Origin: Haematobacter missouriensis | GTDB lineage: Bacteria; Pseudomonadota; Alphaproteobacteria; Rhodobacterales; Rhodobacteraceae | Assembly: GCF_000740775.1 (NCBI RefSeq) | Contig: NZ_JFGS01000018.1 | Coordinates: 1-64,000 of the forward strand | DNA: 64,000 nucleotides | Direction: 5' to 3' | Shown here: piece after piece, positions 1 through 64,000 of the stretch | Layout of the letters: each line of letters opens with the position of its first letter | Position numbering within the stretch: position 1 is the first letter of the stretch | Position numbers and translations under genes: made by a program | Notes under the pieces: generated by a model | The model's database searches: none | Told to the model about the DNA's origin: nothing | What the model saw: the letters and a program-made list of their open reading frames with translations, nothing else

Positions 1-95
1 ATCACAAACATTCCCGCAAGCAGAAAATGACATGCCGATGCATTTTTTTTGGAACTGCCTAATTAATAGGCAAAAGATCACCTGCTGTGCGCAAG

Positions 96-1625
96 CTACC
101 CCAGCTTGCGATAGGCGATCCCCCGGGCCAGCCAGCAGCCGAGTTCGGCGCCCGTGATCCGGCCCGCTCCGTCCCTGCGAAGTTGGAGCGTCCAGTCTCC
201 CGGCGCGGGAGCATCCATGGAGCGGCGGGTCGCGACGAGCCAGATATCAGGGGCGAGAGGGCGGGCCAGTTCCATGGGCCCCTGCCCCAGCATTCCATTG
301 AACCCGACGTAGAGCCCCCCTGCCCCGGGCATCAGCACCATCTCGGCTTCGAGCTCATCGGACCGGAAATGGCCGTCGGGTATCTCTCTGTCCGGCGGCG
401 GCAGGGGCTCCAGTTGCGCGGACAACCTGTCTGCGGACCGCGTCATCATGATACCCCCCTCCCCTCTCTCCAGCCGTATGCCGGTCGCTTCCAGACCACC
501 GTCCCGGAAGGTCAGGGGTTCCGGCGATGTGGCATAGCGCAGGCGGGGGACTGTGCCGCCGTCGATCCTGACCGACAGCCCCGTCTCCCGGCAGAGCCAA
601 TGTCCGTCCCAGATCTCGGGGGGCGGGACCATGGCCGGTCCTGGAAGACCCAGCACATGCCGGAACAAGGTCCGCGCTGCCGACTGGGCATCCGCCTGAT
701 GGTTGAACATGATCACGACGGAGAGACGCGCGTCCCGCGCATGTATCCTGTAGGCTCGGAACCCCCGCAGCGCCCCGCCGTGGCCGGTCACCGCAAAACC
801 GCCTTCCTGCCCGCGCGACAGCCCGTAGCCATAGGGCGCGGGGCTGCCGTCCGCGAAACTTGCCGGTGACGAAATGCGTGAATAGAGCGCGCCCGGATCG
901 TCGCGCGTCGCATCGATCCACGCCTCATAGGCCAGCATATCGGTGAGCGAGGCCGAGATCCCGGCATCCCCCTTCCACCAGATACCGTTGTCGGCGGGGA
1001 AAAAGCCCGTGTCCAGCGTGCCCTCATACCCGGTGACCCCATCCGGTGGATGGCGGGTATCGGGCACCAGCGCCGCTGTTTCCATCCCCGCGGGGCCGAA
1101 GATATGGCGCGTGTAAAGCGTTCCTAGATCCTCTCCCGTCGCGGCCTCCAGCAACTCGGCCAGCAGGCGAAAATTGCCGTTCGAGTAGGAATAGCGGGAG
1201 CCGGGTGCGAAATGACCGGTCTTCATGCGCGCAAGCAGGGGAAGGGCGTCCTCCCTCCGGAAGGTCTGCTCCGCCTGCGCGCCCTGCAGCACCGTCAACG
1301 CCCAATAGTCTCGCAGACCCGACTGATTGTCGCAAAGCTGCCGCACGGTGGGAAGCCGGTCGCGGAACCCGGGCAGATAGCCGGCCAGGCGGTCGTCAAG
1401 CCGTGCAGGATCGCCGATCTCCGCCAGCAGCGCCGCGCAGGTGAACTGCTTCGAGATGGAGCAGATCGGCAGGCGCAGCGCCTCGGTCATCGGGCGGCGG
1501 GCCGCAAGGTCGGCGAACCCCCAGCTTCGCGCGGCCACGACCCTGCCCTCCCGCACGATCCCCGCGACGCCTCCAGGCCCGGGATAGAGGTTTGGCAAAT
1601 CATCCAGCGCGGCTTCGATATCCAT
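96..1625 (-). CDS. dap: D-aminopeptidase (serine peptidase S12 family)
   Basis: This 509-residue protein resembles the Ochrobactrum-type D-aminopeptidase, which removes N-terminal D-amino acids from peptides and amides. The N-terminal penicillin-binding-protein-like domain has the SxxK motif at Ser56-Ile-Ser-Lys59, the YxN motif at Tyr147-Ser-Asn149 and His-Gly-Gly from His282. These positions are close to the known catalytic residues of that enzyme. The C-terminal part (about 330-509) fits the two antiparallel beta domains of the family. No signal peptide is seen, so it is probably cytoplasmic. It is divergent from the agmatinase gene, with about 155 bp between the two starts. A beta-lactamase-like esterase is the main alternative, but length and spacing favour D-aminopeptidase. 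Confidence 0.82.
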   Translation of the reverse strand: MDIEAALDDLPNLYPGPGGVAGIVREGRVVAARSWGFADLAARRPMTEALRLPICSISKQFTCAALLAEIGDPARLDDRLAGYLPGFRDRLPTVRQLCDNQSGLRDYWALTVLQGAQAEQTFRREDALPLLARMKTGHFAPGSRYSYSNGNFRLLAELLEAATGEDLGTLYTRHIFGPAGMETAALVPDTRHPPDGVTGYEGTLDTGFFPADNGIWWKGDAGISASLTDMLAYEAWIDATRDDPGALYSRISSPASFADGSPAPYGYGLSRGQEGGFAVTGHGGALRGFRAYRIHARDARLSVVIMFNHQADAQSAARTLFRHVLGLPGPAMVPPPEIWDGHWLCRETGLSVRIDGGTVPRLRYATSPEPLTFRDGGLEATGIRLERGEGGIMMTRSADRLSAQLEPLPPPDREIPDGHFRSDELEAEMVLMPGAGGLYVGFNGMLGQGPMELARPLAPDIWLVATRRSMDAPAPGDWTLQLRRDGAGRITGAELGCWLARGIAYRKLG

Positions 1626-1779
1626 GATCTCTTCCCCTTGCCCGTCGATTCACGTGTCGGCGGCGGCCGCCGCGCGGCGCAAGGAAGGCAGCCCCGCCCT
1701 GCCCCGTCAAGCGGTGGAATTCCCTTGCAGCGACCGTGCGCCCCTGCACTATCCACGCGACAGAAACAGGAGCTCGCCC

Positions 1780-2730
1780 ATGTCTTCCCACGGCTACGAA
1801 TCCGGTCGCCTCAACCTGCCGTTCGTCGGCATTCCGACTTTCGCCAAAAGCCGCTACGTCGAGGATTGGGACAGCATCGCTGCCGACGTGGCAATCCTGG
1901 GGGCGCCTTTCGACTTTGGCACGCAATGGCGCTCCGGCGCCCGCTTCGGACCGCGGGGCATCCGGGAGGCCTCCACGCTCTTCTCCTTCGGTCACGCGGG
2001 TGCCTATGACCATGAGGATGACACGACGTATCTGGAGGGGGTGCGGATCGTCGATCTGGGGGATGCGGATATTGTGCATACCGATACGATGGGCAGCCAC
2101 GCCGCCATCGAATACGGGGTGCGCAAGATTCTCGCGGCCGGTGCCGTGCCGGTGGTGCTGGGGGGTGACCACTCCGTCAACATTCCCTGCATCAACGCGT
2201 TCGAAGAACAGGAGCCGATCCACATCGTCCAGATCGACGCGCATCTGGATTTCGTGGACGAACGTCACGGTGTCCGCTTCGGCCATGGCAATCCGATGCG
2301 CCGTGCCTCGGAAAAGCCGTGGGTGACGGGGATGAGCCAGCTTGGCATCCGCAACGTCTCCTCCACCGCCAAGGAAGGGTATGACTATGCCCGCGCGCAG
2401 GGGTCCGACATCCTCTCCGTCCGCCAGTTCCGCAAGCTGGGGGTAGAGCGCGTGCTGGACAGGATCCCGGCCGGTGCGCGCTATTACCTGACGCTGGACA
2501 TCGACGGGTTCGACCCCTCGATCGCGCCGGGCACCGGGACGCCCAGCCACGGCGGGTTTCTCTACTATGAGGTGCTGGAGCTGATCGCTGGGCTGTGCGA
2601 GCGCGGCCGGATCGTCGGCGTGGACCTCGTGGAGGTCGCCCCCGATTATGACCGGACGGGGACGACATCGATCCTTGCCGCGCAGATCCTGCTCAACACC
2701 ATCGGACGGATGTTCACAGCAAAAACCTGA
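1780..2730 (+). CDS. speB: Agmatinase-type ureohydrolase
   Basis: A 316-residue arginase/agmatinase-fold enzyme that hydrolyses a guanidino compound to an amine and urea with two Mn ions. All metal motifs are visible: GGDHS with His131, DAHLD with Asp153, His155 and Asp157, and DIDGFDP with Asp240 and Asp242, followed by APGTGTP. I chose ATG 1780 because AGGAG lies 8 nt upstream and the family N-terminus begins there; the reading frame is open further upstream but without family similarity. The exact substrate (agmatine, guanidinobutyrate or another guanidino acid) cannot be told from motifs. The gene ends 6 bp from the convergent oxidoreductase gene. Confidence 0.85.
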   Translation: MSSHGYESGRLNLPFVGIPTFAKSRYVEDWDSIAADVAILGAPFDFGTQWRSGARFGPRGIREASTLFSFGHAGAYDHEDDTTYLEGVRIVDLGDADIVHTDTMGSHAAIEYGVRKILAAGAVPVVLGGDHSVNIPCINAFEEQEPIHIVQIDAHLDFVDERHGVRFGHGNPMRRASEKPWVTGMSQLGIRNVSSTAKEGYDYARAQGSDILSVRQFRKLGVERVLDRIPAGARYYLTLDIDGFDPSIAPGTGTPSHGGFLYYEVLELIAGLCERGRIVGVDLVEVAPDYDRTGTTSILAAQILLNTIGRMFTAKT

Positions 2731-2736
2731 CGTTTG

Positions 2737-3759
2737 TCAGGAAATCTTCACCACGAGTTTGCCGAAGTTCCTCCCTTCCAGCAGCCCGATGAACGCCTCC
2801 GGGACGGCGGCAAGCCCGCCTTCCACGATATCCTCGCGGTAGCGGACGCGCCCCTCCCGGATCCACCCGGCCATGTCGCTATAGAAGGCGGGGCGCTGAT
2901 CCACGAACTCCCGCTGGATGAATCCGCGGATCAGCAGGCTTTTGGAGAGCACCTGTCGCATCAGTCCGGGGAGCCGGTCTGGCCCTTCCGGCACACCGAC
3001 GGCATTGTATTGCGCGATGAGGCCGCAGACCGGGATCCGCGCGAAGGTGTTCAGCAACGGAAAGACCGCGTCCCAGACCTTGCCGCCGACATTCTCGAAA
3101 TAGACATCGACCCCGTTGGGGCAGGCTTCGGCAAGACGCTTGGCGAAGTCGGGCGCGCGGTGGTCAATGGCCGCGTCGAAACCCAACTCTTCCCGCACGA
3201 AGGCGCATTTGTCAGCCCCGCCCGCGATACCTACAGCCCGCGCGCCCTTGATACGCGCAATCTGCCCGACGACGGAGCCGACCGCCCCACTCGCCGCCGC
3301 AACCACGACCGTCTCCCCTGGTTTGGGCTGGCCGATGGTAAGCAACCCCGAATAGGCCGTGAACCCCGGCATTCCCAGCACGCCGAGCGCTGTCGTCATC
3401 GGGGCTTCTTCGGGATTGAGCTTCCGCAGATCTGCGCCGTCCGAAAGCGCGTATTCCTGCCAGCCGGAATGGGAGAGTACCACATCGCCCTCCCGGTAAT
3501 CCGGATTGCGCGAGACAATGACTTCCGCCACGGTGCCACCTTCCATCACGGCGCCGATCTCCACCGGCGCCGCGTAGGAGCGTGCCGCGCTCATCCGACC
3601 ACGCATGTAGGGGTCAAGCGACAGATAGCGCGTGCGGAGAAGAACCTCCCCCTCCCGCGGCGGGGGCACTGGCGTCTCCTCCATTCGAAAGTTGGCGGCG
3701 TTGGGACGTCCTTCGGGTCGCGAGGCAAGGACAAGACTGTGGTTGATAATATCCGACAT
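2737..3759 (-). CDS. CurA-like NADP-dependent oxidoreductase (zinc-free MDR family)
   Basis: A 340-residue medium-chain dehydrogenase/reductase of the leukotriene B4 12-hydroxydehydrogenase/CurA type, which reduces the double bond of alpha,beta-unsaturated ketones or aldehydes with NADPH. The N-terminal part shows SLDPYMRGRM, a family hallmark. The coenzyme-binding motif AAASGAVGSVVGQ lies near residues 155-167. The zinc ligands of alcohol dehydrogenases are absent. The start has a strong GGAGGA site upstream. It probably acts in detoxification of reactive enones. It is convergent with the agmatinase gene and leaves 79 bp before the stop of the recombinase gene. Confidence 0.85.
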   Translation of the reverse strand: MSDIINHSLVLASRPEGRPNAANFRMEETPVPPPREGEVLLRTRYLSLDPYMRGRMSAARSYAAPVEIGAVMEGGTVAEVIVSRNPDYREGDVVLSHSGWQEYALSDGADLRKLNPEEAPMTTALGVLGMPGFTAYSGLLTIGQPKPGETVVVAAASGAVGSVVGQIARIKGARAVGIAGGADKCAFVREELGFDAAIDHRAPDFAKRLAEACPNGVDVYFENVGGKVWDAVFPLLNTFARIPVCGLIAQYNAVGVPEGPDRLPGLMRQVLSKSLLIRGFIQREFVDQRPAFYSDMAGWIREGRVRYREDIVEGGLAAVPEAFIGLLEGRNFGKLVVKIS

Positions 3760-3838
3760 GGGGTTCCTCCGTTCCAGTGAGTTGTGCCACGGGACGCCGT
3801 GGCTGAAAACCGTTGCCTAAAACGTAATGTAATAACGT

Positions 3839-4882
3839 CTAATCACCCAACAGATTGGTTGCGGGATTCTCCGCGATATCAACGTCGGCGTAGTATTTCT
3901 GGGCTTGCGCCGCCGATCGGTGAAGCGAAAGCTGCATCGCCGCCTGCAAGGGCGCGCCGTCTAGTGCAGCCTGCGTAAGAAAACCCGAGCGCAATCCGTG
4001 CGGAGAGGCGAACCCATCCGGCAATCCAGCCTCGCGGATTAGACGGCGCACCACTGACGCCACGCCCTCGGGAGTTAGCCGGCGTTTAAGCACTCGATCT
4101 GTCTTACTGATTGGCCGAAAGACCGGACCGTTTTGTATTCCCGCAGCGTCCAGCCATGCCACGAGACTACGAGCGCCCCTCCCCTTCAGAACGAGCTTCG
4201 GGGTCGCGCCCTTTCGGGTGGTCTTTGTTCCCGGCAGCCGAATCCAGACATGTCCGTGACGGTCGAATTCGCGCAGGTCCAGATCTTCGACGTTCAGGGA
4301 CACAACCTCAGACCGTCGCCGTCCGCCCGATCCCCAGGCGAGCAACAGAATAGCCCGATCGCGCAGTCCGCGCATGTCCGGCCCTGTGGCGGCCACCAGT
4401 TGCAGCAGGGTCTCTCGGGTCACCGGATTCGCCGATTTAGGCGACGGCGGCCGATCAGCAGCGCGCCGAGCCTTCTGTCTAGCCTGACGGATAAGGGGAA
4501 GCTCGAAAGGCGAGGTTAAATTCTGGATGCGATGGAAGGCGCGCCAACTTGCAATTCGACGGTCAAGCGTGGAGGCTGCTGGGCAGGCGAGTTGGCGGCG
4601 GAGGCCAGCAGCGATCAGGCGCTCTGCAGCCTGACGGGCCGGGTCCTGTTCAGCGGCTTCTTCCAGATCGCGGGCGTGATCCAGGAGGAAAGCCAGGGCG
4701 ACGTCTTCCCGTTCCGGCCAGATCGGGGCTGTGCCGAAGCGAAGCATGCGCCAAGCGGAGATATATGCCAGATCCCGTTCCCAAGCGCGAAGCGTGTTTT
4801 CGGGCGTTCCACGGCGGTAGAGCTCGGCAAGATCACTGCTGAGTCCGGTGGCAAGGGCTATAGTGGGGAAGTTATCGACCAT
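3839..4882 (-). CDS. Tyrosine recombinase / phage-type integrase
   Basis: A 347-residue site-specific recombinase. The N-terminal 130 residues form the SAM-like DNA-binding part. The catalytic domain has Arg189 in RRSE (RxSE pattern), a probable Lys220 in GTKTTRK, His295-x-x-Arg298 (HGLR), His321 in LHRS and the nucleophile Tyr330 or Tyr331 in KYYADVD. It lies just downstream of repC and the double parS, a common place on large alphaproteobacterial plasmids for a recombinase that resolves multimers. It could equally be an integrase left by an inserted element. No attachment site could be identified. AGGA lies 8 nt before the ATG. Confidence 0.85.
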   Translation of the reverse strand: MVDNFPTIALATGLSSDLAELYRRGTPENTLRAWERDLAYISAWRMLRFGTAPIWPEREDVALAFLLDHARDLEEAAEQDPARQAAERLIAAGLRRQLACPAASTLDRRIASWRAFHRIQNLTSPFELPLIRQARQKARRAADRPPSPKSANPVTRETLLQLVAATGPDMRGLRDRAILLLAWGSGGRRRSEVVSLNVEDLDLREFDRHGHVWIRLPGTKTTRKGATPKLVLKGRGARSLVAWLDAAGIQNGPVFRPISKTDRVLKRRLTPEGVASVVRRLIREAGLPDGFASPHGLRSGFLTQAALDGAPLQAAMQLSLHRSAAQAQKYYADVDIAENPATNLLGD

Positions 4883-4925
4883 GCCGGATGTTCCTTACAG
4901 TGCGCAGGATTTGCAAGCGGGTTCA

Positions 4926-4941
4926 GTTGACAGCTGTCAAC
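4926..4941. promoter_or_regulatory. parS: parS centromere site 1
   Basis: Perfect 16-bp palindrome GTTGACAGCTGTCAAC, matching the GTTnnnnGCnnnnAAC pattern of repABC parS sites bound by RepB. It is the first of two copies downstream of repC, separated by 8 bp. Confidence 0.9.
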
Positions 4942-4949
4942 ACAACGAT

Positions 4950-4965
4950 GTTGACAGCTGTCAAC
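4950..4965. promoter_or_regulatory. parS: parS centromere site 2, overlapping the repC stop
   Basis: Second perfect copy of GTTGACAGCTGTCAAC. The last five bases of the palindrome overlap the repC 3' end, and the repC TGA codon (4961-4963 on the minus strand) lies within the site. Confidence 0.9.
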
Positions 4966-6028
4966 CTTCCATGATTGCGCTTCGGGATAATCCTCGAACC
5001 ATTCTCTCAAGAGAGAAGGTACCGTTTAGGGCCTTCTCAGCTAGCATCCGGAGGTAGGAGGATGGGCGATGGATGGATTTTAACCTTTGCAGAATGCAGG
5101 CAATCGTTGCCGCCGCGCATTCTGGCGCCATGGCTTCGCAGGCTTGTTGCCAAGAGTGAGCATCTATGCCGATCATTGGTCGTAACTGTTCGGCGGCGTG
5201 AATGAAGTCTCTCCAACTTTTCACAGGATAGAAACTTGCGAATTCCGTGCAGGATTCCAGCACCCGGGAAAAGTCGGGGATGACGGGCGCTCGGACGTTT
5301 TTCTTAATTGTTACTTTGTTGTCTTCTTGTATGTGCCGCTCATTTTGATTGTCATTGCCGCTCACTTCTTCCGGCTCGTCGAGTGTAAGAAACTGATTGA
5401 GTCGTTCAGCGATTTGTTCGAGTTCAACGTGTGAAAGCTTGCGTCGAAGGGCTTTCTTCATCTCCGTCAACGCAAGGACGTCCATTCCTCCAAGCTGAAT
5501 TGCATCCCGAAGTCTGAGGGTGACAAACTCACGCAACTGTCTAAGCTGGTCGTCGGCGCGGCGGCATTCATCTGCCATGCACCGAAACTCAACAGCTCTC
5601 CGTGCGAGTGGCCCAAGGTCAAAGCCAAATGCGTGGGCAGGGCGCGACTCGCTTCCCCGGGTTGCGTAGCGCTTGCCATTGGGGCTGTCGTGGCGAAGAA
5701 TCACGCCCGCTTTAACCAACGCCGCGATGTGGCGCCGTAGCGTGCTCTCCGGCATCCCGTGCGCACGATGCGAGAGCGTTGCATTGGAGGGAAACACAAT
5801 GCACCCGGCGGGCGATATGACGTCGCCTGGAACAAACGAGATCAACGCATGCAGGACCGACAGATCGCGATCGGAAAGCGAAAACCCTTTTCGTGCGACG
5901 GTCAGATCGCGCAAGGGCTCCCATTTCGGAACCGTTTTCGCTTCGGCCGAGCCTCGCGCCAGAGCGCGCGCCGCCATCAGGTCAGCCGTAACCGGCCGCC
6001 CAAAAGGCGCTATGGAAATATGCTTCAT
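4961..6028 (-). CDS. repC: Replication initiator RepC
   Basis: A 355-residue initiator of repABC replicons. The N-terminal two thirds match the RepC winged-helix domain: KGFSLSDRDLSVLHALISF near 49-67, then the stretch with NATLSHRAHGMPESTLRRHIAALV that recognises DNA. The C-terminal part, after an acidic low-complexity linker, contains SWQQACEAMAPECAAATIACILQR and SSYLRMLAEKA, typical of the family end. In this plasmid class the origin normally lies inside repC itself. The start has no clear ribosome site and follows the ctRNA region, consistent with control of repC translation by the antisense RNA. The stop codon lies inside parS site 2. Confidence 0.92.
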   Translation of the reverse strand: MKHISIAPFGRPVTADLMAARALARGSAEAKTVPKWEPLRDLTVARKGFSLSDRDLSVLHALISFVPGDVISPAGCIVFPSNATLSHRAHGMPESTLRRHIAALVKAGVILRHDSPNGKRYATRGSESRPAHAFGFDLGPLARRAVEFRCMADECRRADDQLRQLREFVTLRLRDAIQLGGMDVLALTEMKKALRRKLSHVELEQIAERLNQFLTLDEPEEVSGNDNQNERHIQEDNKVTIKKNVRAPVIPDFSRVLESCTEFASFYPVKSWRDFIHAAEQLRPMIGIDAHSWQQACEAMAPECAAATIACILQRLKSIHRPSSYLRMLAEKALNGTFSLERMVRGLSRSAIMEG

Positions 6029-6075
6029 ATCATGTCACGAGGACGCAAAATATCGGCCGCCGCAGAAAGACGGGA

Positions 6076-6091
6076 GTTGACAGCTGTCAAC
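6076..6091. promoter_or_regulatory. parS: parS site 3 in the repB-repC gap
   Basis: Third identical GTTGACAGCTGTCAAC palindrome, placed between repB and repC. Bases 6078-6083 (TTGACA) inside it are also a perfect -35 hexamer for a plus-strand promoter reading into the ctRNA. Confidence 0.9.
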
Positions 6092-6113
6092 AAAAGCCGC
6101 TACGTTCGAAGTG

Positions 6114-6166
6114 CTAGATCGACGGAACGGCCCTTCGGGATGTCATGTCCTGAGGGGCTTTTCTTT
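6114..6166 (+). ncRNA. Probable ctRNA (incompatibility antisense RNA)
   Basis: repABC plasmids encode a short antisense RNA opposite the repB-repC gap that represses repC. Here the plus strand offers TTGACA (6078-6083), an 18-bp spacer and TACGTT (6102-6107), which keeps the T, A and T key -10 positions. About 50 nt later comes a terminator hairpin with a T-rich tail. The predicted RNA of about 53 nt is of the expected size and lies opposite the repABC leader for repC. The 5' end is estimated, not mapped. Confidence 0.6.
6131..6166 (+). terminator. Intrinsic terminator of the ctRNA
   Basis: Arms 6131-6140 (CCCTTCGGGA) and 6148-6157 (TCCTGAGGGG) form a 10-bp stem with two G-U pairs and a 7-nt loop, followed by CTTTTCTTT on the plus strand. 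Confidence 0.7.
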
Positions 6167-6199
6167 GTCCTGCTTCGTGCTCCCTTGTTGTTACCAAGA

Positions 6200-7132
6200 T
6201 TATTCCTCGCCGCTGGTGAGCCAGCCGCGATGAATTTCGTCGAAATTCTCAATCAGCCATTCCGCGAATTTCGCATGTTGGCTGCTGTCTATTGTAAGCA
6301 CGGTGGCGCGGCTGTTGCGCGAAACCGCGCCCAACCGTTCGCCGCCGCTGCCGGTCAGTGGCGCCTTCTCCGGCGCAGGGGAGGGCGTCCGTTGGGCAAG
6401 ACCGGCCAGAACCGCTTCGAATCTCGCATCCGAGGTAATGCCCTCCGCAAGCGCGATCACATCCTCTATACGTCGGCCCTTTAGCCTGGAGGCGAGCGTC
6501 GTCCAGCGATCCCGGCCGATCGCCGGAGCCGTGCCAATGGCACGCATCAGGGGCAGAGGCACAGAATCCGCAACGGAAAGCATGCGCGAAATCAACGTCT
6601 TGTCGATCTGAAGCGCGTCACAGATGATCTTCCGGTCAAATCCTTCGTCCCGCATCGCGCGGGCAAAATTCACCTTCTCGATAAAGCTAAGGTCCTTGCG
6701 GGCGGTGTTCTCCTGTCCCTGCGCAATCACCAACTCGCGATCATTCAGGTTGCGGATCATCGCCTTGACGGGTTGTCCAAGCAATTTCAGCGCCGAGACG
6801 CGACGCCGGCCATAGACCACCTCATACCGACCCTCGTAATTGGGCGAATGGCGGAGAAGGACGGGCACCTGCTGGCCGTAATCGCGAATGCTTTCGGCGA
6901 GCGCCGCGATACCTTCCGGATCGTCATCCAGCCGGTCGCGAATTCCGGCATTGTCGATCATGTCAGGCGGAACGTCGATCACCGACCGGCTACGCAGATC
7001 GGCGATTGACTGGCTGACGGCACCAATGGCACCGCGACCGGGCCGGGGAATCGGCTGACTGGTCGAAACGCTGGCGGGGGAGGGGGGGTCTCCCGCGTCC
7101 ATAAGCCCTTTGAGAAGGTCTTTCCGTGCCAT
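6200..7132 (-). CDS. repB: Partition protein RepB (ParB family)
   Basis: A 310-residue ParB-family centromere-binding protein. The ParB nuclease-like domain spans about 50-140, with YGRRRVSALKLLG at 107-119 as the counterpart of the ParB box. A helix-turn-helix follows near 160-190 (ICDALQIDKTLISRML), and a C-terminal dimerisation region ends the protein. It should bind the three parS palindromes nearby and work with RepA to segregate the replicon. ATG 7132 is preferred over ATG 7156: GGGAGG lies 7 nt upstream, and the start overlaps the repA stop by one base (TGATG), indicating translational coupling. Confidence 0.92.
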   Translation of the reverse strand: MARKDLLKGLMDAGDPPSPASVSTSQPIPRPGRGAIGAVSQSIADLRSRSVIDVPPDMIDNAGIRDRLDDDPEGIAALAESIRDYGQQVPVLLRHSPNYEGRYEVVYGRRRVSALKLLGQPVKAMIRNLNDRELVIAQGQENTARKDLSFIEKVNFARAMRDEGFDRKIICDALQIDKTLISRMLSVADSVPLPLMRAIGTAPAIGRDRWTTLASRLKGRRIEDVIALAEGITSDARFEAVLAGLAQRTPSPAPEKAPLTGSGGERLGAVSRNSRATVLTIDSSQHAKFAEWLIENFDEIHRGWLTSGEE

Positions 7133-8319
7133 CAGGCGCCTCCCTTCCGGCCCCATGCCTGCTGGATCAGGGCCTCGATCTCGCCATTTACCGCATTCAG
7201 GCTTTCCATGGCGCGTTCATAGGTGGCGCGTACGAATTGCGTCCGTTCGATCTCATAGAGGGTCTGCTTGGTGATCCCCGCGTCGGAAATCGCCGTGGAC
7301 TTCAGCACTGGATGGTTGAGCACATGTTCCCCGAACATGGAGCGCATGAAGCTCACCATCTGGTTCTGCGGCCCATCGCCCGGTTCATAGCGTGTCACGA
7401 CATATCGCAGCCAGTCATAGGACATGTTGCCGCCTGCCTCGGATACCACCCCGAGCAGGTTGGAGGTCATCAGCAGAAACTGACACATCGACATCACATC
7501 AAGCATCTGCGGATGAACCGTCACCAATACCGCAGTGGCGGCAGAGAGCGCCGACATCGTCAGAAAGCCCAATTGCGGCGGGCAGTCGATCACCACCACG
7601 TCATAATTCGCCTCCACCTCCGCCAGCTTGTCGCCGACGCGGGTGAAGAAGAACTGTCCCGTGCGCGAAGCGAGCATCCGCGGGGTGTCATGCTCGAACT
7701 CCATGAGATCGAGATTTCCCGGTATGATGTCGAGGTTGGGGAAATAGGTGGGCTGGATCACATCGGCCAGCGGGACCGGCACATCGTAACGAATCGCATC
7801 GTAAAGCGTGCCGCCGTCGATCAGATCGAATTCCGGCTGAAACCCATGGAGCGCGCTGAGGCTTGCCTGCGGATCCAGATCGACCGCCAGCACGCGGTAG
7901 CCGTCCAGCGCGAGCTTCTGGGCAAGATGCGCGGCAGTCGTCGTCTTGCCGGAACCACCCTTGAAATTGATGACGGCGATCACCTGAAGATGGTCGTTCT
8001 CCCGTCGGCCAGGCAGATAGGTGCCGGGAGATTTCGCCCCCTTTTCAAGCATTTCGCGCAGAGCCTGCACATCGGCGAGGGAGTAGTAACGCCGCCCGCC
8101 CGCCCGCGTCTCCGGACTCGGCCCACGTCCCTCGAGATGCAGTTTTCGCAGATAGGCATCTTTTACGCCCAGAAGCTCGGCCACCTCACCGGAGGTGAAC
8201 TTCCGCAACTCCTTGCGGGCGTCAGGAGGGAAAAGCTGGGCACGATGCGCCTGAAGCCGCTCCGAAAGCCGCGCGGCATGTTCTCCCACGAGAACGTCAA
8301 TGCGTTCCTGTTTTGTCAT
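7132..8319 (-). CDS. repA: Partition ATPase RepA (ParA family)
   Basis: A 395-residue ParA-type Walker ATPase that partitions the plasmid and autorepresses the repABC operon. An N-terminal helix-turn-helix region (about 41-80, FTSGEVAELLGVKDAYLRKL) precedes the deviant Walker A motif KGGSGKTTT at 120-128. LDPQASLS and VVIDCPPQLGF supply the A' and Walker B motifs. GAGG lies 7 nt before the ATG. First gene of the operon, coupled to repB. Confidence 0.93.
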   Translation of the reverse strand: MTKQERIDVLVGEHAARLSERLQAHRAQLFPPDARKELRKFTSGEVAELLGVKDAYLRKLHLEGRGPSPETRAGGRRYYSLADVQALREMLEKGAKSPGTYLPGRRENDHLQVIAVINFKGGSGKTTTAAHLAQKLALDGYRVLAVDLDPQASLSALHGFQPEFDLIDGGTLYDAIRYDVPVPLADVIQPTYFPNLDIIPGNLDLMEFEHDTPRMLASRTGQFFFTRVGDKLAEVEANYDVVVIDCPPQLGFLTMSALSAATAVLVTVHPQMLDVMSMCQFLLMTSNLLGVVSEAGGNMSYDWLRYVVTRYEPGDGPQNQMVSFMRSMFGEHVLNHPVLKSTAISDAGITKQTLYEIERTQFVRATYERAMESLNAVNGEIEALIQQAWGRKGGA

Positions 8320-8690
8320 CTACTGCCTCGCGCCAGATCGTTAGTTACGCTTCTGGTCGTTTTATTCTGTTGTTGGCGTAAATAACTGCCTGAAACATGG
8401 GATTCGAACAAGGGCTTTCAGCGGCTTTCCGCACCGGATCCGTCGTCTTTGACGACCTCGCGGGCGAGAATATCGCACAGCAGGAGAGTTTCCGGCCGCT
8501 TTAGCCATCTTTAACCGGCTCTGCGACCGGATTTGCGGGGCTGGACCGGCTCGCAGGGGGTGCCTGGAGAATCAGGTGCCGCAAACGTCTTCTGCAACCA
8601 TCAGGAGCTCCTGCGGCGTTTCATCCCTGTCGAGCGGTGGCCAATAGCGCATAATATCGCCGACAATAAGCAGACGCCCGGAGGATGGAA
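8320..8690. other. Intergenic region upstream of repA
   Basis: A 371-bp region with no gene, divergent between repA and the aldehyde dehydrogenase. It should hold both promoters. Visible structures are inverted arms TTACGC (8345-8350) and GCGTAA (8376-8381), and a perfect hairpin GTCGTC-TTT-GACGAC (8442-8456). The first lies close to the repA start and could be a RepA operator, but this is a guess. I found no further parS copy here. Confidence 0.5.
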
Positions 8691-10142
8691 ATGACGATGG
8701 TGAAGATGAAGATCGGCGGCGCGGAGCAGGCATCGGGCGGTGGCAGAACCTATCAGCGTCGGAACCCGGTGACCGGTGCCGTTGCGAGCGAGGCGCCGGC
8801 CGCCACGGTCGAGGACGCGGTCGCAGCGGTGGATGCCGCTGCCGCTGCGTTCCCCGACTGGGCGGCGCTTGGCCCGAACGCGCGGCGGGCAGCGCTTCTC
8901 AAGGCTGCGGATGCTATGGCAGCGAAGGGCGACCGTTTCGTTGCGGCGATGGCTGCCGAGATCGGCGCGACCGAGCCTTGGGCGCGGTTCAACGTCTCGC
9001 TCGCGGCTTCCATCCTGCGTGAGGCTGCTGCGCTCACCACGCAGGTGGCGGGAGAGGTGATCCCTTCCGACAAACCGGGCTGTCTGTCTATGTCCATCCG
9101 GGAACCCGCCGGCGTGGTACTGGGCATCGCGCCGTGGAATGCGCCAGTCATCCTCGGCACACGGGCGCTTGCCACCCCATTGGCCTGCGGCAACGCGGTG
9201 GTGTTCAAGGCCTCCGAGATCTGCCCGCTGACCCACGCGCTCATCGTCGAGGCGCTGGAGGAGGGCGGGCTGCCCAAGGGCCTTGTCAGTCTCGTCACGA
9301 ATGCGCCCGACGATGCGGCCGATATCGTCGGTGCGCTCATCGACCATCCCGCAGTGCGGAGGATCAACTTCACCGGCTCGACCAAGGTGGGCAGGATCAT
9401 CGCGGAACGCGCGGCAAGAAACCTGAAACCCGTGCTTCTGGAGCTGGGAGGCAAGGCTCCGTTCCTCGTCCTCAAGGATGCCGATGTGGACGAAGCGGTG
9501 AAGGCCGCGATCTTTGGCGCCTTCTTCAACCAGGGCCAGATCTGCATGTCCACCGAACGGATCATCCTCGCCCCCGAGATCGCGGAGGATTTCGCGGCGA
9601 AGTTCATCGCGCGCGCAAAGGTTCTGACCGCAGGCAACCCGGCTGACGGACAGGCGCCGCTTGGCGCGGTGGTCGATCTGCGCACGGTGGAGAAGGTTGT
9701 CGGGCTGATTGAGGATGCGCGCGAGAAGGGTGCGGAAGTGCATGCGGCCGGTACGACCGAAGGTGTGCTCATGCCCGCGCAGGTGGTGGACCGAGTCACC
9801 TCTGACATGCGCATCGCCTATGAGGAAAGCTTCGGCCCGGTCGTGGCGCTCTTCCGCGCTGCGGACGAGGCGGATGCGATCCGTATCGCCAACGATACCG
9901 AATACGGCCTGTCCGCCGCGGTCTTCACCCGCGATACGGCCCGCGGGCTGGACGTCGCGCGCCAGATCCGCTCCGGCATATGCCATATCAACGGGCCGAC
10001 GGTGCATGACGAGGCACAGATGCCCTTCGGCGGGGTGAAGGCATCGGGTTACGGCCGCTTCGGCGGGAAAGCGGGGATTGCCGAATTCACCGATCTGCGT
10101 TGGATCACCATGGAAACACGGCCCGGCCAGTATCCCCTGTAA
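8691..10142 (+). CDS. NAD(P)-dependent aldehyde dehydrogenase (vanillin/salicylaldehyde type)
   Basis: A 483-residue aldehyde dehydrogenase with the catalytic pair Glu251 (LELGGKAP) and Cys285 (FNQGQICMST), and the coenzyme motif NFTGSTKVG near 226-234. The FNQGQICMSTER and IREPAGVVLGIAPWNAPVILG segments resemble vanillin, salicylaldehyde and benzaldehyde dehydrogenases more than betaine or succinate-semialdehyde enzymes, so an aromatic aldehyde is the likely substrate. ATG 8691 has CGGAGG 8 nt upstream; ATG 8685 is too close to it. The GntR regulator follows on the same strand, and an MFS carrier lies nearby. Confidence 0.82.
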   Translation: MTMVKMKIGGAEQASGGGRTYQRRNPVTGAVASEAPAATVEDAVAAVDAAAAAFPDWAALGPNARRAALLKAADAMAAKGDRFVAAMAAEIGATEPWARFNVSLAASILREAAALTTQVAGEVIPSDKPGCLSMSIREPAGVVLGIAPWNAPVILGTRALATPLACGNAVVFKASEICPLTHALIVEALEEGGLPKGLVSLVTNAPDDAADIVGALIDHPAVRRINFTGSTKVGRIIAERAARNLKPVLLELGGKAPFLVLKDADVDEAVKAAIFGAFFNQGQICMSTERIILAPEIAEDFAAKFIARAKVLTAGNPADGQAPLGAVVDLRTVEKVVGLIEDAREKGAEVHAAGTTEGVLMPAQVVDRVTSDMRIAYEESFGPVVALFRAADEADAIRIANDTEYGLSAAVFTRDTARGLDVARQIRSGICHINGPTVHDEAQMPFGGVKASGYGRFGGKAGIAEFTDLRWITMETRPGQYPL

Positions 10143-10158
10143 GCCAGTATCCCCTGTA
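10126..10158 (+). repeat. 17-bp tandem duplication over the aldehyde dehydrogenase stop codon
   Basis: GCCAGTATCCCCTGTA occurs at 10126-10141 and again at 10143-10158. The first copy encodes the last residues and gives the first base of the TAA stop; the second is noncoding. A recent slippage duplication is the simplest reading. Confidence 0.85.
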
Positions 10159-10224
10159 GGCCACCTCACCGCTTGCGCTCGCGCGCCGGATCGGCAGGAT
10201 GCGCGCGAGACGCAGGAGAAATGC

Positions 10225-10911
10225 ATGGCCCAGTTGAAGGGTGACAGGACCGAAGCCATCTGCCGTGCCATCCGCCGGGCTATCATCGAAGGCGCGCTGA
10301 TGCCCGGTGACCGGCTGCCGGAAGACGGTGTGGGCGACTCCTTCGGGGTGAGCCGCACGCTTGCCCGCCATGCGCTTGGCCAGCTGGCGGCCGAGGGGCT
10401 GGTCGATCTCCGCCGTAACCGGATCGCCACGGTCGCAGCCCCCACACCGGAGGAAGCGCGCGATATCTTCGACATCCGAATCGCGCTTGAACGGCAGGTG
10501 GTGGGCCATCTGGCCGGCGTGCTCACAGAGAAACAGGCGGCCGAACTCCGCGCGCTGGTGAAGGCGGAGGACGACGCGCGTCATGGGCCGGATGGCCACG
10601 CAATCCGTTTGGCGACGGAGTTCCATGTCCGCCTTGCCGAAATGACGGAGAAGCCGATCCTCATCCGCTATGTTACGGAAATCTGCTACCGGGCGGGGCT
10701 GTCACTTTCCACCCTCGCGCGCCCCCATTCTTCGGATTGCGCGGTGAGCGAGCATCTCGACCTGATCGAAACCATCCGTACCGGACCCCGGGAAGCGGCG
10801 ATGGAGCTCATGGACAGGCACCTTGAGGCGGTCGCCTCTCGCGCGCTGTTGTCGAGCAAAGGGGTGAGGACCCGGGAGCTTGCCGATATACTTGCCCCGT
10901 ACCTGAGCTGA
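10225..10911 (+). CDS. GntR-family regulator (FCD/FadR subfamily)
   Basis: A 228-residue regulator with an N-terminal winged helix (about 1-70, GDRLPEDGVGDSFGVSRTLARHALGQLAAEGLV) and an all-helical FCD effector domain. The FCD domain has the ligand- or metal-binding pattern of Asp (DIFDIRIALE) and His residues (FHVRLAEMT, SEHLDLI, MDRHLEAV). I chose ATG 10225 because AGGAGA lies 6 nt upstream. It follows the aldehyde dehydrogenase by 82 bp and probably controls it or the nearby amidohydrolase and carrier genes. Confidence 0.87.
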   Translation: MAQLKGDRTEAICRAIRRAIIEGALMPGDRLPEDGVGDSFGVSRTLARHALGQLAAEGLVDLRRNRIATVAAPTPEEARDIFDIRIALERQVVGHLAGVLTEKQAAELRALVKAEDDARHGPDGHAIRLATEFHVRLAEMTEKPILIRYVTEICYRAGLSLSTLARPHSSDCAVSEHLDLIETIRTGPREAAMELMDRHLEAVASRALLSSKGVRTRELADILAPYLS

Positions 10912-10952
10912 CGTGGGTTGAGGCCCGCAGCAAATGGCGGAGACCCCGATGG

Positions 10953-11354
10953 CTACCGTCTGGAAAGGGCAGGGTCCAGCAGCCATTCGGCGCTGTCGTT
11001 CCAGACGTCCGTCTCCCATATCAATCCGTCCTCCACCACGAAACGATCCACGAAGCGGTTGTGATCGAAGGGCGTCCCGTCCGGCCAGGCGCCGTAGAGA
11101 TGACCGGTGCAGTAAACTACCGTGCGTGCGCCGTCCGGCATCGCATCGTACCGGTCGATCCGCTTCTTCACCCACGCATAGCGGGCCGTATTGACACGCG
11201 TCGGCCCGTCAGGGGCCGTGAATTCCCGGTTGCCGGTGAAGCGGCACAGGAATTGCGGTGCGACACAAGCTGCGGCGGCGACGGGGTCCGGGCGCATTGA
11301 AGCCTCAAGGTAGGCCCTCACCGCCGCCACGTCCCGCTCGGTCCTGTCGCTCAT
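10953..11354 (-). CDS. NTF2-like / SnoaL-like protein
   Basis: A 133-residue single-domain protein of the NTF2-like superfamily. It starts with a helical segment (DVAAVRAYLEASMRPDPVAAAACVAPQF) and continues with strands containing GPTRVNTARYAWVKKRIDRYD and DHNRFVDRFVVEDGLIWETDVWND, the curved sheet of small-molecule cyclases, isomerases and polyketide-modifying proteins. GAGG lies 7 nt before the ATG. It is divergent from the amidohydrolase (63 bp apart) and may act on the same compound. Family is visible; the reaction is unknown. Confidence 0.7.
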   Translation of the reverse strand: MSDRTERDVAAVRAYLEASMRPDPVAAAACVAPQFLCRFTGNREFTAPDGPTRVNTARYAWVKKRIDRYDAMPDGARTVVYCTGHLYGAWPDGTPFDHNRFVDRFVVEDGLIWETDVWNDSAEWLLDPALSRR

Positions 11355-11417
11355 TGCCAACCTCGGGCTAAACTGCATACACATACAGGATACTGAACCG
11401 GCAGCAGGAGACAAGCC

Positions 11418-12632
11418 GTGACGTTCGACCTCATCCTGCGCAACCTGCGGCCGTTCCCCGACGCGCAGGCAACGGACATCGGCATCCGCGATGGCCGGAT
11501 CGCGGAGATAGGGACATTGGTGGGGCAGGGGGAGGATTTCGGCGGTCGGATCGCCGTGCCCGGACTGGTGGAAAGCCACATCCATCTCGACAAGGCGGGC
11601 CTGATCTGCCGCTGCGGACAGGGCGCCGGGAGCCTTGCCGAGGCCGTCGCCGCCGTCTCCCGTCTGAAGCGGGACTTCAGCGAGGCCGATGTCCATGCCC
11701 GGGGTGCGCGGGTGGTGGAGGCGGCGATCCGGCAGGGCACGATGCACATGCGCGCCCATGTCGAGGTGGACCCCCGCGTGGGCCTGCGGAGTTTCGCGGC
11801 GATGAAACGCCTGCAGGCGGACTATGCCTTTGCGCTCGACCTCACGCTCTGCCCGTTTCCGCAGGAGGGGCTGACCAATGATCCCGGTGCGGAGGCGCTG
11901 CTCCGGCAAGCGCTGGCGGAAGGTGCGGACCTGATCGGCGGCTGCCCCTATACCGACACCGACCCGGAGGAGCAGATCCGCCGCATCTTCGCCATGGCGG
12001 TCGAGCATGACGTGGATATCGACTTCCATCTGGACTTCGACCTCGATCCCGGCTGGACGCATATGGATGCCGTCTGTGAGGCGACGGCCCGTGCGGGCTG
12101 GCAGGGCCGGGTCACCATCGGTCACGCGACGAAACTTGCGGCGATGGGGGAGGGGTCCTTTGCGCGGTATGCGGACCTGCTCCTGTCGGCAGGGGTGGGG
12201 GTGACGGCTCTGCCGTCCACCGACCTCTATCTGAACGGGCGATCGGAGGGGTTCCGCGCGGCGCGCGGCGTGGCGCCGGTGCATCTGCTTGCCGCGCGGG
12301 GGGGCAATGCCTCCGTCGCCACCAACAACGTGATGAACCCTTTCACCCCCTATGGCGATGCTTCGCTGCTGCGCATGGCCAACCTCTATGCCAACGTGAT
12401 GCAGCTCGGCCCGGAGGCGTTTCCGCTTTGCATGGCCCTCATCACGAAGGGGGCGGCACGGTTGATGAGATTGGAGGGTTACGGGCTGGCGGTGGGCGAC
12501 CGGGCGGATATCGTCGTGCTGGATGCCACCGATCCGGTCGAGGCGTTTGGCTGCATCGCCCAACCCCTTGCCGGGTTCAAGCGTGGGCGGCCGAGTTTCT
12601 TGCGCCCGTCCGCCCGGATCCTGCACCCCTGA
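11418..12632 (+). CDS. Cytosine-deaminase-like amidohydrolase
   Basis: A 404-residue metal-dependent hydrolase starting at GTG with GGAGA upstream. It follows the cytosine deaminase/AtzC-type pattern: His54-x-His56 (HIHLDK), MRAHVEVD at 111-118, FPQEG at 147-151, His204 (DFHLD), His236 (TIGHATK) and a YLNGR segment. It differs at a key point: the aspartate-rich motif that in E. coli cytosine deaminase gives the last metal ligand is here ATNNVMNPF (Asn303-Asn304), and the glutamate after HxD is Phe207. The substrate is therefore uncertain and may not be cytosine. It ends 3 bp from the convergent MFS gene, which may carry the substrate. Confidence 0.75.
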   Translation: MTFDLILRNLRPFPDAQATDIGIRDGRIAEIGTLVGQGEDFGGRIAVPGLVESHIHLDKAGLICRCGQGAGSLAEAVAAVSRLKRDFSEADVHARGARVVEAAIRQGTMHMRAHVEVDPRVGLRSFAAMKRLQADYAFALDLTLCPFPQEGLTNDPGAEALLRQALAEGADLIGGCPYTDTDPEEQIRRIFAMAVEHDVDIDFHLDFDLDPGWTHMDAVCEATARAGWQGRVTIGHATKLAAMGEGSFARYADLLLSAGVGVTALPSTDLYLNGRSEGFRAARGVAPVHLLAARGGNASVATNNVMNPFTPYGDASLLRMANLYANVMQLGPEAFPLCMALITKGAARLMRLEGYGLAVGDRADIVVLDATDPVEAFGCIAQPLAGFKRGRPSFLRPSARILHP

Positions 12633-12635
12633 CGG

Positions 12636-13868
12636 TCAGGAAAGCTGCTCGCCCTTCCGCTCTGGGATCAGGAAGAACATCGCTATGATGTCGAGGACAT
12701 AGAGCGCGGCCAGCAGGGCGATGGCGGTCTGGAACCCATGCGTAGCCGCGATCGCGCCCACCACCACCGGGCCGAAGCCGCCCACCGCGCGGCCCACGTT
12801 GAACAGCACATTCTGCGCCGTGGCCCGTGCCGCCGTCGGGTAAAGCTCGCTCATCAGCGCGCCGTAGCCGCCGAGCATTCCGTTGACGAAAAAGCCCATG
12901 ACCGCGCCGCCGATCAGCAGCGCCGTCGGGTCCGTCAGGCGGGAATAGGCCAGCACCATCACCGCTGCCCCAAGCATATAGCCAAAGAATGCCGGCCGCC
13001 GCCCGACCCGGTCCGCGATATGGCCGAAGCAGAAGATACCTGCCGCCATGCCAAGGATCGTCACCGCCGTCCACAGCGCGGATTGCGTAAGCGCAAAGCC
13101 GAACCGGGTGGAGAGGTAGTTCGGCAGCCAGATCATCACGCCGTAGTAGCCGAAGTTCTGCACCGAGCAAAGGATCACCATGCCGAGGCTGATCTTCCGC
13201 GTCTCCCTGTCGGCGACAAGCAGGCCAAGGGGGGAGCGGGCGGGCCGCTGGCGCGACTTCTCCACGAACACCTCCGGCTCATGCAGCGTGCGGCGGATCA
13301 CCCATGCCGCCAGCGCCGGAAACAGGCCGATCACGAACATGCCCCGCCAGCCGATGACCGGCAGCAGGAGCGGCGTGATGAGCGCGGCCGCGAGCACGCC
13401 CGCCTGCCAGCCCAGCCCGACGTAGGAGGAGGCGCGCGCGCGTTTCGATGCAGGCCATGCTTCCGCGACCAGCGCCATGCCGATGCCGAACTCTCCGCCC
13501 AGGCCCAGCCCTGCGATGGTGCGGTAGATCAGCAGGTCCCAGTAGCCCTGCGCCAAGGCGCTCAGCCCGGTGAACACGGCAAAGACCACAATGGTCCAGG
13601 TCAGCACCTTGACGCGGCCCAGCCGGTCGGAGAGCATCCCGAACAGGATGCCGCCTACCACGGCGCCCACCAGCGTCGCAGTGACGAGGGAGGCCGCCTG
13701 CGCCGGGCTGAGGCCCAGATCCTGCGAGATGGGCTTCAGCATGAAGCCAAGGATCAGCAGGTCGAACCCGTCCATCGCATAGCCGATGGCCGATCCCCAG
13801 AGCGCCTTGCGCGCCCTCGCATCCACCGGGCGGTCGTCCCACGCCGCCCCGGTCCGTTCTTCGACCAT
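12636..13868 (-). CDS. MFS transporter, aromatic acid/sugar-acid type
   Basis: A 410-residue major-facilitator carrier with about 12 membrane segments. After helix 1 comes GYAMDGFDLLILGFML, the DGFD-type motif of aromatic-acid:H+ symporters. GMLSDRLGRVKVL is the loop 2-3 signature, and IADRVGRRP its repeat in the second half. GGEFGIGMALVAEAWP is also typical. The substrate is probably an organic acid or the amidohydrolase substrate or product; sequence alone does not decide. A GGGAGC site precedes the ATG. Confidence 0.85.
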   Translation of the reverse strand: MVEERTGAAWDDRPVDARARKALWGSAIGYAMDGFDLLILGFMLKPISQDLGLSPAQAASLVTATLVGAVVGGILFGMLSDRLGRVKVLTWTIVVFAVFTGLSALAQGYWDLLIYRTIAGLGLGGEFGIGMALVAEAWPASKRARASSYVGLGWQAGVLAAALITPLLLPVIGWRGMFVIGLFPALAAWVIRRTLHEPEVFVEKSRQRPARSPLGLLVADRETRKISLGMVILCSVQNFGYYGVMIWLPNYLSTRFGFALTQSALWTAVTILGMAAGIFCFGHIADRVGRRPAFFGYMLGAAVMVLAYSRLTDPTALLIGGAVMGFFVNGMLGGYGALMSELYPTAARATAQNVLFNVGRAVGGFGPVVVGAIAATHGFQTAIALLAALYVLDIIAMFFLIPERKGEQLS

Positions 13869-14002
13869 CGCCTTGCTCCCGGATTTTGCTGTCGGCCTGC
13901 TCTATGCGACGTCCGGTCGCAGGGCAATCCGTTGCACTCTATGCCGGGGCAAGGGACGCGGGGTCTGCCCGGGAAGCGGGCGGAGCGCCTGTTTCCCGGG
14001 CA

Positions 14003-14815
14003 TCAGCCGAGGCGGAACCGCCGAAGCCCGAGCGCGACGAGAAACATGCCCGTCAGCAGAAGCACCACCGTGGGTGCCGGCGCGCTGTCGAGGAAGAAGC
14101 TGAGATAGACCCCGCCCAGCATCGCCAGGAGACAGGAAAGCGCGGCGACGGCCATCATCACCGGAAACCGCCGCGACGCCAGAAATCCGATGGCACCCGG
14201 CGCGATGAGCAGCCCGACGGCAAGGATCAGCCCCGTTGCCGACAGCAGCGCCACGATCATCAGCGACAGCAGCACCAGCAACCCGTAGTGAAGCACCCCC
14301 GTGGGCAGCCCCATCGCCCGCGCCTGTACAGGGTCGAAGGCGTGGAGCAGCAGGTCGCGCCACTTGAGCAGCAGCGTCCCCCCGACCAGCAGGGAAATCG
14401 CCCCCGCCGTCCACAGATCATGTGGCCCGACGCCCAGCATGTTACCGAACAGGATATGATCCAGATGCGCGTCGGACGGGATGGAGGTGTAAAGGACGAT
14501 CCCCAGGCCGAACATGCCGGAGAACACGATGCCCATGACCGTGTCGCGCTTCACCCGGCTGTTGTCGGAGAGATAGCCGGTGGCAAGCGCCGCTGTCATT
14601 CCCGCCCCGAAGGCGCCGAGGATCAGCGGGATCTGCAGGACATAGGCTATGACGATGCCGGGCAACACGGCATGGCTCACCGCGTCTCCCATCAGCGCCC
14701 AGCCCTTCAGCACAAGAAAGCACGACAGGAGCGCGGCCGGAACCGCCACGATCGCCGCGATGAGAAAGGCGTTCTGCATAAAGGGGAAGTGGAACGGGAG
14801 GAGCAGGGTTTCCAT
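14003..14815 (-). CDS. sitD: Mn/Fe ABC transporter permease SitD
   Basis: A 270-residue inner-membrane permease of the metal ABC-3 family with eight or nine hydrophobic segments. AALLSCFLVLKGWALMGDAVSHAVLPG near 25-50 is the family signature. It is the last gene of the sit operon, and its start overlaps the sitC stop by one base (TGATG). It should form the membrane channel with SitC. Confidence 0.9.
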   Translation of the reverse strand: METLLLPFHFPFMQNAFLIAAIVAVPAALLSCFLVLKGWALMGDAVSHAVLPGIVIAYVLQIPLILGAFGAGMTAALATGYLSDNSRVKRDTVMGIVFSGMFGLGIVLYTSIPSDAHLDHILFGNMLGVGPHDLWTAGAISLLVGGTLLLKWRDLLLHAFDPVQARAMGLPTGVLHYGLLVLLSLMIVALLSATGLILAVGLLIAPGAIGFLASRRFPVMMAVAALSCLLAMLGGVYLSFFLDSAPAPTVVLLLTGMFLVALGLRRFRLG

Positions 14816-15660
14816 CAGGCGGCCTCCTTCGTCCGGCGGCGGGCGGCCAGCCGTCCGTGCCGGGGGGCGAGAAGGAACGCCAGCAGGAACACTGCCGTCT
14901 GAAGGCAGACGATGATCCCGCCCGTCGCCCCGTTCAGGAAGTAGCTGAGATAGGCGCCAAGAAAGCTCGTCCCCGCGCCGATGGCCACGGAGAGCACGAT
15001 CAGCCGGGGGAAACGGTCCGTGAGGAGATAGGCCGTGGCGCCCGGTGTCACCACCATGGCGATCACCAGGAATGCGCCCACCGTCTGCATCGCCGCCACC
15101 ACCGAGGCGGAGAGCAGCATGAAGAACACTCCTTTCAGCAACCCGGGACGGAGGCCGATGGTGCGGGCGTGGACCTCATCGAAGAACACGACCATCAGGT
15201 CTTTCCACTTCGCCAGCAGGATCACCAGCGACACGAGGCCGATCAGCGCGAGCTGCAGTGTGTCCTCCGGCGTGATGGCAAGGATATTGCCCATGGTGAT
15301 CGTCTGGATGGAGACGGACATCGGGTTCATCGAGGCCATGAACAGGCCAAGGCCGAAAAAGGCCGTGAAAATCAGCCCTATCACCACATCGACCCGAAGC
15401 CCGGACCGGTCCGAGAGCAGCAGCATCGCGCCCGCCGCCAGCCCGCCCGACAGGAAAGCGCCGAGCGCGAAGGGAAGGCCCAGCATGTAGGCCCCCACCA
15501 CACCTGGAACGACAGAATGGGACAGGGCGTCGCCGATCAGCGACCAGCCCTTCAGCATCAGGTAGCAGGAGAGGAAGGCGCAGACGCCGCCCACCAGCGC
15601 CGAGACCCACATCGCATTGGTCATGTAGCCGTAAAGAAATGGTTCCCACAGGATGCTCAT
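14815..15660 (-). CDS. sitC: Mn/Fe ABC transporter permease SitC
   Basis: A 281-residue metal ABC-3 permease paralogous to SitD, with the matching signature [27 protein letters not shown] near 26-52 and the ATPase-contact loop around [12 protein letters not shown]. The start overlaps the sitB stop (ATGA). The heterodimer with SitD is typical of SitABCD/YfeABCD manganese and iron importers. Confidence 0.9.
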
Positions 15661-16811
15661 TGTCCTGACCCGCTTCCCGCCAGCGTGGATCCTGCGAACG
15701 GATTGCCCGCCGCCCGTTCGCGCGTTGCCTGCGTGCCGGAGGGGTGGACGAGCGGGTCGGAAGGGGCGTGCTGCGACGTGAACTGCAGACCTGCGGCCGG
15801 CTGTCCCGCCCCGCTTCGCGGGGATCGCCCGTTATCGTTCGGGCCGCTCGCCTGGGTTCCCGCGTCAGGCGCCTCCGCGCTTTCTGTTCCCAGTGTGGCG
15901 GCCCTGTGGGTTTCCGGCCGCCCGGCGCCCGCTTCCGGTGTACCGGAGCCGCTCGCGGCATGGACCGCATGCCCCAGTGAAGCCTCCTCGCTTCCCGGCG
16001 GCGCTTCCCGCATCGCCCCTTCGGGAACATCGGATTGCCGGTCAGCCGAGCGGTCACCAGAAGAACCGCCCGTGCGATCTCGATGTGCCCGCGGCTCGCC
16101 AAAGGCGAGGGCGAGGGTCTCGGGTGTGAAGGTTTCCTCCGTCGGACCCGAGGCTAGGACCGTTCCGCGCACCACGACGACGCGGTCGCAGAACTCCGGC
16201 ACACGGGCAAGGTCGTGGGTGGAGACGAGTATCACCCGCCCTTCGTCCCGCAATTCACCCAGCAGGTCGATGATCCGGTCCTCCGTCCCGGCATCGACGC
16301 CTGTAAAGGGTTCGTCGAGCAGGATGAGCCGCCCGTCCTGCGCCAGTGCACGGGCAAGGAACACGCGCTTGCGCTGCCCGCCCGACAGCTCGCCGATCTG
16401 GCGATGGCGGTAGTCGCTCATGCCGACACGGGCGAGGGCGGTGTTCACCGCCTCCCGATCGGCGGCGCGGGGCCGGCGCAGAAAGCCCATGCGGCCATAG
16501 CGACCCATCATCACCACATCCTCCACCAGCACGGGGAAGGTCCAGTCGACCTCCTCGGCCTGCGGCACATAGGCGACGAGGCTCCGGGCAAGCGCCTCCG
16601 CCACGGGCAACCCCAGCAGGCGGACCTCCCCCGAAACGGGGACAAGCCCCATCAGGGCCTTGAACAGCGTGGATTTTCCCGCACCATTCGGCCCGATCAG
16701 GGCGGTAATGGACCCCTCCGGCACGCTGAACCCGGCGCGGCGGAGGGCGGTGTGACCGTTGCGATAGGTGACAGTCACGTCCCGCGCGAGCACTCCCGCT
16801 TCGTCTGTCAC
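15657..16811 (-). CDS. sitB: Mn/Fe ABC transporter ATPase SitB with a long C-terminal tail
   Basis: A 384-residue ABC ATPase. Walker [10 protein letters not shown] (40-48), signature LSGGQ (142-146), Walker B LILLDEP (162-168) and the switch histidine (STHD, His199) are intact. Residues up to about 240 are a normal SitB core. Residues 241-384 form a low-complexity tail rich in Gly, Ser, Ala, Pro, Glu and Arg with no recognisable fold, making the protein about 90-130 residues longer than usual SitB. It overlaps sitA and sitC by 4 bp each (ATGA), so the tail is bounded by real genes and not an artefact of a missed stop. Confidence 0.88.
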
Positions 16812-17710
16812 TGGCTTCCCCCCGCCAGACCGTCCGTTATGGTGCGGGTGGTGGTCTCCAGCAGGTCGAGGAAGGTAGGCACCGGCCCATCCGGCTCCGA
16901 CAGGCTATCCACATAGAGCATGCCGCCATACCGCGCGCCCGTCTCCCGCGCGACCTGTTGCGCGGGGGATTGGCTCACGGTGCTTTCGCAGAACACCGCC
17001 GGAATGTCGTTCGCACGTACCCCGTCGATGACCGCGCGCACCTGTTGGGGCGTGCCCATCTGGTCGGCGTTGATGGGCCAGAGATACAGTTCCCGAAGCC
17101 CGAGATCGCGGGCGAGGTAGCTGAACGCGCCCTCGCAGGTCACCAGCCAGCGACGGTTCTCGGGCAGCGCTGCGATCTCCGCCTTCAGCGGTTCGATGGC
17201 GGCCCGGAGACGATCCTTATATGCAGCCGCATTTCCGGCGTAGACGTCCGCATTGGCAGGGTCGTGCTCCTTGAGGGCGTCGGTGATATTGTCCACATAG
17301 GTCAGCGCCTCCGTCAGCCCCATCCAGGCGTGGGGGTTCGGTTTGCCCTCATAGGAACCGGCGGTGATCGCAATGGGCGTGATTCCATCGCTCACCGTGA
17401 CGGAGGGCACGTCCCCGACGGTGCGCAGGAATTTCTCGAACCAAACCTCGAGGTTCATGCCATTCCACAGGATCAGGTCGGCCCCATGCGCCCGGACCAG
17501 ATCGCGGGGGGTCGGTTCATAGCCATGGATCTCTGCGCCGGGACGGGTGAGGGAAACGACTTCCGCCGCGTCGCCAGCCACCTGTTGCGCCATGTCGGCG
17601 ATCACAGTGAAGGTGGTCACCACCTTCATCCGCTCCTCCGCGCCCGCGGTGCCGGTTAGCAGCGCAAGTGCCGCCGTTGCGCCGAGTATGCGTTTCCCGA
17701 TCCGAGTCAT
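16808..17710 (-). CDS. sitA: Mn/Fe periplasmic binding protein SitA
   Basis: A 300-residue cluster-9 metal-binding lipocalin-independent periplasmic protein with an N-terminal signal peptide (cleavage after about GTAGA). Likely metal ligands are His in EIHGYEP, His in NPHAWM, Glu in TCEGAF and Asp in [11 protein letters not shown] prefer ATG 17710 (MTRIGKR) over ATG 17743: AGGAGCGG lies just upstream, and the signal peptide begins properly there. A Fur/Mur-type box lies 39 bp upstream. First gene of sitABCD; the neighbours show a complete importer, and manganese is the most likely main substrate. Confidence 0.9.
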
Positions 17711-17748
17711 TTCCGCTCCTGTCCTGCCTGGCTTTTCGCTCATACCAT

Positions 17749-17767
17749 GAAAATGATAATCATTCGC
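17749..17767. promoter_or_regulatory. Fur/Mur-type metal box upstream of sitA
   Basis: GAAAATGATAATCATTCGC matches the 19-bp Fur consensus GATAATGATAATCATTATC at 16 positions and is centred on the palindrome ATGATAATCAT. In Rhizobiales and Rhodobacterales, sitABCD is commonly repressed by the Mn-sensing Fur homologue Mur through such a site; that assignment is inference. Confidence 0.85.
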
Positions 17768-17795
17768 AAAAAGTCAAGAAAGATCGTCGAGACGG

Positions 17796-18401
17796 TCATG
17801 TCCCCCGCAGCAACCCCACGGCGATGACGACCATCACCAGAGCGATAAATCCATCCACCAGCCGCCATGTTCCGGGGCGTGCGAAAACAGGCCGGAGCAG
17901 CCTCGCGCCATATCCCAGCGTGAAGAAGAACATCACCGACCCCAGGACCGCCCCGGCTGCAAAGGCGGGCCGCTCGCCTGCGAACTGGGTGGAGACGGAG
18001 CCAAGCAGCACGACGGTATCCAGATAGACATGCGGATTGAGCCAGGTGATCGCCAGACAGGCCAGCACCACCTGACGGAGAGTCGCGGGGGGAGCGCCGG
18101 TGACGGTCAGGGCCGCCTCCGACCGAAGCGCTGAGCGGAGGCTGCGGGCGGCATACCATAGCAGGAAGGCCGCGCCGCCATAGCGCATCACCGGTTCCAG
18201 CCACGGAAACAGCGCGGTGATCCGCCCGAAGCCCGCGACGCCCAGCGTCACCAGCACAGCATCCGACAGCGCGCAGGTCAGGCAGACGGCGAACACATGC
18301 TCGTTCCGCAGTCCCTGACGCAGAACAAAGGCATTCTGCGCCCCGATCGCGACGATGAGCCCGAGTGACATGGTCAAACCGGAGAGGAAGGCGACGGTCA
18401 T
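17796..18401 (-). CDS. lysE: LysE/ArgO-family basic amino acid exporter
   Basis: A 201-residue inner-membrane protein with about six hydrophobic segments. The N-terminal GLIVAIGAQNAFVLRQGLRNEH and the central LAITWLNPHVYLDTVVLLGS are hallmarks of LysE and ArgO, which export lysine or arginine. It is divergent from the LysR-type regulator gene of the ArgP/LysG type, the classical arrangement in which the regulator activates the exporter when the amino acid accumulates. Confidence 0.9.
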   Translation of the reverse strand: MTVAFLSGLTMSLGLIVAIGAQNAFVLRQGLRNEHVFAVCLTCALSDAVLVTLGVAGFGRITALFPWLEPVMRYGGAAFLLWYAARSLRSALRSEAALTVTGAPPATLRQVVLACLAITWLNPHVYLDTVVLLGSVSTQFAGERPAFAAGAVLGSVMFFFTLGYGARLLRPVFARPGTWRLVDGFIALVMVVIAVGLLRGT

Positions 18402-18490
18402 GGGACGCTCCGTTGAATGTGCGTCCTTGCGGTAGGCCGTGCGGAGACGTTAATCAAATTAATGCAGCTCATGCCGGTTCAGGAAAATTC

Positions 18491-19381
18491 ATGATCGACT
18501 ATCCTTCGGCCCGCGCCGTCGCGCTGGTGGTGGAGACGGGGAGCTTCGAGAGGGCCGCGCGGGTTCTGAGCATCACGCCCTCGGCCGTGTCACAACGTGT
18601 CCGGCAGTTGGAGGAGCGGCTCGGCGCGGTGCTGATCGAACGCGGCGTGCCTTGCCGCGCGACGGAAAAGGGCGCGTGGCTTTGCCGGCACGTGGAACAG
18701 GTCGGGTTGCTGGAGCAGGATCTGCTCCGCCATCTTCCGGGACTGGCAGAGGTGGCGGGCCAGCGGGTAACGCTGAACATCGCTACCAATGCCGACAGTC
18801 TTGGCACCTGGTTTCTGCCTGCCGTCGCGCCCTTCATCGCGGAAACGGGCTACCTGCTCAACATCGGGATCGACGATCAGGACCACACGGCGGACTGGCT
18901 GCGCAGCGGGCGGGTGCTTGCTGCGGTGACGGGTCTGGAAACACCGGTCCAAGGCTGCCGCATCCAGCGGCTGGGAAGCCTGCGCTACCACGCCACGGCC
19001 AGCCCGGTGTTCATCGCGCGCCACTTCCCCCATGGCGTGACGGCTGCGGCGATGGCCGACGCGCCTGCACTGACCTATGACCAGAAGGACCGGCTTCAGC
19101 ACCGCTGGCTGGAGACCCAGCTGGGGCAGGGGGCCGTCTCGCCGACCCATTGGATGCCCTCCACGCAGGGCTTCGTCGATGCAACGCTGGCGGGAATGGG
19201 GTGGGCGCTGAATCCGGCGGCGCTGGTGGCGCAATCCTTGGATGACGGGCGGCTGGTGGAGCTGATCCCCGGCGCGGTGCTGGACGTGCCGCTCTACTGG
19301 CAAGTCAACCGGCTGGCGTCAGAAAGGCTTGCCCCGCTCACCCGGAGCATCGTTGCGGCGGCCCGCCGTTCTTTGGTGTGA
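18491..19381 (+). CDS. argP: LysR-type regulator ArgP/LysG
   Basis: A 296-residue LysR regulator, the usual ArgP length. The winged helix at the N-terminus (YPSARAVALVVETGSFERAARVLSITPSAVSQRVRQLEE) matches ArgP/IciA/LysG. The rest is the two-lobed effector domain, with CRIQRLGSLRYHATASP characteristic of the group. The reading frame is open upstream, but ATG 18491 (MIDYPS) is the family start and has AGGA before it. The 89-bp divergent gap to lysE contains AT-rich dyads (GTTAATCAAATTAATG, near 18451-18466) that could be its binding site. Confidence 0.88.
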   Translation: MIDYPSARAVALVVETGSFERAARVLSITPSAVSQRVRQLEERLGAVLIERGVPCRATEKGAWLCRHVEQVGLLEQDLLRHLPGLAEVAGQRVTLNIATNADSLGTWFLPAVAPFIAETGYLLNIGIDDQDHTADWLRSGRVLAAVTGLETPVQGCRIQRLGSLRYHATASPVFIARHFPHGVTAAAMADAPALTYDQKDRLQHRWLETQLGQGAVSPTHWMPSTQGFVDATLAGMGWALNPAALVAQSLDDGRLVELIPGAVLDVPLYWQVNRLASERLAPLTRSIVAAARRSLV

Positions 19382-19598
19382 CGCGACGTCATTGGCCACT
19401 TGCGGAACGGCGGTGAAGCAGGCATCGTTCAGGTCGGAGGACGACGTACGGCAAACCACGTGCCTATGTCTGGCCTGTCGAAATTTCGCGTCGCCAAGAA
19501 GCACCTTCGTGAAATAAATACATATCCCCTGTCCCCGCAACCGTCATAATCGCAGGACGCCCGGCGTCCGACCGGGAACAGGGGGAGTTCCAGAAACG
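19382..19598. other. Intergenic region between argP and the purine permease
   Basis: A 217-bp gap with no convincing gene. An AT-rich stretch near 19510-19526 (GTGAAATAAATACATA) is the likely promoter region of the permease gene. No riboswitch-like structure was recognised. Confidence 0.4.
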
Positions 19599-20993
19599 AT
19601 GAACAAGATCGATCCCATCGACGCATGTCCGCCAAGCAGGCAGCTCATGCCGCTCGCCTTGCAGCATGTGCTTGTGATGTATGCAGGCGCCGTCGCCGTA
19701 CCGCTGATCGTCGGGCGCGCGCTGAACCTGTCGCCGCAGGAGGTCGCCTTCCTTATCAGCGCCGACCTGTTCGCCTGTGGCATCGCCACGATCATCCAGT
19801 CCTGGGGGATCCCCGGTTTCGGCATCAAGATGCCGGTGATGATGGGCGTGACCTTTGCTTCCGTCGGGCCGATCCTGTCCATCGCGGGCACGACCGATGT
19901 CGGGCTAACGGGAATCTTCGGTTCGGTCATAGCGGCGGGGTTGTTCGGCATCGCCATCGCGCCGTTCATCTCGCGGCTGCTGCCGCTGTTTCCACCGGTG
20001 GTGACGGGGACGATCATCCTTGTCATCGGCATCTCGCTCATGCGGGTTGGGATCAACTGGGCGGGCGGCGGGGTGCCGACGCTGACCAGGGTCGTCGACG
20101 GCGTGCCGGGTCAGTTTCCCAACCCCGCCTATGCGCAGCCGCAGGGGCTGATGATCGCGGGGTTCGTCCTGCTGGTCATTCTGGCGCTGCTGCGCTGGAC
20201 GACGGGCTTCCTGCGCAACATCGCGGTTCTGCTGGGCATCGTGGCCGGCTGCGTGATGGCCTCGGTACTTGGCCTGATGCATTTCGACAAGGTGGCCCAG
20301 GCGCATTGGGTGGATATCGTGCTGCCCTTCCACTTCGGGATGCCGACCTTTCACCTCATCCCCATCCTGACGATGTGCATCGTCATGATCGTGACGTTGA
20401 TCGAATCGCTCGGCATGTTCCTCGCGCTTGGCGAGATGACGGAGCGGAGAGTGAGCAAGAGCGCGCTGACACGGGGGCTGCGGGCAGATGGACTGGGCAC
20501 GCTGATCGGCGGCGTGTTCAACACCTTCCCCTACACGTCGTTTTCGCAGAACGTGGGGCTTGTCGGGGTGACCGGCATCCGCTCCCGCTGGGTGACGGTG
20601 GCGGGCGGTGCCATCATGATCTGTCTGGGGCTGCTGCCCAAGATGGCGGCGCTGGTGGAATCGGTGCCGCAGGTGGTGCTGGGCGGCGCAGGGATCGTGA
20701 TGTTTGGCATGGTGGCGGTAACCGGGGTGCGCATCCTGTCCACCGTGGATTTCCGCACGCGCCCGAACGACCTTTTCATCGTCGCCGTTTCGGTGGGCTT
20801 CGGGATGATCCCCATCGTCGCACCGGGATTTTTCCAGTCGCTTCCGCACGATCTGCATCCGCTGCTGGAATCCGGCATCCTGCTTGCGGCGATCATCTCC
20901 GTCGTGCTGAACCTGTTCTTCAACGGGATGCGGTCCGAAACCTCGGTCGAGCGGGAGACGGCGGGCGCCGCTGCCAGCGCGGAGCACTGCTGA
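19599..20993 (+). CDS. NCS2-family purine permease (urate/xanthine type)
   Basis: A 464-residue nucleobase:cation symporter with about 13-14 membrane segments. The N-terminal LALQHVLVMYAGAVAVPLIVG and the TM10 motif NTFPYTSFSQNVGLVGVTGI, with SQNVGL instead of the uracil-type sequence, place it in the xanthine/uric acid branch. No purine-degradation genes are nearby, so it may serve genes elsewhere in the genome. Confidence 0.87.
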   Translation: MNKIDPIDACPPSRQLMPLALQHVLVMYAGAVAVPLIVGRALNLSPQEVAFLISADLFACGIATIIQSWGIPGFGIKMPVMMGVTFASVGPILSIAGTTDVGLTGIFGSVIAAGLFGIAIAPFISRLLPLFPPVVTGTIILVIGISLMRVGINWAGGGVPTLTRVVDGVPGQFPNPAYAQPQGLMIAGFVLLVILALLRWTTGFLRNIAVLLGIVAGCVMASVLGLMHFDKVAQAHWVDIVLPFHFGMPTFHLIPILTMCIVMIVTLIESLGMFLALGEMTERRVSKSALTRGLRADGLGTLIGGVFNTFPYTSFSQNVGLVGVTGIRSRWVTVAGGAIMICLGLLPKMAALVESVPQVVLGGAGIVMFGMVAVTGVRILSTVDFRTRPNDLFIVAVSVGFGMIPIVAPGFFQSLPHDLHPLLESGILLAAIISVVLNLFFNGMRSETSVERETAGAAASAEHC

Positions 20994-20996
20994 CGT

Positions 20997-22223
20997 CTAG
21001 GCCGCGTCACCCAGCGTCGCCGCCGGATCGACGAGATACCGCTGCGCCAGGGGCGCGGCGGCGGCACCCAAGGCCCGCGCGTCCGGGCCGACCGTGCCCT
21101 CATGTACCTGCGGTGGCGTGATCCCGGAAAGGTCCATGCCGCGGAGCGCAGCCTCCGTACGCGCCACCACCTCCGTACGTATCCGCGCGGGCATCCAGCC
21201 ATCCACCAGCACTGCCTCCAGCTCCAGCAGGGCGCAGGCGGAGAGGGTGGCAGAAGCCAGTCCCGCAGCCGCACCGCCGATCCAGCGCGAAAGAACCGCC
21301 GGATCCACGTCCCAGTGGTCGGGGCTTGTCCAGAGCTGATCCGACGACTGGCCCGCCGCCTCCATCGCTCGGGCGAGGCTGGAGGTGGAGGCGACTTCCA
21401 GCAGCCGCACCATCCGCCCGTCCGGTCCGGGAACCGGCATGGTCGCCACCCCGGCCGCATTGCCGCCCCGCCCGGTGAAAAGACGTCCGTTCAGGACCAG
21501 TCCGCCGCCGATGAAGTAACCGAAGTAGAAGTAGAGAAAGTCGCGAGGCTTCTCTCCCGTCCCGAACACGAGTTCTGCCCCACAGGCGGCAGTCGCGTCG
21601 TTCTGGAGATGCACCGGCAGGCCGGTGAGAGCGGCCAGTGCCGCCTGCATGTCAGTGTTTCGCCATGGCTCCATCATCTCCGGCGGCGCGTCGATGTGGC
21701 GGCTCCATTCCCAGAGCTGAAAGGGCATGGCCAGCCCAAGGCCGCCGACGCGGCTGCGAAGCGGTGCGGGAAGCTCCGCCAACAACCCCTCCTGCTCCCG
21801 TTCCACAAAGGCAAGAACCGCGGCGGGGGTGGGGTAGGCATAGACCTGCCGCCGCTTGCCCCGAATGCGGCCGAGGAAATCGGTGAGCAGCAGGTCCGCC
21901 GAACGTCGCCCGATCTTCAGCCCGAGGAAGAACGCCCCATCCGCCGCCAGCAACATGGGCACGGAGGGTTGGCCGATGCGCCCGCGCTGCGGCGTGCCGC
22001 GCTGGATCAGACCTTCTTCCTCCAGTGCGCGCATGATGACAGAGACGGTCTGCGCCGACAGACCGGTCGCCCGCGCGATATCTGATTTCGCGGCGCCGCT
22101 GTTACGGCGCAGCAGCGACAGCACCAGCCGTTCATTATGTGCCCGCATCGCGGATTGGTTGGAGCCGCGCAGCCCGACCCCTTCGGGGGGTGCCCTTTCA
22201 GGCAAGATCTCCGCCTTTGCCAC
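20997..22223 (-). CDS. frcR: ROK-family transcriptional repressor of the frc operon
   Basis: A 408-residue regulator. An N-terminal winged helix (SNQSAMRAHNERLVLSLLRRNSGAAKSDIARATGLSAQTVSVIMRALEE) is followed by a ROK sugar-kinase-like domain with LQNDATAACGAELVFG and the FGYFIGGGLVLNGRLFTGRGGNAAG segment. I chose GTG 22223, with GGAGG 5 nt upstream, over the longer GTG start at 22280. It is divergent from frcB and is the likely fructose-responsive repressor; a 17-bp palindrome lies between the two genes. The gene ends 3 bp from the convergent purine permease. Confidence 0.85.
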   Translation of the reverse strand: MAKAEILPERAPPEGVGLRGSNQSAMRAHNERLVLSLLRRNSGAAKSDIARATGLSAQTVSVIMRALEEEGLIQRGTPQRGRIGQPSVPMLLAADGAFFLGLKIGRRSADLLLTDFLGRIRGKRRQVYAYPTPAAVLAFVEREQEGLLAELPAPLRSRVGGLGLAMPFQLWEWSRHIDAPPEMMEPWRNTDMQAALAALTGLPVHLQNDATAACGAELVFGTGEKPRDFLYFYFGYFIGGGLVLNGRLFTGRGGNAAGVATMPVPGPDGRMVRLLEVASTSSLARAMEAAGQSSDQLWTSPDHWDVDPAVLSRWIGGAAAGLASATLSACALLELEAVLVDGWMPARIRTEVVARTEAALRGMDLSGITPPQVHEGTVGPDARALGAAAAPLAQRYLVDPAATLGDAA

Positions 22224-22302
22224 CCTGTCCTCCCGCTTGGCCGGATGGAGCGCCCTGATCCGGTGGACACAATCTGCCACCGAAGAGGGTGGGAGGCAAT
22301 AT

Positions 22303-22319
22303 TAAATCAGAGTGATTTA
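22303..22319. promoter_or_regulatory. Palindromic operator between frcR and frcB
   Basis: TAAATCA-GAG-TGATTTA is a perfect dyad with 7-bp arms in the divergent gap, followed at once by AT-rich promoter-like DNA and TTGACG. It is the best candidate binding site for the ROK regulator. Confidence 0.65.
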
Positions 22320-22406
22320 TTTATCTTGACGCAAGGGGGCGATTCGGATTTTTCTCCCTGAACCGGAGGGGGCTCGCGGCAGGACGCGGGAATGCGGGAG
22401 GAACCC

Positions 22407-23453
22407 ATGAACGGCACAATTGCACGACGCAAGACGACGGTACGGCGCGCTCTTTGGGCAGCATCGGCCATAATGATCGCGGCCACGCCGGCGCTGGCGG
22501 CAGATCCGCCGACCGCCTGTCTTGTCACCAAGACGGACACCAACCCGTTTTTCGTGAAGATGAAGGACGGGGCCGTTGCCAAGGCAAAGGAGCTGGGCGT
22601 CAACCTCAAGACCTATGCCGGCAAGATCGACGGGGATCACGAAGGTCAGGTCGCCGCGGTGGAGGCCTGTATCGCGGGCGGCGCCAAGGGGATCATGATC
22701 ACCGCCTCGGACACCAAGGCCATCGTGGATGTGCTCGACCAGGCCCGGCAGGCGGGGATCCTCGTGATCGCGCTCGATACCCCGCTGGACCCGCCGGAAG
22801 GGGCGGATGCGACGTTCGCGACCGACAACTTCAAGGCGGGTGAGCTGATCGGCCAATGGGCAAAAGCCACGATGGGCGACAAGGCCGCCACGGCGAAGAT
22901 CGCGATGCTCGACCTCGGCATCTCCCAGCCGTCGGTGGACGTGCTGCGCGATCAGGGGTTCCTGTCTGGCTTCGGCATCGACCTCGCGGATCCGAACCGC
23001 TGGGGGGATGAGACCGATCCCCGCATCGTCGGCAACGAGGTGACGAGCGGCAACGAAGAAGGCGGTCTGAACGCGATGGAGGCCCTGCTGACCAAGGATC
23101 CGCAGATCAACATGGTCTATGCGATCAATGAACCCGCCGCTGCCGGCGCCTATGAGGCGCTGAAGGCCGCAGGCCGGGACAAGGATGTGATCATCGTCTC
23201 CGTGGACGGTGGCTGTCCGGGGGTCGCCAACGTCAAGGCCGGGGTGATCGGCGCGACATCGCAGCAATATCCGCTGATGATGGCCGCGCTTGGTGTGGAG
23301 GCGATCGCGAAATTCGCCGCCGACGGCACGAAGCCCGCGCCCACGCCCGGCAAGGAATTCTTCGACACCGGCGTGGCTCTGGTCACCGACCACCCGGTTT
23401 CCGGTCTCGACTCGATAGACAGCACCAAGGCCGCCAGCCTCTGCTGGGGCTAG
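22407..23453 (+). CDS. frcB: Fructose ABC transporter, periplasmic binding protein FrcB
   Basis: A 348-residue sugar-binding protein of the ribose/galactose-binding type. A signal peptide is clear (cleavage after PALAA, about residue 32), followed by [29 protein letters not shown], the family start. [18 protein letters not shown] and [20 protein letters not shown] are close to FrcB of Sinorhizobium. ATG 22407 has GGAGGAA upstream. It is followed by frcC, frcA and frcK in the order known for the rhizobial frcBCAK fructose/mannose/ribose system. Confidence 0.9.
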
Positions 23454-23467
23454 GCGCAAGAAGGAGT

Positions 23468-23485
23468 GGGCGGCCATGGCCGCCC
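23468..23485 (+). promoter_or_regulatory. Hairpin between frcB and frcC
   Basis: The 18-bp perfect palindrome GGGCGGCCATGGCCGCCC has no following T-run. Such structures after a binding-protein gene often protect its transcript and raise its level over the permease and ATPase. Confidence 0.65.
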
Positions 23486-23514
23486 TCCGCCCCCATGTTT
23501 GAGGGAGAAACCCA

Positions 23515-24585
23515 ATGGCGCATGCCAAGATCGCCGGTGGCTTCGAGGAGGGTCTGAAGGGCGCCTCCGTCAGTGTCGCCGAATTCCATGACGACCGGAC
23601 GCCGCTGAAAAAACTTCAGCAATGGTTGCACCATACGCCATCGGCAGTGCCGCTGATCGTTCTGGTCGCCTCCATCATCGTCTTTGGTCTGCTCTCGCCG
23701 AATTTCCTCACAGCGACAACGCTGTCCACCATCCTGCAGCAGATTTCCATCGTGGGGATTCTGGGCATCGCACAGGCGCTGATCGTGCTGACGGCGGGGA
23801 TCGACCTTTCGGTCGGTGCGATCGCGGTGTTCTCCTCCGTGCTGATGGGGCAGTTCACCTTTCGCTACGGCATACCCGCACCCGCGGCTATTGCGCTTGG
23901 TCTCATGCTCGGCACGGCGATGGGTCTGCTGAACGGCTGGCTGGTGGCACGGCTGCGCCTGCCGCCCTTCATCGCGACATTGGGCACATGGCAGATCCTG
24001 CTGGCCTCCAACTTCATCTTCTCCAAGAACGAGACGATCCGATCCTCCGAGATCGCTGAACAGGCGCCAATGCTCCAGTTCTGGGGAAATTCGATCCAGC
24101 CGGGGGGCGTCAAGGTGCTCTACGCGGTATTCCTCATGGTGGCTTTGGTTGCGGTGATGGCCTGGGTGCTCCGTCACACGGCCTGGGGGCGGCATGTCTA
24201 TGCGACGGGTGACGACCCTGTGGCGGCGGAGCTGGCGGGCGTACCCACGAAGCGGCGGCTGATGCAGGTCTATGCGCTGGCCGGCTTCTTCTGCGCGGTG
24301 GCGGGCTGGGTGATGATCGGGCGCTTCGGTTCCGTCTCTCCCACCGCGTCCACGGGGCAGCTTGGCAATATCCAGTCGATCACGGCCGTGGTCATCGGGG
24401 GCATTTCGCTCTTCGGCGGGCGCGGCTCCATCATCGGCATGTTCTTCGGAGCGATGATCGTCGGCGTCTTCGAGATGGGCCTGCGCCTTGTCGGCACCGA
24501 CCCGCAATGGACCTTCTTCCTGATCGGCGTGCTCATCATCTGCGCCGTGGCGGTGGACCAGTGGATCAGAAAGGTTTCCGTATGA
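23515..24585 (+). CDS. frcC: Fructose ABC transporter permease FrcC
   Basis: A 356-residue membrane protein of the ribose-type permease family with about 9-10 hydrophobic segments. GIDLSVGAIAVFSSVLMGQ near 100 and GGISLFGGRGSIIGMFFGAMIVGVFEMGL near 300 are family signatures. Its TGA overlaps the frcA start (ATGA). Confidence 0.9.
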   Translation: MAHAKIAGGFEEGLKGASVSVAEFHDDRTPLKKLQQWLHHTPSAVPLIVLVASIIVFGLLSPNFLTATTLSTILQQISIVGILGIAQALIVLTAGIDLSVGAIAVFSSVLMGQFTFRYGIPAPAAIALGLMLGTAMGLLNGWLVARLRLPPFIATLGTWQILLASNFIFSKNETIRSSEIAEQAPMLQFWGNSIQPGGVKVLYAVFLMVALVAVMAWVLRHTAWGRHVYATGDDPVAAELAGVPTKRRLMQVYALAGFFCAVAGWVMIGRFGSVSPTASTGQLGNIQSITAVVIGGISLFGGRGSIIGMFFGAMIVGVFEMGLRLVGTDPQWTFFLIGVLIICAVAVDQWIRKVSV

Positions 24586-25361
24586 CCGAACCTCTACTCA
24601 AGGCGCGTGGGCTGGTGAAACGCTACGGTCGTGTCACGGCGCTCGACAATTGCGACTTCGACCTGATGCCGGGGGAGATCCTTGCGGTGATCGGGGACAA
24701 CGGGGCTGGGAAATCCTCCCTCATCAAGGCGCTCTCCGGCGCGATCCGCCCCGAGGAGGGAGAGATCACGCTGGAGGGCCGCGCCGTCTCCTTCCGCTCT
24801 CCGATCGAAGCCCGGGCGGCTGGGATTGAGACGGTCTATCAGACCCTCGCCATGAGCCCCGCGCTTTCCATCGCAGACAATATGTTCATGGGACGGGAGT
24901 GGCGGAAACCCGGTCTTGCCGGCAAGCTGTTCCGGCAGCTGGACCGCCCCCGGATGGAAGCCTTCGCCCGTGAGAAGCTGAGCGAGCTGGGCCTCATGAC
25001 CATTCAGAACATCACGCAGCCGGTGGAGACCCTTTCTGGCGGGCAACGGCAGGGCGTGGCAGTGGCGCGGGCAGCGGCCTTCGGCTCAAAGGTGGTGATC
25101 CTCGACGAGCCGACGGCGGCGCTTGGCGTGAAGGAGAGCCGCCGCGTGCTCGATCTCATCAGCGACGTGCGGGCGCGGGGTCTTCCGGTGATCCTCATCA
25201 GCCACAACATGCCGCATGTGTTCGAGGTGGCGGACCGCATCCATATCCACCGTCTGGGGCGCAGGCTCTGCGTGATCCGACCGGGCGATCATTCCATGTC
25301 GGATGCCGTGGCCTTCATGACCGGCGCCAAGATGCCCGAGGGAGCGGCGCAGGCGGCATGA
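24582..25361 (+). CDS. frcA: Fructose ABC transporter ATPase FrcA
   Basis: A 259-residue single-domain ABC ATPase, half the length of RbsA-type double ATPases, as is known for FrcA. Walker A GDNGAGKSS, signature LSGGQRQGVAVARA, Walker B VVILDEPTAAL and switch His in LISHNM are all present. ATG 24582 is chosen because it overlaps the frcC stop. Confidence 0.9.
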   Translation: MTEPLLKARGLVKRYGRVTALDNCDFDLMPGEILAVIGDNGAGKSSLIKALSGAIRPEEGEITLEGRAVSFRSPIEARAAGIETVYQTLAMSPALSIADNMFMGREWRKPGLAGKLFRQLDRPRMEAFAREKLSELGLMTIQNITQPVETLSGGQRQGVAVARAAAFGSKVVILDEPTAALGVKESRRVLDLISDVRARGLPVILISHNMPHVFEVADRIHIHRLGRRLCVIRPGDHSMSDAVAFMTGAKMPEGAAQAA

Positions 25362-26050
25362 GAGAGATCGCGGATCTCGCCGCGCTGATCCGCGAGCGCG
25401 CGACCGACGGCGCGCGCTTCCTTACGGGGATCGCCGGACCACCGGGCGCGGGGAAATCCACCCTCGCCGCCCGGCTGGTCGCCGAATTGGGGCCGGAGGC
25501 ACGGCTCATCCCGATGGACGGGTTTCATTACGACAATGCCGTGCTGGCGGACCGGGGCCTGATGCATCGCAAGGGCGCGCCGGAGACCTTCGACGCGGGC
25601 GGTTTCGTGGCGCTTCTGACGCGGCTTCGTGCGGGCGAGGAGGCGGCCATCCCCGTGTTTGATCGTGCCGCCGACCTTGCCCGTGCCGGTGCCGATATCG
25701 TGGACAGACGACACCGGCTGCTGGTGGTGGAGGGCAATTACCTGCTTCTTCCCGATGGCGCCTGGGGCGGCGTCGCGCCGCTTCTCGACCTGACAGTGTT
25801 TCTCGACGTGCCGGAGCAGGAGCTGGAGCGAAGGTTGATCCGCCGCTGGTTGGAACACGGCCTGTCCGAACAGGCGGCGCGGGGCAGAGCGCTTGGCAAC
25901 GACATGACCAATGCGCGGCTGGTGCTTGGCCGCTCGATCCCTGCCGAGGTGCGGTTTTCGGATCAGGTCGAGTCGGGAGACAGACCTTCGGACCCCGCTG
26001 GAGCGCTCAAGGACGTGGCGCGTGCGATATTGACGAAACCGGCGATGTAG
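25358..26050 (+). CDS. frcK: P-loop kinase FrcK-like
   Basis: A 230-residue P-loop kinase of the uridine kinase/pantothenate kinase-like family. Walker A GPPGAGKST is at about 27-35, MDGFHYDN gives the substrate-binding Asp-His segment, and LLVVEGNYLLL is the family motif. In Sinorhizobium frcK closes the frc operon; its substrate there is not well settled, though a role with the imported sugar is likely. The start overlaps frcA by 4 bp. The 3' end overlaps the convergent metR-like gene by 88 bp. Confidence 0.82.
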   Translation: MREIADLAALIRERATDGARFLTGIAGPPGAGKSTLAARLVAELGPEARLIPMDGFHYDNAVLADRGLMHRKGAPETFDAGGFVALLTRLRAGEEAAIPVFDRAADLARAGADIVDRRHRLLVVEGNYLLLPDGAWGGVAPLLDLTVFLDVPEQELERRLIRRWLEHGLSEQAARGRALGNDMTNARLVLGRSIPAEVRFSDQVESGDRPSDPAGALKDVARAILTKPAM

Positions 26051-26886
26051 TCGGTTGCCTCCTCTCCCACGCGCATGCCCAGATGGATGGACTTGGGCAA
26101 TCCCTGCGCCCCGATCCGCGCCGCGCGGATCGGCAGGCCGCGACCCTCCTCCCTCAGCAGCCAGTCCGGGACCGCGCTCACTCCCCGGCCTGCGGCGACG
26201 AGTTGCAGCATCATGTCCGTCGTCTCTACCGTTCGGTGACGGGCGGGGCTGACATGGGCGGGGGCGAGAAACCGGGTGAACACGTCAAGCCGCTCGGGCG
26301 GCACGGGATAGGTGATGAGCATCTCGCCCGCCAAATCGCTGGGCACGGCAACGGCGCCGATGGGGTGATCCACGGGCACCGCCAGCACCAGCTCGTAATC
26401 AAAGACCGGCGCATAGGCGATCTCCGGCCGCTCCATGGGATCGGGGGTGATGATGAGGTCGATCTCATGACCCAAGAGGGCGCCCAGACCGCCGAAGCGG
26501 AACGCGGTGCGGATCTCCAGATCCACATCCGGCCATGCCGCCAGATACGGTGAGACCACCCGCATGAGCCATTGCTGACAGGGATGGCACTCCATCCCCA
26601 CGCGGAGCGCGCCGCGCTGGCCCGAGGCGTAGTCGGCGAGCACCGCTTCGGCATGGTCGAGCTGTGGCAGCACCCGCTGCGCCAGGGCCAGCAGATATTC
26701 CCCCGCCTGCGTCAGCCGCAGGGTCCGCCCCTCGCGCAGCCACACCGCGACACCATAGCGTTCCTCGAACCTCCGAATGGCATGGGAAAGCGCGGACTGG
26801 GTGACATTCAGCCGATCCGCCGCTGCCGTGAGGCTACCGAGACGATCGACCTCGCGCAGGATCATCAGGTGTTGGCGGTCGAGCAT
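25963..26886 (-). CDS. metR: MetR-like LysR-family regulator
   Basis: A 307-residue LysR regulator with a typical winged helix (LMILREVDRLGSLTAAADRLNVTQSALSHAIRRFEERYG) and an effector domain with RVGMECHPCQQWLMRV, close to MetR, which senses homocysteine. I chose ATG 26886 (MLDRQHL) because the family starts there; the frame continues upstream without similarity. No methionine genes are nearby, but an unrecognised gene lies divergently, 93 bp away. The regulatory target is unknown. Confidence 0.85.
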   Translation of the reverse strand: MLDRQHLMILREVDRLGSLTAAADRLNVTQSALSHAIRRFEERYGVAVWLREGRTLRLTQAGEYLLALAQRVLPQLDHAEAVLADYASGQRGALRVGMECHPCQQWLMRVVSPYLAAWPDVDLEIRTAFRFGGLGALLGHEIDLIITPDPMERPEIAYAPVFDYELVLAVPVDHPIGAVAVPSDLAGEMLITYPVPPERLDVFTRFLAPAHVSPARHRTVETTDMMLQLVAAGRGVSAVPDWLLREEGRGLPIRAARIGAQGLPKSIHLGMRVGEEATDYIAGFVNIARATSLSAPAGSEGLSPDST

Positions 26887-26979
26887 ACATGATCTCCGTT
26901 CATGAATGCGTGAAATTATACCATTTCCGCTCATGTTTCCACCCGGCTATGGAGGGATAGGCAGAAAAGGAGACCCGCC

Positions 26980-27489
26980 ATGCCGCTGGATATGAGCCTC
27001 ACCGCCGGAACGAGGGTGTCCTATCGCGTGATGCCGGTCGCGGATCTGGGGCGCAGCTACCGCCTCTGGCGGGCGATCAGGGGGATTCTGGCGGAGGAGC
27101 CGGAATTCATCGCCGTCGCCGCTGCCGATACGGCCCAGACATTGGATACCCTGCGCGCCATTCAGACGCTCTGGGATATTCCCGTCTTTGCCGCCGTGCG
27201 GGCCGACGCCGCGCCGACAGAGGTCGCTCCGCTGCGGGAGGCGGGCATCCCGCTGATGGGTCTGTTGCCCGCCGCCCCGCGTGCGGTGGAGCCTCCTGCC
27301 GCGGCACTGCCCTCGACGCTGCTTGCCGGTCTGGATGCCCTGATCCTGCCCGCGCGGGAGCAGGCCACGCTGGTTCGGGCGCGGCAGGCGCTGGCCGGTC
27401 GCGGGCTGTCGCTGCCGGTCATCGCGGAGCATGATTTCGCACTGCCGGGAGAGAGAAGGGTTCACCGGTTCCTGCCGCTCGCGGGCTGA
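26980..27489 (+). CDS. Unrecognised 169-residue protein divergent from metR
   Basis: A 169-residue protein I do not recognise. It has a strong AAAGGAG ribosome site, standard codon use and a clean divergent arrangement with metR, so it is probably real. The sequence alternates hydrophobic beta-like stretches (FIAVAAADT, IPVFAAVRAD, ALILPA, LPVIAEHDF) with helices, which suggests an alpha/beta fold, perhaps a partial TIM-barrel. No signal peptide, membrane segment or metal motif is seen. MetR-type control is inferred from position only. Confidence 0.6.
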   Translation: MPLDMSLTAGTRVSYRVMPVADLGRSYRLWRAIRGILAEEPEFIAVAAADTAQTLDTLRAIQTLWDIPVFAAVRADAAPTEVAPLREAGIPLMGLLPAAPRAVEPPAAALPSTLLAGLDALILPAREQATLVRARQALAGRGLSLPVIAEHDFALPGERRVHRFLPLAG

Positions 27490-27585
27490 CATACCGGCTG
27501 ATACACTGGCCTTTCCCCGTCCTGTCCGCAGCCGGTCCCGTCGGTTCTCCTTGAGCCCGACGCCAAAACGGCCAAGAGTGGCACC

Positions 27586-28629
27586 ATGAGTGCCAACCGC
27601 CGATACACGCCTGATGAGGAGGAGGATCCCCCCGCCGGCCCTTATGACGGGCCGCCGCGGGAGGATGATCTGTGGTTTCTCCCCCCCGACCCGGAGGAGG
27701 AGGATCCCGCTCTCCCCCCGTGGCAGCGCAGACCGGCACGGAGCGCGGTGGAGCCTGCTCTGTGGGAGGCTGCGCAGGCTGCGCTTTCCTACGACCTCGC
27801 GACACTGGCCTATGACCGGGGGCGGCTGGACGAACGCGCACGCCACATGGGGGACGGTGCGCGGGAACGGCTTGCTGCTGCGGAGGCGCTGGCGCTCGGC
27901 TGGGGCACCGGCGACAGGGTGGGGGCGGACCGGCTGGCGCTTTGGCGCGCGTTCCGCATCGGTGCGCCGGGCGATACGGCAGAGGCTCTGGCCCGCACCG
28001 CATGGGCGGCGCGGCGTCTCTCAGCCCCACCCGCGCGGGGGTTGACGGAGCATCTCGGCCCGGACCCGCGCCTCGATACGCTGCCGGAGGAGGTGGAGGC
28101 GGAGCTTGCGGGCATCGCCGCCCTCCATCCGGTGGTCAGGGGATGTGCGGCCTATCATCTGTGGCAGGGGCTGGACGAACGCCCGTGGCCGCTGCGGCGT
28201 GCGGAGGCGGCGGTGATCGGTGCCCGGATCGCGGCGGAGGGCCAGGGCACCTCGCTGGCCTTCCTGCCGCTCGCCCTGGCGGGCCCGTCGGCACTGGTGG
28301 CAAACGGCTCGGTGGAGCGGAGGCTCGCCCGCTGGGTGGAGGCCGCGCATCAGTCGGTGCTTGTAGGGCTTCTCACGCTTGACCGGCTGATCGCCTGGAA
28401 GGAGCGGGCCATCGGAGTGATCCACGATCTGTCGGGTCGCACTCCCCCGCGTCTGCTCGACACTTTTCTGCGCCATCCCATGGTTTCCGTCCCCTTGGCG
28501 GAGCGGGAAACGGGGTCCTCCCGCGCAGCGGCGCAACGCAACATCGACATCTTCGCACAGCGGGGACTTGTGCGCGAGGTGACGGGGCATGCCCGTTTCC
28601 GTGTCTGGGCGCTTGCGGATCAGGGATGA
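27586..28629 (+). CDS. DUF1612 / RHE_PE00001-family protein
   Basis: A 347-residue protein of a family frequently found on rhizobial and other alphaproteobacterial plasmids. An acidic, proline-rich N-terminus (about 1-60) precedes the helical DUF1612 region (LWEAAQAALSYDLATLAYDRGRLDERA; HPVVRGCAAYHLWQ; ARIAAEGQG). The C-terminus ends with a winged helix (FLRHPMVSVPLAERETGSSRAAAQRNIDIFAQRGLVREVTG) like the DNA-binding end of Fic-type proteins, but no Fic catalytic motif is present. Function is unknown; a plasmid-linked DNA-binding role is likely. Confidence 0.75.
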   Translation: MSANRRYTPDEEEDPPAGPYDGPPREDDLWFLPPDPEEEDPALPPWQRRPARSAVEPALWEAAQAALSYDLATLAYDRGRLDERARHMGDGARERLAAAEALALGWGTGDRVGADRLALWRAFRIGAPGDTAEALARTAWAARRLSAPPARGLTEHLGPDPRLDTLPEEVEAELAGIAALHPVVRGCAAYHLWQGLDERPWPLRRAEAAVIGARIAAEGQGTSLAFLPLALAGPSALVANGSVERRLARWVEAAHQSVLVGLLTLDRLIAWKERAIGVIHDLSGRTPPRLLDTFLRHPMVSVPLAERETGSSRAAAQRNIDIFAQRGLVREVTGHARFRVWALADQG

Positions 28630-29226
28630 CCCTGCATGGCCGTTCGGGCCGGGAGAGCCTGCACCGCTTCCTTACCGGGTTGCCGTCATATCCACCAGAC
28701 GCAGTAAGCCCCGGACTGTAGACACCGCAATGCCGCACTGAAATCAGGCTGTGCGGGCAAGGGGGGGGAGCCGCTTCCCAGCAGAATTCTGAACAAGCTG
28801 CTGGGCTTTTTGCCCTGTGTTGCGCGGAAATCGTTCGCACTCTGACGAGACCCAGCCGAAAATCTATATGCTTCGGGCATCTCCGGGCCGATTTTCCGAT
28901 TTCCGGCACATAGACATGATATTTCGGGTTTTTTCAGCATCCTGTGAAAGCTCCGAACGTCGTGCCGATGCTGTGGGGCTTGGCACGTGGGCCACGGAAT
29001 GACCCGCGACAGGTCGATCCACGGGTGCATCGTCTCAGGTAGGGTCGATTTCTCTCCAATGCAGGCCCGACAGCCGGGCTTACGTTGAAAGACGGGAAAT
29101 CGGTCCGGCCACGAGCCAAAACTTGCGCGCTTGCGGATGTTCTCCGATGCCGAGGGAAGAACTCCGTCTTGGCGCAACCCCGGATGGCCTTTCAGCCGGC
29201 GCCCAGTGGCCGTTTCCGGGAGCCTG
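28630..29226. other. Gene-free boundary region
   Basis: Nearly 600 bp without a gene I can support, between the DUF1612 gene and the convergent iclR. It contains degenerate copies of the dispersed intergenic element described below and a run of eight G at 28761-28768. The first 160 bp show nothing recognisable. Confidence 0.5.
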
Positions 29227-29230
29227 TTAG
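28795..29230. repeat. Dispersed intergenic element, copy A (degenerate)
   Basis: Two diverged units. Unit A1 (about 28795-28945) aligns by eye with 45140-45275, sharing the CCGATTTTCCGAT-TCCGGC block and the TTTTTCAGC end. Unit A2 (about 29060-29230) ends in GTTTCCGGGAGCCTGTTAGG, like the end of copy B. The iclR TAA stop falls inside this last end. Confidence 0.6.
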
Positions 29231-29988
29231 GCCAGTGCTGTGAAGCGCGAAAGGCGCGTCGCAAGATCAGCGATCGCTTCCCCGGCCTCCGCGATTGCGG
29301 AGGGGCTGGCCTCCTCCGTGGTCATCGACAGGGCCACACCGGCAACTGGCAGGCCCGCGCGGTTCAGCACAGCGGCGCCGATGCAAGTCATGCCGGCACG
29401 CACCTGACCGTTGTCCACGGAAAAGCCGTCCTGCCGCACGCGGGTGATCTCCGCCTCCAGCCCGGCGCGATCCCGCACACTGGCCGGCGTGAGGGGAGGA
29501 GGAAATTCAGCGGTCAGCGTGGCGCGGTTCTCGGGTGGAAGATATGCCAGCATCGCCTTGCCGGTGGCGGTAAAGACCGCAGGCAGCCGCATACCCATGC
29601 GGAAGGTGACGCCGAGCGGCGCGGTGGAGTTCCGGCAGGAGGTATAGACCACCTCCGCCCCGATCAGGCTGCTCAAGGTGATCGTATGCCGCTCAAGGGT
29701 GGGAATCGCGCCGATCAGCCGGTTGAACTCCTGCGCCATGTCGCTCTGATCCAGCGCCGCACCCGCCCATTTCAGCACATGCGCCCCGACCGTGTAGCGC
29801 CCCCGCTCCTCGTTGAGCAGACCGAGCGCCGTGAGCGTGACGAGCAGGCCGTGAAGGGAGCTTTTCGGCAGGGCGAGGGCGCGGCCGATTTCCGCCTGCG
29901 CGGGCGGTTCGTGGGCTTCGGAGATATAGTCCAGAATGGCCCGCGCCCGCTCCACCGCAGGGACGAGCCGCGGTTCCGCTGCCGTCAT
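29227..29988 (-). CDS. IclR-family regulator of the BVMO operon
   Basis: A 253-residue IclR regulator with an N-terminal winged helix (AILDYISEAHEPPAQAEIGRALALPKSSLHGLLVTLTALGLL) and a GAF-like effector domain (ATGKAMLAYLPPE; RVRQDGFSVDNGQVRAGMTCIGAAV). Its start overlaps the hydrolase stop by 4 bp, making it the last gene of the operon and a probable autoregulated pathway sensor. The stop codon lies at the edge of a dispersed repeat. Confidence 0.88.
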   Translation of the reverse strand: MTAAEPRLVPAVERARAILDYISEAHEPPAQAEIGRALALPKSSLHGLLVTLTALGLLNEERGRYTVGAHVLKWAGAALDQSDMAQEFNRLIGAIPTLERHTITLSSLIGAEVVYTSCRNSTAPLGVTFRMGMRLPAVFTATGKAMLAYLPPENRATLTAEFPPPLTPASVRDRAGLEAEITRVRQDGFSVDNGQVRAGMTCIGAAVLNRAGLPVAGVALSMTTEEASPSAIAEAGEAIADLATRLSRFTALA

Positions 29989-30938
29989 CCCGTCCGTCCG
30001 CCAAGCCGGTCGGCAAGGAAAACGCCCGCCGCCTCCACCAGCCGCCGCCCGGTCGTAACCTTGCCGGCGGCGGTGAACAGGCCGTGCGCATGACGGGGCA
30101 GGTGGTGATGTTCCACCTCCGCGCCGTTGAGCGCCAGCCGTCCGGCATAGGCCACGCCCTCCTCCGCCAGCGGATCATGTCCGCAGGTCACGATGAAATG
30201 CGGCGCGCGGGAGGGATCGGCCGCCAGCAGTGGCGACAGGCGGGGGTCGGACAGATCCGCCTCTCCGACGTAGTGGCCGCGGAACCATTCCATCGACCGG
30301 ACGGAGAGCGGCACCCCGCGCGTCAGGCTTCCCCAGGTGGCGCCGCGCAGGTCCGTCACGGGGTACAGCAGCACGACCGCGGCAGGCTCCGTCGCGGAGG
30401 TATTCGCCAGCACCGCGGCAAGGTTGCCGCCCGCGCTGTCCCCCGCGAGCGCGATGCGCCCCGCGTCGATATTCAGTGTCTCCGCCTGATCGCGGAGCCA
30501 GCGGAGGCCGGCCTCCGCATCCTCAAGCGGCCTGGGAAAAGGGTGTTCGGGCGCAAGGCGGTAATCGACGGCGAACACGGCCGCCCCGGACACTTGCGCC
30601 AGAAACCGGCAGAGCGGATCGTGAGAGGCCAGCCCGCCGATGACCCAGCCGCCGCCGTGAAGGAACAGCGTGGCGGGCAAGCGGTCGGCCGAAGGGCGAT
30701 ACTCGCGGATCGCGATGCGCCCGCCCGGCACTTCGATGGTATGGTCGCGCACCGTTGCCAGCGGCTCCGTCTGCAGGCCGTTCGCCGCGCTGGTCAGGTC
30801 GTAATTCGCGCGCGCTTCCGCCAGCGGGACGGTCTGGAAGGAAATCTCCCCCGCCTCGCGGAAGGCCCGGATCAGAGGGCGCTGATCCTCCGCCACATCG
30901 GCCAGCGGCAGCAGCGCTTCGGAGGCATCCATCGTCAT
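29985..30938 (-). CDS. Alpha/beta hydrolase of the hormone-sensitive lipase family
   Basis: A 317-residue esterase with HGGG at 94-97 (oxyanion hole), nucleophile Ser168 in GDSAGG, Asp in HDPLAEEG and His in HAHGLF near the C-terminus. In the context of the BVMO it is the likely lactone or ester hydrolase that opens the oxygenation product. ATG 30938 overlaps the BVMO stop (ATGA), deciding the start over the longer frame. Confidence 0.86.
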   Translation of the reverse strand: MTMDASEALLPLADVAEDQRPLIRAFREAGEISFQTVPLAEARANYDLTSAANGLQTEPLATVRDHTIEVPGGRIAIREYRPSADRLPATLFLHGGGWVIGGLASHDPLCRFLAQVSGAAVFAVDYRLAPEHPFPRPLEDAEAGLRWLRDQAETLNIDAGRIALAGDSAGGNLAAVLANTSATEPAAVVLLYPVTDLRGATWGSLTRGVPLSVRSMEWFRGHYVGEADLSDPRLSPLLAADPSRAPHFIVTCGHDPLAEEGVAYAGRLALNGAEVEHHHLPRHAHGLFTAAGKVTTGRRLVEAAGVFLADRLGGRTG

Positions 30939-32389
30939 CTCCACGCGTAGTCCTCCGCGTTCCACTCCGCGGCGCGACGATATTGGTCCACCGTGCCGGA
31001 CCAGTTGTTGATGACCTTTCCGGCAGCGTTCTTGTACCAGCTCGAACAGCCGGAGGAGAAGGCCGAGCTTGCCATATCGGCCTGCATCCTTTCGTTGAAC
31101 CTGTCGAACACCTCCGCATGGACGGCAGCCGCGGCCCCGCGGGCCTCCGTCTCCCTGATGGCGCGGAGCACGTAATCCTGCTGGATTTCCAGCATGGTGA
31201 TGATCGAATTGTGGTTCAGGTTGGTGTTCGGCCCATAGATCATGAACATGTTCGGAAAACCCGGCACCGTCATGCCGAGATAGGCCTCCGCCCCGTCCGC
31301 CCAGACGTCGGACAGGCTTGCGCCATCCTCCCCCGTGACGATCAGGTCACCATGAAACGCCTGACTGGCGAAACCCGTGCCGAAGATGACCACGTCGAAA
31401 GGAAGAACCGTCCCGTCCGCCGTCTCGATGCCGTCTTCGGTGAAGCGGGCGATACGGCGGGTTTCCAGCGCCACGTTCTCCCGGCAGAGCGCGGGGAAGA
31501 AGTCGTCCGACCGCAGGATCCGCTTGCAGCCGAACTCGTAATCCGGCGTCAGTTTCGCGCGCAGATCCGGGTCCGGCACCTGCTTCTCCAGATGCTCCTG
31601 CGCGAGGCGGATGCCCTCCGCCTGCGCTTCCGATCCCACCTGCGTACGCGAGAAGCCGTTCTCGCGGAAGGCATGGAGATGCGCGCGCGAGGCGTCGAAC
31701 AGCGCCGGATCGGCCTCGTAGGCGTCAAGCTGCGCGGGGTCGAACACAATCTGGTTGCGTGGCATGATCCAGTTGGCAGTGCGTTGGAAAACCGTCAGAT
31801 GGCCGACTTCCGGCGCGATCTCCGGCACGTATTGCACAGCCGAGGCGGCATTGCCGACGGAGGCCACGCGCTTGCCCGCGAGCGGCACGCTCCCGTCCCA
31901 CTCCGCGGAATGGAACATCTCGCCCCGAAAGCTCTCCAGCCCCTCGAACGCTGGAATCGCGGGTTTGTTGAGCTGGCCCCAGGCGGTGACGAATACTTGC
32001 GCCGTGTAGCGCGCGCCGCCCCGCACGGCAAAGCGCCATAGCCGCGCCGCGCCATCCCATTCGGCACTGAGGATCTCGCTGTCGAAGCGGATATGGTCGC
32101 GCAGGCCGTATTCCTCCGCCAGCCGCCCCATGTAGCCCAGCAGCTCCTCCCGTCCGGCATACATCCGGCTCACGCGGAGATGCGGAAAGAAGGAGTAGCA
32201 GTAGAGATGGGCCTCCGTATCGCAGGCGGCACCCGGATAGGCATTTTCGCGCCATACGCCGCCGATGTCCCCCGCGCGTTCGAGGATGACGAAATCCTCA
32301 TCTCCCGCGCGGACCAGCTGCGCGCCCATGCCGAGCCCGCCGAAGCCCGCGCCGAGGATCAGGGTGCGGACATGCGTGGCCCCCGGCAT
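30935..32389 (-). CDS. Baeyer-Villiger monooxygenase (type I, FAD/NADPH)
   Basis: A 484-residue flavoprotein that inserts an oxygen atom beside a ketone, giving an ester or lactone. The FAD-binding motif GAGFGG is at 13-18. The BVMO fingerprint FxGxxxHxxxW is exact at Phe154-Trp164 (FRGEMFHSAEW). The NADPH Rossmann segment VGNAASAVQ starts near 178. Its second glycine position is changed (VGNAAS rather than GxGxS/A), as in several BVMOs. Somewhat shorter than cyclohexanone monooxygenase. Tightly coupled to the Fe-alcohol dehydrogenase (TGATG) and the hydrolase (ATGA). Substrate unknown; a cyclic or linear ketone. Confidence 0.9.
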   Translation of the reverse strand: MPGATHVRTLILGAGFGGLGMGAQLVRAGDEDFVILERAGDIGGVWRENAYPGAACDTEAHLYCYSFFPHLRVSRMYAGREELLGYMGRLAEEYGLRDHIRFDSEILSAEWDGAARLWRFAVRGGARYTAQVFVTAWGQLNKPAIPAFEGLESFRGEMFHSAEWDGSVPLAGKRVASVGNAASAVQYVPEIAPEVGHLTVFQRTANWIMPRNQIVFDPAQLDAYEADPALFDASRAHLHAFRENGFSRTQVGSEAQAEGIRLAQEHLEKQVPDPDLRAKLTPDYEFGCKRILRSDDFFPALCRENVALETRRIARFTEDGIETADGTVLPFDVVIFGTGFASQAFHGDLIVTGEDGASLSDVWADGAEAYLGMTVPGFPNMFMIYGPNTNLNHNSIITMLEIQQDYVLRAIRETEARGAAAAVHAEVFDRFNERMQADMASSAFSSGCSSWYKNAAGKVINNWSGTVDQYRRAAEWNAEDYAWR

Positions 32390-33543
32390 CAGAACGCCTC
32401 CTGATACAGGCGGAGCGCATCGGCCTCAGTCACCTCCACCGGATTATTGATGAGCAGGCGCTGCTGCAACATCGCGTCGGAGGCGAGCATGGGCAGGCTT
32501 TCCTCCGTCACCTTCACGGCGCGCAGTTGCCGGGGCGCGCCGGAGCGGTCCATCAGCGTCAACATGTGATCGACGAAAGCCGTGGCGCGGGCCTGTGTCC
32601 CCTCCTCAGAAGGGGGCAGCAGCGCATCGGCGAGTTCCGCATAGAGCGGCGCGGCTGCGGTGGCGTTGAAGCGCAGCACCGGCCCCAGCATCAGCGCGTT
32701 CGAAAGCCCGTGGGGAATGTGGTAATGCCCGCCCAGCGGATAGGCCAGCGCATGGACCGCAGCTACGGGCGCATTGGCGAATGCCTGCCCGGCAAGGTTC
32801 GCGCCGAGCAGCATCGCCTCCCGCGCCTCACGGTTGGTGCCGTCCTGACAGGCGGCGACGAGGTTGTCCGACAGCAGCTTCAGCGCTGCCCGCGCCAGCA
32901 CGTCCGATACGGGATTCTTCTTGTGGCGGCTGGTATAGGCTTCAATCGCGTGGACCATCGCGTCGATCCCGGTCGCCGCGGTGTGGAGCGGCGGCAGACC
33001 GACGGTCAGTTCCGCGTCGAGGATCACCTTGTCGGCGTAGAGCTGATCGGCCACGACGCCCATCTTCGTCGTTTCACCGGTGGTCAGGATGGTGATGTTC
33101 GTCACCTCCGAGCCGGTACCGGCGGTCGTCGGGATCTGGACGAGCGGCAGACGCCCGCCTGTCACCTTGCCGATGCCGTAAAGTTCCTTCAGCGGCTGGT
33201 CGGACATGACGAGCACGGCGGCAAGCTTGGCGATATCCATGGACGAGCCGCCGCCCAGACCGATCACCACGTCGCTTCCCGCCGCGCGGGCCTTTTCCAC
33301 GCAGGTCAGCAGCACCGACTCCGGCGGATCGGCCACCACGTCGTCAAAGACGGTGACGGTGAAGCCCGCAGCCTCAAGCGAGGCGAGCGCGGGGGCAAGC
33401 ACGCCCGCCTGATTGAGACCCTTGTCGGTCACGATGAAGGCGCTCCGCGCCGGGAACCAGCCCGCGAGGATCTCCCCCAGCCGGGCGGCGGCGCCCCATT
33501 CGACCAGCATCGAACCGGGTGTGTTGAACGTGAATGGTGTCAT
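32389..33543 (-). CDS. Iron-containing alcohol dehydrogenase
   Basis: A 384-residue group III alcohol dehydrogenase. The NAD-binding GLGGGSSMDIAK and the metal motif are intact: Asp in GIDAMVHAIEAYTS with the following His, and the two histidines in AVHALAYPLGGHYHIPHG. It probably oxidises the alcohol to the ketone before the BVMO, or the omega-hydroxy acid after lactone opening. ATG 33543 has GGAGGGG upstream. Confidence 0.88.
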   Translation of the reverse strand: MTPFTFNTPGSMLVEWGAAARLGEILAGWFPARSAFIVTDKGLNQAGVLAPALASLEAAGFTVTVFDDVVADPPESVLLTCVEKARAAGSDVVIGLGGGSSMDIAKLAAVLVMSDQPLKELYGIGKVTGGRLPLVQIPTTAGTGSEVTNITILTTGETTKMGVVADQLYADKVILDAELTVGLPPLHTAATGIDAMVHAIEAYTSRHKKNPVSDVLARAALKLLSDNLVAACQDGTNREAREAMLLGANLAGQAFANAPVAAVHALAYPLGGHYHIPHGLSNALMLGPVLRFNATAAAPLYAELADALLPPSEEGTQARATAFVDHMLTLMDRSGAPRQLRAVKVTEESLPMLASDAMLQQRLLINNPVEVTEADALRLYQEAF

Positions 33544-33563
33544 TGTCCCCTCCGCAATCCTGA

Positions 33564-33581
33564 GGCGGGCCACGGCCCGCC
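33564..33581 (-). promoter_or_regulatory. Hairpin between the two dehydrogenase genes
   Basis: GGCGGGC-CACG-GCCCGCC forms a 7-bp perfect stem in the 51-bp gap. Without a T-run it is more likely an mRNA-processing or stability element than a terminator. Confidence 0.5.
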
Positions 33582-33594
33582 CGCTCCCCGGCGC

Positions 33595-35037
33595 TCAGAC
33601 GGCCGAGCAGATGTATTTCATCTCGACATATTCCTCGATGCCGAACTTCGATCCTTCCCGGCCGAGACCGGACTGCTTCACCCCGCCGAAGGGCGCGACC
33701 TCGTTGGAGATGAGGCCGGTGTTGTGTCCGACGATGCCGTAGTCCAGCGCCTCCGCCACCCGGATCGAGCGGGCGAAGTCCTTCGTGAAGAAATAGGAGG
33801 CGAGGCCGAAGATCGTGTCATTGGCCATGCGGATCGCCTCCTCCTCCGTGTCGAACGGGAAAAGCGGCGCGACGGGGCCGAACGTCTCCTCCCGCGCGAC
33901 GACCATCTCCGGCGTCACGCCGGTGACCACGGCGGGAGAGATGAACAGCCCGCCCAGACGTTCGCCCCCGGTGACGACCTTGCCGCCCTTCGCCCGCGCA
34001 TCGGCGAGATGTTCCTCCACCTTTTCGATGGCGGCGGGTTCGATCAGCGGACCGAGGACGACGCCCTCCTCCGTGCCGGGGCCGACCTTCATCTTCTCCA
34101 CCTTCGCCACCAGCCGCCGGGTGAACTCCTCATACACGCCGCGCTGGACGAGGATGCGGTTGGCGCAGACGCAGGTCTGTCCGGCATTGCGGTATTTGGA
34201 GGCGATCGTCCCCTCCACCGCCTGATCGAGATCGGCATCGTCAAAGACGATGAGCGGCGCGTTGCCGCCAAGCTCCAGCGACAGTTTCTTGATCGTCGGC
34301 GCACATTGCGCCATCAGCGTGCGCCCCACTTCGGTCGATCCGGTGAAGGACAGCTTCCGCACCGTCTCCGATCCTGTGAGCACCTTGCCGATCACACTGC
34401 TCTTGCCGGTGATGACCTGAAGCACGCCCTTCGGGATGCCCGCTTCCTCCGCCAGAACGGCGAGCGCAAGCGCGGTGAGCGGGGTGAGGTCGGCAGGTCG
34501 CACGATCATCGTGCAACCGGCGGCGAGCGCGGGGCCGACCTTGCGGGTGATCATCGCAGCCGGAAAGTTCCACGGCGTGATGGCAGCGGTAACGCCGATG
34601 GGCTGACGGATGACGGTGATGCGCTTGTCGGCCTGCGGGGCGGGGATCGTGTCGCCATAGACGCGCTTGGCCTCCTCCGCGAACCACTCGATGAAGGAGG
34701 CGGCATAGACGATTTCGCCCTTGGCCTCCGCCAGCGGCTTGCCCTGTTCCGATGTCAGGATGAGCGCGAGATCATCCGCATTCGCGATGATGAGGTCGAA
34801 CCATTTGCGGAGGATCTGGCTGCGCTCCTTGGCGGCGCGTTTCGCCCACGGGCCGAAGGCGCGGTCGGCGGCTGCGATGGCCTCCTCCGTCTCTGCCTCG
34901 CCCAGACGCGGAACCCGGCCGACCACATCGCCGGTCGCCGGGTTGGTGACGTCGAGCCATTCGCCCGACCGCCCCTCCACCCACGCGCCATCGATATAAG
35001 CGGCGGATTTCAGCAGGGCGGAATTGTTGAGTTTCAT
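33595..35037 (-). CDS. Succinate-semialdehyde-type aldehyde dehydrogenase
   Basis: A 480-residue aldehyde dehydrogenase of the GabD group. The glutamate is in LSLELGGNAP, the cysteine in YRNAGQTCVCANRILVQ, and the SEQGKPLAEAKGEI segment is typical of succinate- and glutarate-semialdehyde dehydrogenases. ATG 35037 (MKLNNSALLK) is the family start; the longer frame adds 24 unrelated residues. First gene of the operon with alcohol dehydrogenase, BVMO, hydrolase and IclR. It probably oxidises the omega-oxo acid to a dicarboxylate. Confidence 0.86.
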   Translation of the reverse strand: MKLNNSALLKSAAYIDGAWVEGRSGEWLDVTNPATGDVVGRVPRLGEAETEEAIAAADRAFGPWAKRAAKERSQILRKWFDLIIANADDLALILTSEQGKPLAEAKGEIVYAASFIEWFAEEAKRVYGDTIPAPQADKRITVIRQPIGVTAAITPWNFPAAMITRKVGPALAAGCTMIVRPADLTPLTALALAVLAEEAGIPKGVLQVITGKSSVIGKVLTGSETVRKLSFTGSTEVGRTLMAQCAPTIKKLSLELGGNAPLIVFDDADLDQAVEGTIASKYRNAGQTCVCANRILVQRGVYEEFTRRLVAKVEKMKVGPGTEEGVVLGPLIEPAAIEKVEEHLADARAKGGKVVTGGERLGGLFISPAVVTGVTPEMVVAREETFGPVAPLFPFDTEEEAIRMANDTIFGLASYFFTKDFARSIRVAEALDYGIVGHNTGLISNEVAPFGGVKQSGLGREGSKFGIEEYVEMKYICSAV

Positions 35038-35054
35038 GGCGTGCTTCCCCGGAT

Positions 35055-35070
35055 GTTCATTATATTGAAC
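35055..35070. promoter_or_regulatory. Candidate operator upstream of the BVMO operon
   Basis: GTTCATTATATTGAAC has GTTCA and TGAAC arms around six AT bases. A third half-site, GTTCA (35074-35078), follows. It lies 18 bp upstream of the aldehyde dehydrogenase ATG and is a plausible site for the IclR regulator of the operon. Confidence 0.55.
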
Positions 35071-35170
35071 TGTGTTCAGAAATCTGCCGGGGAAGGCAGC
35101 ATGTGTCAACCCCCGGAGAACCGCGGGGATGATCTACACCGGCTCCGAGTTCATACCGTTGGGAGAGGGG

Positions 35171-35383
35171 TCAGTCTTCAACCCCGACCATCACATCGGA
35201 CGCCTTGACGACGGCGGCAGCGGTGCTCCCCACCGTCAGGCCGAGGTCCGCAACCGCTTCGTTGGTGATGGAAGCGGTGATCACGGTGCCGCCTCCGATG
35301 TCGATCCGCACATGGCTGGTCACCGTGCCCGTGACAATATCAACCACCTTGCCCCTGAGAACATTGCGCGCACTGAGTTTCAT
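35171..35383 (-). CDS. mop: Molbindin (TOBE/Mop-domain protein)
   Basis: A 70-residue protein that is a single Mop domain. It begins MKLSARNVLRGKVVDI, contains GTVTSHVRIDIGGGTVITASITNEAV and ends with KASDVMVGV. Such proteins bind molybdate or tungstate oxyanions as hexamers for storage or buffering in the cytoplasm. No molybdenum transporter or molybdoenzyme gene is nearby, so it is an isolated member. Confidence 0.88.
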   Translation of the reverse strand: MKLSARNVLRGKVVDIVTGTVTSHVRIDIGGGTVITASITNEAVADLGLTVGSTAAAVVKASDVMVGVED

Positions 35384-36143
35384 TCGTTCCTCCTCTCGGC
35401 ATCTGCCATAACCGATGATCCTGTTTCGCGCCCCCTGACGTCAAGAGAAACGCCGTGGCCGTTGACGGGAATAACCTTGGGAAACGGGGTGCAGCGGCGC
35501 GGGCAAGCGAGCTGGCTCGAAGGGCCGGACGCCTTCAGCCGTCTCCAGCCGCGAGGCATGGGTATCGCGCGGCAACATTTCCGCAACGTATCCTTATAGG
35601 CGGGAGGCTCCCGCCCGCATCGACCTGATCGACATCATCGTCATGCGGCGGTGCTGGCCACGGCCTGTTGCGCGGTCAGACCACACGGCCCGACCCTGCT
35701 TCGCGCGGCCGGTGTGACCCGCCCGATCCACGCCCGATCTACGTCGGAGGAGGGCAGGCCGCTATCCTTCGGCGGACATGTTCCCGCCCGACAGCGGATG
35801 GAGGAAAGCTCCCGACATCAACGCATCTGCCTGTAGCAAGGACGTGTTGCTCCGGTGATCGTCTGAACCGCGATGGCTATGTACGCGACTCGTGGCGTTC
35901 CATTGGGAGGGAGCGGCTGACCCTTGCCATTTCGGCCGATGCGCGGTTCCTGCGCCATCCCGAAGCCGCGATGCCCTTCCGCTTGCAAGGGTTTGGGCGA
36001 AAGCCTGCTCCCCATGGCCATCGATCCGGTCCGTCATCATACCATGGGGAGGCATCTCCAACCGGAGCGCCGGTAGCTCAGGGCGGGCGTGTCCCCTGCA
36101 CCACAGGCCATGAGGCGCAGGCTGACGAAAGCGAACGAGGGCC

Positions 36144-36296
36144 CGGGCTGCTGAAAAGCCGGACATTGACCTGCCCCTGCGTCGGATGCCGGAAAACCGG
36201 TTCGGGCATGCGCCGAAACTGCGGTTTCCGGGGCGCGGTTCAGGATGTGGAAAAGCCTCCCCGGTGCCCTCGGAGTGCTTTTTTTGCAGCCTGTTG
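36144..36296 (+). repeat. Dispersed intergenic element, copy C
   Basis: Starts GGGCTGCTGAAAAGCCGG and contains AACTGCGGTTTCCGGGGCGCG, shared with copies B and D. It ends TGCTTTTTTTGCAGCCTGTTGA. The two ends are inverted repeats of each other. Confidence 0.7.
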
Positions 36297-36325
36297 ATGA
36301 GCGGAGCGACGGGACTGAAGGCTGC

Positions 36326-36373
36326 GGTGCAAACGAGGCTGGGGTGCAAACGAGGCTGGGGTGCGACCAAGGC
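36326..36373 (+). repeat. 17-bp tandem repeat
   Basis: GGTGCAAACGAGGCTGG occurs twice in perfect tandem (36326-36342 and 36343-36359), followed by a decayed third unit ending near 36373. No function is apparent. Confidence 0.8.
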
Positions 36374-36495
36374 GACCGCTGCGGCATGGCAACGCTTTGG
36401 CTCTTGCTCGCGCCGTCAATCCGCCGTGGGGCAGAGCCCGAAGCGTCGCGGCGGAAGCGGCCAATCCCGCCCGCGCCCGGACCCGCTTCCCGGGA

Positions 36496-37521
36496 TCAAG
36501 ACGCTCCCGCCGCGCCCTTCCGCCAGTAGGCGGTGACGAAATGTGTCTCGCGCGGATGGTTCAGGACGGTGCGGAGATGGCTGCGAAGTTCGCGGAAGGC
36601 GGCGAATTCCAGCCCGGCCCAGACATAGGTTTCCGGCGGGACGGACAGCGTTTTCAGCGCTGCCACCAGAGCTGCGCCGGGCGGGCCGTCGCGAAGGAAC
36701 CAGTGCAGCTCCACGCCGCCGGGGTGAGGGAGCGCCTGCCGCTCCGCCGCATCCGAAACCTCAATGAAGGCGTGGCCCTGCATGTCCGGGGCCGCGTCCT
36801 CCAGTGCGCGGGCGATGGCGGGCAGGGCAGTCTCATCTCCCGCAAGCAGCACGTGGCCTTCCCGCGGGATGCCACCGCCGCCGGGGCCGACCAGCGCCAG
36901 CCGCTCCCCCACCCGCGCCGTGGCGGCAAAGGCCGAACCGGGACCGGCGTCGTCATGCAGAACGAAGTCGATTTCCATCCAACCTGCCGCCGGGTCGATG
37001 CGGCGGATGGTATATTTGCGCACGACCCCGTTGCCGAAGGTGAACCGCCCCTCGGCATCGAAATGGGGCCAGACGGGGGCTTCATCCGCCGGCGGCAGCA
37101 GCAGCTTGCAGTGCAGCGCCGACAGGTCGGCGAAGCGCAGCAGCTCCGGGCCGGACAGCCGGAGGCGGCGCATGGCGGGGGTGATGTCCTCAATCCCCAC
37201 GATCTCCATCTGGCGGAAGTTGGGAGGGACAGTCGTCTCGGGGAGGCCCCAGTCAACCTTCGGGCCGCCGAACTCTGCCAGATGTTCGCCAAGGTCGAGG
37301 CGCATCTCATGGGCGAGGGAGGCATCAGCGCCCCATGCCTCCATCTCCAGCACATCCGCAGCCACGGTGACGGTGGCGCGACGGAGGCCGAAGTCGATGC
37401 GCCAGACCCCTTCCGCCGTCTCCACCCGTGCGCCATGGCCGCCCAGATGCTCTGCGATCAGCCGGGCGAGCGCGGGTGCCTCCGGGGTAGTGACGCGGGC
37501 GGTGGTGGTCATCTCAGGCAT
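36496..37521 (-). CDS. Siderophore-interacting protein with N-terminal DUF2218
   Basis: A 341-residue cytoplasmic flavoprotein that reduces ferric siderophores and releases iron. The first 90 residues match DUF2218 (MTTTARVTTPEAPALARLIAEHLGGH; LEMEAWG). Then comes a ViuB-like FAD-binding domain with VVRKYTIRRIDPAAGWMEIDFVLH and GPGSAFAATARVGERLALVGPGGG, and the C-terminal SIP domain with LLAGDETALPAIARALE and YVWAGLEFAAFRELRSHL. ATG 37521 is preferred over the TTG at 37536 because GGAG is 9 nt upstream. It overlaps the ATPase 3' end by 8 bp as the last gene of the siderophore operon. Confidence 0.86.
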   Translation of the reverse strand: MPEMTTTARVTTPEAPALARLIAEHLGGHGARVETAEGVWRIDFGLRRATVTVAADVLEMEAWGADASLAHEMRLDLGEHLAEFGGPKVDWGLPETTVPPNFRQMEIVGIEDITPAMRRLRLSGPELLRFADLSALHCKLLLPPADEAPVWPHFDAEGRFTFGNGVVRKYTIRRIDPAAGWMEIDFVLHDDAGPGSAFAATARVGERLALVGPGGGGIPREGHVLLAGDETALPAIARALEDAAPDMQGHAFIEVSDAAERQALPHPGGVELHWFLRDGPPGAALVAALKTLSVPPETYVWAGLEFAAFRELRSHLRTVLNHPRETHFVTAYWRKGAAGAS

Positions 37522-38284
37522 GGTCATGCTCTCCAATCAGTCGCCGGATGCGCAGGGCGCCCCGGTCCAGTTCCGCCTCCACGCCCCAGACGCGGGCGAA
37601 GATGTCGGGCGTCAGGACGGTCTCCGTCGCGCCCTCGGCGGCCAGTCGTCCGCTTTCCAGCACGGCCACACGCTCCGCCCATGCGGCGGCAAGCGGGATG
37701 TCATGCAGCACGACGACGATCCGCCGCCCGTCCCGCGCGATCTCGGCCAGAAGCTGCATGACGCGGTGCTGATGGGCGATGTCGAGCATGCTCGTCGGCT
37801 CGTCCAGCAAAAGGAGCGGTGCGTCGCCGGCCAGCGCGGGGGCAAGGCCCGCCATCTGCCGCTGCCCGCCCGAGAGCCTGTCCAGCCGGTCGAGCGCCAG
37901 CCCCCCCGCCCCCAGCCGATCAAGCGCGGTGAGCGCCGCTTCCGCCGCGCTTTCACGCGACAGGCCCGGACGGGCCGCGCGGATCGCGGCGACGGAGGCT
38001 TCCAGCACGGTCAGCCCCACGCCGGAGGGCAGCATCTGCGGCACGAAAGCCACCTTGCGCGCCCGGTCGCGCGGCGAAAGGGCCAGCAGGTCCACGCTGT
38101 CGAGCCGGACCTCTCCCCGCGCGGGCAGAAGCCCGGCGATGGCGCGGAGCGCGGTGGATTTCCCCGCCCCGTTCGGCCCCAGCAATGCGGTGATGCCGCC
38201 GCCCGCCGTCTGGGACAGCGACAGATCGTGCAGTACCGGGCGACCGGGATAGCCCGACATCAGATGGTGGACGGCAAAGCTCAT
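37514..38284 (-). CDS. Ferric-siderophore ABC transporter ATPase
   Basis: A 256-residue FecE/FhuC-type ABC ATPase. Walker [10 protein letters not shown], signature LSGGQRQMAGLAPALAG, Walker B LLLLDEPTSMLD and switch His in VLHDIP are present. ATG 38284 overlaps the permease stop (ATGA), which fixes the start within a much longer open frame. Confidence 0.9.
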   Translation of the reverse strand: MSFAVHHLMSGYPGRPVLHDLSLSQTAGGGITALLGPNGAGKSTALRAIAGLLPARGEVRLDSVDLLALSPRDRARKVAFVPQMLPSGVGLTVLEASVAAIRAARPGLSRESAAEAALTALDRLGAGGLALDRLDRLSGGQRQMAGLAPALAGDAPLLLLDEPTSMLDIAHQHRVMQLLAEIARDGRRIVVVLHDIPLAAAWAERVAVLESGRLAAEGATETVLTPDIFARVWGVEAELDRGALRIRRLIGEHDHA

Positions 38285-39324
38285 CGCGCGACCCGGGCGA
38301 TCAGGACGAAGAACACCGGCAGGCCGATCAGCGAGGTGACGATCCCCACCGGCAACAGCACGCCGGGGATCACCGTCTTGGCGGCGGCGGAGGCGAGAGA
38401 GACGAGCAGCGCCCCGATCAGCAGGCTCGCGGGCAGGAAATGGCGGTGATCCTCGCCCACCGTCAGCCGCGCGAGATGCGGAGCGACGAGACCCACGAAG
38501 CCGATGGTGCCCGCCGTGGCCACCGCCGCCGCCGCCAGAAGACTGATGCGGAGGAGCGCCATGAACCGCAGCCGCCCGGGATCGACACCGAGGCTCGCCG
38601 CCCGCTCCGCCCCGAGACGCAGCACGGTGAGCCGGGAGGACGCGGCAAGGGAGAACGGCACGGCGATGACCAGCGCCCCCGCCATCAGCGCCACCCGGCG
38701 GCCATCGGCCTGCGCGAGATCGCCCATGCCCCAGAGCGCGAACTGCTTCAGCGCCTCTGCCGGGGCCACGAACTGCACCAGCGCCAGAAGCGCGTTGAAG
38801 GTGAAGACCAGCGCGATGCCGAACAGCACCAGCAGCGCCGCGTTCCCCTCTCTCCCCCGCACCAGCAGTTGCAGCAGCGCGATCGACAGCGCGGCGGCGA
38901 CGAAGGCATTGCCCGCCACGGCAAGGTCCGGCGGCAGCCCCGGCAGGGCCAGCCCGAACACGATCGCCAGTGCCGCGCCGAAGCCGGCGGCCGCCGACAC
39001 ACCCAGCGTGAAGGGGCTGGCGAGCGGATTGTCCAGCACAGTCTGCATTTCCGCCCCCGCCAGCGCGAGCCCCGCGCCCACGAGCAATGCCAGCACGGCG
39101 ACGGGAAGGCGGAGCTTCCACACGATGGTCATGGTCGCGGGGGAAAGCGTGGTATCCCCGCTGAGTGCACGCCACAGGTCACTGATGCTCAACCCCGCAG
39201 GGCCGGTGCAGAGGTCCAGCACGAAGGCACCCACTACCGCCAGCGCCATCACCGCCAGAAATCCGGTGCGCCGCCGTTCTGCCGCGCGGTGGCGGGAAAG
39301 CCGGATATCTGTCGTCGCCGTCAT
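38281..39324 (-). CDS. Ferric-siderophore ABC transporter permease (FecCD family)
   Basis: A 347-residue inner-membrane permease with about 9-10 hydrophobic segments. LRLPVAVLALLVGAGLALAGAEMQTVLDNPLASPFTLGVSAAAGFGAALA is the FecCD hallmark, and GTIGFVGLVAPHLAR follows near the end. ATG 39324 (MTATTDIRL) is the likely start. Only one permease gene is present, so it should work as a homodimer. Confidence 0.9.
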   Translation of the reverse strand: MTATTDIRLSRHRAAERRRTGFLAVMALAVVGAFVLDLCTGPAGLSISDLWRALSGDTTLSPATMTIVWKLRLPVAVLALLVGAGLALAGAEMQTVLDNPLASPFTLGVSAAAGFGAALAIVFGLALPGLPPDLAVAGNAFVAAALSIALLQLLVRGREGNAALLVLFGIALVFTFNALLALVQFVAPAEALKQFALWGMGDLAQADGRRVALMAGALVIAVPFSLAASSRLTVLRLGAERAASLGVDPGRLRFMALLRISLLAAAAVATAGTIGFVGLVAPHLARLTVGEDHRHFLPASLLIGALLVSLASAAAKTVIPGVLLPVGIVTSLIGLPVFFVLIARVAR

Positions 39325-39343
39325 GGGTCTGCCCGTTCCGTTC

Positions 39344-40444
39344 TCACTCCGCTGCGTCGATCCACAGCGCCCCGGTGAGCGGGGCGGCAAGGAAGCGCGC
39401 ATTGATCTCGGCCAGAGTGGCGGCGGGGTCAAGGTCGGGGAACAACTCGGGGTGAATCCAGCGGGCCAGCGCCTCGATGGCGACCATGTTGATGGCGGAG
39501 ATGGTCAACCCGTGCCAGATGCCGTGCAGCCGCTGCGTGGCAAAGGCGGGCGTCTCCGCGATCCCGGTGCGGGAAGCGGCGGCGCGCAGTCCCTGCCGGG
39601 CCGTCTCCGCATCCGCCCCGGGCCCGACGACCAGTCCCCCCGCTGCCGCCAGATAGCTGCCGCCCGTCGCGATATAGACTTGCGGCGCGCGGGCGATGAC
39701 ATATTCCGCGGACAGAGGCCCTGCCATGCCCGGGATGACCTCGGCCCCGATATTCTCCCCGCCCGCGAACTCGACGAAGTCCCCTATGCCCTCGCCCTTG
39801 CCGGGGGACAGGCAGCAGGTTCCGCGCCCGGCATGGGCCTCCAACAGCACGGGGGGGCGGGCATTTTCGGGCAGGTCGGCCAACCGCGCGCTGATCCCCG
39901 CGATCCGCGCGTCGGCAAAGGCGGCATAGGCGCGTGCCTGCTCCTCCCGCCCGATGAGTTGGCCCAGCCGGAGGAGGCCGGCATGCGGCTCCTCCGCCCG
40001 GATGGTGGGTGTGAGCGCCAGCACGGCCACGGAAATGCCTGCGGACTCCAGCACCCGGATCGTCGTAGGAGAGCGGTTGTAGAACGGGTCCAGCACCACC
40101 AGATCGGGGGAAAGCGCGATCAGCCCCTCCACCGAACCGCCCGCCGCCGGATCGCCGATATCCGGCACGGCCGCAAGGGCGGGGAGCGCCGCTTCCATCT
40201 CCGCCCGCGCGCCCGCATCGAGCCGCGCCGCGTTCCAGCCCGCCAGACGCGCGGCCGGATCGGGATCGATCAACGCGAGCGCGATGAACCCCATCCCGTC
40301 GGTCAGCACGATCCTTTGTGCCGGTTGGGCCAGCGTCACCTGCCGTCCCGCGTCGTCGGTGATGGCCACCTCTGCACCGGCAGGCCATGGCAGCAGAGCC
40401 ATCAGGCAGACCGCCGCCCATATCCCGGCACGGGCGGTTGTCAT
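39344..40444 (-). CDS. Ferric-siderophore periplasmic binding protein
   Basis: A 366-residue class III periplasmic binding protein. A signal peptide (MTTARAGIWAAVCLMALLPW, cleavage near PAGA) is followed by VAITDDAGRQVTLAQPAQRIVLTD, the usual FepB/FecB-like start. SVEGLIALSPDLVVLDPFYN gives the helix that joins the two lobes, and TRAEEPHAGLLRLGQLIGREE is typical of the family. I prefer ATG 40444 because of the signal peptide; ATG 40477 is possible. A longer upstream frame would read through the 15-bp tandem repeat and is unlikely to be translated. Confidence 0.83.
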   Translation of the reverse strand: MTTARAGIWAAVCLMALLPWPAGAEVAITDDAGRQVTLAQPAQRIVLTDGMGFIALALIDPDPAARLAGWNAARLDAGARAEMEAALPALAAVPDIGDPAAGGSVEGLIALSPDLVVLDPFYNRSPTTIRVLESAGISVAVLALTPTIRAEEPHAGLLRLGQLIGREEQARAYAAFADARIAGISARLADLPENARPPVLLEAHAGRGTCCLSPGKGEGIGDFVEFAGGENIGAEVIPGMAGPLSAEYVIARAPQVYIATGGSYLAAAGGLVVGPGADAETARQGLRAAASRTGIAETPAFATQRLHGIWHGLTISAINMVAIEALARWIHPELFPDLDPAATLAEINARFLAAPLTGALWIDAAE

Positions 40445-40506
40445 GGCCGTCACCGCCGCCGCCAACCCCGCCGCCATCCCCCGCGCCACCCATGACCGGC
40501 GTCCCG

Positions 40507-40575
40507 CCTGCTGGGGATGTGCCTGCTGGGGATGTGCCTGCTGGGGATGTGCCTGCTGGGGATGTGCCTGCTGGG
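40507..40575 (-). repeat. 15-bp tandem repeat in the binding-protein leader
   Basis: CCTGCTGGGGATGTG (plus strand) is repeated 4.6 times without a mismatch. It sits between the receptor stop and the binding-protein start, in the transcribed leader if the operon is read through. Copy-number change would alter leader length without shifting a frame. Confidence 0.9.
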
Positions 40576-40650
40576 CCGCCCCGCGTGCGGGGGCGGGCCA
40601 GCAGGTCGCAGGGCTGCCCGCTTCCGGCTGCGGGAGGCGGGCCAGCCGCT

Positions 40651-43203
40651 TCACCATGAGTAGGCGAGGGTGAGCAGCACGCGCCGTTCCGCCCCGAAGG
40701 AACAGGTGCCGTAGCCGTTGCAAGCCGCGACATAGTCCTTGTCGAAGAGGTTCGTCACGTTCAGGTTGGCGCGGAGCCCTGCCAACGATGGATCCTGCGC
40801 CCCGAAGTCGTAACCGATGGCGAGATCGACCAGCGTGAAGCTGTCCACCTTCGCGGCCCGGCCCTCATACGGCCCTTCGGCCGCGCCCCAGACATTGTTG
40901 CCGGTGGCATAGGTGGAGCCGACGTAGCGCACGCCGCCGCCCACCGACAGCCCGGGAACAGGGGATGAGGCGGGCAGGCGGTAGTTGAGCCAAAGCGAGG
41001 CGATCTGATCGGGAACGCCGGTCAGATGCTTGTCCACCGAGCGGTCGCCGTTCAGGATGTCCGGGTTGATCGACGCGTCGGAGGATTCCGTCAGCCGCAC
41101 CTTCTGGTAGGTATAGCTGCCGATCAGGTCCAGCCCCTGCGCCAGCGACGCGCGGGCTTCAAGCTCCACACCCTTGGCCTCGGACTTGTTGTCCTGCGTG
41201 TAGCAGGTGGAGTAGGCGCCCACATTGGCCGCGCATTCCGCCACGTTGACCGAATCCGCCACCGGCTGGCCGTCCTTGCTGCCGGAGAACAGGGTGATGC
41301 CGAAAGACCGGTCGCCCGCAGGGGCGAGGTAGCGCAGACCGCCCTCCAGCATCTTGCCGGTAGAGGGGTGCAGCACGTCGCCCGATGCGGTCACGCCCAG
41401 CTCCGGCTCGAACGAGGTCGAGTAGTTCACGAAGGGCGCGAAGCCGTTGTCCATCAGGTAGACGGTGCCGAGCTGCCAGGACACCTTTGAGTCCTTGGCG
41501 GAGGAGGACGTCACTGCCCCGTTCAGCCCGTTCGTCACGCTGGAGCCGGAGCGGATGTCGTCATGACGGAGCCCCGCCATGAAGCGCCACTGCCCGAAGG
41601 ACGCCTGCTCCTGAAGATAGAAGCCCGTTTGCTCGAACGGCTGGCGGAAGGCGCGGAATGGCGTCACCCGGTCGATGTCCAGCCCGTAGACGGGATTGAA
41701 GATGTTGATCGCCGGATAGTTGGCCCTGTCCCAGCCGTCGCGGAACCCGCCCGAGAGCTTCTGGTAATCCACGCCCGCGAGCAGCGTGTGATCGACGGAG
41801 CCGGTGGAGAATTTCGCCTGTGCATAAGTGTCGAAGGCGGTGGAATAGGACTGATGGTCGGCAAGGTAGATCAGCCGGTTCATCGTCACCTCGTCCGACA
41901 TCCACGAGAAGTCGAGCGACTTGGTGGTGCTGTCGAGCTCACCGTAGCGGAAGCGGCTGTGAACGCTCCAGACAGGGTTGAACTGGTGGTCGAACTGGAA
42001 GCCGATGGATTTCTGCGTCCGGCTGTATTCCTGCCAGTTGGGATCGCCCTGCCAGAAGGTGGGAGACACGGTGCCATAGCCCGGGATCGGCAGAACGGAG
42101 CCGAGCGGCGGCAGGAACTGCCCGTCCGGCGCCTTCGGGTCGTGCTGATACATCGCCTGCAGGGTGAGCCGAGTGTCGTCCGTCGGCGCCCAGGTGAGCG
42201 AGGGGGCCACCAGCACACGTTCGTCATGCTGGTAGTCGATCCCCGTCTTGCCCGCACGGCCGAGCGCGATGAAACGATAGGCGAAATCCTCGTTGAGCGG
42301 GCCGGTCAGGTCGATGCCCGCTTCCTTGCGACCATGGCTGCCGAAGGCCAGATAAGCGTCCCGCGCGCGGGTGAATTCCGGTTGCTTGGAGACAAGGTTG
42401 ACGATCCCGCCGGGGGAGCCGGAACCGAAGAGCGTGGAGGCGGGGCCCTTCACCACTTCCACACGCTCCAGCATCCACGGGTCGAACTGCACCGCCGTCC
42501 GGTCCGGGAAGCGCCAGCGCAGCCCGTCCAGCGTGCTGGCATAGCTCGCATCGGCGGAGAACCCGCCCGAGCCACGCACGAAATAGCTGTCGAACCTGTC
42601 CGATTGCGCCCCGGCGGTGCCGGTGACGATGCCCGGCGTATAGCGGAGCGCCTGGCTGACGGTGGTCGCGCCCTGTTCCTCCATCTGTTCCCGCCCGATG
42701 ACGTTCACGGTCTGCGGCGTCTCGATCAGCGGCGTATCGGTGCGGGTGGCGGAGGTGGAGACGCGGGGGACGATCCCGGCGGGGCCGGTGCCGCTGTTCT
42801 GCGCCGTCAGCATGACGGGAGACAGAACGGTGCCCGATGCCGCGCCGGTTGCGGCGGCGGGCGCAAGAAGGGCCGCGCTGCTTGCCCCCGTGCGCTGGAG
42901 CGCGATGCCCGTGCCCTCCAGCATCTGCCGCAGCGCCGCTTCGGGCGCGAGGCTGCCGGCGACGGCGCGTGTCGTCACGCCGGCGAGCGCCGGCGGATAG
43001 GCGACCTGCCAGCCTGTCGCCCGACCGAAGGCGCTCATCGCGCTGGAAAGTGGTTGTGCCGCGATGGTGATGCTCTGGCTCTGCGCCTCCGCGGGGAGCG
43101 TTGTTGCCGCCCCGAGCAGCGGTCCCGCCAGTGCCACGCTCAGGAGCAGCCGCGCGATCCCCCGGCTCCGCGCCTTTCGAGGTTCCGTTTTATGGCCGTT
43201 CAT
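40651..43203 (-). CDS. TonB-dependent siderophore receptor with STN signalling domain
   Basis: An 850-residue outer-membrane receptor. It has a signal peptide (about 1-40), then the STN domain (about 42-112, SITIAAQPLSSAMSAFGRATGWQVAYPPALAG) that talks to FecR-type regulators. The plug domain follows (TPQTVNVIGREQMEEQGATTVSQALRYTPGI; ERVEVVKGPASTLFGSGSPGGIVNLVSKQP), and a 22-strand barrel ends in AYSW with the terminal aromatic residue. It belongs to the FoxA/FhuA/FpvA-like siderophore group. The matching FecI-FecR pair lies just upstream. The siderophore is not identifiable. Confidence 0.92.
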   Translation of the reverse strand: MNGHKTEPRKARSRGIARLLLSVALAGPLLGAATTLPAEAQSQSITIAAQPLSSAMSAFGRATGWQVAYPPALAGVTTRAVAGSLAPEAALRQMLEGTGIALQRTGASSAALLAPAAATGAASGTVLSPVMLTAQNSGTGPAGIVPRVSTSATRTDTPLIETPQTVNVIGREQMEEQGATTVSQALRYTPGIVTGTAGAQSDRFDSYFVRGSGGFSADASYASTLDGLRWRFPDRTAVQFDPWMLERVEVVKGPASTLFGSGSPGGIVNLVSKQPEFTRARDAYLAFGSHGRKEAGIDLTGPLNEDFAYRFIALGRAGKTGIDYQHDERVLVAPSLTWAPTDDTRLTLQAMYQHDPKAPDGQFLPPLGSVLPIPGYGTVSPTFWQGDPNWQEYSRTQKSIGFQFDHQFNPVWSVHSRFRYGELDSTTKSLDFSWMSDEVTMNRLIYLADHQSYSTAFDTYAQAKFSTGSVDHTLLAGVDYQKLSGGFRDGWDRANYPAINIFNPVYGLDIDRVTPFRAFRQPFEQTGFYLQEQASFGQWRFMAGLRHDDIRSGSSVTNGLNGAVTSSSAKDSKVSWQLGTVYLMDNGFAPFVNYSTSFEPELGVTASGDVLHPSTGKMLEGGLRYLAPAGDRSFGITLFSGSKDGQPVADSVNVAECAANVGAYSTCYTQDNKSEAKGVELEARASLAQGLDLIGSYTYQKVRLTESSDASINPDILNGDRSVDKHLTGVPDQIASLWLNYRLPASSPVPGLSVGGGVRYVGSTYATGNNVWGAAEGPYEGRAAKVDSFTLVDLAIGYDFGAQDPSLAGLRANLNVTNLFDKDYVAACNGYGTCSFGAERRVLLTLAYSW

Positions 43204-43358
43204 CTGTCCCTCTCATGTCGGGCGCATATGTCGCCCCTTCGGAAACAGTGACGTTCAGGCCCTGCCCGCGTCACAAATTTTTCCCGACTTTTTTACTTTT
43301 TCTTTTTCGCCGTGTCGCGCCGGACCTTCATGCCCCCGGCATTCGTCCGGTTCGAGCC
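43204..43358. promoter_or_regulatory. Receptor promoter region between fecR and the receptor gene
   Basis: A 155-bp gap holding the receptor promoter. On the minus strand GTCGGGAAAAATTTGTGAC (near 43274-43292) resembles the A-rich -35 region recognised by iron-type ECF sigma factors. The match is only suggestive. No clear Fur box was found here. Confidence 0.4.
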
Positions 43359-44297
43359 TCAGTAGAGCACCACCGCCCCGCCCGGCAGGCGACGAATGGT
43401 GAGGTCCGAAAGCCCCGCCAGCGCTGCCAGCGCGGCATCCGGATCGCGCAGCGAGAAACTGCCCGAGACGTTCCGCCCCGCTCCTCGTAACAGCATGACA
43501 GGCGCCGCCCGATAGCGCCCGATCTCCGCCACCGCCGTGGCGAGCGGCGCGTCGCGCATCTCCATCCGCCCACCGAGCCATGCCAGCGCGCTGTCCGTAT
43601 CGGCCCGTGTGACCGGCGACAGGCCGCCGCTGGCGAGGGCAGTTATGGCCTCCCCCGGCTCTAGCATCGCCTCGTCCGGACCGCCAATCTCGCGCACCGC
43701 CACGTGGCCCTCGCGGAGCATGACACGGTCCCCCACCTCGTCGAGCCGGACGGCGAACTCGGTGCCGGTCACGCGCACTTCACCCTGCCTGCCCGTGACG
43801 ATGAAGGGGTGGAGCGCGTCATGTGCCACGTCGAAGAACGCCTCGCCCGCCAACAGCCGCACATGCCGGACGCCGCCTGTCATCTCCACCGCGATGGCGG
43901 AGCCGGTGTTCAGCGTCACCTGTGTTCCATCGGCCAGCGCGATGCGCTCCTGCTCTCCCGCGCGGGTCGTATAGTCGGCCTGCCAGGCGATGAGCAGCCG
44001 GGGAGCCTGCCAGATCAGGCAGGCGACCAGCAGCACCGCCGCAATCCGGGCTGCGATCGCCCATGGCTGACGGGATCTGTCAGGCCGGTGGACCGGAGGG
44101 CGCAGAGCGGCGGAAGCGGCGCGAAGGGCAGGCGCCTGCCATGTGGCGACGATGTCGTCGTAAGCGGCGCGATGGCGCGCATCCGCAGCCAGCCAGTGCT
44201 CGAACGCCGTCCGGTCCGCCGCAGCCCTGTCGTCACCGAGCCGCAGGAACCAGTCCAGAGCCTGTTCCTCCACCTCGCCGCTTGTCGATGCGGGCAT
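43359..44297 (-). CDS. fecR: FecR-family anti-sigma regulator
   Basis: A 312-residue inner-membrane sigma regulator. The N-terminal cytoplasmic part holds ALDWFLRL and FEHWLAADARHRAAYDDI, the DUF4880 motif. One membrane segment (AIAARIAAVLLVACLIW) follows near residue 90. The periplasmic FecR domain has LADGTQVTLNTGSAIAVE, GEAFFDVAHDALHPFIVTG and GTEFAVR, and the C-terminal STN-contact region ends the protein. ATG 44297 shares one base with the fecI stop (TGATG). It should relay receptor occupancy to FecI. Confidence 0.9.
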   Translation of the reverse strand: MPASTSGEVEEQALDWFLRLGDDRAAADRTAFEHWLAADARHRAAYDDIVATWQAPALRAASAALRPPVHRPDRSRQPWAIAARIAAVLLVACLIWQAPRLLIAWQADYTTRAGEQERIALADGTQVTLNTGSAIAVEMTGGVRHVRLLAGEAFFDVAHDALHPFIVTGRQGEVRVTGTEFAVRLDEVGDRVMLREGHVAVREIGGPDEAMLEPGEAITALASGGLSPVTRADTDSALAWLGGRMEMRDAPLATAVAEIGRYRAAPVMLLRGAGRNVSGSFSLRDPDAALAALAGLSDLTIRRLPGGAVVLY

Positions 44298-44803
44298 CAG
44301 TCTCCCTCGATCCGGCGCATCACGTCTCGGCAATGGCCCATGACCAGCTTCATGTCGTTATAGACGGTGTTGCGCGACACGCCGAGATCCTCTGCAATCC
44401 GGGCATAGCTCCAACCTTCGACATAGGAAAGCCGCCAGACCTCCCGCGCGCGTTCGGGCAGGGAGGCGAGGGCCGTCCGCAGCGCGGTGATCCGCTGTCG
44501 TTCAATAAGGCAGGCTTCGGGGGTCGGTGCGTCGGTTGCCACGCCCTCCAGCGCGGCGGTGTCAAAAACTTCCGTCTCCACCCGCGCGCGTCTGCGAGCG
44601 CGGCGTGCATGGTCCGTTGCAATGTTGCGGGCGGTTTCGTTCAGAAAGGCTTCGGGCCGGTTCACCGGCTGGGTGGCGACGGCACGCGTGAGCTGGACCC
44701 AGGCATCCTGCGCGAGATCCTCTGCCGTATGCCAGTGTCCGACGTGCCCGGCCAGCCGCGCGAGCAGGGATCGTCGTCTGAGGAGATAGAGTTCGGTCAG
44801 CAC
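44297..44803 (-). CDS. fecI: ECF sigma factor of the FecI type
   Basis: A 168-residue iron-responsive sigma factor. Region 2 (TAEDLAQDAWVQLTRA; PEAFLNETARNIATDHARRARR) and region 4 (LPERAREVWRLSYVEGWSYARIAEDLGVSRNTVYNDMKLVMGH) are clear. I chose the GTG at 44803 (VLTELY): GGGAGAG lies 6 nt upstream and the length is that of FecI; a longer ATG frame adds 87 unrelated residues. With FecR and the STN-bearing receptor it forms a cell-surface signalling system that turns on siderophore uptake. Confidence 0.9.
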   Translation of the reverse strand: MLTELYLLRRRSLLARLAGHVGHWHTAEDLAQDAWVQLTRAVATQPVNRPEAFLNETARNIATDHARRARRRARVETEVFDTAALEGVATDAPTPEACLIERQRITALRTALASLPERAREVWRLSYVEGWSYARIAEDLGVSRNTVYNDMKLVMGHCRDVMRRIEGD

Positions 44804-45761
44804 GGCACTCTCCCGCGACCCTCCGTGACGGCGGCAAGGGCCAATTCCCGAGAGTTTTACTTCAGGCCTCCGGTCAATGACCAGAGACAGTTTGTGGCCA
44901 GAGCCGGAAACGGCCCTGAATGCGCCAGGCTGCAGGTTGGCTGCCGGACAAAGGCAGGCGGAGGGACTCGCAAAGGGCGCGCGCAAGCCGCCTTCGGATC
45001 GGCCTCCGCCCGGGAAGCTCGGACATGAGCCACATTCGCCGCCGGCCGGAAGGCGGGGGGTCACGGGCGATGCCCGGTTCGGTTGTTGTTCCGCGGCGGA
45101 TAGGCGGGATCCGCGACCCCTAACATGAAAGAAACATTTGTGCTTATGTTGGAGCGAAAATCATTCGCAATCCGACGAAATCCAGCCGGAAATTGTTACA
45201 CTTCCGGGATGATTTTCCGATGTCCGGCCCATAGGCACGCCACTTTGGGAGTTTTTCAGCGGCCTGCTATAAGGGCGGGTCGCGGCAGCGGTGTCTCCCG
45301 CAGGTCTTGCGCTGGTTTACAGGCCGCCCCGGAAATGTTCCAGCAGGCTGCTGAAAAAGTCGGGCGTCCCCCCAGGCTTGCGTCGAAAGCCAGAAAATCT
45401 GTCCGATCACGTGCCAGAACTGGCGGTTTCCGGGACACATCTCAACAGTGCGGGAAGGAGCTTCAGGAGAATCGTGGAATGCTTTTTCAGCAGCCTGTTA
45501 GGTCTGCGCGGGAGCGGGAGATCGCCTGAGGACCTGAAGAAATCCAGACATTCGGGGGTCCGATGCCCCGATGTTCAAGGCATGGTATTCAGGAACTTTT
45601 CGGCAGGCTGTTGGATCAGGAAGCGGTTTTAGCAATGCCCCCGCCGATTTGACCGATCCACCCCGACTGGTCCCAGCCGACCGATCCACCGGGCCGGGGC
45701 CAATCCACTCCTCCCACGCCAAGCTGCTGCGTCCGGGCCAGCCGCCCGGCCCGGACCGTCC
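44804..45761. other. Gene-free boundary region with repeat copies
   Basis: About 960 bp between fecI and the thioesterase pseudogene without a supported gene. The first 320 bp hold the fecI promoter region, where I could not find a convincing Fur box. Bases 45140-45615 carry dispersed element copy B in two or three units. The remaining 150 bp show nothing recognisable. Confidence 0.5.
45140..45615. repeat. Dispersed intergenic element, copy B (best preserved cluster)
   Basis: Unit B2 (about 45341-45502) is the clearest member. It begins CAGCAGGCTGCTGAAAAAG and ends CTTTTTCAGCAGCCTGTTAG, perfect terminal inverted repeats of about 14 bp. Unit B1 (about 45140-45275) resembles copy A1 and may be the same element in opposite orientation. 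A fragment at about 45530-45615 ends CTTTTCGGCAGGCTGTTGG. No transposase is encoded. Confidence 0.75.
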
Positions 45762-46216
45762 TCAGGCCGAGGCGACGGGCCTGTCCCGCTCGCTTCCGGA
45801 GCGGAAACGGAAGCTCCCTTCGCCCATGCCGATGAGGTTGCCTGCCGCGTCGCGTACCTCGCCCGTGCAGAAAACGATCTTGCGCCCCCCGCCTTCATGA
45901 GCGCGGTGGCACGCACGACCCCTTCCTTCACCTGCCCGGTATAGGACACGGTGAGGGACAGGGTGACGGCGGCTTTCGGTTTCGCCGGATCGCCGCTCCA
46001 TGTCGCGGCATAGCCGCAGGAGGCGTCGAGCAGCGTGGCGATCACCCCGCCGTGCAGCACGCCCGAGCGGTTGAGGTGCCGGCCGTCAACCCGCATCTCC
46101 ACCACCGCCCGGCCCTCCGACCATTCGGCGAGCCGGTAGTCCAGCACACCGCGCAGACCTTCCGGCGTGTTCTCTTGCGTGAGGGGAAAGGCTGGGGCGG
46201 GGGTGTCTTCAGGCAT
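45762..46216 (-). pseudogene. PaaI-like hotdog thioesterase with a frameshift
   Basis: The first frame encodes a hotdog thioesterase start through LNRSGVLHGGVIATLLDASCGYAATW, the HGG(V/A) catalytic region, to MKAGG. The homology then moves to another frame: GRKIVFCTGEVRDAAGNLIGMGEGSFRF, the normal end. The switch point is a run of six C at 45885-45890; one extra base would restore a 151-residue enzyme. So it is a recent null mutation, a slippage variant or a sequencing error. The start ATG 46216 overlaps livF by 8 bp with a standard site, so it belongs to the liv-type operon. Intact PaaI-type enzymes release free acids from acyl-CoA. Confidence 0.8.
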
Positions 46217-46946
46217 GAACTCGCTCTTCGCTGGTACCACGCGCGAAGTAGAGATCGTGAAGACGGGAAAGGTCAACCGCTTCCGCCGGTTCGGAGAGGA
46301 TCACCTTGCCCCCGCGGACCAGATAGACATGGTCCGCGATCTTCAGCGCCTTGTTGGTGTTCTGCTCCACCAGCACGATGGTCCGGCCCTCCTTCTTCAG
46401 CCGGTCGAGGATCGCCATGACCTCATCCGTCATCACGGGCGAAAGCCCGAGTGAGGGTTCATCCACGAGGATCACCTTCGGCTCCTCCATCAGCCCGCGC
46501 CCCATGGCGAGCATCTGCGCCTCTCCGCCGGAGAGGGAGCTGGCAAGCTGATGGCGGCGCTCCTTCAGTCGGGGGAACATGTCATAGGCCATTTCCAGAT
46601 TGCGCGGGACGTTCGGGCGGCACCGTTCGATGAAGCCGCCGATCAGCAGGTTGTCCTCCACCGTCATGTCGCGGAAGATCATCCGGCCCTCCGGGATCAT
46701 GGCGATACCGTCCTTGACCAGCGTCCAGGTGGGTGTCCCGGCGACATTCCGCCCGGCAAAGCGGACCTCGCCCGAGCGGACGGGGATCAGCCCCATGATC
46801 GCCCGCATGAGCGTGGTCTTGCCGCCGCCGTTGGGGCCGAGAATGCAGGTGAGCTTGCCCTCCTCCGCCGAGAGGGAGATGTCCCACAGCACGTTGATCG
46901 CCCCGTAACCGGCGCGGACCTTGTCGATTTCAAGCAGCTTCGCCAC
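46209..46946 (-). CDS. livF: Branched-chain-type ABC transporter ATPase LivF
   Basis: A 245-residue ABC ATPase of the LivF type. Walker A GPNGGGKTT, signature LSGGEAQMLAMGRGLM, Walker B VILVDEPSLGLSP and VEQNTNKAL (LivF-type after the switch). It starts at GTG with AGGAG 8 nt upstream and overlaps livG by 17 bp. In context the substrate may be an organic acid rather than an amino acid. Confidence 0.9.
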   Translation of the reverse strand: MAKLLEIDKVRAGYGAINVLWDISLSAEEGKLTCILGPNGGGKTTLMRAIMGLIPVRSGEVRFAGRNVAGTPTWTLVKDGIAMIPEGRMIFRDMTVEDNLLIGGFIERCRPNVPRNLEMAYDMFPRLKERRHQLASSLSGGEAQMLAMGRGLMEEPKVILVDEPSLGLSPVMTDEVMAILDRLKKEGRTIVLVEQNTNKALKIADHVYLVRGGKVILSEPAEAVDLSRLHDLYFARGTSEERVHA

Positions 46947-47643
46947 CGGTATAGCTCCTGATCACTTCGGGGTTGCGGAACACGTCGTCAGGTGTGCCGT
47001 CGGCTATGAGGCGGCCGAAGTTCAGCACGATGACGCGCGGACAGGTGTTGGAGATGGTCTCGATGTCATGTTCCACCATCAGCAGGGCCAGCCCGAACCG
47101 CGCGCGCGCCTCGTCCAGCGTCTGCATGAAGGCGCGCTTGCCCGCCGTTTCCAACCCGGCGAGCACTTCGTCCAGCATGAGCAGCCGCGGATTGGTGGCG
47201 AGCGCCTTGCCCACCTCCAGCGCCTTCTGCTCCGTCAGGGCGAGAGAAGTTGCGGCGTCCATGTTCGCCTTGTGGCCGAGGCGGGTGATGTCGAGGATTT
47301 CGGCGATCTTCTCCGCATCGACGCGACCTGTGCCGAAGCGCTGCGCGACGATCAGGTTCTCCCGCACTGTCAGTTCGTGCATTGGCTGCGGCACCTGGAA
47401 CGCCCGGCCAAGGCCGATGCGCGCGCGTTTGTGGATCGGCATGCCGATCAGGTTGTGCCCCCCGAAGGAGAGCGTGCCCTTCGTCGGCCGCACGAGGCCG
47501 GAGACGGCGTTGAACAGCGTGGTCTTGCCCGCGCCGTTCGGACCGACGAGGCCGATCACCTCCTTCTCCGCCAGCGAGAAACTGACATCCGAAACGGCGA
47601 CCAGCCCGCCAAAGGCGACGGTGACTCCATCAAGCGCGAGCAT
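46930..47643 (-). CDS. livG: Branched-chain-type ABC transporter ATPase LivG
   Basis: A 237-residue ABC ATPase. Walker A GPNGAGKTT, a LivG-type insertion (GHNLIGMPIHKRARIGLGRAFQVPQ), signature LTEQKALEVGKAL in place of the canonical LSGGQ, Walker B LLMLDEVLAGL and the EHDIETI switch. The changed signature LALTEQKALE is usual in this subfamily. It overlaps livM by 14 bp. Confidence 0.9.
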   Translation of the reverse strand: MLALDGVTVAFGGLVAVSDVSFSLAEKEVIGLVGPNGAGKTTLFNAVSGLVRPTKGTLSFGGHNLIGMPIHKRARIGLGRAFQVPQPMHELTVRENLIVAQRFGTGRVDAEKIAEILDITRLGHKANMDAATSLALTEQKALEVGKALATNPRLLMLDEVLAGLETAGKRAFMQTLDEARARFGLALLMVEHDIETISNTCPRVIVLNFGRLIADGTPDDVFRNPEVIRSYTGGEAA

Positions 47644-48586
47644 GGCTGCCTCCCCTGGTGAAACGTTCCCGGATCCAGGGCAGCAGGCCCTGCGGCGAAA
47701 AGATGACGATCACGGCAAGCAGTGCACCAAGGATGAGCTGATGGCCGGCAGGCAGGATCTGCTTGAACACGAACTGATCGACCAGATAGACGGCCATCGC
47801 GCCGGCGAGGGGCCCCCAGAGCGTCCGGTAGCCGCCGAAGATCGCCGCGACGATGGCGAGCGTCGTCCAGCTTCCGTGGAAGGCATATTCCGGTTCGAGG
47901 AAGTTGATGTAGTGCGCGTTGAACGCGCCCATCATCCCCGCGAAAAATGCCGCGAGCAGAAGGATCAGCGCCTTCAGCATCGTGGCGTTGACGCCGACGA
48001 CGCGGGTCGCATCCTCGCTGTCGTGCATGGCGCGGAGAGCGAGGCCCTCCGGGCTGCGACGGACCAGCGCATAGACCAGCATGCTGAACAGGACGAGCGA
48101 CAGCACCACGAAATATCCGCCGAGCGGGGTGCCGAAGTCGATGCCTCCGACCTTGGGCAGACGGGGGATCGACAGGATGCCGCCCGCGCCGTTGGTGAGC
48201 CAGCGCATTTCTGTCGCGAGGATGCGGAAGATCTCGGCAAAGGCCAGCATGGCGAGGGCGAAATACGGCCCCCGGAGCCGCAGCGCGGGCATGGTCACGA
48301 TGGATGCGGCCGAGGCGATCAGCCCCGCCACCGGCATGGCGAGGAACACCGGCCAGCCCGCCTTCATCACCAGCAGGGCGGAGGCATAGGCGCCCACGCC
48401 GAAGAACGCGGCCTGACCGAAGCTGACCATGCCGCCCAGGTTGCCGAGCATGGCCCAGGAAACCGCGATGCCCGCGATGGTGAGCGCCGCGACGATGATG
48501 CCCATCACATAGGTATTCGCGGCAAAGACCAGCGGGACGGCGATATAGGCGAGGGCGAGAAAGACGATGAGTGCGATATGTTTCAT
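47630..48586 (-). CDS. livM: Branched-chain-type ABC transporter permease LivM
   Basis: A 318-residue permease with about 8-10 hydrophobic segments. GMVSFGQAAFFGVGAYASALL near 50-70 is the LivM signature, and GLALRAMHDSEDATRVVGVN is the ATPase-contact (EAA-like) loop. Overlaps livH by 4 bp. Confidence 0.9.
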   Translation of the reverse strand: MKHIALIVFLALAYIAVPLVFAANTYVMGIIVAALTIAGIAVSWAMLGNLGGMVSFGQAAFFGVGAYASALLVMKAGWPVFLAMPVAGLIASAASIVTMPALRLRGPYFALAMLAFAEIFRILATEMRWLTNGAGGILSIPRLPKVGGIDFGTPLGGYFVVLSLVLFSMLVYALVRRSPEGLALRAMHDSEDATRVVGVNATMLKALILLLAAFFAGMMGAFNAHYINFLEPEYAFHGSWTTLAIVAAIFGGYRTLWGPLAGAMAVYLVDQFVFKQILPAGHQLILGALLAVIVIFSPQGLLPWIRERFTRGGSHARA

Positions 48587-49458
48587 CCGCGCCTCCTCGC
48601 ACGGCCGAAGAGCCCGGAGGGCATGACGAGAAGAACGACGAGGAACAGGACCATCCCAGCCATCGGCTGCAGCGCGGAGGACCAGAGCGTTGCCGTCAGG
48701 CTTTCAGCGATGCCGATCAGGATAGCGCCCACCAGCACACCCGGCACCGAGCCGAGACCCGCCAGAACGGTGATGACGAACGCCTTGATGGTCAGTGCAT
48801 GGCCGACGGAGGGCTGGATCACCTGCCCGGTATAGAGCGCCACGCCCGCGATGGCGGCAAGCAGCCCGGCCACGCCGAAGGAGAGAACCTCCGTTGTGCG
48901 GGGGTTGATGCCCATGAGCTTGGCCGCGTCCCGGTTGGACGACACGGCGCGGAGCGCCCGGCCATACCAGCTCCGGTTCAGCCACCACCAGACGGCGGCG
49001 ACCATGACCGCGCCCGCCAGCGCCGCCAGCACCTCTGACTTCATGGCATAGAAGGTATCGGCTATCACGAAGGGTTCGTGATACCAGGCGACGTTGGTGG
49101 AGCGCACGTCCGCCGACCAGATGAGCAGGATCGCATTGGTCAGCGCGATGCCGATGCCGAAGGTGAGGATCAGGGAGTTTATCTCCCGGTCGGTCTTGAT
49201 GCGGGTGAGCAGCAGATAGACGAGCACGCTGGTGATCGACACGATCACCACGGCGAAGGGCAGCGCCCAGATCGGGTTGAGTCCGTATTGCGACTCAGCC
49301 GTATAGGCGATGTAGCCCGCGAGGAGCACAAGCTCCCCGTGGGCGAGGTTGATGATCCGCATCGTCCCGAAGACGAGCGCGAGGCCGAGGGCGATCAGCG
49401 CGTAGTAGGCGCCGACCAGAACCCCCGAATACAGGGACTGGATGATGAGTTCTGTCAT
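48583..49458 (-). CDS. livH: Branched-chain-type ABC transporter permease LivH
   Basis: A 291-residue permease. LVFGTMRIINLAHGELVLLAGYIAY near 28-52 is the LivH signature, and RALRAVSSNRDAAKLMGIN the ATPase-contact loop. About eight membrane segments. First membrane gene after the binding protein gene. Confidence 0.9.
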   Translation of the reverse strand: MTELIIQSLYSGVLVGAYYALIALGLALVFGTMRIINLAHGELVLLAGYIAYTAESQYGLNPIWALPFAVVIVSITSVLVYLLLTRIKTDREINSLILTFGIGIALTNAILLIWSADVRSTNVAWYHEPFVIADTFYAMKSEVLAALAGAVMVAAVWWWLNRSWYGRALRAVSSNRDAAKLMGINPRTTEVLSFGVAGLLAAIAGVALYTGQVIQPSVGHALTIKAFVITVLAGLGSVPGVLVGAILIGIAESLTATLWSSALQPMAGMVLFLVVLLVMPSGLFGRARRRG

Positions 49459-49480
49459 GGTCTTTCCGTGGAACGCGCCG

Positions 49481-50647
49481 TTACCAGGCGACGCCGGGGA
49501 AGGTGGCGGGGCCGGTCTGGGCCTCGGGCGGCCAGACGATGGGGATCTGGCCGGCCTGATGCTGGCCGATCCGGTGGGAGAAATTCACGTTGTCGCCGCC
49601 CTCGTCGAAGCGGACGGTGCCGATCAGCGTCTCATGTTCCTTGCTGTGGAGGGCGCGAATGATGCCCTCGGTGGAAGGATCCCCCGCGTCATGGGCCTCC
49701 GCCACCGCGTTGAACAGCAGGGTGGACTGCACATAGCCGTAGATGCCGAGGTAATCGACATCCTTGCCGAACATCTGCTCATAGACCTCCGCAAAGACAC
49801 GCTCCTGTTCCGTCAGGAACTTCGGCGGATAGGAGACGGTGGAGGTGCCGTAGACGTTGTTCATCAGCTCGGGGAAATCCTTCCACATCTTGGTGGTGGT
49901 GAGCGACCAGACCCCGCCGATGGCCTTGACGTCCGGAGTGAACACGCGGGCAGCGCGGATGATCCCGACATAGTCGTTTTCATAGCCGATCATCGCGATG
50001 GCCTCCGGCCGGTCGATGACCTTGATCTTGTGCATGATCGGCTTGAAGTCCGTCACGGAGGCGTCGAACGGGTGCATGGTCACCGCGATGCCGCTTGCCT
50101 GCCAGTCCTTCTCCAGCATGCGGGCCACTTCCTGCGTGGCCTCTCGCGTGGAGTAGAGCACGGAGACGGAACGGATGCCCTGATCGCGGTAGAATCCGGC
50201 CAGCGCCTTGGCATAGCCCGCCGCGTTGTTGATGCGGAAGAAGGTCTTGAGACCCCGGTGGCTCAGTTCCGTGGCCACCCCGCCCGAGGTGATGTAGACC
50301 TTGCCCAACCGCTCCGCCGTGTCGGAGGCCGGTCCGATGATGTTGGAGCCATAGCCGCCGGTAAAGGCGATCGCCCCTTCGGAGTTCAGCTTCTCGATTG
50401 CCGCGATGGCCTTGGCCGGCTGGGTTTCGTCGTCCACGGTGATGACCTTGACCGTGTGGCGGCCGTTGGTGCGGTTGAAGATCTCGGCGGCGACCTGGAT
50501 CCCCTCGTTCATGCCTTGGCCCACGCGGGCGAGCGGGCCGGTGAGCGGCAGTTCCGATCCGATGATGAATTCCGCCGCACGCGCTCCTGTCGCGCCGCCA
50601 AGTCCGACCGTCAGCGCGAGCGCCGAGGCCGCCAGAAGTCTCAGCAT
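49481..50647 (-). CDS. livK: Branched-chain-type ABC transporter substrate-binding protein
   Basis: A 388-residue periplasmic type I binding protein. The signal peptide (MLRLLAASALALTVGLGGA) is cleaved near GARAA. The start IIGSELPLTGPLARVGQGMNEGIQVAAEIFN is typical of Liv/aromatic-acid-binding members. ATG 50647 has GGAGGAG upstream; the longer frame adds eight residues. It directly follows an acyl-CoA ligase gene on the same strand, as with transporters for aromatic or dicarboxylic acids. Confidence 0.87.
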   Translation of the reverse strand: MLRLLAASALALTVGLGGATGARAAEFIIGSELPLTGPLARVGQGMNEGIQVAAEIFNRTNGRHTVKVITVDDETQPAKAIAAIEKLNSEGAIAFTGGYGSNIIGPASDTAERLGKVYITSGGVATELSHRGLKTFFRINNAAGYAKALAGFYRDQGIRSVSVLYSTREATQEVARMLEKDWQASGIAVTMHPFDASVTDFKPIMHKIKVIDRPEAIAMIGYENDYVGIIRAARVFTPDVKAIGGVWSLTTTKMWKDFPELMNNVYGTSTVSYPPKFLTEQERVFAEVYEQMFGKDVDYLGIYGYVQSTLLFNAVAEAHDAGDPSTEGIIRALHSKEHETLIGTVRFDEGGDNVNFSHRIGQHQAGQIPIVWPPEAQTGPATFPGVAW

Positions 50648-50672
50648 TCTTTCTCCTCCCCCAAGGGTCATT

Positions 50673-52274
50673 TCAGGTGTCGCCCCGCGCCATCGCGGCG
50701 AGGCGGTTCTTCAGGATCTTGCCCGTCGCCCCTGCGGGCAGCGCCTGCATCACCACGTAGTCGCTGGGATGCTTGTAGGGCGCGAGATTGGCCGCCACAT
50801 GGGCCTTCAGCGCGTCGAGATCGAGCGTCACCTCCGGCGCGGGTTCGAGAAAGGCCACGACCTCCTCGTTCCCGGCCTCCGCCGGGCGCCCGACGACGGC
50901 AGATTGCGTGATGCCGGGGAAGGCGTTCAGAACGGCCTCAACCTCCACCGGATAGACGTTGAAGCCGGAACGGATGATGAGTTCCTTCGACCGGCCCACG
51001 ATGAACACCGCTCCATCAGGCTCGATCCGGGCGAAATCGCCCGTGTTCAGCCAGCCATCAGGAGAGAGCACCTGCGCCGTCAGGTCAGGGGCGTGATAAT
51101 AGCCCTTCATGATGCCGGGGCCCCGCGCCCAGAGCTCACCGATCCCGCCTTCCGGCGCGTCCTTTCCGTCCGGCCCCACGAGGCGGAGCTCCACCCCGGG
51201 AAGTGCTGGCCCCACGGACACATCCGCGCGCCGTGTGCCCCACACCATGCCGGTCAGCGTGGGAGACGCTTCTGTCAGCCCGTAGCCGTTCAGGACAGGA
51301 AGCCCGAAGAGCGCCTCCGTCCGCGCCTTCACCACCGGATCGAGCGGCGAGCCGCCCGAAGACAGGACGCGGAGCGCCGGGATGGAAAGGCGCGCCTCTG
51401 TCCCCAGCAGCTCGATGAAGCGCGCATACATCGCGGGCACGCCGAGGAAGCAGGTGATCCGCCCCGATTGCAGATCTTCCAGCACCTTGCGGGCGGAGAA
51501 ACGCGGCATGAACTCAAGGCTCGCGCCCGAGGTCAGCGAGCACAGGAACACCGAGGAAAGCCCATAGACATGCGACATCGGCAGCACCGCATAGACCACG
51601 TCCTGCGGGCGCATCTGGCGGGTGGCGGCGGAGAGGCTTCCGACGGACAGCAGGTTCCGGTGCGTCAGCATAACACCCTTCGGCTTGCCCGTGGTGCCTG
51701 ATGTGTAGATGAGCGCCGCCACCTGCTCGCCCGTCGGGTCCACCGGCTCGGGCTGTGTCGTCTCGTTCAGCGGTCCGATGGCGATGCGGCCCAGGTGAGG
51801 CACGTCGATCTCCGCGATCCCGGCATGGGCGGCATGCTGCGTCGCATCGGGGGACACTTCGACGGTGTAGATCACGCGACGCGCGCCGGAGTGCGCGCGG
51901 ATCGTCTCCAGTTCCCCCTCCGAGAGCCGCGCGTTGATCGTCGCCAGCCACACGTCGATCGTGCCCGCCGCCAGCAGCAGCAGGGCGAGCGCGATGCCAT
52001 TCTCGTTCACGACCATGAGCCGGTCCCCCGGCCGCAATCCCTGATCGGTGAGCCAGCGGGCGGTATCCCGGATCGCCGCGGCGGTTTCGCCATAGGTCAG
52101 ACGGCGGTCCCCCTCGACCAGGGCGGGGGCGTCGGGGGTGCGTTCCGCCCAGTCGAAGACCACGTCGGCGAGCCGGGACGGCAACGTCTTCAGTGCGGCA
52201 AAGGCGCGGGCCCGGGTGGCTTCCGCCGCCGCATCCGGGGTCTTTGGTTCGGCAATGTCTCCATGCGATGTCAT
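50673..52274 (-). CDS. AMP-dependent acyl-CoA ligase (PimA-like by context)
   Basis: A 533-residue ANL-family ligase activating a carboxylic acid to its CoA ester. LIYTSGTTGKPKGVMLTHRN (P-loop), GYGLTEASP, GWLNTGDFARIEPDG and the C-terminal GATGKILKNRL with the catalytic lysine are all present. It is cotranscribed with the transporter and faces the pim-like operon, so a dicarboxylate (pimelate or adipate type) is the best guess. A medium-chain fatty or aromatic acid is possible. Confidence 0.85.
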   Translation of the reverse strand: MTSHGDIAEPKTPDAAAEATRARAFAALKTLPSRLADVVFDWAERTPDAPALVEGDRRLTYGETAAAIRDTARWLTDQGLRPGDRLMVVNENGIALALLLLAAGTIDVWLATINARLSEGELETIRAHSGARRVIYTVEVSPDATQHAAHAGIAEIDVPHLGRIAIGPLNETTQPEPVDPTGEQVAALIYTSGTTGKPKGVMLTHRNLLSVGSLSAATRQMRPQDVVYAVLPMSHVYGLSSVFLCSLTSGASLEFMPRFSARKVLEDLQSGRITCFLGVPAMYARFIELLGTEARLSIPALRVLSSGGSPLDPVVKARTEALFGLPVLNGYGLTEASPTLTGMVWGTRRADVSVGPALPGVELRLVGPDGKDAPEGGIGELWARGPGIMKGYYHAPDLTAQVLSPDGWLNTGDFARIEPDGAVFIVGRSKELIIRSGFNVYPVEVEAVLNAFPGITQSAVVGRPAEAGNEEVVAFLEPAPEVTLDLDALKAHVAANLAPYKHPSDYVVMQALPAGATGKILKNRLAAMARGDT

Positions 52275-52286
52275 CGCGTCTCTCCA

Positions 52287-52353
52287 GTATCAGCGCCGGC
52301 CAGCGGAACTGGCCCGGTATCACGTCGGCCAGCGGGCGGCTGGCCCGGTATCA
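52287..52353 (-). repeat. Tandem 30-bp hairpin repeat upstream of the ligase gene
   Basis: Two units (52287-52316 and 52317-52347) begin GTATCA and contain GGCCAG/CTGGCC arms that form a hairpin. A partial third unit provides the iclR stop codon (52351-52353). It lies in the iclR-to-ligase transcript. Confidence 0.7.
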
Positions 52354-53160
52354 GCGTCGGGCGAGGCTCGCCTCGATCCGTCCGACGGTTTCGACAAGGC
52401 GGGGGCCGAAATCCGCCGCCAGCCGGTCCGCCGGCATGACGAGCGCGGGCGCCCCGCAGTTGAATGACAGCACGCCCCGCCCGCCAGACAGCAGGATGGC
52501 GCGTCCGACGGAATGGATCGTGCTTTGCCAGGCGCCGGTCGTCTGGGTGAAGCCCAGTGTCGCGTGGTCGCGCATTCCGTTCTCTATCTCCTTGCGCACG
52601 GCGGGCCAGTCCGCGCCGTGGCGCGCCTTCAGCAGGTCCATGGCCTCCGTGCGGTCCGCCTCCGGTGCGACGGCAAACCACGCCTTGCCCATGGAGGTGG
52701 TGCCGAGCGGTATGCGCGAGCCGACCTCCAGGTTCAGCTTGAGCGGCCCGCGCCCACGCGCGGTTTCCACATAGACCATGGCGGCCCGGTGCCTGCGGCC
52801 CATGGAAACGGATGCGTCCGTCTCCAGCGCCAGCGTCTGCATGAAGGGCCGCGCCACCTCCCGGAAATCCAGCGAGGAAAGCGCGCTGTAGCCCAGAGAC
52901 AGCACGCCGATGTCCAGCCGGTACTTGCCGGTCGCCTCATCGGCGCGGAGGTAGCCCAGCTCGGTAAGGGTATGGGTCATGCGGCAAACGGTGGCCTTGG
53001 GCAGGCCCGTCTTCCGCGCGATGTCCTGATTGCCCAGCGTCCGGTCAGCGCCGCCAAAGGCGCGCAGAACGTCCAGACCGCGGGCCAGCGCGGTGACGAA
53101 CATGCGGTCCCGATCACCGGGCCGCACTTCAGGCTCGAGTCCCGCCCCCCGCGGCATCAT
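52351..53160 (-). CDS. IclR-family regulator 1 of the pim-like cluster
   Basis: A 269-residue IclR protein. The winged helix (FVTALARGLDVLRAFGGADRTLGNQDIARKTGLPKATVCRMTHTLTELGYL) and the effector domain (LGTTSMGKAWFAV; ENGMRDHATLGFTQTTGAWQSTIHSVGRAI) are clear. ATG 53160 is preferred for its GAGGAGAAGG site; ATG 53190 is possible. Two perfect or near-perfect 17-bp palindromes lie upstream (53232-53284). It is similar to regulator 2 and probably arose by duplication. Confidence 0.87.
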   Translation of the reverse strand: MMPRGAGLEPEVRPGDRDRMFVTALARGLDVLRAFGGADRTLGNQDIARKTGLPKATVCRMTHTLTELGYLRADEATGKYRLDIGVLSLGYSALSSLDFREVARPFMQTLALETDASVSMGRRHRAAMVYVETARGRGPLKLNLEVGSRIPLGTTSMGKAWFAVAPEADRTEAMDLLKARHGADWPAVRKEIENGMRDHATLGFTQTTGAWQSTIHSVGRAILLSGGRGVLSFNCGAPALVMPADRLAADFGPRLVETVGRIEASLARR

Positions 53161-53231
53161 CCCGTCCTCCTTCTCCTCAGGCGAGGGCATGGCATGGCGC
53201 CGGAGGCGATGTCAAAGAAAAATGGAACATA

Positions 53232-53248
53232 GTTTCGCAGAGCGAAAC
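53232..53248. promoter_or_regulatory. IclR-type operator 1
   Basis: GTTTCGC-AGA-GCGAAAC, a perfect dyad with 7-bp arms, 72 bp upstream of the iclR1 ATG. It follows the GTTYYGC-N3-GCRRAAC pattern shared with the two sites below. Confidence 0.7.
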
Positions 53249-53267
53249 GGTTTTGTCGGACGACTTA

Positions 53268-53284
53268 ATTCTGCATCGCAGAAC
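53268..53284. promoter_or_regulatory. IclR-type operator 2
   Basis: ATTCTGC-ATC-GCAGAAC, six matching bases in each arm, 19 bp from operator 1, in the gap between the two iclR genes. Confidence 0.7.
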
Positions 53285-53322
53285 TAAGCTGCGCTCAGCG
53301 AAATCTGTGTGAAGGTGGTTTG

Positions 53323-54117
53323 TCAGCCCCCGACGCGGCCGGTCAGGCTCCGTGCGATATCGATCAGGCGCGGGCGCACTTCGGAGAGCAGGAAGTCCGG
53401 CGGGGTCATCACGGTCGGCGCGCCGCAGTTCAGCACCATCGGCGGAAGCCCGCCACCGGGATGAAAGCCTACCGCGATGCCGCTCACCTTTTCCTGCCAG
53501 TCGCCAAAGGCGGTGGCGCAGCCATATTGCTCGTAATCCCGCAGGCCTTTCTCGATCCCCGCACGCAAACGTGGCCAGGCGCTTTCGTCGATGGCGCGAA
53601 TCTCGTCCATCAAGTCATCCCGTTCGCGGCTGTCGCAGACGGCGAGATAGGCCCGCCCCATGGCACTGCGGCTGAGTGACATCCGGGTGCCGATTTCCAC
53701 GTTCAGAAGGATGGTTGCCCTGCCGTGGCAGCATTCGACATAGCGCATGGAGAGCCTGTCCCGCACCCCCAATCCCGCCGAGGCGTTGGCGAAATAGGCC
53801 AGATCCTGCAAGCGCTCCCGCGCCAGTGCCCGGATGTTCAGCCCGCCCAGCACCACGGAGGCAAGCCCCATAAGCGCGGGACCGTGCCGGTATTTTCCAT
53901 GCGCTTCCGAATAGGTGAGATAGCCTCGGCGGGTCAGCGTATGCGTCAACCGCGAGACAGTGGACTTGGGCAGCCCGCAGCGTTCGGCAATCTCCGTATT
54001 GCCCAGAAACTCTTCTCCCCGCTTGAAGCTGGACAGAACATCCAGCCCGCGCGCCAGCGCAGTGATGAAGCTCCTGTCGTCTTCCTCGGTGGAAAAATTC
54101 TGGGATCGGCTTGCCAC
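53323..54117 (-). CDS. IclR-family regulator 2 of the pim-like cluster
   Basis: A 264-residue IclR protein with a winged helix (FITALARGLDVLSSFKRGEEFLGNTEIAERCGLPKSTVSRLTHTLTRRGYL) and effector domain (SRSAMGRAYLAV; EKGLRDYEQYGCATAFGDWQEKVSGIAVGF). I chose GTG 54117, with AAGGAG 6 nt upstream, over the ATG at 54231 that would lie in the divergent promoter. It faces the pim-like operon and probably controls it. Confidence 0.87.
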   Translation of the reverse strand: MASRSQNFSTEEDDRSFITALARGLDVLSSFKRGEEFLGNTEIAERCGLPKSTVSRLTHTLTRRGYLTYSEAHGKYRHGPALMGLASVVLGGLNIRALARERLQDLAYFANASAGLGVRDRLSMRYVECCHGRATILLNVEIGTRMSLSRSAMGRAYLAVCDSRERDDLMDEIRAIDESAWPRLRAGIEKGLRDYEQYGCATAFGDWQEKVSGIAVGFHPGGGLPPMVLNCGAPTVMTPPDFLLSEVRPRLIDIARSLTGRVGG

Positions 54118-54272
54118 TGGCTGCTCCTTGCGATGAAGTTCCCATTTGTCCGCAGCGCTACGTTGAGTCAACGCAATTCCGTCAGGTGGAACAATGTACG
54201 CCCAATAAACTGGCGAGTTCGGGTTTGACATGGGCCGATTTTGAGGGCAGAAATTCCGACAAGCAGATTTTT

Positions 54273-54289
54273 GTTCTGCACAGCGGAAC
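54273..54289. promoter_or_regulatory. IclR-type operator 3, upstream of pimF
   Basis: GTTCTGC-ACA-GCGGAAC has 6 of 7 matching arm pairs. It lies immediately upstream of the pimF ribosome site, where a bound regulator would block or control transcription. Confidence 0.7.
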
Positions 54290-54303
54290 GTGGAGGAAAT
54301 GCC

Positions 54304-56412
54304 GTGAACGATTCGACGATGCCCGCAGCCGAAGCCACCAGCTATTCAACCGAAGGGGGTGTCGCGCTGATCACGATGACGTCTCCACCGGTGAACGCGC
54401 TTTCGGCGAAGATGCGGCAGGGTATCCTCGACGGTCTCGCCCGCGCGGAGGCCGACCCGGACGTGCGTGCCGTGGTGATCACGGGCGCGGGCCGGATCTT
54501 CTGCGCCGGGGCGGATATCACGGAATTCGGCAAACCGCCGGTCGCGCCCACTCTGCCCGATTTGCTCTCCGGGGTGGAGGAAAGCGTCAAGCCCGTCGTC
54601 GCCGCTGTCAATGGGGCGGCGCTCGGGGGTGGATGTGAGCTCACGTTGGCCTGTCACGGCCGCGTGGGCTCCGCCGCTGCGGCGATCGGTCTGCCGGAGA
54701 TCAAGCTCGGCATCATTCCGGGTGCGGGCGGCACGCAACGGCTGCCCCGCATCCTCGCGCCCGCCGATGCCTTCGCCATGATGCTGAAGGGCGACCCGGT
54801 GAAGGCGCCGAAGGCGAAGGCGCTCGGCCTGCTGGACGAGGTGGTTGAGGCGGATGATCTGCTTCCCGCCGCGCGCCGTCTCGCGCTGGCCTTCGCCGAA
54901 AAGGGCGATTGGCCTGTCACCGGCAAGCGCCGGGTTGAGAGCAGTCCGGAGGCTCGGGCGGCCTTCGACGCGGCTGCGGCCGAGGCGCGAAAGAAGTCCG
55001 GCGACCTGCTGAATACCGGCGCGCTGATCCGCTCGGTGGAGGCCGCATTCGACAAGCCGCTTGCCGAGGGCCTCGCCGTGGAGCGGGAAGAGTTCAAGAC
55101 CCTCGTCGCTTCCGATCAGTCGAAAGCGTTGCGCCACGTCTTCTTCGCCGAGCGCGCCGCCGCTCGCGTGCCGGGCATTGGCAAGGACGTGAAGCCCCGC
55201 AAGGTGGAGAAGGTCGCCGTGATCGGTGCGGGCACGATGGGCGGCGGCATCTCTATGGCTTTTGCCAATGCGGGTATTGCGGTCCGCGTGATCGAGACAT
55301 CGGAGGAGCTGCTCGCCAAGGGACTGGAGCGGATCCGCGGTACCTACGCGGCTTCCGTCAAGCGCGGCTCGCTGTCGGAGGCGGACCTGCAGAAGCGCAT
55401 GGCGCTGATCGAGGGGCAGGTGGGCCTTTCCGCCGCCGGTGAGGCCGACATGATCATCGAGGCCGCTTTCGAGGATATGGGCGTCAAGCGCGAGATCTTC
55501 GGGGAATTGGCCCGCGTGGCCAAGCCGGGCGCGGTGATCGCGACCAATACATCCTATCTCGACGTGAACGAAATCGCTGCCGCCGCGCCGGGACGCGAGG
55601 CGGACGTGATCGGGCTGCACTTCTTCTCCCCCGCCAATGTGATGCGGCTGCTGGAAGTCGTGCGCGGCGACAGGACCGCGCCGGACGTGCTGGAAACCGG
55701 CCTGACCATCGGGCGCAAGATCGGCAAGCTGCCCGTGGTCTCCGGTGTCTGCTTCGGCTTCATCGGCAACCGGATGCTGGCCCAGCGGACCCGCGCGGCG
55801 GAGCGTCTGCTCCTGTCCGGCGTCAGCCCGTCGGAGGTCGATGACGCGATCACCGGCTTCGGTTTCCGCATGGGACAGTTCGCCATGCTGGACCTTGCGG
55901 GCATCGACATCGGCTGGCGCACGCGCAAGGCATTCGGCGGCTTTGCCCCGATCGGCGACCGGCTGGCGGAGATGGGGCGGTTCGGGCAGAAAACGGGCCG
56001 CGGCTTCTACCTTTATCCGGAAGGTGCGCGGAAGGGTGTGCCTGATCCGGAAGTGACCCAGATCATCGCTGACGAGGCGAAGGCGCGCGGTGTCTCTCCC
56101 GAGTCGCTGAGCGGCGCGGAGATCGTGGAGCGCCTCTTCTACCCGATGGTGAACGAGGGCGCCCGCATTCTGGAGGAGGGGATTTCCTACCGCCCCTCCG
56201 ACATCGACCTTGTCTGGATCAACGGCTACGGCTGGCCCTCCTGGACGGGCGGCCCGATGTTCTGGGCCGATGGCGTCGGGCTCGACAAGATCGTGGCCTC
56301 GCTCGAGGCGCAGGCGAAGCGGTTCGACGCGCCGGAACTGGAACCCGCGCCGCTGCTCCGCCGCCTTGCTGAAGAGGGCAAGGGTTTCCAATCGCTTAAG
56401 GAAGGCGCCTGA
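54304..56412 (+). CDS. pimF: Bifunctional enoyl-CoA hydratase / 3-hydroxyacyl-CoA dehydrogenase
   Basis: A 702-residue FadB/FadJ-like enzyme carrying out the second and third steps of beta-oxidation. The N-terminal crotonase domain (about 1-190) has ITGAGRIFCAGADITEFG and GAALGGGCELTLACHGRV, with PEIKLGIIPGAGGTQRLPR. The dehydrogenase domain starts near 303 (VAVIGAGTMGGGISMAFANAG), with GLHFFSPANVMRLLEVV carrying the catalytic His. GTG 54304 follows GGAGGAAA; upstream codons lie in the promoter. It leads an operon with thiolase and two acyl-CoA dehydrogenases, like the R. palustris pim operon. Confidence 0.9.
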   Translation: MNDSTMPAAEATSYSTEGGVALITMTSPPVNALSAKMRQGILDGLARAEADPDVRAVVITGAGRIFCAGADITEFGKPPVAPTLPDLLSGVEESVKPVVAAVNGAALGGGCELTLACHGRVGSAAAAIGLPEIKLGIIPGAGGTQRLPRILAPADAFAMMLKGDPVKAPKAKALGLLDEVVEADDLLPAARRLALAFAEKGDWPVTGKRRVESSPEARAAFDAAAAEARKKSGDLLNTGALIRSVEAAFDKPLAEGLAVEREEFKTLVASDQSKALRHVFFAERAAARVPGIGKDVKPRKVEKVAVIGAGTMGGGISMAFANAGIAVRVIETSEELLAKGLERIRGTYAASVKRGSLSEADLQKRMALIEGQVGLSAAGEADMIIEAAFEDMGVKREIFGELARVAKPGAVIATNTSYLDVNEIAAAAPGREADVIGLHFFSPANVMRLLEVVRGDRTAPDVLETGLTIGRKIGKLPVVSGVCFGFIGNRMLAQRTRAAERLLLSGVSPSEVDDAITGFGFRMGQFAMLDLAGIDIGWRTRKAFGGFAPIGDRLAEMGRFGQKTGRGFYLYPEGARKGVPDPEVTQIIADEAKARGVSPESLSGAEIVERLFYPMVNEGARILEEGISYRPSDIDLVWINGYGWPSWTGGPMFWADGVGLDKIVASLEAQAKRFDAPELEPAPLLRRLAEEGKGFQSLKEGA

Positions 56413-56433
56413 GCGCCTTTCGGGGAGAGATAC

Positions 56434-57618
56434 ATGACTGAAGCGGTAATCGTTTCCACCGCGCGCACACCCGTCGGCAAGGCGCATCGCGGGAGTTTCA
56501 ACCTGACGCACGGGGCAGACATGGCCTCCCACGCCATCCGCGCCGCGCTTGGCAAAGCCGCGGTGGAGCCGGAGGCGGTCGAGGAAGTCGTGCTCGGCAC
56601 GGGCTATCCCGAAGCGGCGACGGGCGGGAACGTCGCGCGCCATGCCGCGATCATGGCCGGTATCCCCGTCCAGTCCTCCGGTGTGACGGTGAGTCGGTTC
56701 TGCGCCTCGGGTCTGGAGGCGGTGGCCGCGGCCGCCGCGCGGATCACGCGGGACGGCACGCCGGTCGCCGTGGCGGGAGGTGTGGAATCCATCAGCCTCG
56801 TGCAGCCGGTGACGCGGCGCGATCTGGTGCAGAACCCTTGGCTGATGGAGCACAAGCCCGACATCTACATCTCCATGATCGAGACGGCGGACAACGTCGC
56901 CCGCCGCTACCAGATCAGCCGGGAGGAGCAGGACCGCTTTTCACTGGAAAGCCAACGCCGCACCGCCGCCGCACAGGAAGCAGGCCGGTTCGACGACGAG
57001 ATCGTCCCCATGGACGTGACTTTACGGGTGACGGACAAGGCCACCGGCGAAACCACCACCCGCAAGGGGCGGATCGCCAAGGATGAGGGCAATCGGCCCG
57101 ATACCAGCTATGAGGGGCTGGCAAAGCTGAAACCCGTTCGGGGTGAGGACGAATTCGTCACCGCCGGCAATGCGAGCCAGCTTTCCGACGGCGCCTCGGC
57201 GCTGATCCTGATGTCGGATACGGAGGCGCAGGCTCGCGGTCTGCAACCGCTCGGTACCTTCCGGGGTTATGCCACGGCGGGCTGTGAGCCGGACGAAATG
57301 GGCATCGGCCCGGTCTTTGCCGTGCCCCGCCTGCTGGAACGCCACGGTCTGACCGTGAACGACATCGACCTGTGGGAGTTGAACGAGGCTTTCGCCTCGC
57401 AATCGCTCTACTGCATCCGCACGCTGGGGCTGGACCCGGAGAAGGTGAACGTCAACGGCGGTGCCATCGCCATAGGCCATCCTTTCGGCATGTCGGGCGC
57501 ACGTCTTGCGGGTCACGCGCTGATCGAGGGCAAGCGCCGGGGGGCAAAGCTCGCGGTCGTCACAATGTGTATCGCCGGCGGCATGGGAGCGGCCGGTCTT
57601 TTCGAAATCGGGAGCTGA
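56434..57618 (+). CDS. pimB: Acyl-CoA thiolase
   Basis: A 394-residue thiolase. The acylated Cys is in [13 protein letters not shown] near residue 90. [10 protein letters not shown] and [16 protein letters not shown] supply the catalytic His region, and [13 protein letters not shown] the C-terminal Cys. It cleaves the 3-ketoacyl-CoA to acetyl-CoA and a shortened acyl-CoA. It follows pimF by 21 bp. Confidence 0.9.
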
Positions 57619-57620
57619 GC

Positions 57621-58814
57621 ATGGATCTTCGTTTCACCCCTGAGGAAAACGCGTTCCGCGCCGAGGTGCGTGAATTTCTCCGCAAGGAAATCCCGGAGGA
57701 GATCCGTGAAAAGGTCTCCGCCGGACGGAAGCTCACGCGGGAGGATATCGTCACCTCTCAGCGCATTCTGAACAAGAAGGGCTGGGCGGTGGCGCACTGG
57801 CCGCTGGAATGGGGCGGTCAGCCGTGGTCGCCGATCCAGCGCTACATCTTCACCGAGGAACTCCAGCAGGCCGCCGTGCCGCTGCCTTTGCAGTTCAACT
57901 GCTACATGGTCGGCCCGGTGATCGCCGCCTTCGGCAATGAGGAGCAGAAGAAGCGCTTCCTTCCCGCAACGGCCAATCTCGACATCTGGTGGTGTCAGGG
58001 GTTCTCCGAACCGGGCGCGGGTTCCGACCTTGCCAGCCTCAAGACGCGCGCGGTCAGGGACGGGGACCATTACGTCGTCAACGGTCAGAAGACGTGGACG
58101 ACGCTCGGCCAGTATGCCGACTGGATCTTCTGCCTCGTGCGGACCAACACGGAGGTGAAGAAGCAGCAGGGCATCTCCTTCCTGCTCATCGACATGAAGA
58201 CGCCGGGCATCACCGTCCGTCCGATCATCACCATCGAGGGCCATCACGAGGTCAACGAGGTGTTCTTCGACGACGTGCGCGTCCCGGTGGAGAACCTTGT
58301 CGGCGAGGAGAACAAGGGCTGGGACTATGCCAAGTTCCTGCTTGCCAATGAACGCTCCGGCATCGCCCGCATCGGCATGACCAAGGAGCGCATCGGGCGT
58401 GTCAAACGGCTTGCCCGCGAGGTGCCGAACGGCACCGGCACCATGTGGGAGGACGGCGATTTCCGCGCCCGCCTGTCGCAGGTGGAGATCGAGCTGAAGG
58501 CGCTGGAGATCACCAACATGCGCGTGATCGCCAATCAGATGAAGTCGGGATCGGACAAGCCAGACCCGGCGTCGTCTATCCTTAAGATCAAGGGGTCGGA
58601 GCTTCAGCAGGCTTCCACCGAACTGCTGCTGGAGCTTGCGGGCCCCTATGCTGCGGTCGGACCCGAGCGGGCGGGCGAGGGCAACGAACTGCCCGATTTC
58701 GACTGGGCTGACGGGGCGGCGGCGCTTTATTTCAACAACCGCAAGGTCTCGATCTACGGCGGATCGAACGAGATCCAGCACAACGTGATCGCCAAGGCGA
58801 TTCTCGGGCTTTAA
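57621..58814 (+). CDS. pimC: Acyl-CoA dehydrogenase, PimC-like (large subunit)
   Basis: A 397-residue FAD acyl-CoA dehydrogenase. WWCQGFSEPGAGSDLASLKTRA (flavin/substrate loop), NGQKTWTTLGQYADWIFCLVRT and the C-terminal YGGSNEIQHNVIAKAILGL are typical. Its start (MDLRFTPEENAFRAEVREFLRKEIP) and pairing with a shorter dehydrogenase match the PimC/PimD pimeloyl-CoA dehydrogenase. ATG 57621 is 2 bp after the thiolase stop; the longer frame upstream overlaps the thiolase. Confidence 0.87.
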   Translation: MDLRFTPEENAFRAEVREFLRKEIPEEIREKVSAGRKLTREDIVTSQRILNKKGWAVAHWPLEWGGQPWSPIQRYIFTEELQQAAVPLPLQFNCYMVGPVIAAFGNEEQKKRFLPATANLDIWWCQGFSEPGAGSDLASLKTRAVRDGDHYVVNGQKTWTTLGQYADWIFCLVRTNTEVKKQQGISFLLIDMKTPGITVRPIITIEGHHEVNEVFFDDVRVPVENLVGEENKGWDYAKFLLANERSGIARIGMTKERIGRVKRLAREVPNGTGTMWEDGDFRARLSQVEIELKALEITNMRVIANQMKSGSDKPDPASSILKIKGSELQQASTELLLELAGPYAAVGPERAGEGNELPDFDWADGAAALYFNNRKVSIYGGSNEIQHNVIAKAILGL

Positions 58815-58826
58815 GGGGGGCGAGCG

Positions 58827-59981
58827 ATGGACTTCGATTTCAGCAGCGAGCAATCGCAACTCAAGGATAGCGTGGACCGGTTCCTTGCCGCGCGCTACGG
58901 CTCCCTCGAGGATCGGGAAAAGAACCGCAAGCATACGGGCGGGTTCGACCCGGCGATCTGGGCGGGCTACGCGGAACTCGGCCTGCTGGGCATGCCGTTC
59001 TCCGAAGAGGACGGCGGCTTCGGCGGCGGTCCGGTGGAAACCATGATCGCCATGGAAGCGGTCGGCCGGAGCCTCGCGCTGGAGCCCTATCTCTCGACGG
59101 GCGTTCTGGGGGCCACTGCGCTGCGTCTGGCCGGGAACGCCCGGCAGAAGGAGACGCTGATCCCCGAGGTGGCGGAGGGCAATCTCCGCCTGTCGCTCGC
59201 CTTTCAGGAGCCGCAGGCGCGCTACGACCTGTTCGACGTGGCGACACGTGCGGAAGCGCAGGGCGCGGGCTTTGTCCTGACCGGGCGAAAGGAACTTGTG
59301 CTGAACGGCGATACGGCGGGGCTTTTCATCGTCTCGGCGCGCACCGCAGGCGAGCGGCGGGACGAAAGCGGCATCACGCTGTTCCTCGTCCCCGCTGACC
59401 GTGAGGGCGTGACGGTGCGGGGCTATGCCTCGCAGGATGGCGGACGGCTGGCCGATGTGGACTTCTCCGGCGTGAAACTCGCGGCGGAGGACGTTCTGGG
59501 CCAGGTCGGGCAGGGCTATCCGGTGCTGGAGCGGATACGCGAGGCAGGTATCTCCGCGCTGGCGGCCGAAGCGGTCGGCGCGATGGAGGCGCTGCACGGG
59601 CTTACGGTCGATTACCTCAAGACCCGCAATCAGTTCGGCGTCGCCATCGGCTCCTTTCAGGTGCTGCAGCACAAGGCGGTGGACATGCTGCTGATGGTGG
59701 AGCAGGCTCGGTCCATGGCCTATTATGCCGCGATGATGGTGGAGGCGGAGGATGCCGCCGAACGCCGGGCCGCGCTGTCGGCGGTGAAGGTGCAGATCAA
59801 CCGCTCCGCCCGCTTCGTCGGCCAGACGGCGGTGCAGCTTCACGGCGGCATCGGCATGACGATGGAATATCTGGGCGCGCATTACTTCAAGCGGCTCGCC
59901 ATCATCGAAACGCAGTTCGGCGACACGGCCTATCACCTCGCGCGGGTGACGGATGCCGGTGGCCTGATCGCGGCGGCCTGA
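58827..59981 (+). CDS. pimD: Acyl-CoA dehydrogenase, PimD-like (small subunit)
   Basis: A 384-residue acyl-CoA dehydrogenase paralogous to PimC. MDFDFSSEQSQLKDSVDRFLAARYG, LKTRNQFGVAIGSFQVLQHKAVDML and VQLHGGIGMTMEYLGAHYFKRL are family features. The mid-region substrate loop is degenerate relative to PimC (LAFQEPQARYDLFDVATRA), as in the small subunit. Likely a heteromer with PimC for dicarboxylyl-CoA oxidation. Confidence 0.86.
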   Translation: MDFDFSSEQSQLKDSVDRFLAARYGSLEDREKNRKHTGGFDPAIWAGYAELGLLGMPFSEEDGGFGGGPVETMIAMEAVGRSLALEPYLSTGVLGATALRLAGNARQKETLIPEVAEGNLRLSLAFQEPQARYDLFDVATRAEAQGAGFVLTGRKELVLNGDTAGLFIVSARTAGERRDESGITLFLVPADREGVTVRGYASQDGGRLADVDFSGVKLAAEDVLGQVGQGYPVLERIREAGISALAAEAVGAMEALHGLTVDYLKTRNQFGVAIGSFQVLQHKAVDMLLMVEQARSMAYYAAMMVEAEDAAERRAALSAVKVQINRSARFVGQTAVQLHGGIGMTMEYLGAHYFKRLAIIETQFGDTAYHLARVTDAGGLIAAA

Positions 59982-59983
59982 CG

Positions 59984-60769
59984 ATGGCGGAGTTGCGCCA
60001 AGAGCGGCGGGGGCGCGTGCTCCTGCTGACCATCGACGACCCGGCGACGCGGAACGCGCTGACACCGGAGGTCTATCGCGGCGGGCGAGAGGCCATGGCG
60101 CTGGCGGCGAGCGATGCGTCCATCGGCGCGGTGGTTCTGACGGGGGCGGGGCCGAGCTTCTGTTCGGGCGGCAATCTCGCCGGGATCGGCGCGCGGCGCG
60201 CCTCGGGAGAGGCGGGGATCCGGGGCGGGATCGAGGAGTTGCACGATTTCATCCGTGCGATCCGCGAGGTTCCGGTGCCGGTCATCGCCGCTGTCGAAGG
60301 CTGGGCCGCGGGGGCGGGATTCTCCCTCGCGCTCGCCTGCGACATGATGGTTGCGGCGCAGGATGCGCGGTTCATGCTGGCCTATGTGAAGGTCGGCCTC
60401 AGCCCCGACGGAGGGGCCACGGCGTCTCTGGCCCGGATGCTGCCGCGTCAGCTGCTCTCCGAGATCGCGATGGAAGGTGGCCCGGTGGAGGCGGAGCGTC
60501 TTCATGCCCTGGGTCTGGTCAACGAGATGACCGACAAGGGCGGCGCGCTTGCAGCCGCGATGGCGCGGGCGGAGCGGCTGGCTTCCGGCCCGCGAGGGGC
60601 CATCGGCACCATCAAGGGGCTGATCTCCTCCGGGCAGGTGCTGACCTTTTCCGAACAGCTTGACCGGGAACGCGATGGCTTCGCCCGAAACGCCGTCGCG
60701 CCGGATGCGGGTGAGGGGATCAAGGCTTTCCTTGAAAAGCGCAGCCCCCACTTCGGGACGACCGACTGA
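59984..60769 (+). CDS. Enoyl-CoA hydratase/isomerase family protein
   Basis: A 261-residue crotonase. VVLTGAGPSFCSGGNLAGIG and GWAAGAGFSLALACDMMVAAQDARFMLAYVKVGLSPDGGATASLARML carry the oxyanion-hole backbone. The usual catalytic glutamates are not obvious: the second position is Asp in SPDGG, as in PaaG-type isomerases. It may therefore be an isomerase or hydratase for an unusual intermediate. It starts 2 bp after the pimD stop, closing the operon. Confidence 0.85.
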   Translation: MAELRQERRGRVLLLTIDDPATRNALTPEVYRGGREAMALAASDASIGAVVLTGAGPSFCSGGNLAGIGARRASGEAGIRGGIEELHDFIRAIREVPVPVIAAVEGWAAGAGFSLALACDMMVAAQDARFMLAYVKVGLSPDGGATASLARMLPRQLLSEIAMEGGPVEAERLHALGLVNEMTDKGGALAAAMARAERLASGPRGAIGTIKGLISSGQVLTFSEQLDRERDGFARNAVAPDAGEGIKAFLEKRSPHFGTTD

Positions 60770-60790
60770 TACTTGCGGGGGCCGCGCCGG

Positions 60791-61252
60791 TCAGGCCCGG
60801 CCCTCTGCACCATGGCTCTCTGCGCCATGATCCCCTGCATCGTGTGCATCGGCGCAAAGCGCGTGATTGCCCAGCACTTCGATCACCCGGCAATCGGCGA
60901 TTGTCCCGCAGGAGCACTGCTTAAGCATCCGCTCCAGCTCCCCCCGCAGCGCATCCAGACGTGAAATGCGCGCCTTCACCTCTCGCAGCTGGCGCCGGGC
61001 GATGTCATCGGCGGCCCGGCAGGAGCGGTCAGGGTCGTCGGAAAGGTCGAGCAATTCCCGGATCGCCTCCAGAGAGAAGCCCAGTTCGCGGGCATGACGC
61101 ACGAAGGCCAGACGGTCCTGCGCCGGCTGATCATAGAGTCTGCGATTGCCGCTGCTCCGTTCCGGCTCGGGCAGCAGGCCGATCTGCTCATAATAGCGGA
61201 TCGTCGGCACCTTGACGCCCGTCGCCCTTGATAGATCGCCAATGGTGAGCAT
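60791..61252 (-). CDS. MerR-family heavy-metal regulator (CadR/ZntR/PbrR type)
   Basis: A 153-residue MerR protein. The winged helix (MLTIGDLSRATGVKVPTIRYYEQIGLLPEPERSSGNRRLY) and a long dimer helix precede the metal-binding loop, with Cys in DRSCRAADD and CSCGTIADCRVIEVL near 112-126. A His/Glu-rich end (CADAHDAGDHGAESHGAEG) is consistent with Zn, Cd or Pb binding. Divergent from the P-type ATPase and should activate it through the adjacent promoter. Confidence 0.87.
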   Translation of the reverse strand: MLTIGDLSRATGVKVPTIRYYEQIGLLPEPERSSGNRRLYDQPAQDRLAFVRHARELGFSLEAIRELLDLSDDPDRSCRAADDIARRQLREVKARISRLDALRGELERMLKQCSCGTIADCRVIEVLGNHALCADAHDAGDHGAESHGAEGRA

Positions 61253-61265
61253 CCCCGGATCCCTC

Positions 61266-61296
61266 TTGCTCCTCTAGCTACTGGAGGAAGTAAGAC
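61266..61296 (+). promoter_or_regulatory. MerR-type promoter of the P-type ATPase gene
   Basis: TTGCTC (61266-61271), a 19-bp spacer containing the imperfect dyad CTCCT/GGAGG, and TAAGAC (61291-61296). The long spacer with a dyad is the classical arrangement of MerR-family activated promoters. Confidence 0.75.
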
Positions 61297-61348
61297 CTCG
61301 AATCGCAAGGGGCAAGATGTGCCCCGCGGACGAGCGAAGGAGCACGGC

Positions 61349-63586
61349 ATGGCCGATGGAGCGAACCGCCGGGAATGGATCGTCACAGGCATGGACTGTG
61401 CGTCCTGCGCGGCGAAGATCACACATGCGGTGGAGCGGTTGCCGGGGGTGAGCGATGTGCGCGTGGCGCTGATGGCAGAGCGGCTGACAGCGCATCTTGC
61501 CCCCGGCGCGACGGACCCGGCAAAAATCGAGGATACCGTCCGGCGGCTCGGGTTCGGCATCGCAACCGAAGAGGCGGCGGCGCCCCGGAAGAAACCCTTC
61601 ATCCTCCCCGCCGATGCGCCCCCCATGGACGTGCACCCCCACAGCGGCGATCAAGGACACCACCACGGCGATGCGCCTTCACCCTTGGCCGCAAGCCGTC
61701 CGCCGGAAGCTCTGCATCGGAACAGACGCTTGTATCGCACCGCGAAGGGCCGGCTGGTAATGCTGAGCGCGGCTCTGCTGGCGGTGGCCTGGAGCGTGGA
61801 GCTGCTGGCCGGGCCGGGCCTGGGCTACCCGGCATTTCTTCTTGCCTGCCTGATCGGAGTCGCTCCCGTGGCGAAACGGGCGCTGGCCGCGCTGCGAACG
61901 GGCCAGCCCTTCACCATTGAAAGCCTCATGACCATTGCCGTGCTCGGCGCGCTGTTCATCGGTGCGGTGGAGGAGGCGGCGGTGGTCGTCTTTCTCTTTG
62001 CCGTGGGCGAGGTGCTGGAAGGCGTGGCGGCGGATCGGGCGCGCAGCGGCATCCGCGCGCTCGCTGCTCTGGTGCCGAAGGTGGCGCTGCTTGAGACGCC
62101 ATCCGGCCTACGCGAAGTCGGGGCCGGGACGCTCACGATCGGGCAGATCGTGCTTGTCCGGCCGGGCGACCGGATCCCCGCGGATGGCGAGATCGTCGAA
62201 GGCACGAGCGGGATCGACGAAAGCCCCGTCACGGGCGAGAGCGTGCCCCGGACCAAGGGCCCCAGGGAGCAGGTTTTCGCCGGCACCATCAATGTGGAGG
62301 CCGCGCTGCGCCTGCGCGTGACGCAGGCGGCCAGCGACAACACCATCGCCCGTATCGTGCGGCTGGTCGAGGAGGCGGAGGAGGCCCGCGCGCCGACGGA
62401 ACGTTTCATCGACCGGTTCTCCCGCTGGTACATGCCGCTGATCGTGGGGATCGCGGCGCTGGTCATGGTGCTGCCCCCGCTGCTGACGGGCGCGGACTGG
62501 AGCACCTGGGTCTATCGCGGCCTTGCCATCCTGCTGATCGGGTGCCCCTGCGCGCTGGTCATTTCCGTTCCCGCCTCCATCGCTTCCGCCCTGTCGGCGG
62601 GGGCGCGGCGGGGGTTGCTGATGAAGGGCGGCGCGGTGATCGAAGCCGCCGCCACCCTTCGCCATGCGGCATTCGATAAGACCGGGACCTTGACGCGCGG
62701 CGCGCCGGTGGTGACCGATGTCGTCCCCGCGCCAGGCGTGTCGGAGCAGGACCTTCTGACCGTCGCGGCCGCTGTTGAGAGCGGCTCCAACCATCCGCTC
62801 GCGCAGGCGATCCTCGCTCGTGCAGGCACGTCAGGCCTCGTCCCGCGGCTTGCGACCGAGGCGCGGGCGATCCCCGGCAAGGGGGCGGTCGCGCGGGTTG
62901 ACGGGGTGGAGACGTGGGTCTCCTCGCCCCGTTACGCGACGGAGATGACCGGAGTGGCGGACCCCGGCCACGCCACGGCGCTGGAGGCGGAAGGCAAGAC
63001 GGTCGTCGCGGTCTTTCGCAGCGGCCAGCCGCTCGGCCTGCTCGCGCTCCGGGATGAACCGCGCCCGGATGCGGCAGAGGGGATACGACAGCTCCGCGCG
63101 CTCGGGATAGATGCCACGATGCTCACCGGCGACAATCCTCGTACCGCCGCCGCCATTGCGGGGGAGCTGGGCATGGACTTCCGCGCGGAGATGCTGCCGG
63201 AGGACAAGCTCGCCGCGATCCGTGGGATGCAGGCGGCAGGGGGCGTCATGATGATCGGTGACGGTATCAACGATGCCCCGGCCCTGAAGCAGGCGGGCGT
63301 GGGCGTGGCGATGGGGTCGGGCACGGATGTGGCGCTGGAAACCGCGGATGCCGCCATCCTGCGCGACCGGGTGGCGGACGTGGCGGCAATGGTGCGCCTT
63401 GCCCGCGGGGCGATGCGGAACATCCATCAGAACATCGCACTGGCGCTCGGGTTGAAGGCGGTGTTCCTCGTCACCTCCACCCTGGGCATCACAGGACTGT
63501 GGCTCGCCATTCTTGCGGATACGGGCGCAACGGTTCTGGTCACGCTCAACGCGCTCCGGCTGCTGCGCTTCAACCCGGAGCGGTGA
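61349..63586 (+). CDS. zntA: Zn/Cd/Pb-translocating P-type ATPase
   Basis: A 745-residue P1B-type ATPase that exports soft metals from the cytoplasm. An N-terminal heavy-metal domain has Cys17-x-x-Cys20 (GMDCASC). A His-rich linker is at 94-107. Membrane helix 6 carries CPCALVIS, followed by the phosphorylation site DKTGTLTRG, the HP motif in SGSNHPLAQA and the hinge MIGDGINDAPAL. ATG 61349 has AAGGAG 8 nt upstream. CPC in helix 6 fits Zn2+/Cd2+/Pb2+ or Cu+; the MerR partner favours Zn or Cd. Confidence 0.9.
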   Translation: MADGANRREWIVTGMDCASCAAKITHAVERLPGVSDVRVALMAERLTAHLAPGATDPAKIEDTVRRLGFGIATEEAAAPRKKPFILPADAPPMDVHPHSGDQGHHHGDAPSPLAASRPPEALHRNRRLYRTAKGRLVMLSAALLAVAWSVELLAGPGLGYPAFLLACLIGVAPVAKRALAALRTGQPFTIESLMTIAVLGALFIGAVEEAAVVVFLFAVGEVLEGVAADRARSGIRALAALVPKVALLETPSGLREVGAGTLTIGQIVLVRPGDRIPADGEIVEGTSGIDESPVTGESVPRTKGPREQVFAGTINVEAALRLRVTQAASDNTIARIVRLVEEAEEARAPTERFIDRFSRWYMPLIVGIAALVMVLPPLLTGADWSTWVYRGLAILLIGCPCALVISVPASIASALSAGARRGLLMKGGAVIEAAATLRHAAFDKTGTLTRGAPVVTDVVPAPGVSEQDLLTVAAAVESGSNHPLAQAILARAGTSGLVPRLATEARAIPGKGAVARVDGVETWVSSPRYATEMTGVADPGHATALEAEGKTVVAVFRSGQPLGLLALRDEPRPDAAEGIRQLRALGIDATMLTGDNPRTAAAIAGELGMDFRAEMLPEDKLAAIRGMQAAGGVMMIGDGINDAPALKQAGVGVAMGSGTDVALETADAAILRDRVADVAAMVRLARGAMRNIHQNIALALGLKAVFLVTSTLGITGLWLAILADTGATVLVTLNALRLLRFNPER

Positions 63587-63593
63587 CGGCTTT

Positions 63594-63758
63594 AGCAGGT
63601 TGCCGAAAAAGCCGGGCATCTCCCCGGGGCTTGCGTCGAAAGCCGGAAGATCTCTCCGGTCACAGGCCAGAACCTGCGGTTTCCGGGGCGCGCCTCAGCA
63701 ATGTGGGGGAGATCCCCGCCCCGGGGCAGCCGCGGAATGCGTTTTCAACGTCCTGGCA
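63594..63758 (+). repeat. Dispersed intergenic element, copy D
   Basis: Begins AGCAGGTTGCCGAAAAAGCC and shares TTGCGTCGAAAGCCGGAAGATC and CTGCGGTTTCCGGGGCGCG with copies B and C. It ends GCGTTTTCAACGTCCTGGCAGG. The encapsulin stop codon and its last three codons lie within this end. Confidence 0.7.
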
Positions 63759-64000
63759 GGACAACGACGGCCTCGCTGGTCTGCATCTGGAAGGTCAGGC
63801 TCTCCTGAAGGTAAAGCGTCACCTGTTCCGCGTCATGGGAGAGGTAGCCGATGGAGATGTCCTGGCCGAGCCAGAGGTCGAAGTCGCCCCCCCGCGTCGT
63901 GAGCACGGCACAGCCCTCCAGCGCCTGGCTCCACACCACCGGCACATCGACGAGTTTCTGGAGGTGGTTGAGCACGGGATAGCCGTCCTCCGCCCCGCCC
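63745..64000 (-). CDS. Encapsulin (family 1 nanocompartment shell), C-terminal part
   Basis: Only the last 84 residues are in the window; the gene continues to the right. The sequence GAEDGYPVLNHLQKLVD, VPVVWSQALEGCAVLTTRGGDFDLWLGQDISIGYLSHD and QVTLYLQESLTFQMQTSEAVV matches the end of family 1 (linocin-like) encapsulins, which form virus-like protein shells holding a ferritin-like protein or Dyp peroxidase. The reading frame is open to the window edge. The cargo gene would be expected upstream, outside the window. The last residues (LPGR) come from the dispersed repeat end and differ from the usual C-terminus. Confidence 0.85.
   Translation of the reverse strand, partial: GGAEDGYPVLNHLQKLVDVPVVWSQALEGCAVLTTRGGDFDLWLGQDISIGYLSHDAEQVTLYLQESLTFQMQTSEAVVVLPGR

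Follow-up and report, generated by a model that had tools for sequence, protein, structure and literature searches.

DyP encapsulins of Klebsiella pneumoniae (8u50 and 8u4z) and Escherichia coli (9e5e) have been characterised, and mobile elements are known to carry such operons in enterobacteria (PMC10960027, PMC12140327). In these systems, the DyP gene lies directly upstream of the shell gene, the DyP carries a GSLxIGSLK-type tail, whose motif has been published as the targeting signal of encapsulated DyPs (PMC10960027), and the operons are often found on mobile DNA or plasmids. The enterobacterial four-gene cassette also includes a formate dehydrogenase gene upstream and an RpoH-like sigma gene downstream. 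Similar operons with the same gene order occur in Paracoccus, several of them plasmid-borne (plasmids of P. denitrificans, P. aminovorans and Paracoccus sp. MA). A bestrophin-family channel gene directly follows the shell gene in several Paracoccus operons, starting approximately 7 bp after the encapsulin in some of them (L103:12806-13711 and L104:15805-16701). This arrangement was detected in 3 of 80 genome loci, all from Paracoccus, and on two plasmids. When the text of PMC12140327, which covers the enterobacterial DyP encapsulins, was searched for bestrophin, nothing was found. An FdhF/YdeP oxidoreductase gene can also lie near the Paracoccus encapsulin-bestrophin loci.

In this study, a 64,000-nucleotide stretch of Haematobacter missouriensis DNA (the window; positions 1-64000 of contig C18) was analysed, and the 3′ end of an encapsulin shell gene was located at its right edge (63745-64000, minus strand). 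The open frame at 63745-63999 reproduced the 84 C-terminal residues on which the original prediction of a family 1 encapsulin had been based, and these residues matched the last quarter of the Pfam Linocin_M18 profile (E = 1.1e-21, positions 186-253 of 253). The contig extends to 80,897 bp, so the shell gene could be read past the window edge. The complete gene (C18:63745-64545, minus strand) encodes 266 amino acids with no internal stop, and it was the sole encapsulin gene found in a search of the genome. Residues 4-263 of the protein (260 residues) matched the family 1 model NF041155 encap_f1 of NCBIfam (1.2e-100, 336 bits against a cut-off of 100), thereby bearing out the predicted family over the full length. 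The nearest solved shells were 9e5e (E. coli, 1e-102) and 8u50 (K. pneumoniae), both of which are DyP-loaded encapsulins. An AlphaFold model built from 58 sequences reached a pLDDT of 91 (an earlier model from 5 sequences, with a pLDDT of 51, was set aside) and displayed an HK97-type fold with the N-terminus present. Foldseek ranked 9e5e and 8u50 as its top two matches, with TM scores of 0.94-0.96 and 61-62% identity. The end of the window cuts the gene, as would be seen with a truncated or degraded fragment at a contig edge; however, the contig continues, the frame is complete and free of stops, and the shell aligns over its full length with its relatives and is 98% identical to the copy in Haematobacter genomosp. 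1 H2240. A fragment is therefore ruled out for practical purposes.

An intact DyP peroxidase gene was identified outside the window, directly upstream of the shell gene with a gap of 1 bp (C18:64547-65614, minus strand; 355 aa). Translation may in fact begin at Met8, the residue at which the Paracoccus protein starts in the alignment. The best solved match was 8u4z, annotated as 'Family 1 encapsulin-associated DyP peroxidase' (3.4e-126), and the alignment included the C-terminal tail. The protein contains GFVDGTENP at position 152, AHN at 227 and LRDNMPFG at 245, which we take to be heme-site motifs. The translated C-terminus, DGSLGLGSLKQGN, is a known encapsulin targeting peptide; the longer end reads ...RRDGSLGLGSLKQGN, and its tail, GSLGLGSLK, fits GSLxIGSLK except for a conservative L for I that is common to several Paracoccus DyPs. 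A DyP gene was present upstream of the encapsulin gene in all 80 related loci fetched from genomes, and nearly all of these DyPs carried the targeting tail. The cargo had been suggested to be new, and this suggestion fails for the gene adjoining the shell gene: because the adjacent DyP has a canonical tail and the pair recurs in all 80 loci, the cargo is regarded as ordinary. Some family 1 encapsulin shells load secondary cargo, and a ferritin-like or novel protein encoded elsewhere could accordingly be proposed as the cargo instead of DyP; with a canonically tagged DyP in the same operon, we consider this very improbable.

The locus is almost certainly an ordinary two-gene DyP-encapsulin operon of a Haematobacter species, that is, the commonest type of encapsulin system. 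Translation of the DyP would precede that of the shell protein, the genes being one base apart. By analogy with characterised relatives, the shell proteins would assemble into a T=1 cage approximately 24 nm across, and the GSLGLGSLK tail would bind the inner wall and thereby load the heme peroxidase. The loaded DyP would then consume hydrogen peroxide and oxidise small substrates that enter via the pores, and it would probably have a role in oxidative stress.

Compared with known systems, the shell was approximately 61-62% identical over its full length to those of Klebsiella and E. coli, and 78-87% identical to those of the Paracoccus operons, with DyP identities of approximately 62-75% for the latter. 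The Haematobacter copy differs from the enterobacterial systems in that it adjoins a zntA-like gene and an interspersed repeat and has the tail GSLGLGSLK; no formate dehydrogenase or RpoH-like gene was seen beside it, and zntA is its downstream neighbour. Unlike several Paracoccus operons, it has no bestrophin gene after the shell gene, and the repeat occupies that place. A query with the Paracoccus FdhF/YdeP protein gave no match in positions 1-80,000 of C18. The nearest named relative was Haematobacter genomosp. 1 H2240, with identical gene order. A Linocin_M18 match was found in 4 of 395 sampled genomes of the family, and one of these matches (G043) was weak.

The replicon was characterised by its repABC replication and partition genes (4961-8319, minus strand; RepC 4961-6028, RepB 6200-7156 and RepA 7132-8319), which mark a plasmid or chromid, and by the collinearity of the window over long stretches with pOT1-2, a 349-kb plasmid of H. 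massiliensis OT1 typed as conjugative. Both observations agree with the plasmid location originally proposed, and they reject a chromosomal location, which had been suspected from the presence of hemC on the contig. The original prediction also implied that this location is surprising, encapsulins being usually chromosomal. Relatives of the shell were present in 63 plasmid records, including those of Paracoccus, Sphingomonas, E. coli, Klebsiella and Salmonella; plasmid-borne DyP encapsulins are thus common, and together with the known operons on mobile elements they leave no reason for surprise. The only hemC match of the genome lies at C18:69614-70558 (L009:9614-10558), and this contig also holds repABC. 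In three Haematobacter genomes, hemC gave one match apiece, and in H. massiliensis OT1 the gene is annotated on pOT1-2. Since the sole hemC of the genome is carried on a repABC replicon, the replicon looks like a chromid, though the homologous plasmid of OT1 has been typed as conjugative.

Positions ~60,809 to ~68,915 of C18 were missing from H. massiliensis OT1 and from another Haematobacter genome (G395), and the junction was identical in both (in OT1, NZ_CP035512.1 ~289162-289866; L095:19163-19867). The missing stretch comprises the MerR, zntA, encapsulin, DyP and M24 peptidase genes and the 5′ half of a LysR gene, and the decayed 3′ half of LysR stays beside hemC at the junction in OT1 and G395 (L101). 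Because this decayed half remains, a deletion of approximately 8.1 kb in the lineage of H. massiliensis and G395 fits better than an insertion in the other genomes, and a recent insertion of the encapsulin block is disfavoured.

Between the zntA-like and encapsulin genes, the gap is filled by a copy of an interspersed repeat of approximately 155 bp (63588-63762, strand arbitrary), the outer edge of which contributes the last encapsulin codons. Further copies occur in the window at 45342-45454 and 36154-36283. Imperfect inverted ends (TAGCAGGCTGCYGAAAAAG ... CTTTTTCAGCAGCCTGTTA) flank a conserved core (GCGGTTTCCGGGGCGC) in this repeat, which is MITE-like. At least 25 matches were counted in the H. 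missouriensis genome, 40 in a second encapsulin-bearing Haematobacter genome (G298) and 3 in G395; the 60 further genera sampled within the family gave none, and the repeat is genus-specific. It is not part of the encapsulin system. On the other side of the operon, C18:65615-67236 is a stretch of approximately 1.6 kb between the DyP and M24 peptidase genes with no convincing gene, and two weak open reading frames in it gave no Pfam matches. This stretch holds a second repeat-like sequence with inverted ends (L009:6840-7040), for which a plasmid search returned a single match, on a H. massiliensis plasmid. An Rfam search of C18:60500-70600 gave no matches.

The neighbouring zntA-like gene encodes a Zn/Cd/Pb-type P1B ATPase (61319-63586, plus strand), and a MerR-family regulator gene (CadR/PbrR/CueR-like; 60791-61252, minus strand) is divergent from it. 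The stop codon of the zntA-like gene (63586) lies 158 bp from the end of the encapsulin gene, in accordance with the predicted distance of approximately 160 bp, and the two genes converge; the exporter is probably outside the encapsulin system. The encapsulin had been placed at the edge of a metal region, and the two units could form one metal-stress module, acting for example against peroxide or heme stress induced by Zn or Cd. They lie side by side in the two encapsulin-bearing Haematobacter genomes that were searched (H. missouriensis and G298), the H2240 locus (L055; H2240 and G298 may be one genome) has the same arrangement, the MerR-zntA pair was apparently lost together with the encapsulin block in H. 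massiliensis, and a MerR-zntA unit lies approximately 1.35 kb from the encapsulin gene in Paracoccus sulfuroxidans (L014). However, the orientation is convergent in Haematobacter and the arrangement is opposite in P. sulfuroxidans, the repeat stands between the two units, and a P1B-type ATPase was near the encapsulin gene in just 3 of 80 loci (L014, L055 and L062, the last at 32% identity). Such a module is therefore highly unlikely. The same low probability applies to the broader proposal that the encapsulated DyP and the exporter are one inherited plasmid stress block, discarded whole by H. massiliensis, with the nanocompartment acting in metal-induced oxidative or heme stress in Haematobacter. 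Apart from adjacency within Haematobacter, nothing supports a metal-tied function, and the exporter most likely shares the repABC replicon with the operon as an unrelated neighbour.

The case left at the edge of the window is thus settled, with an intact shell and the commonest known cargo. Plasmid-borne DyP encapsulins now include those of Haematobacter, and the probable loss of the block is documented in a sister species. Finding the sole hemC of the genome on a repABC replicon is relevant to the question of how plasmids turn into indispensable chromids.
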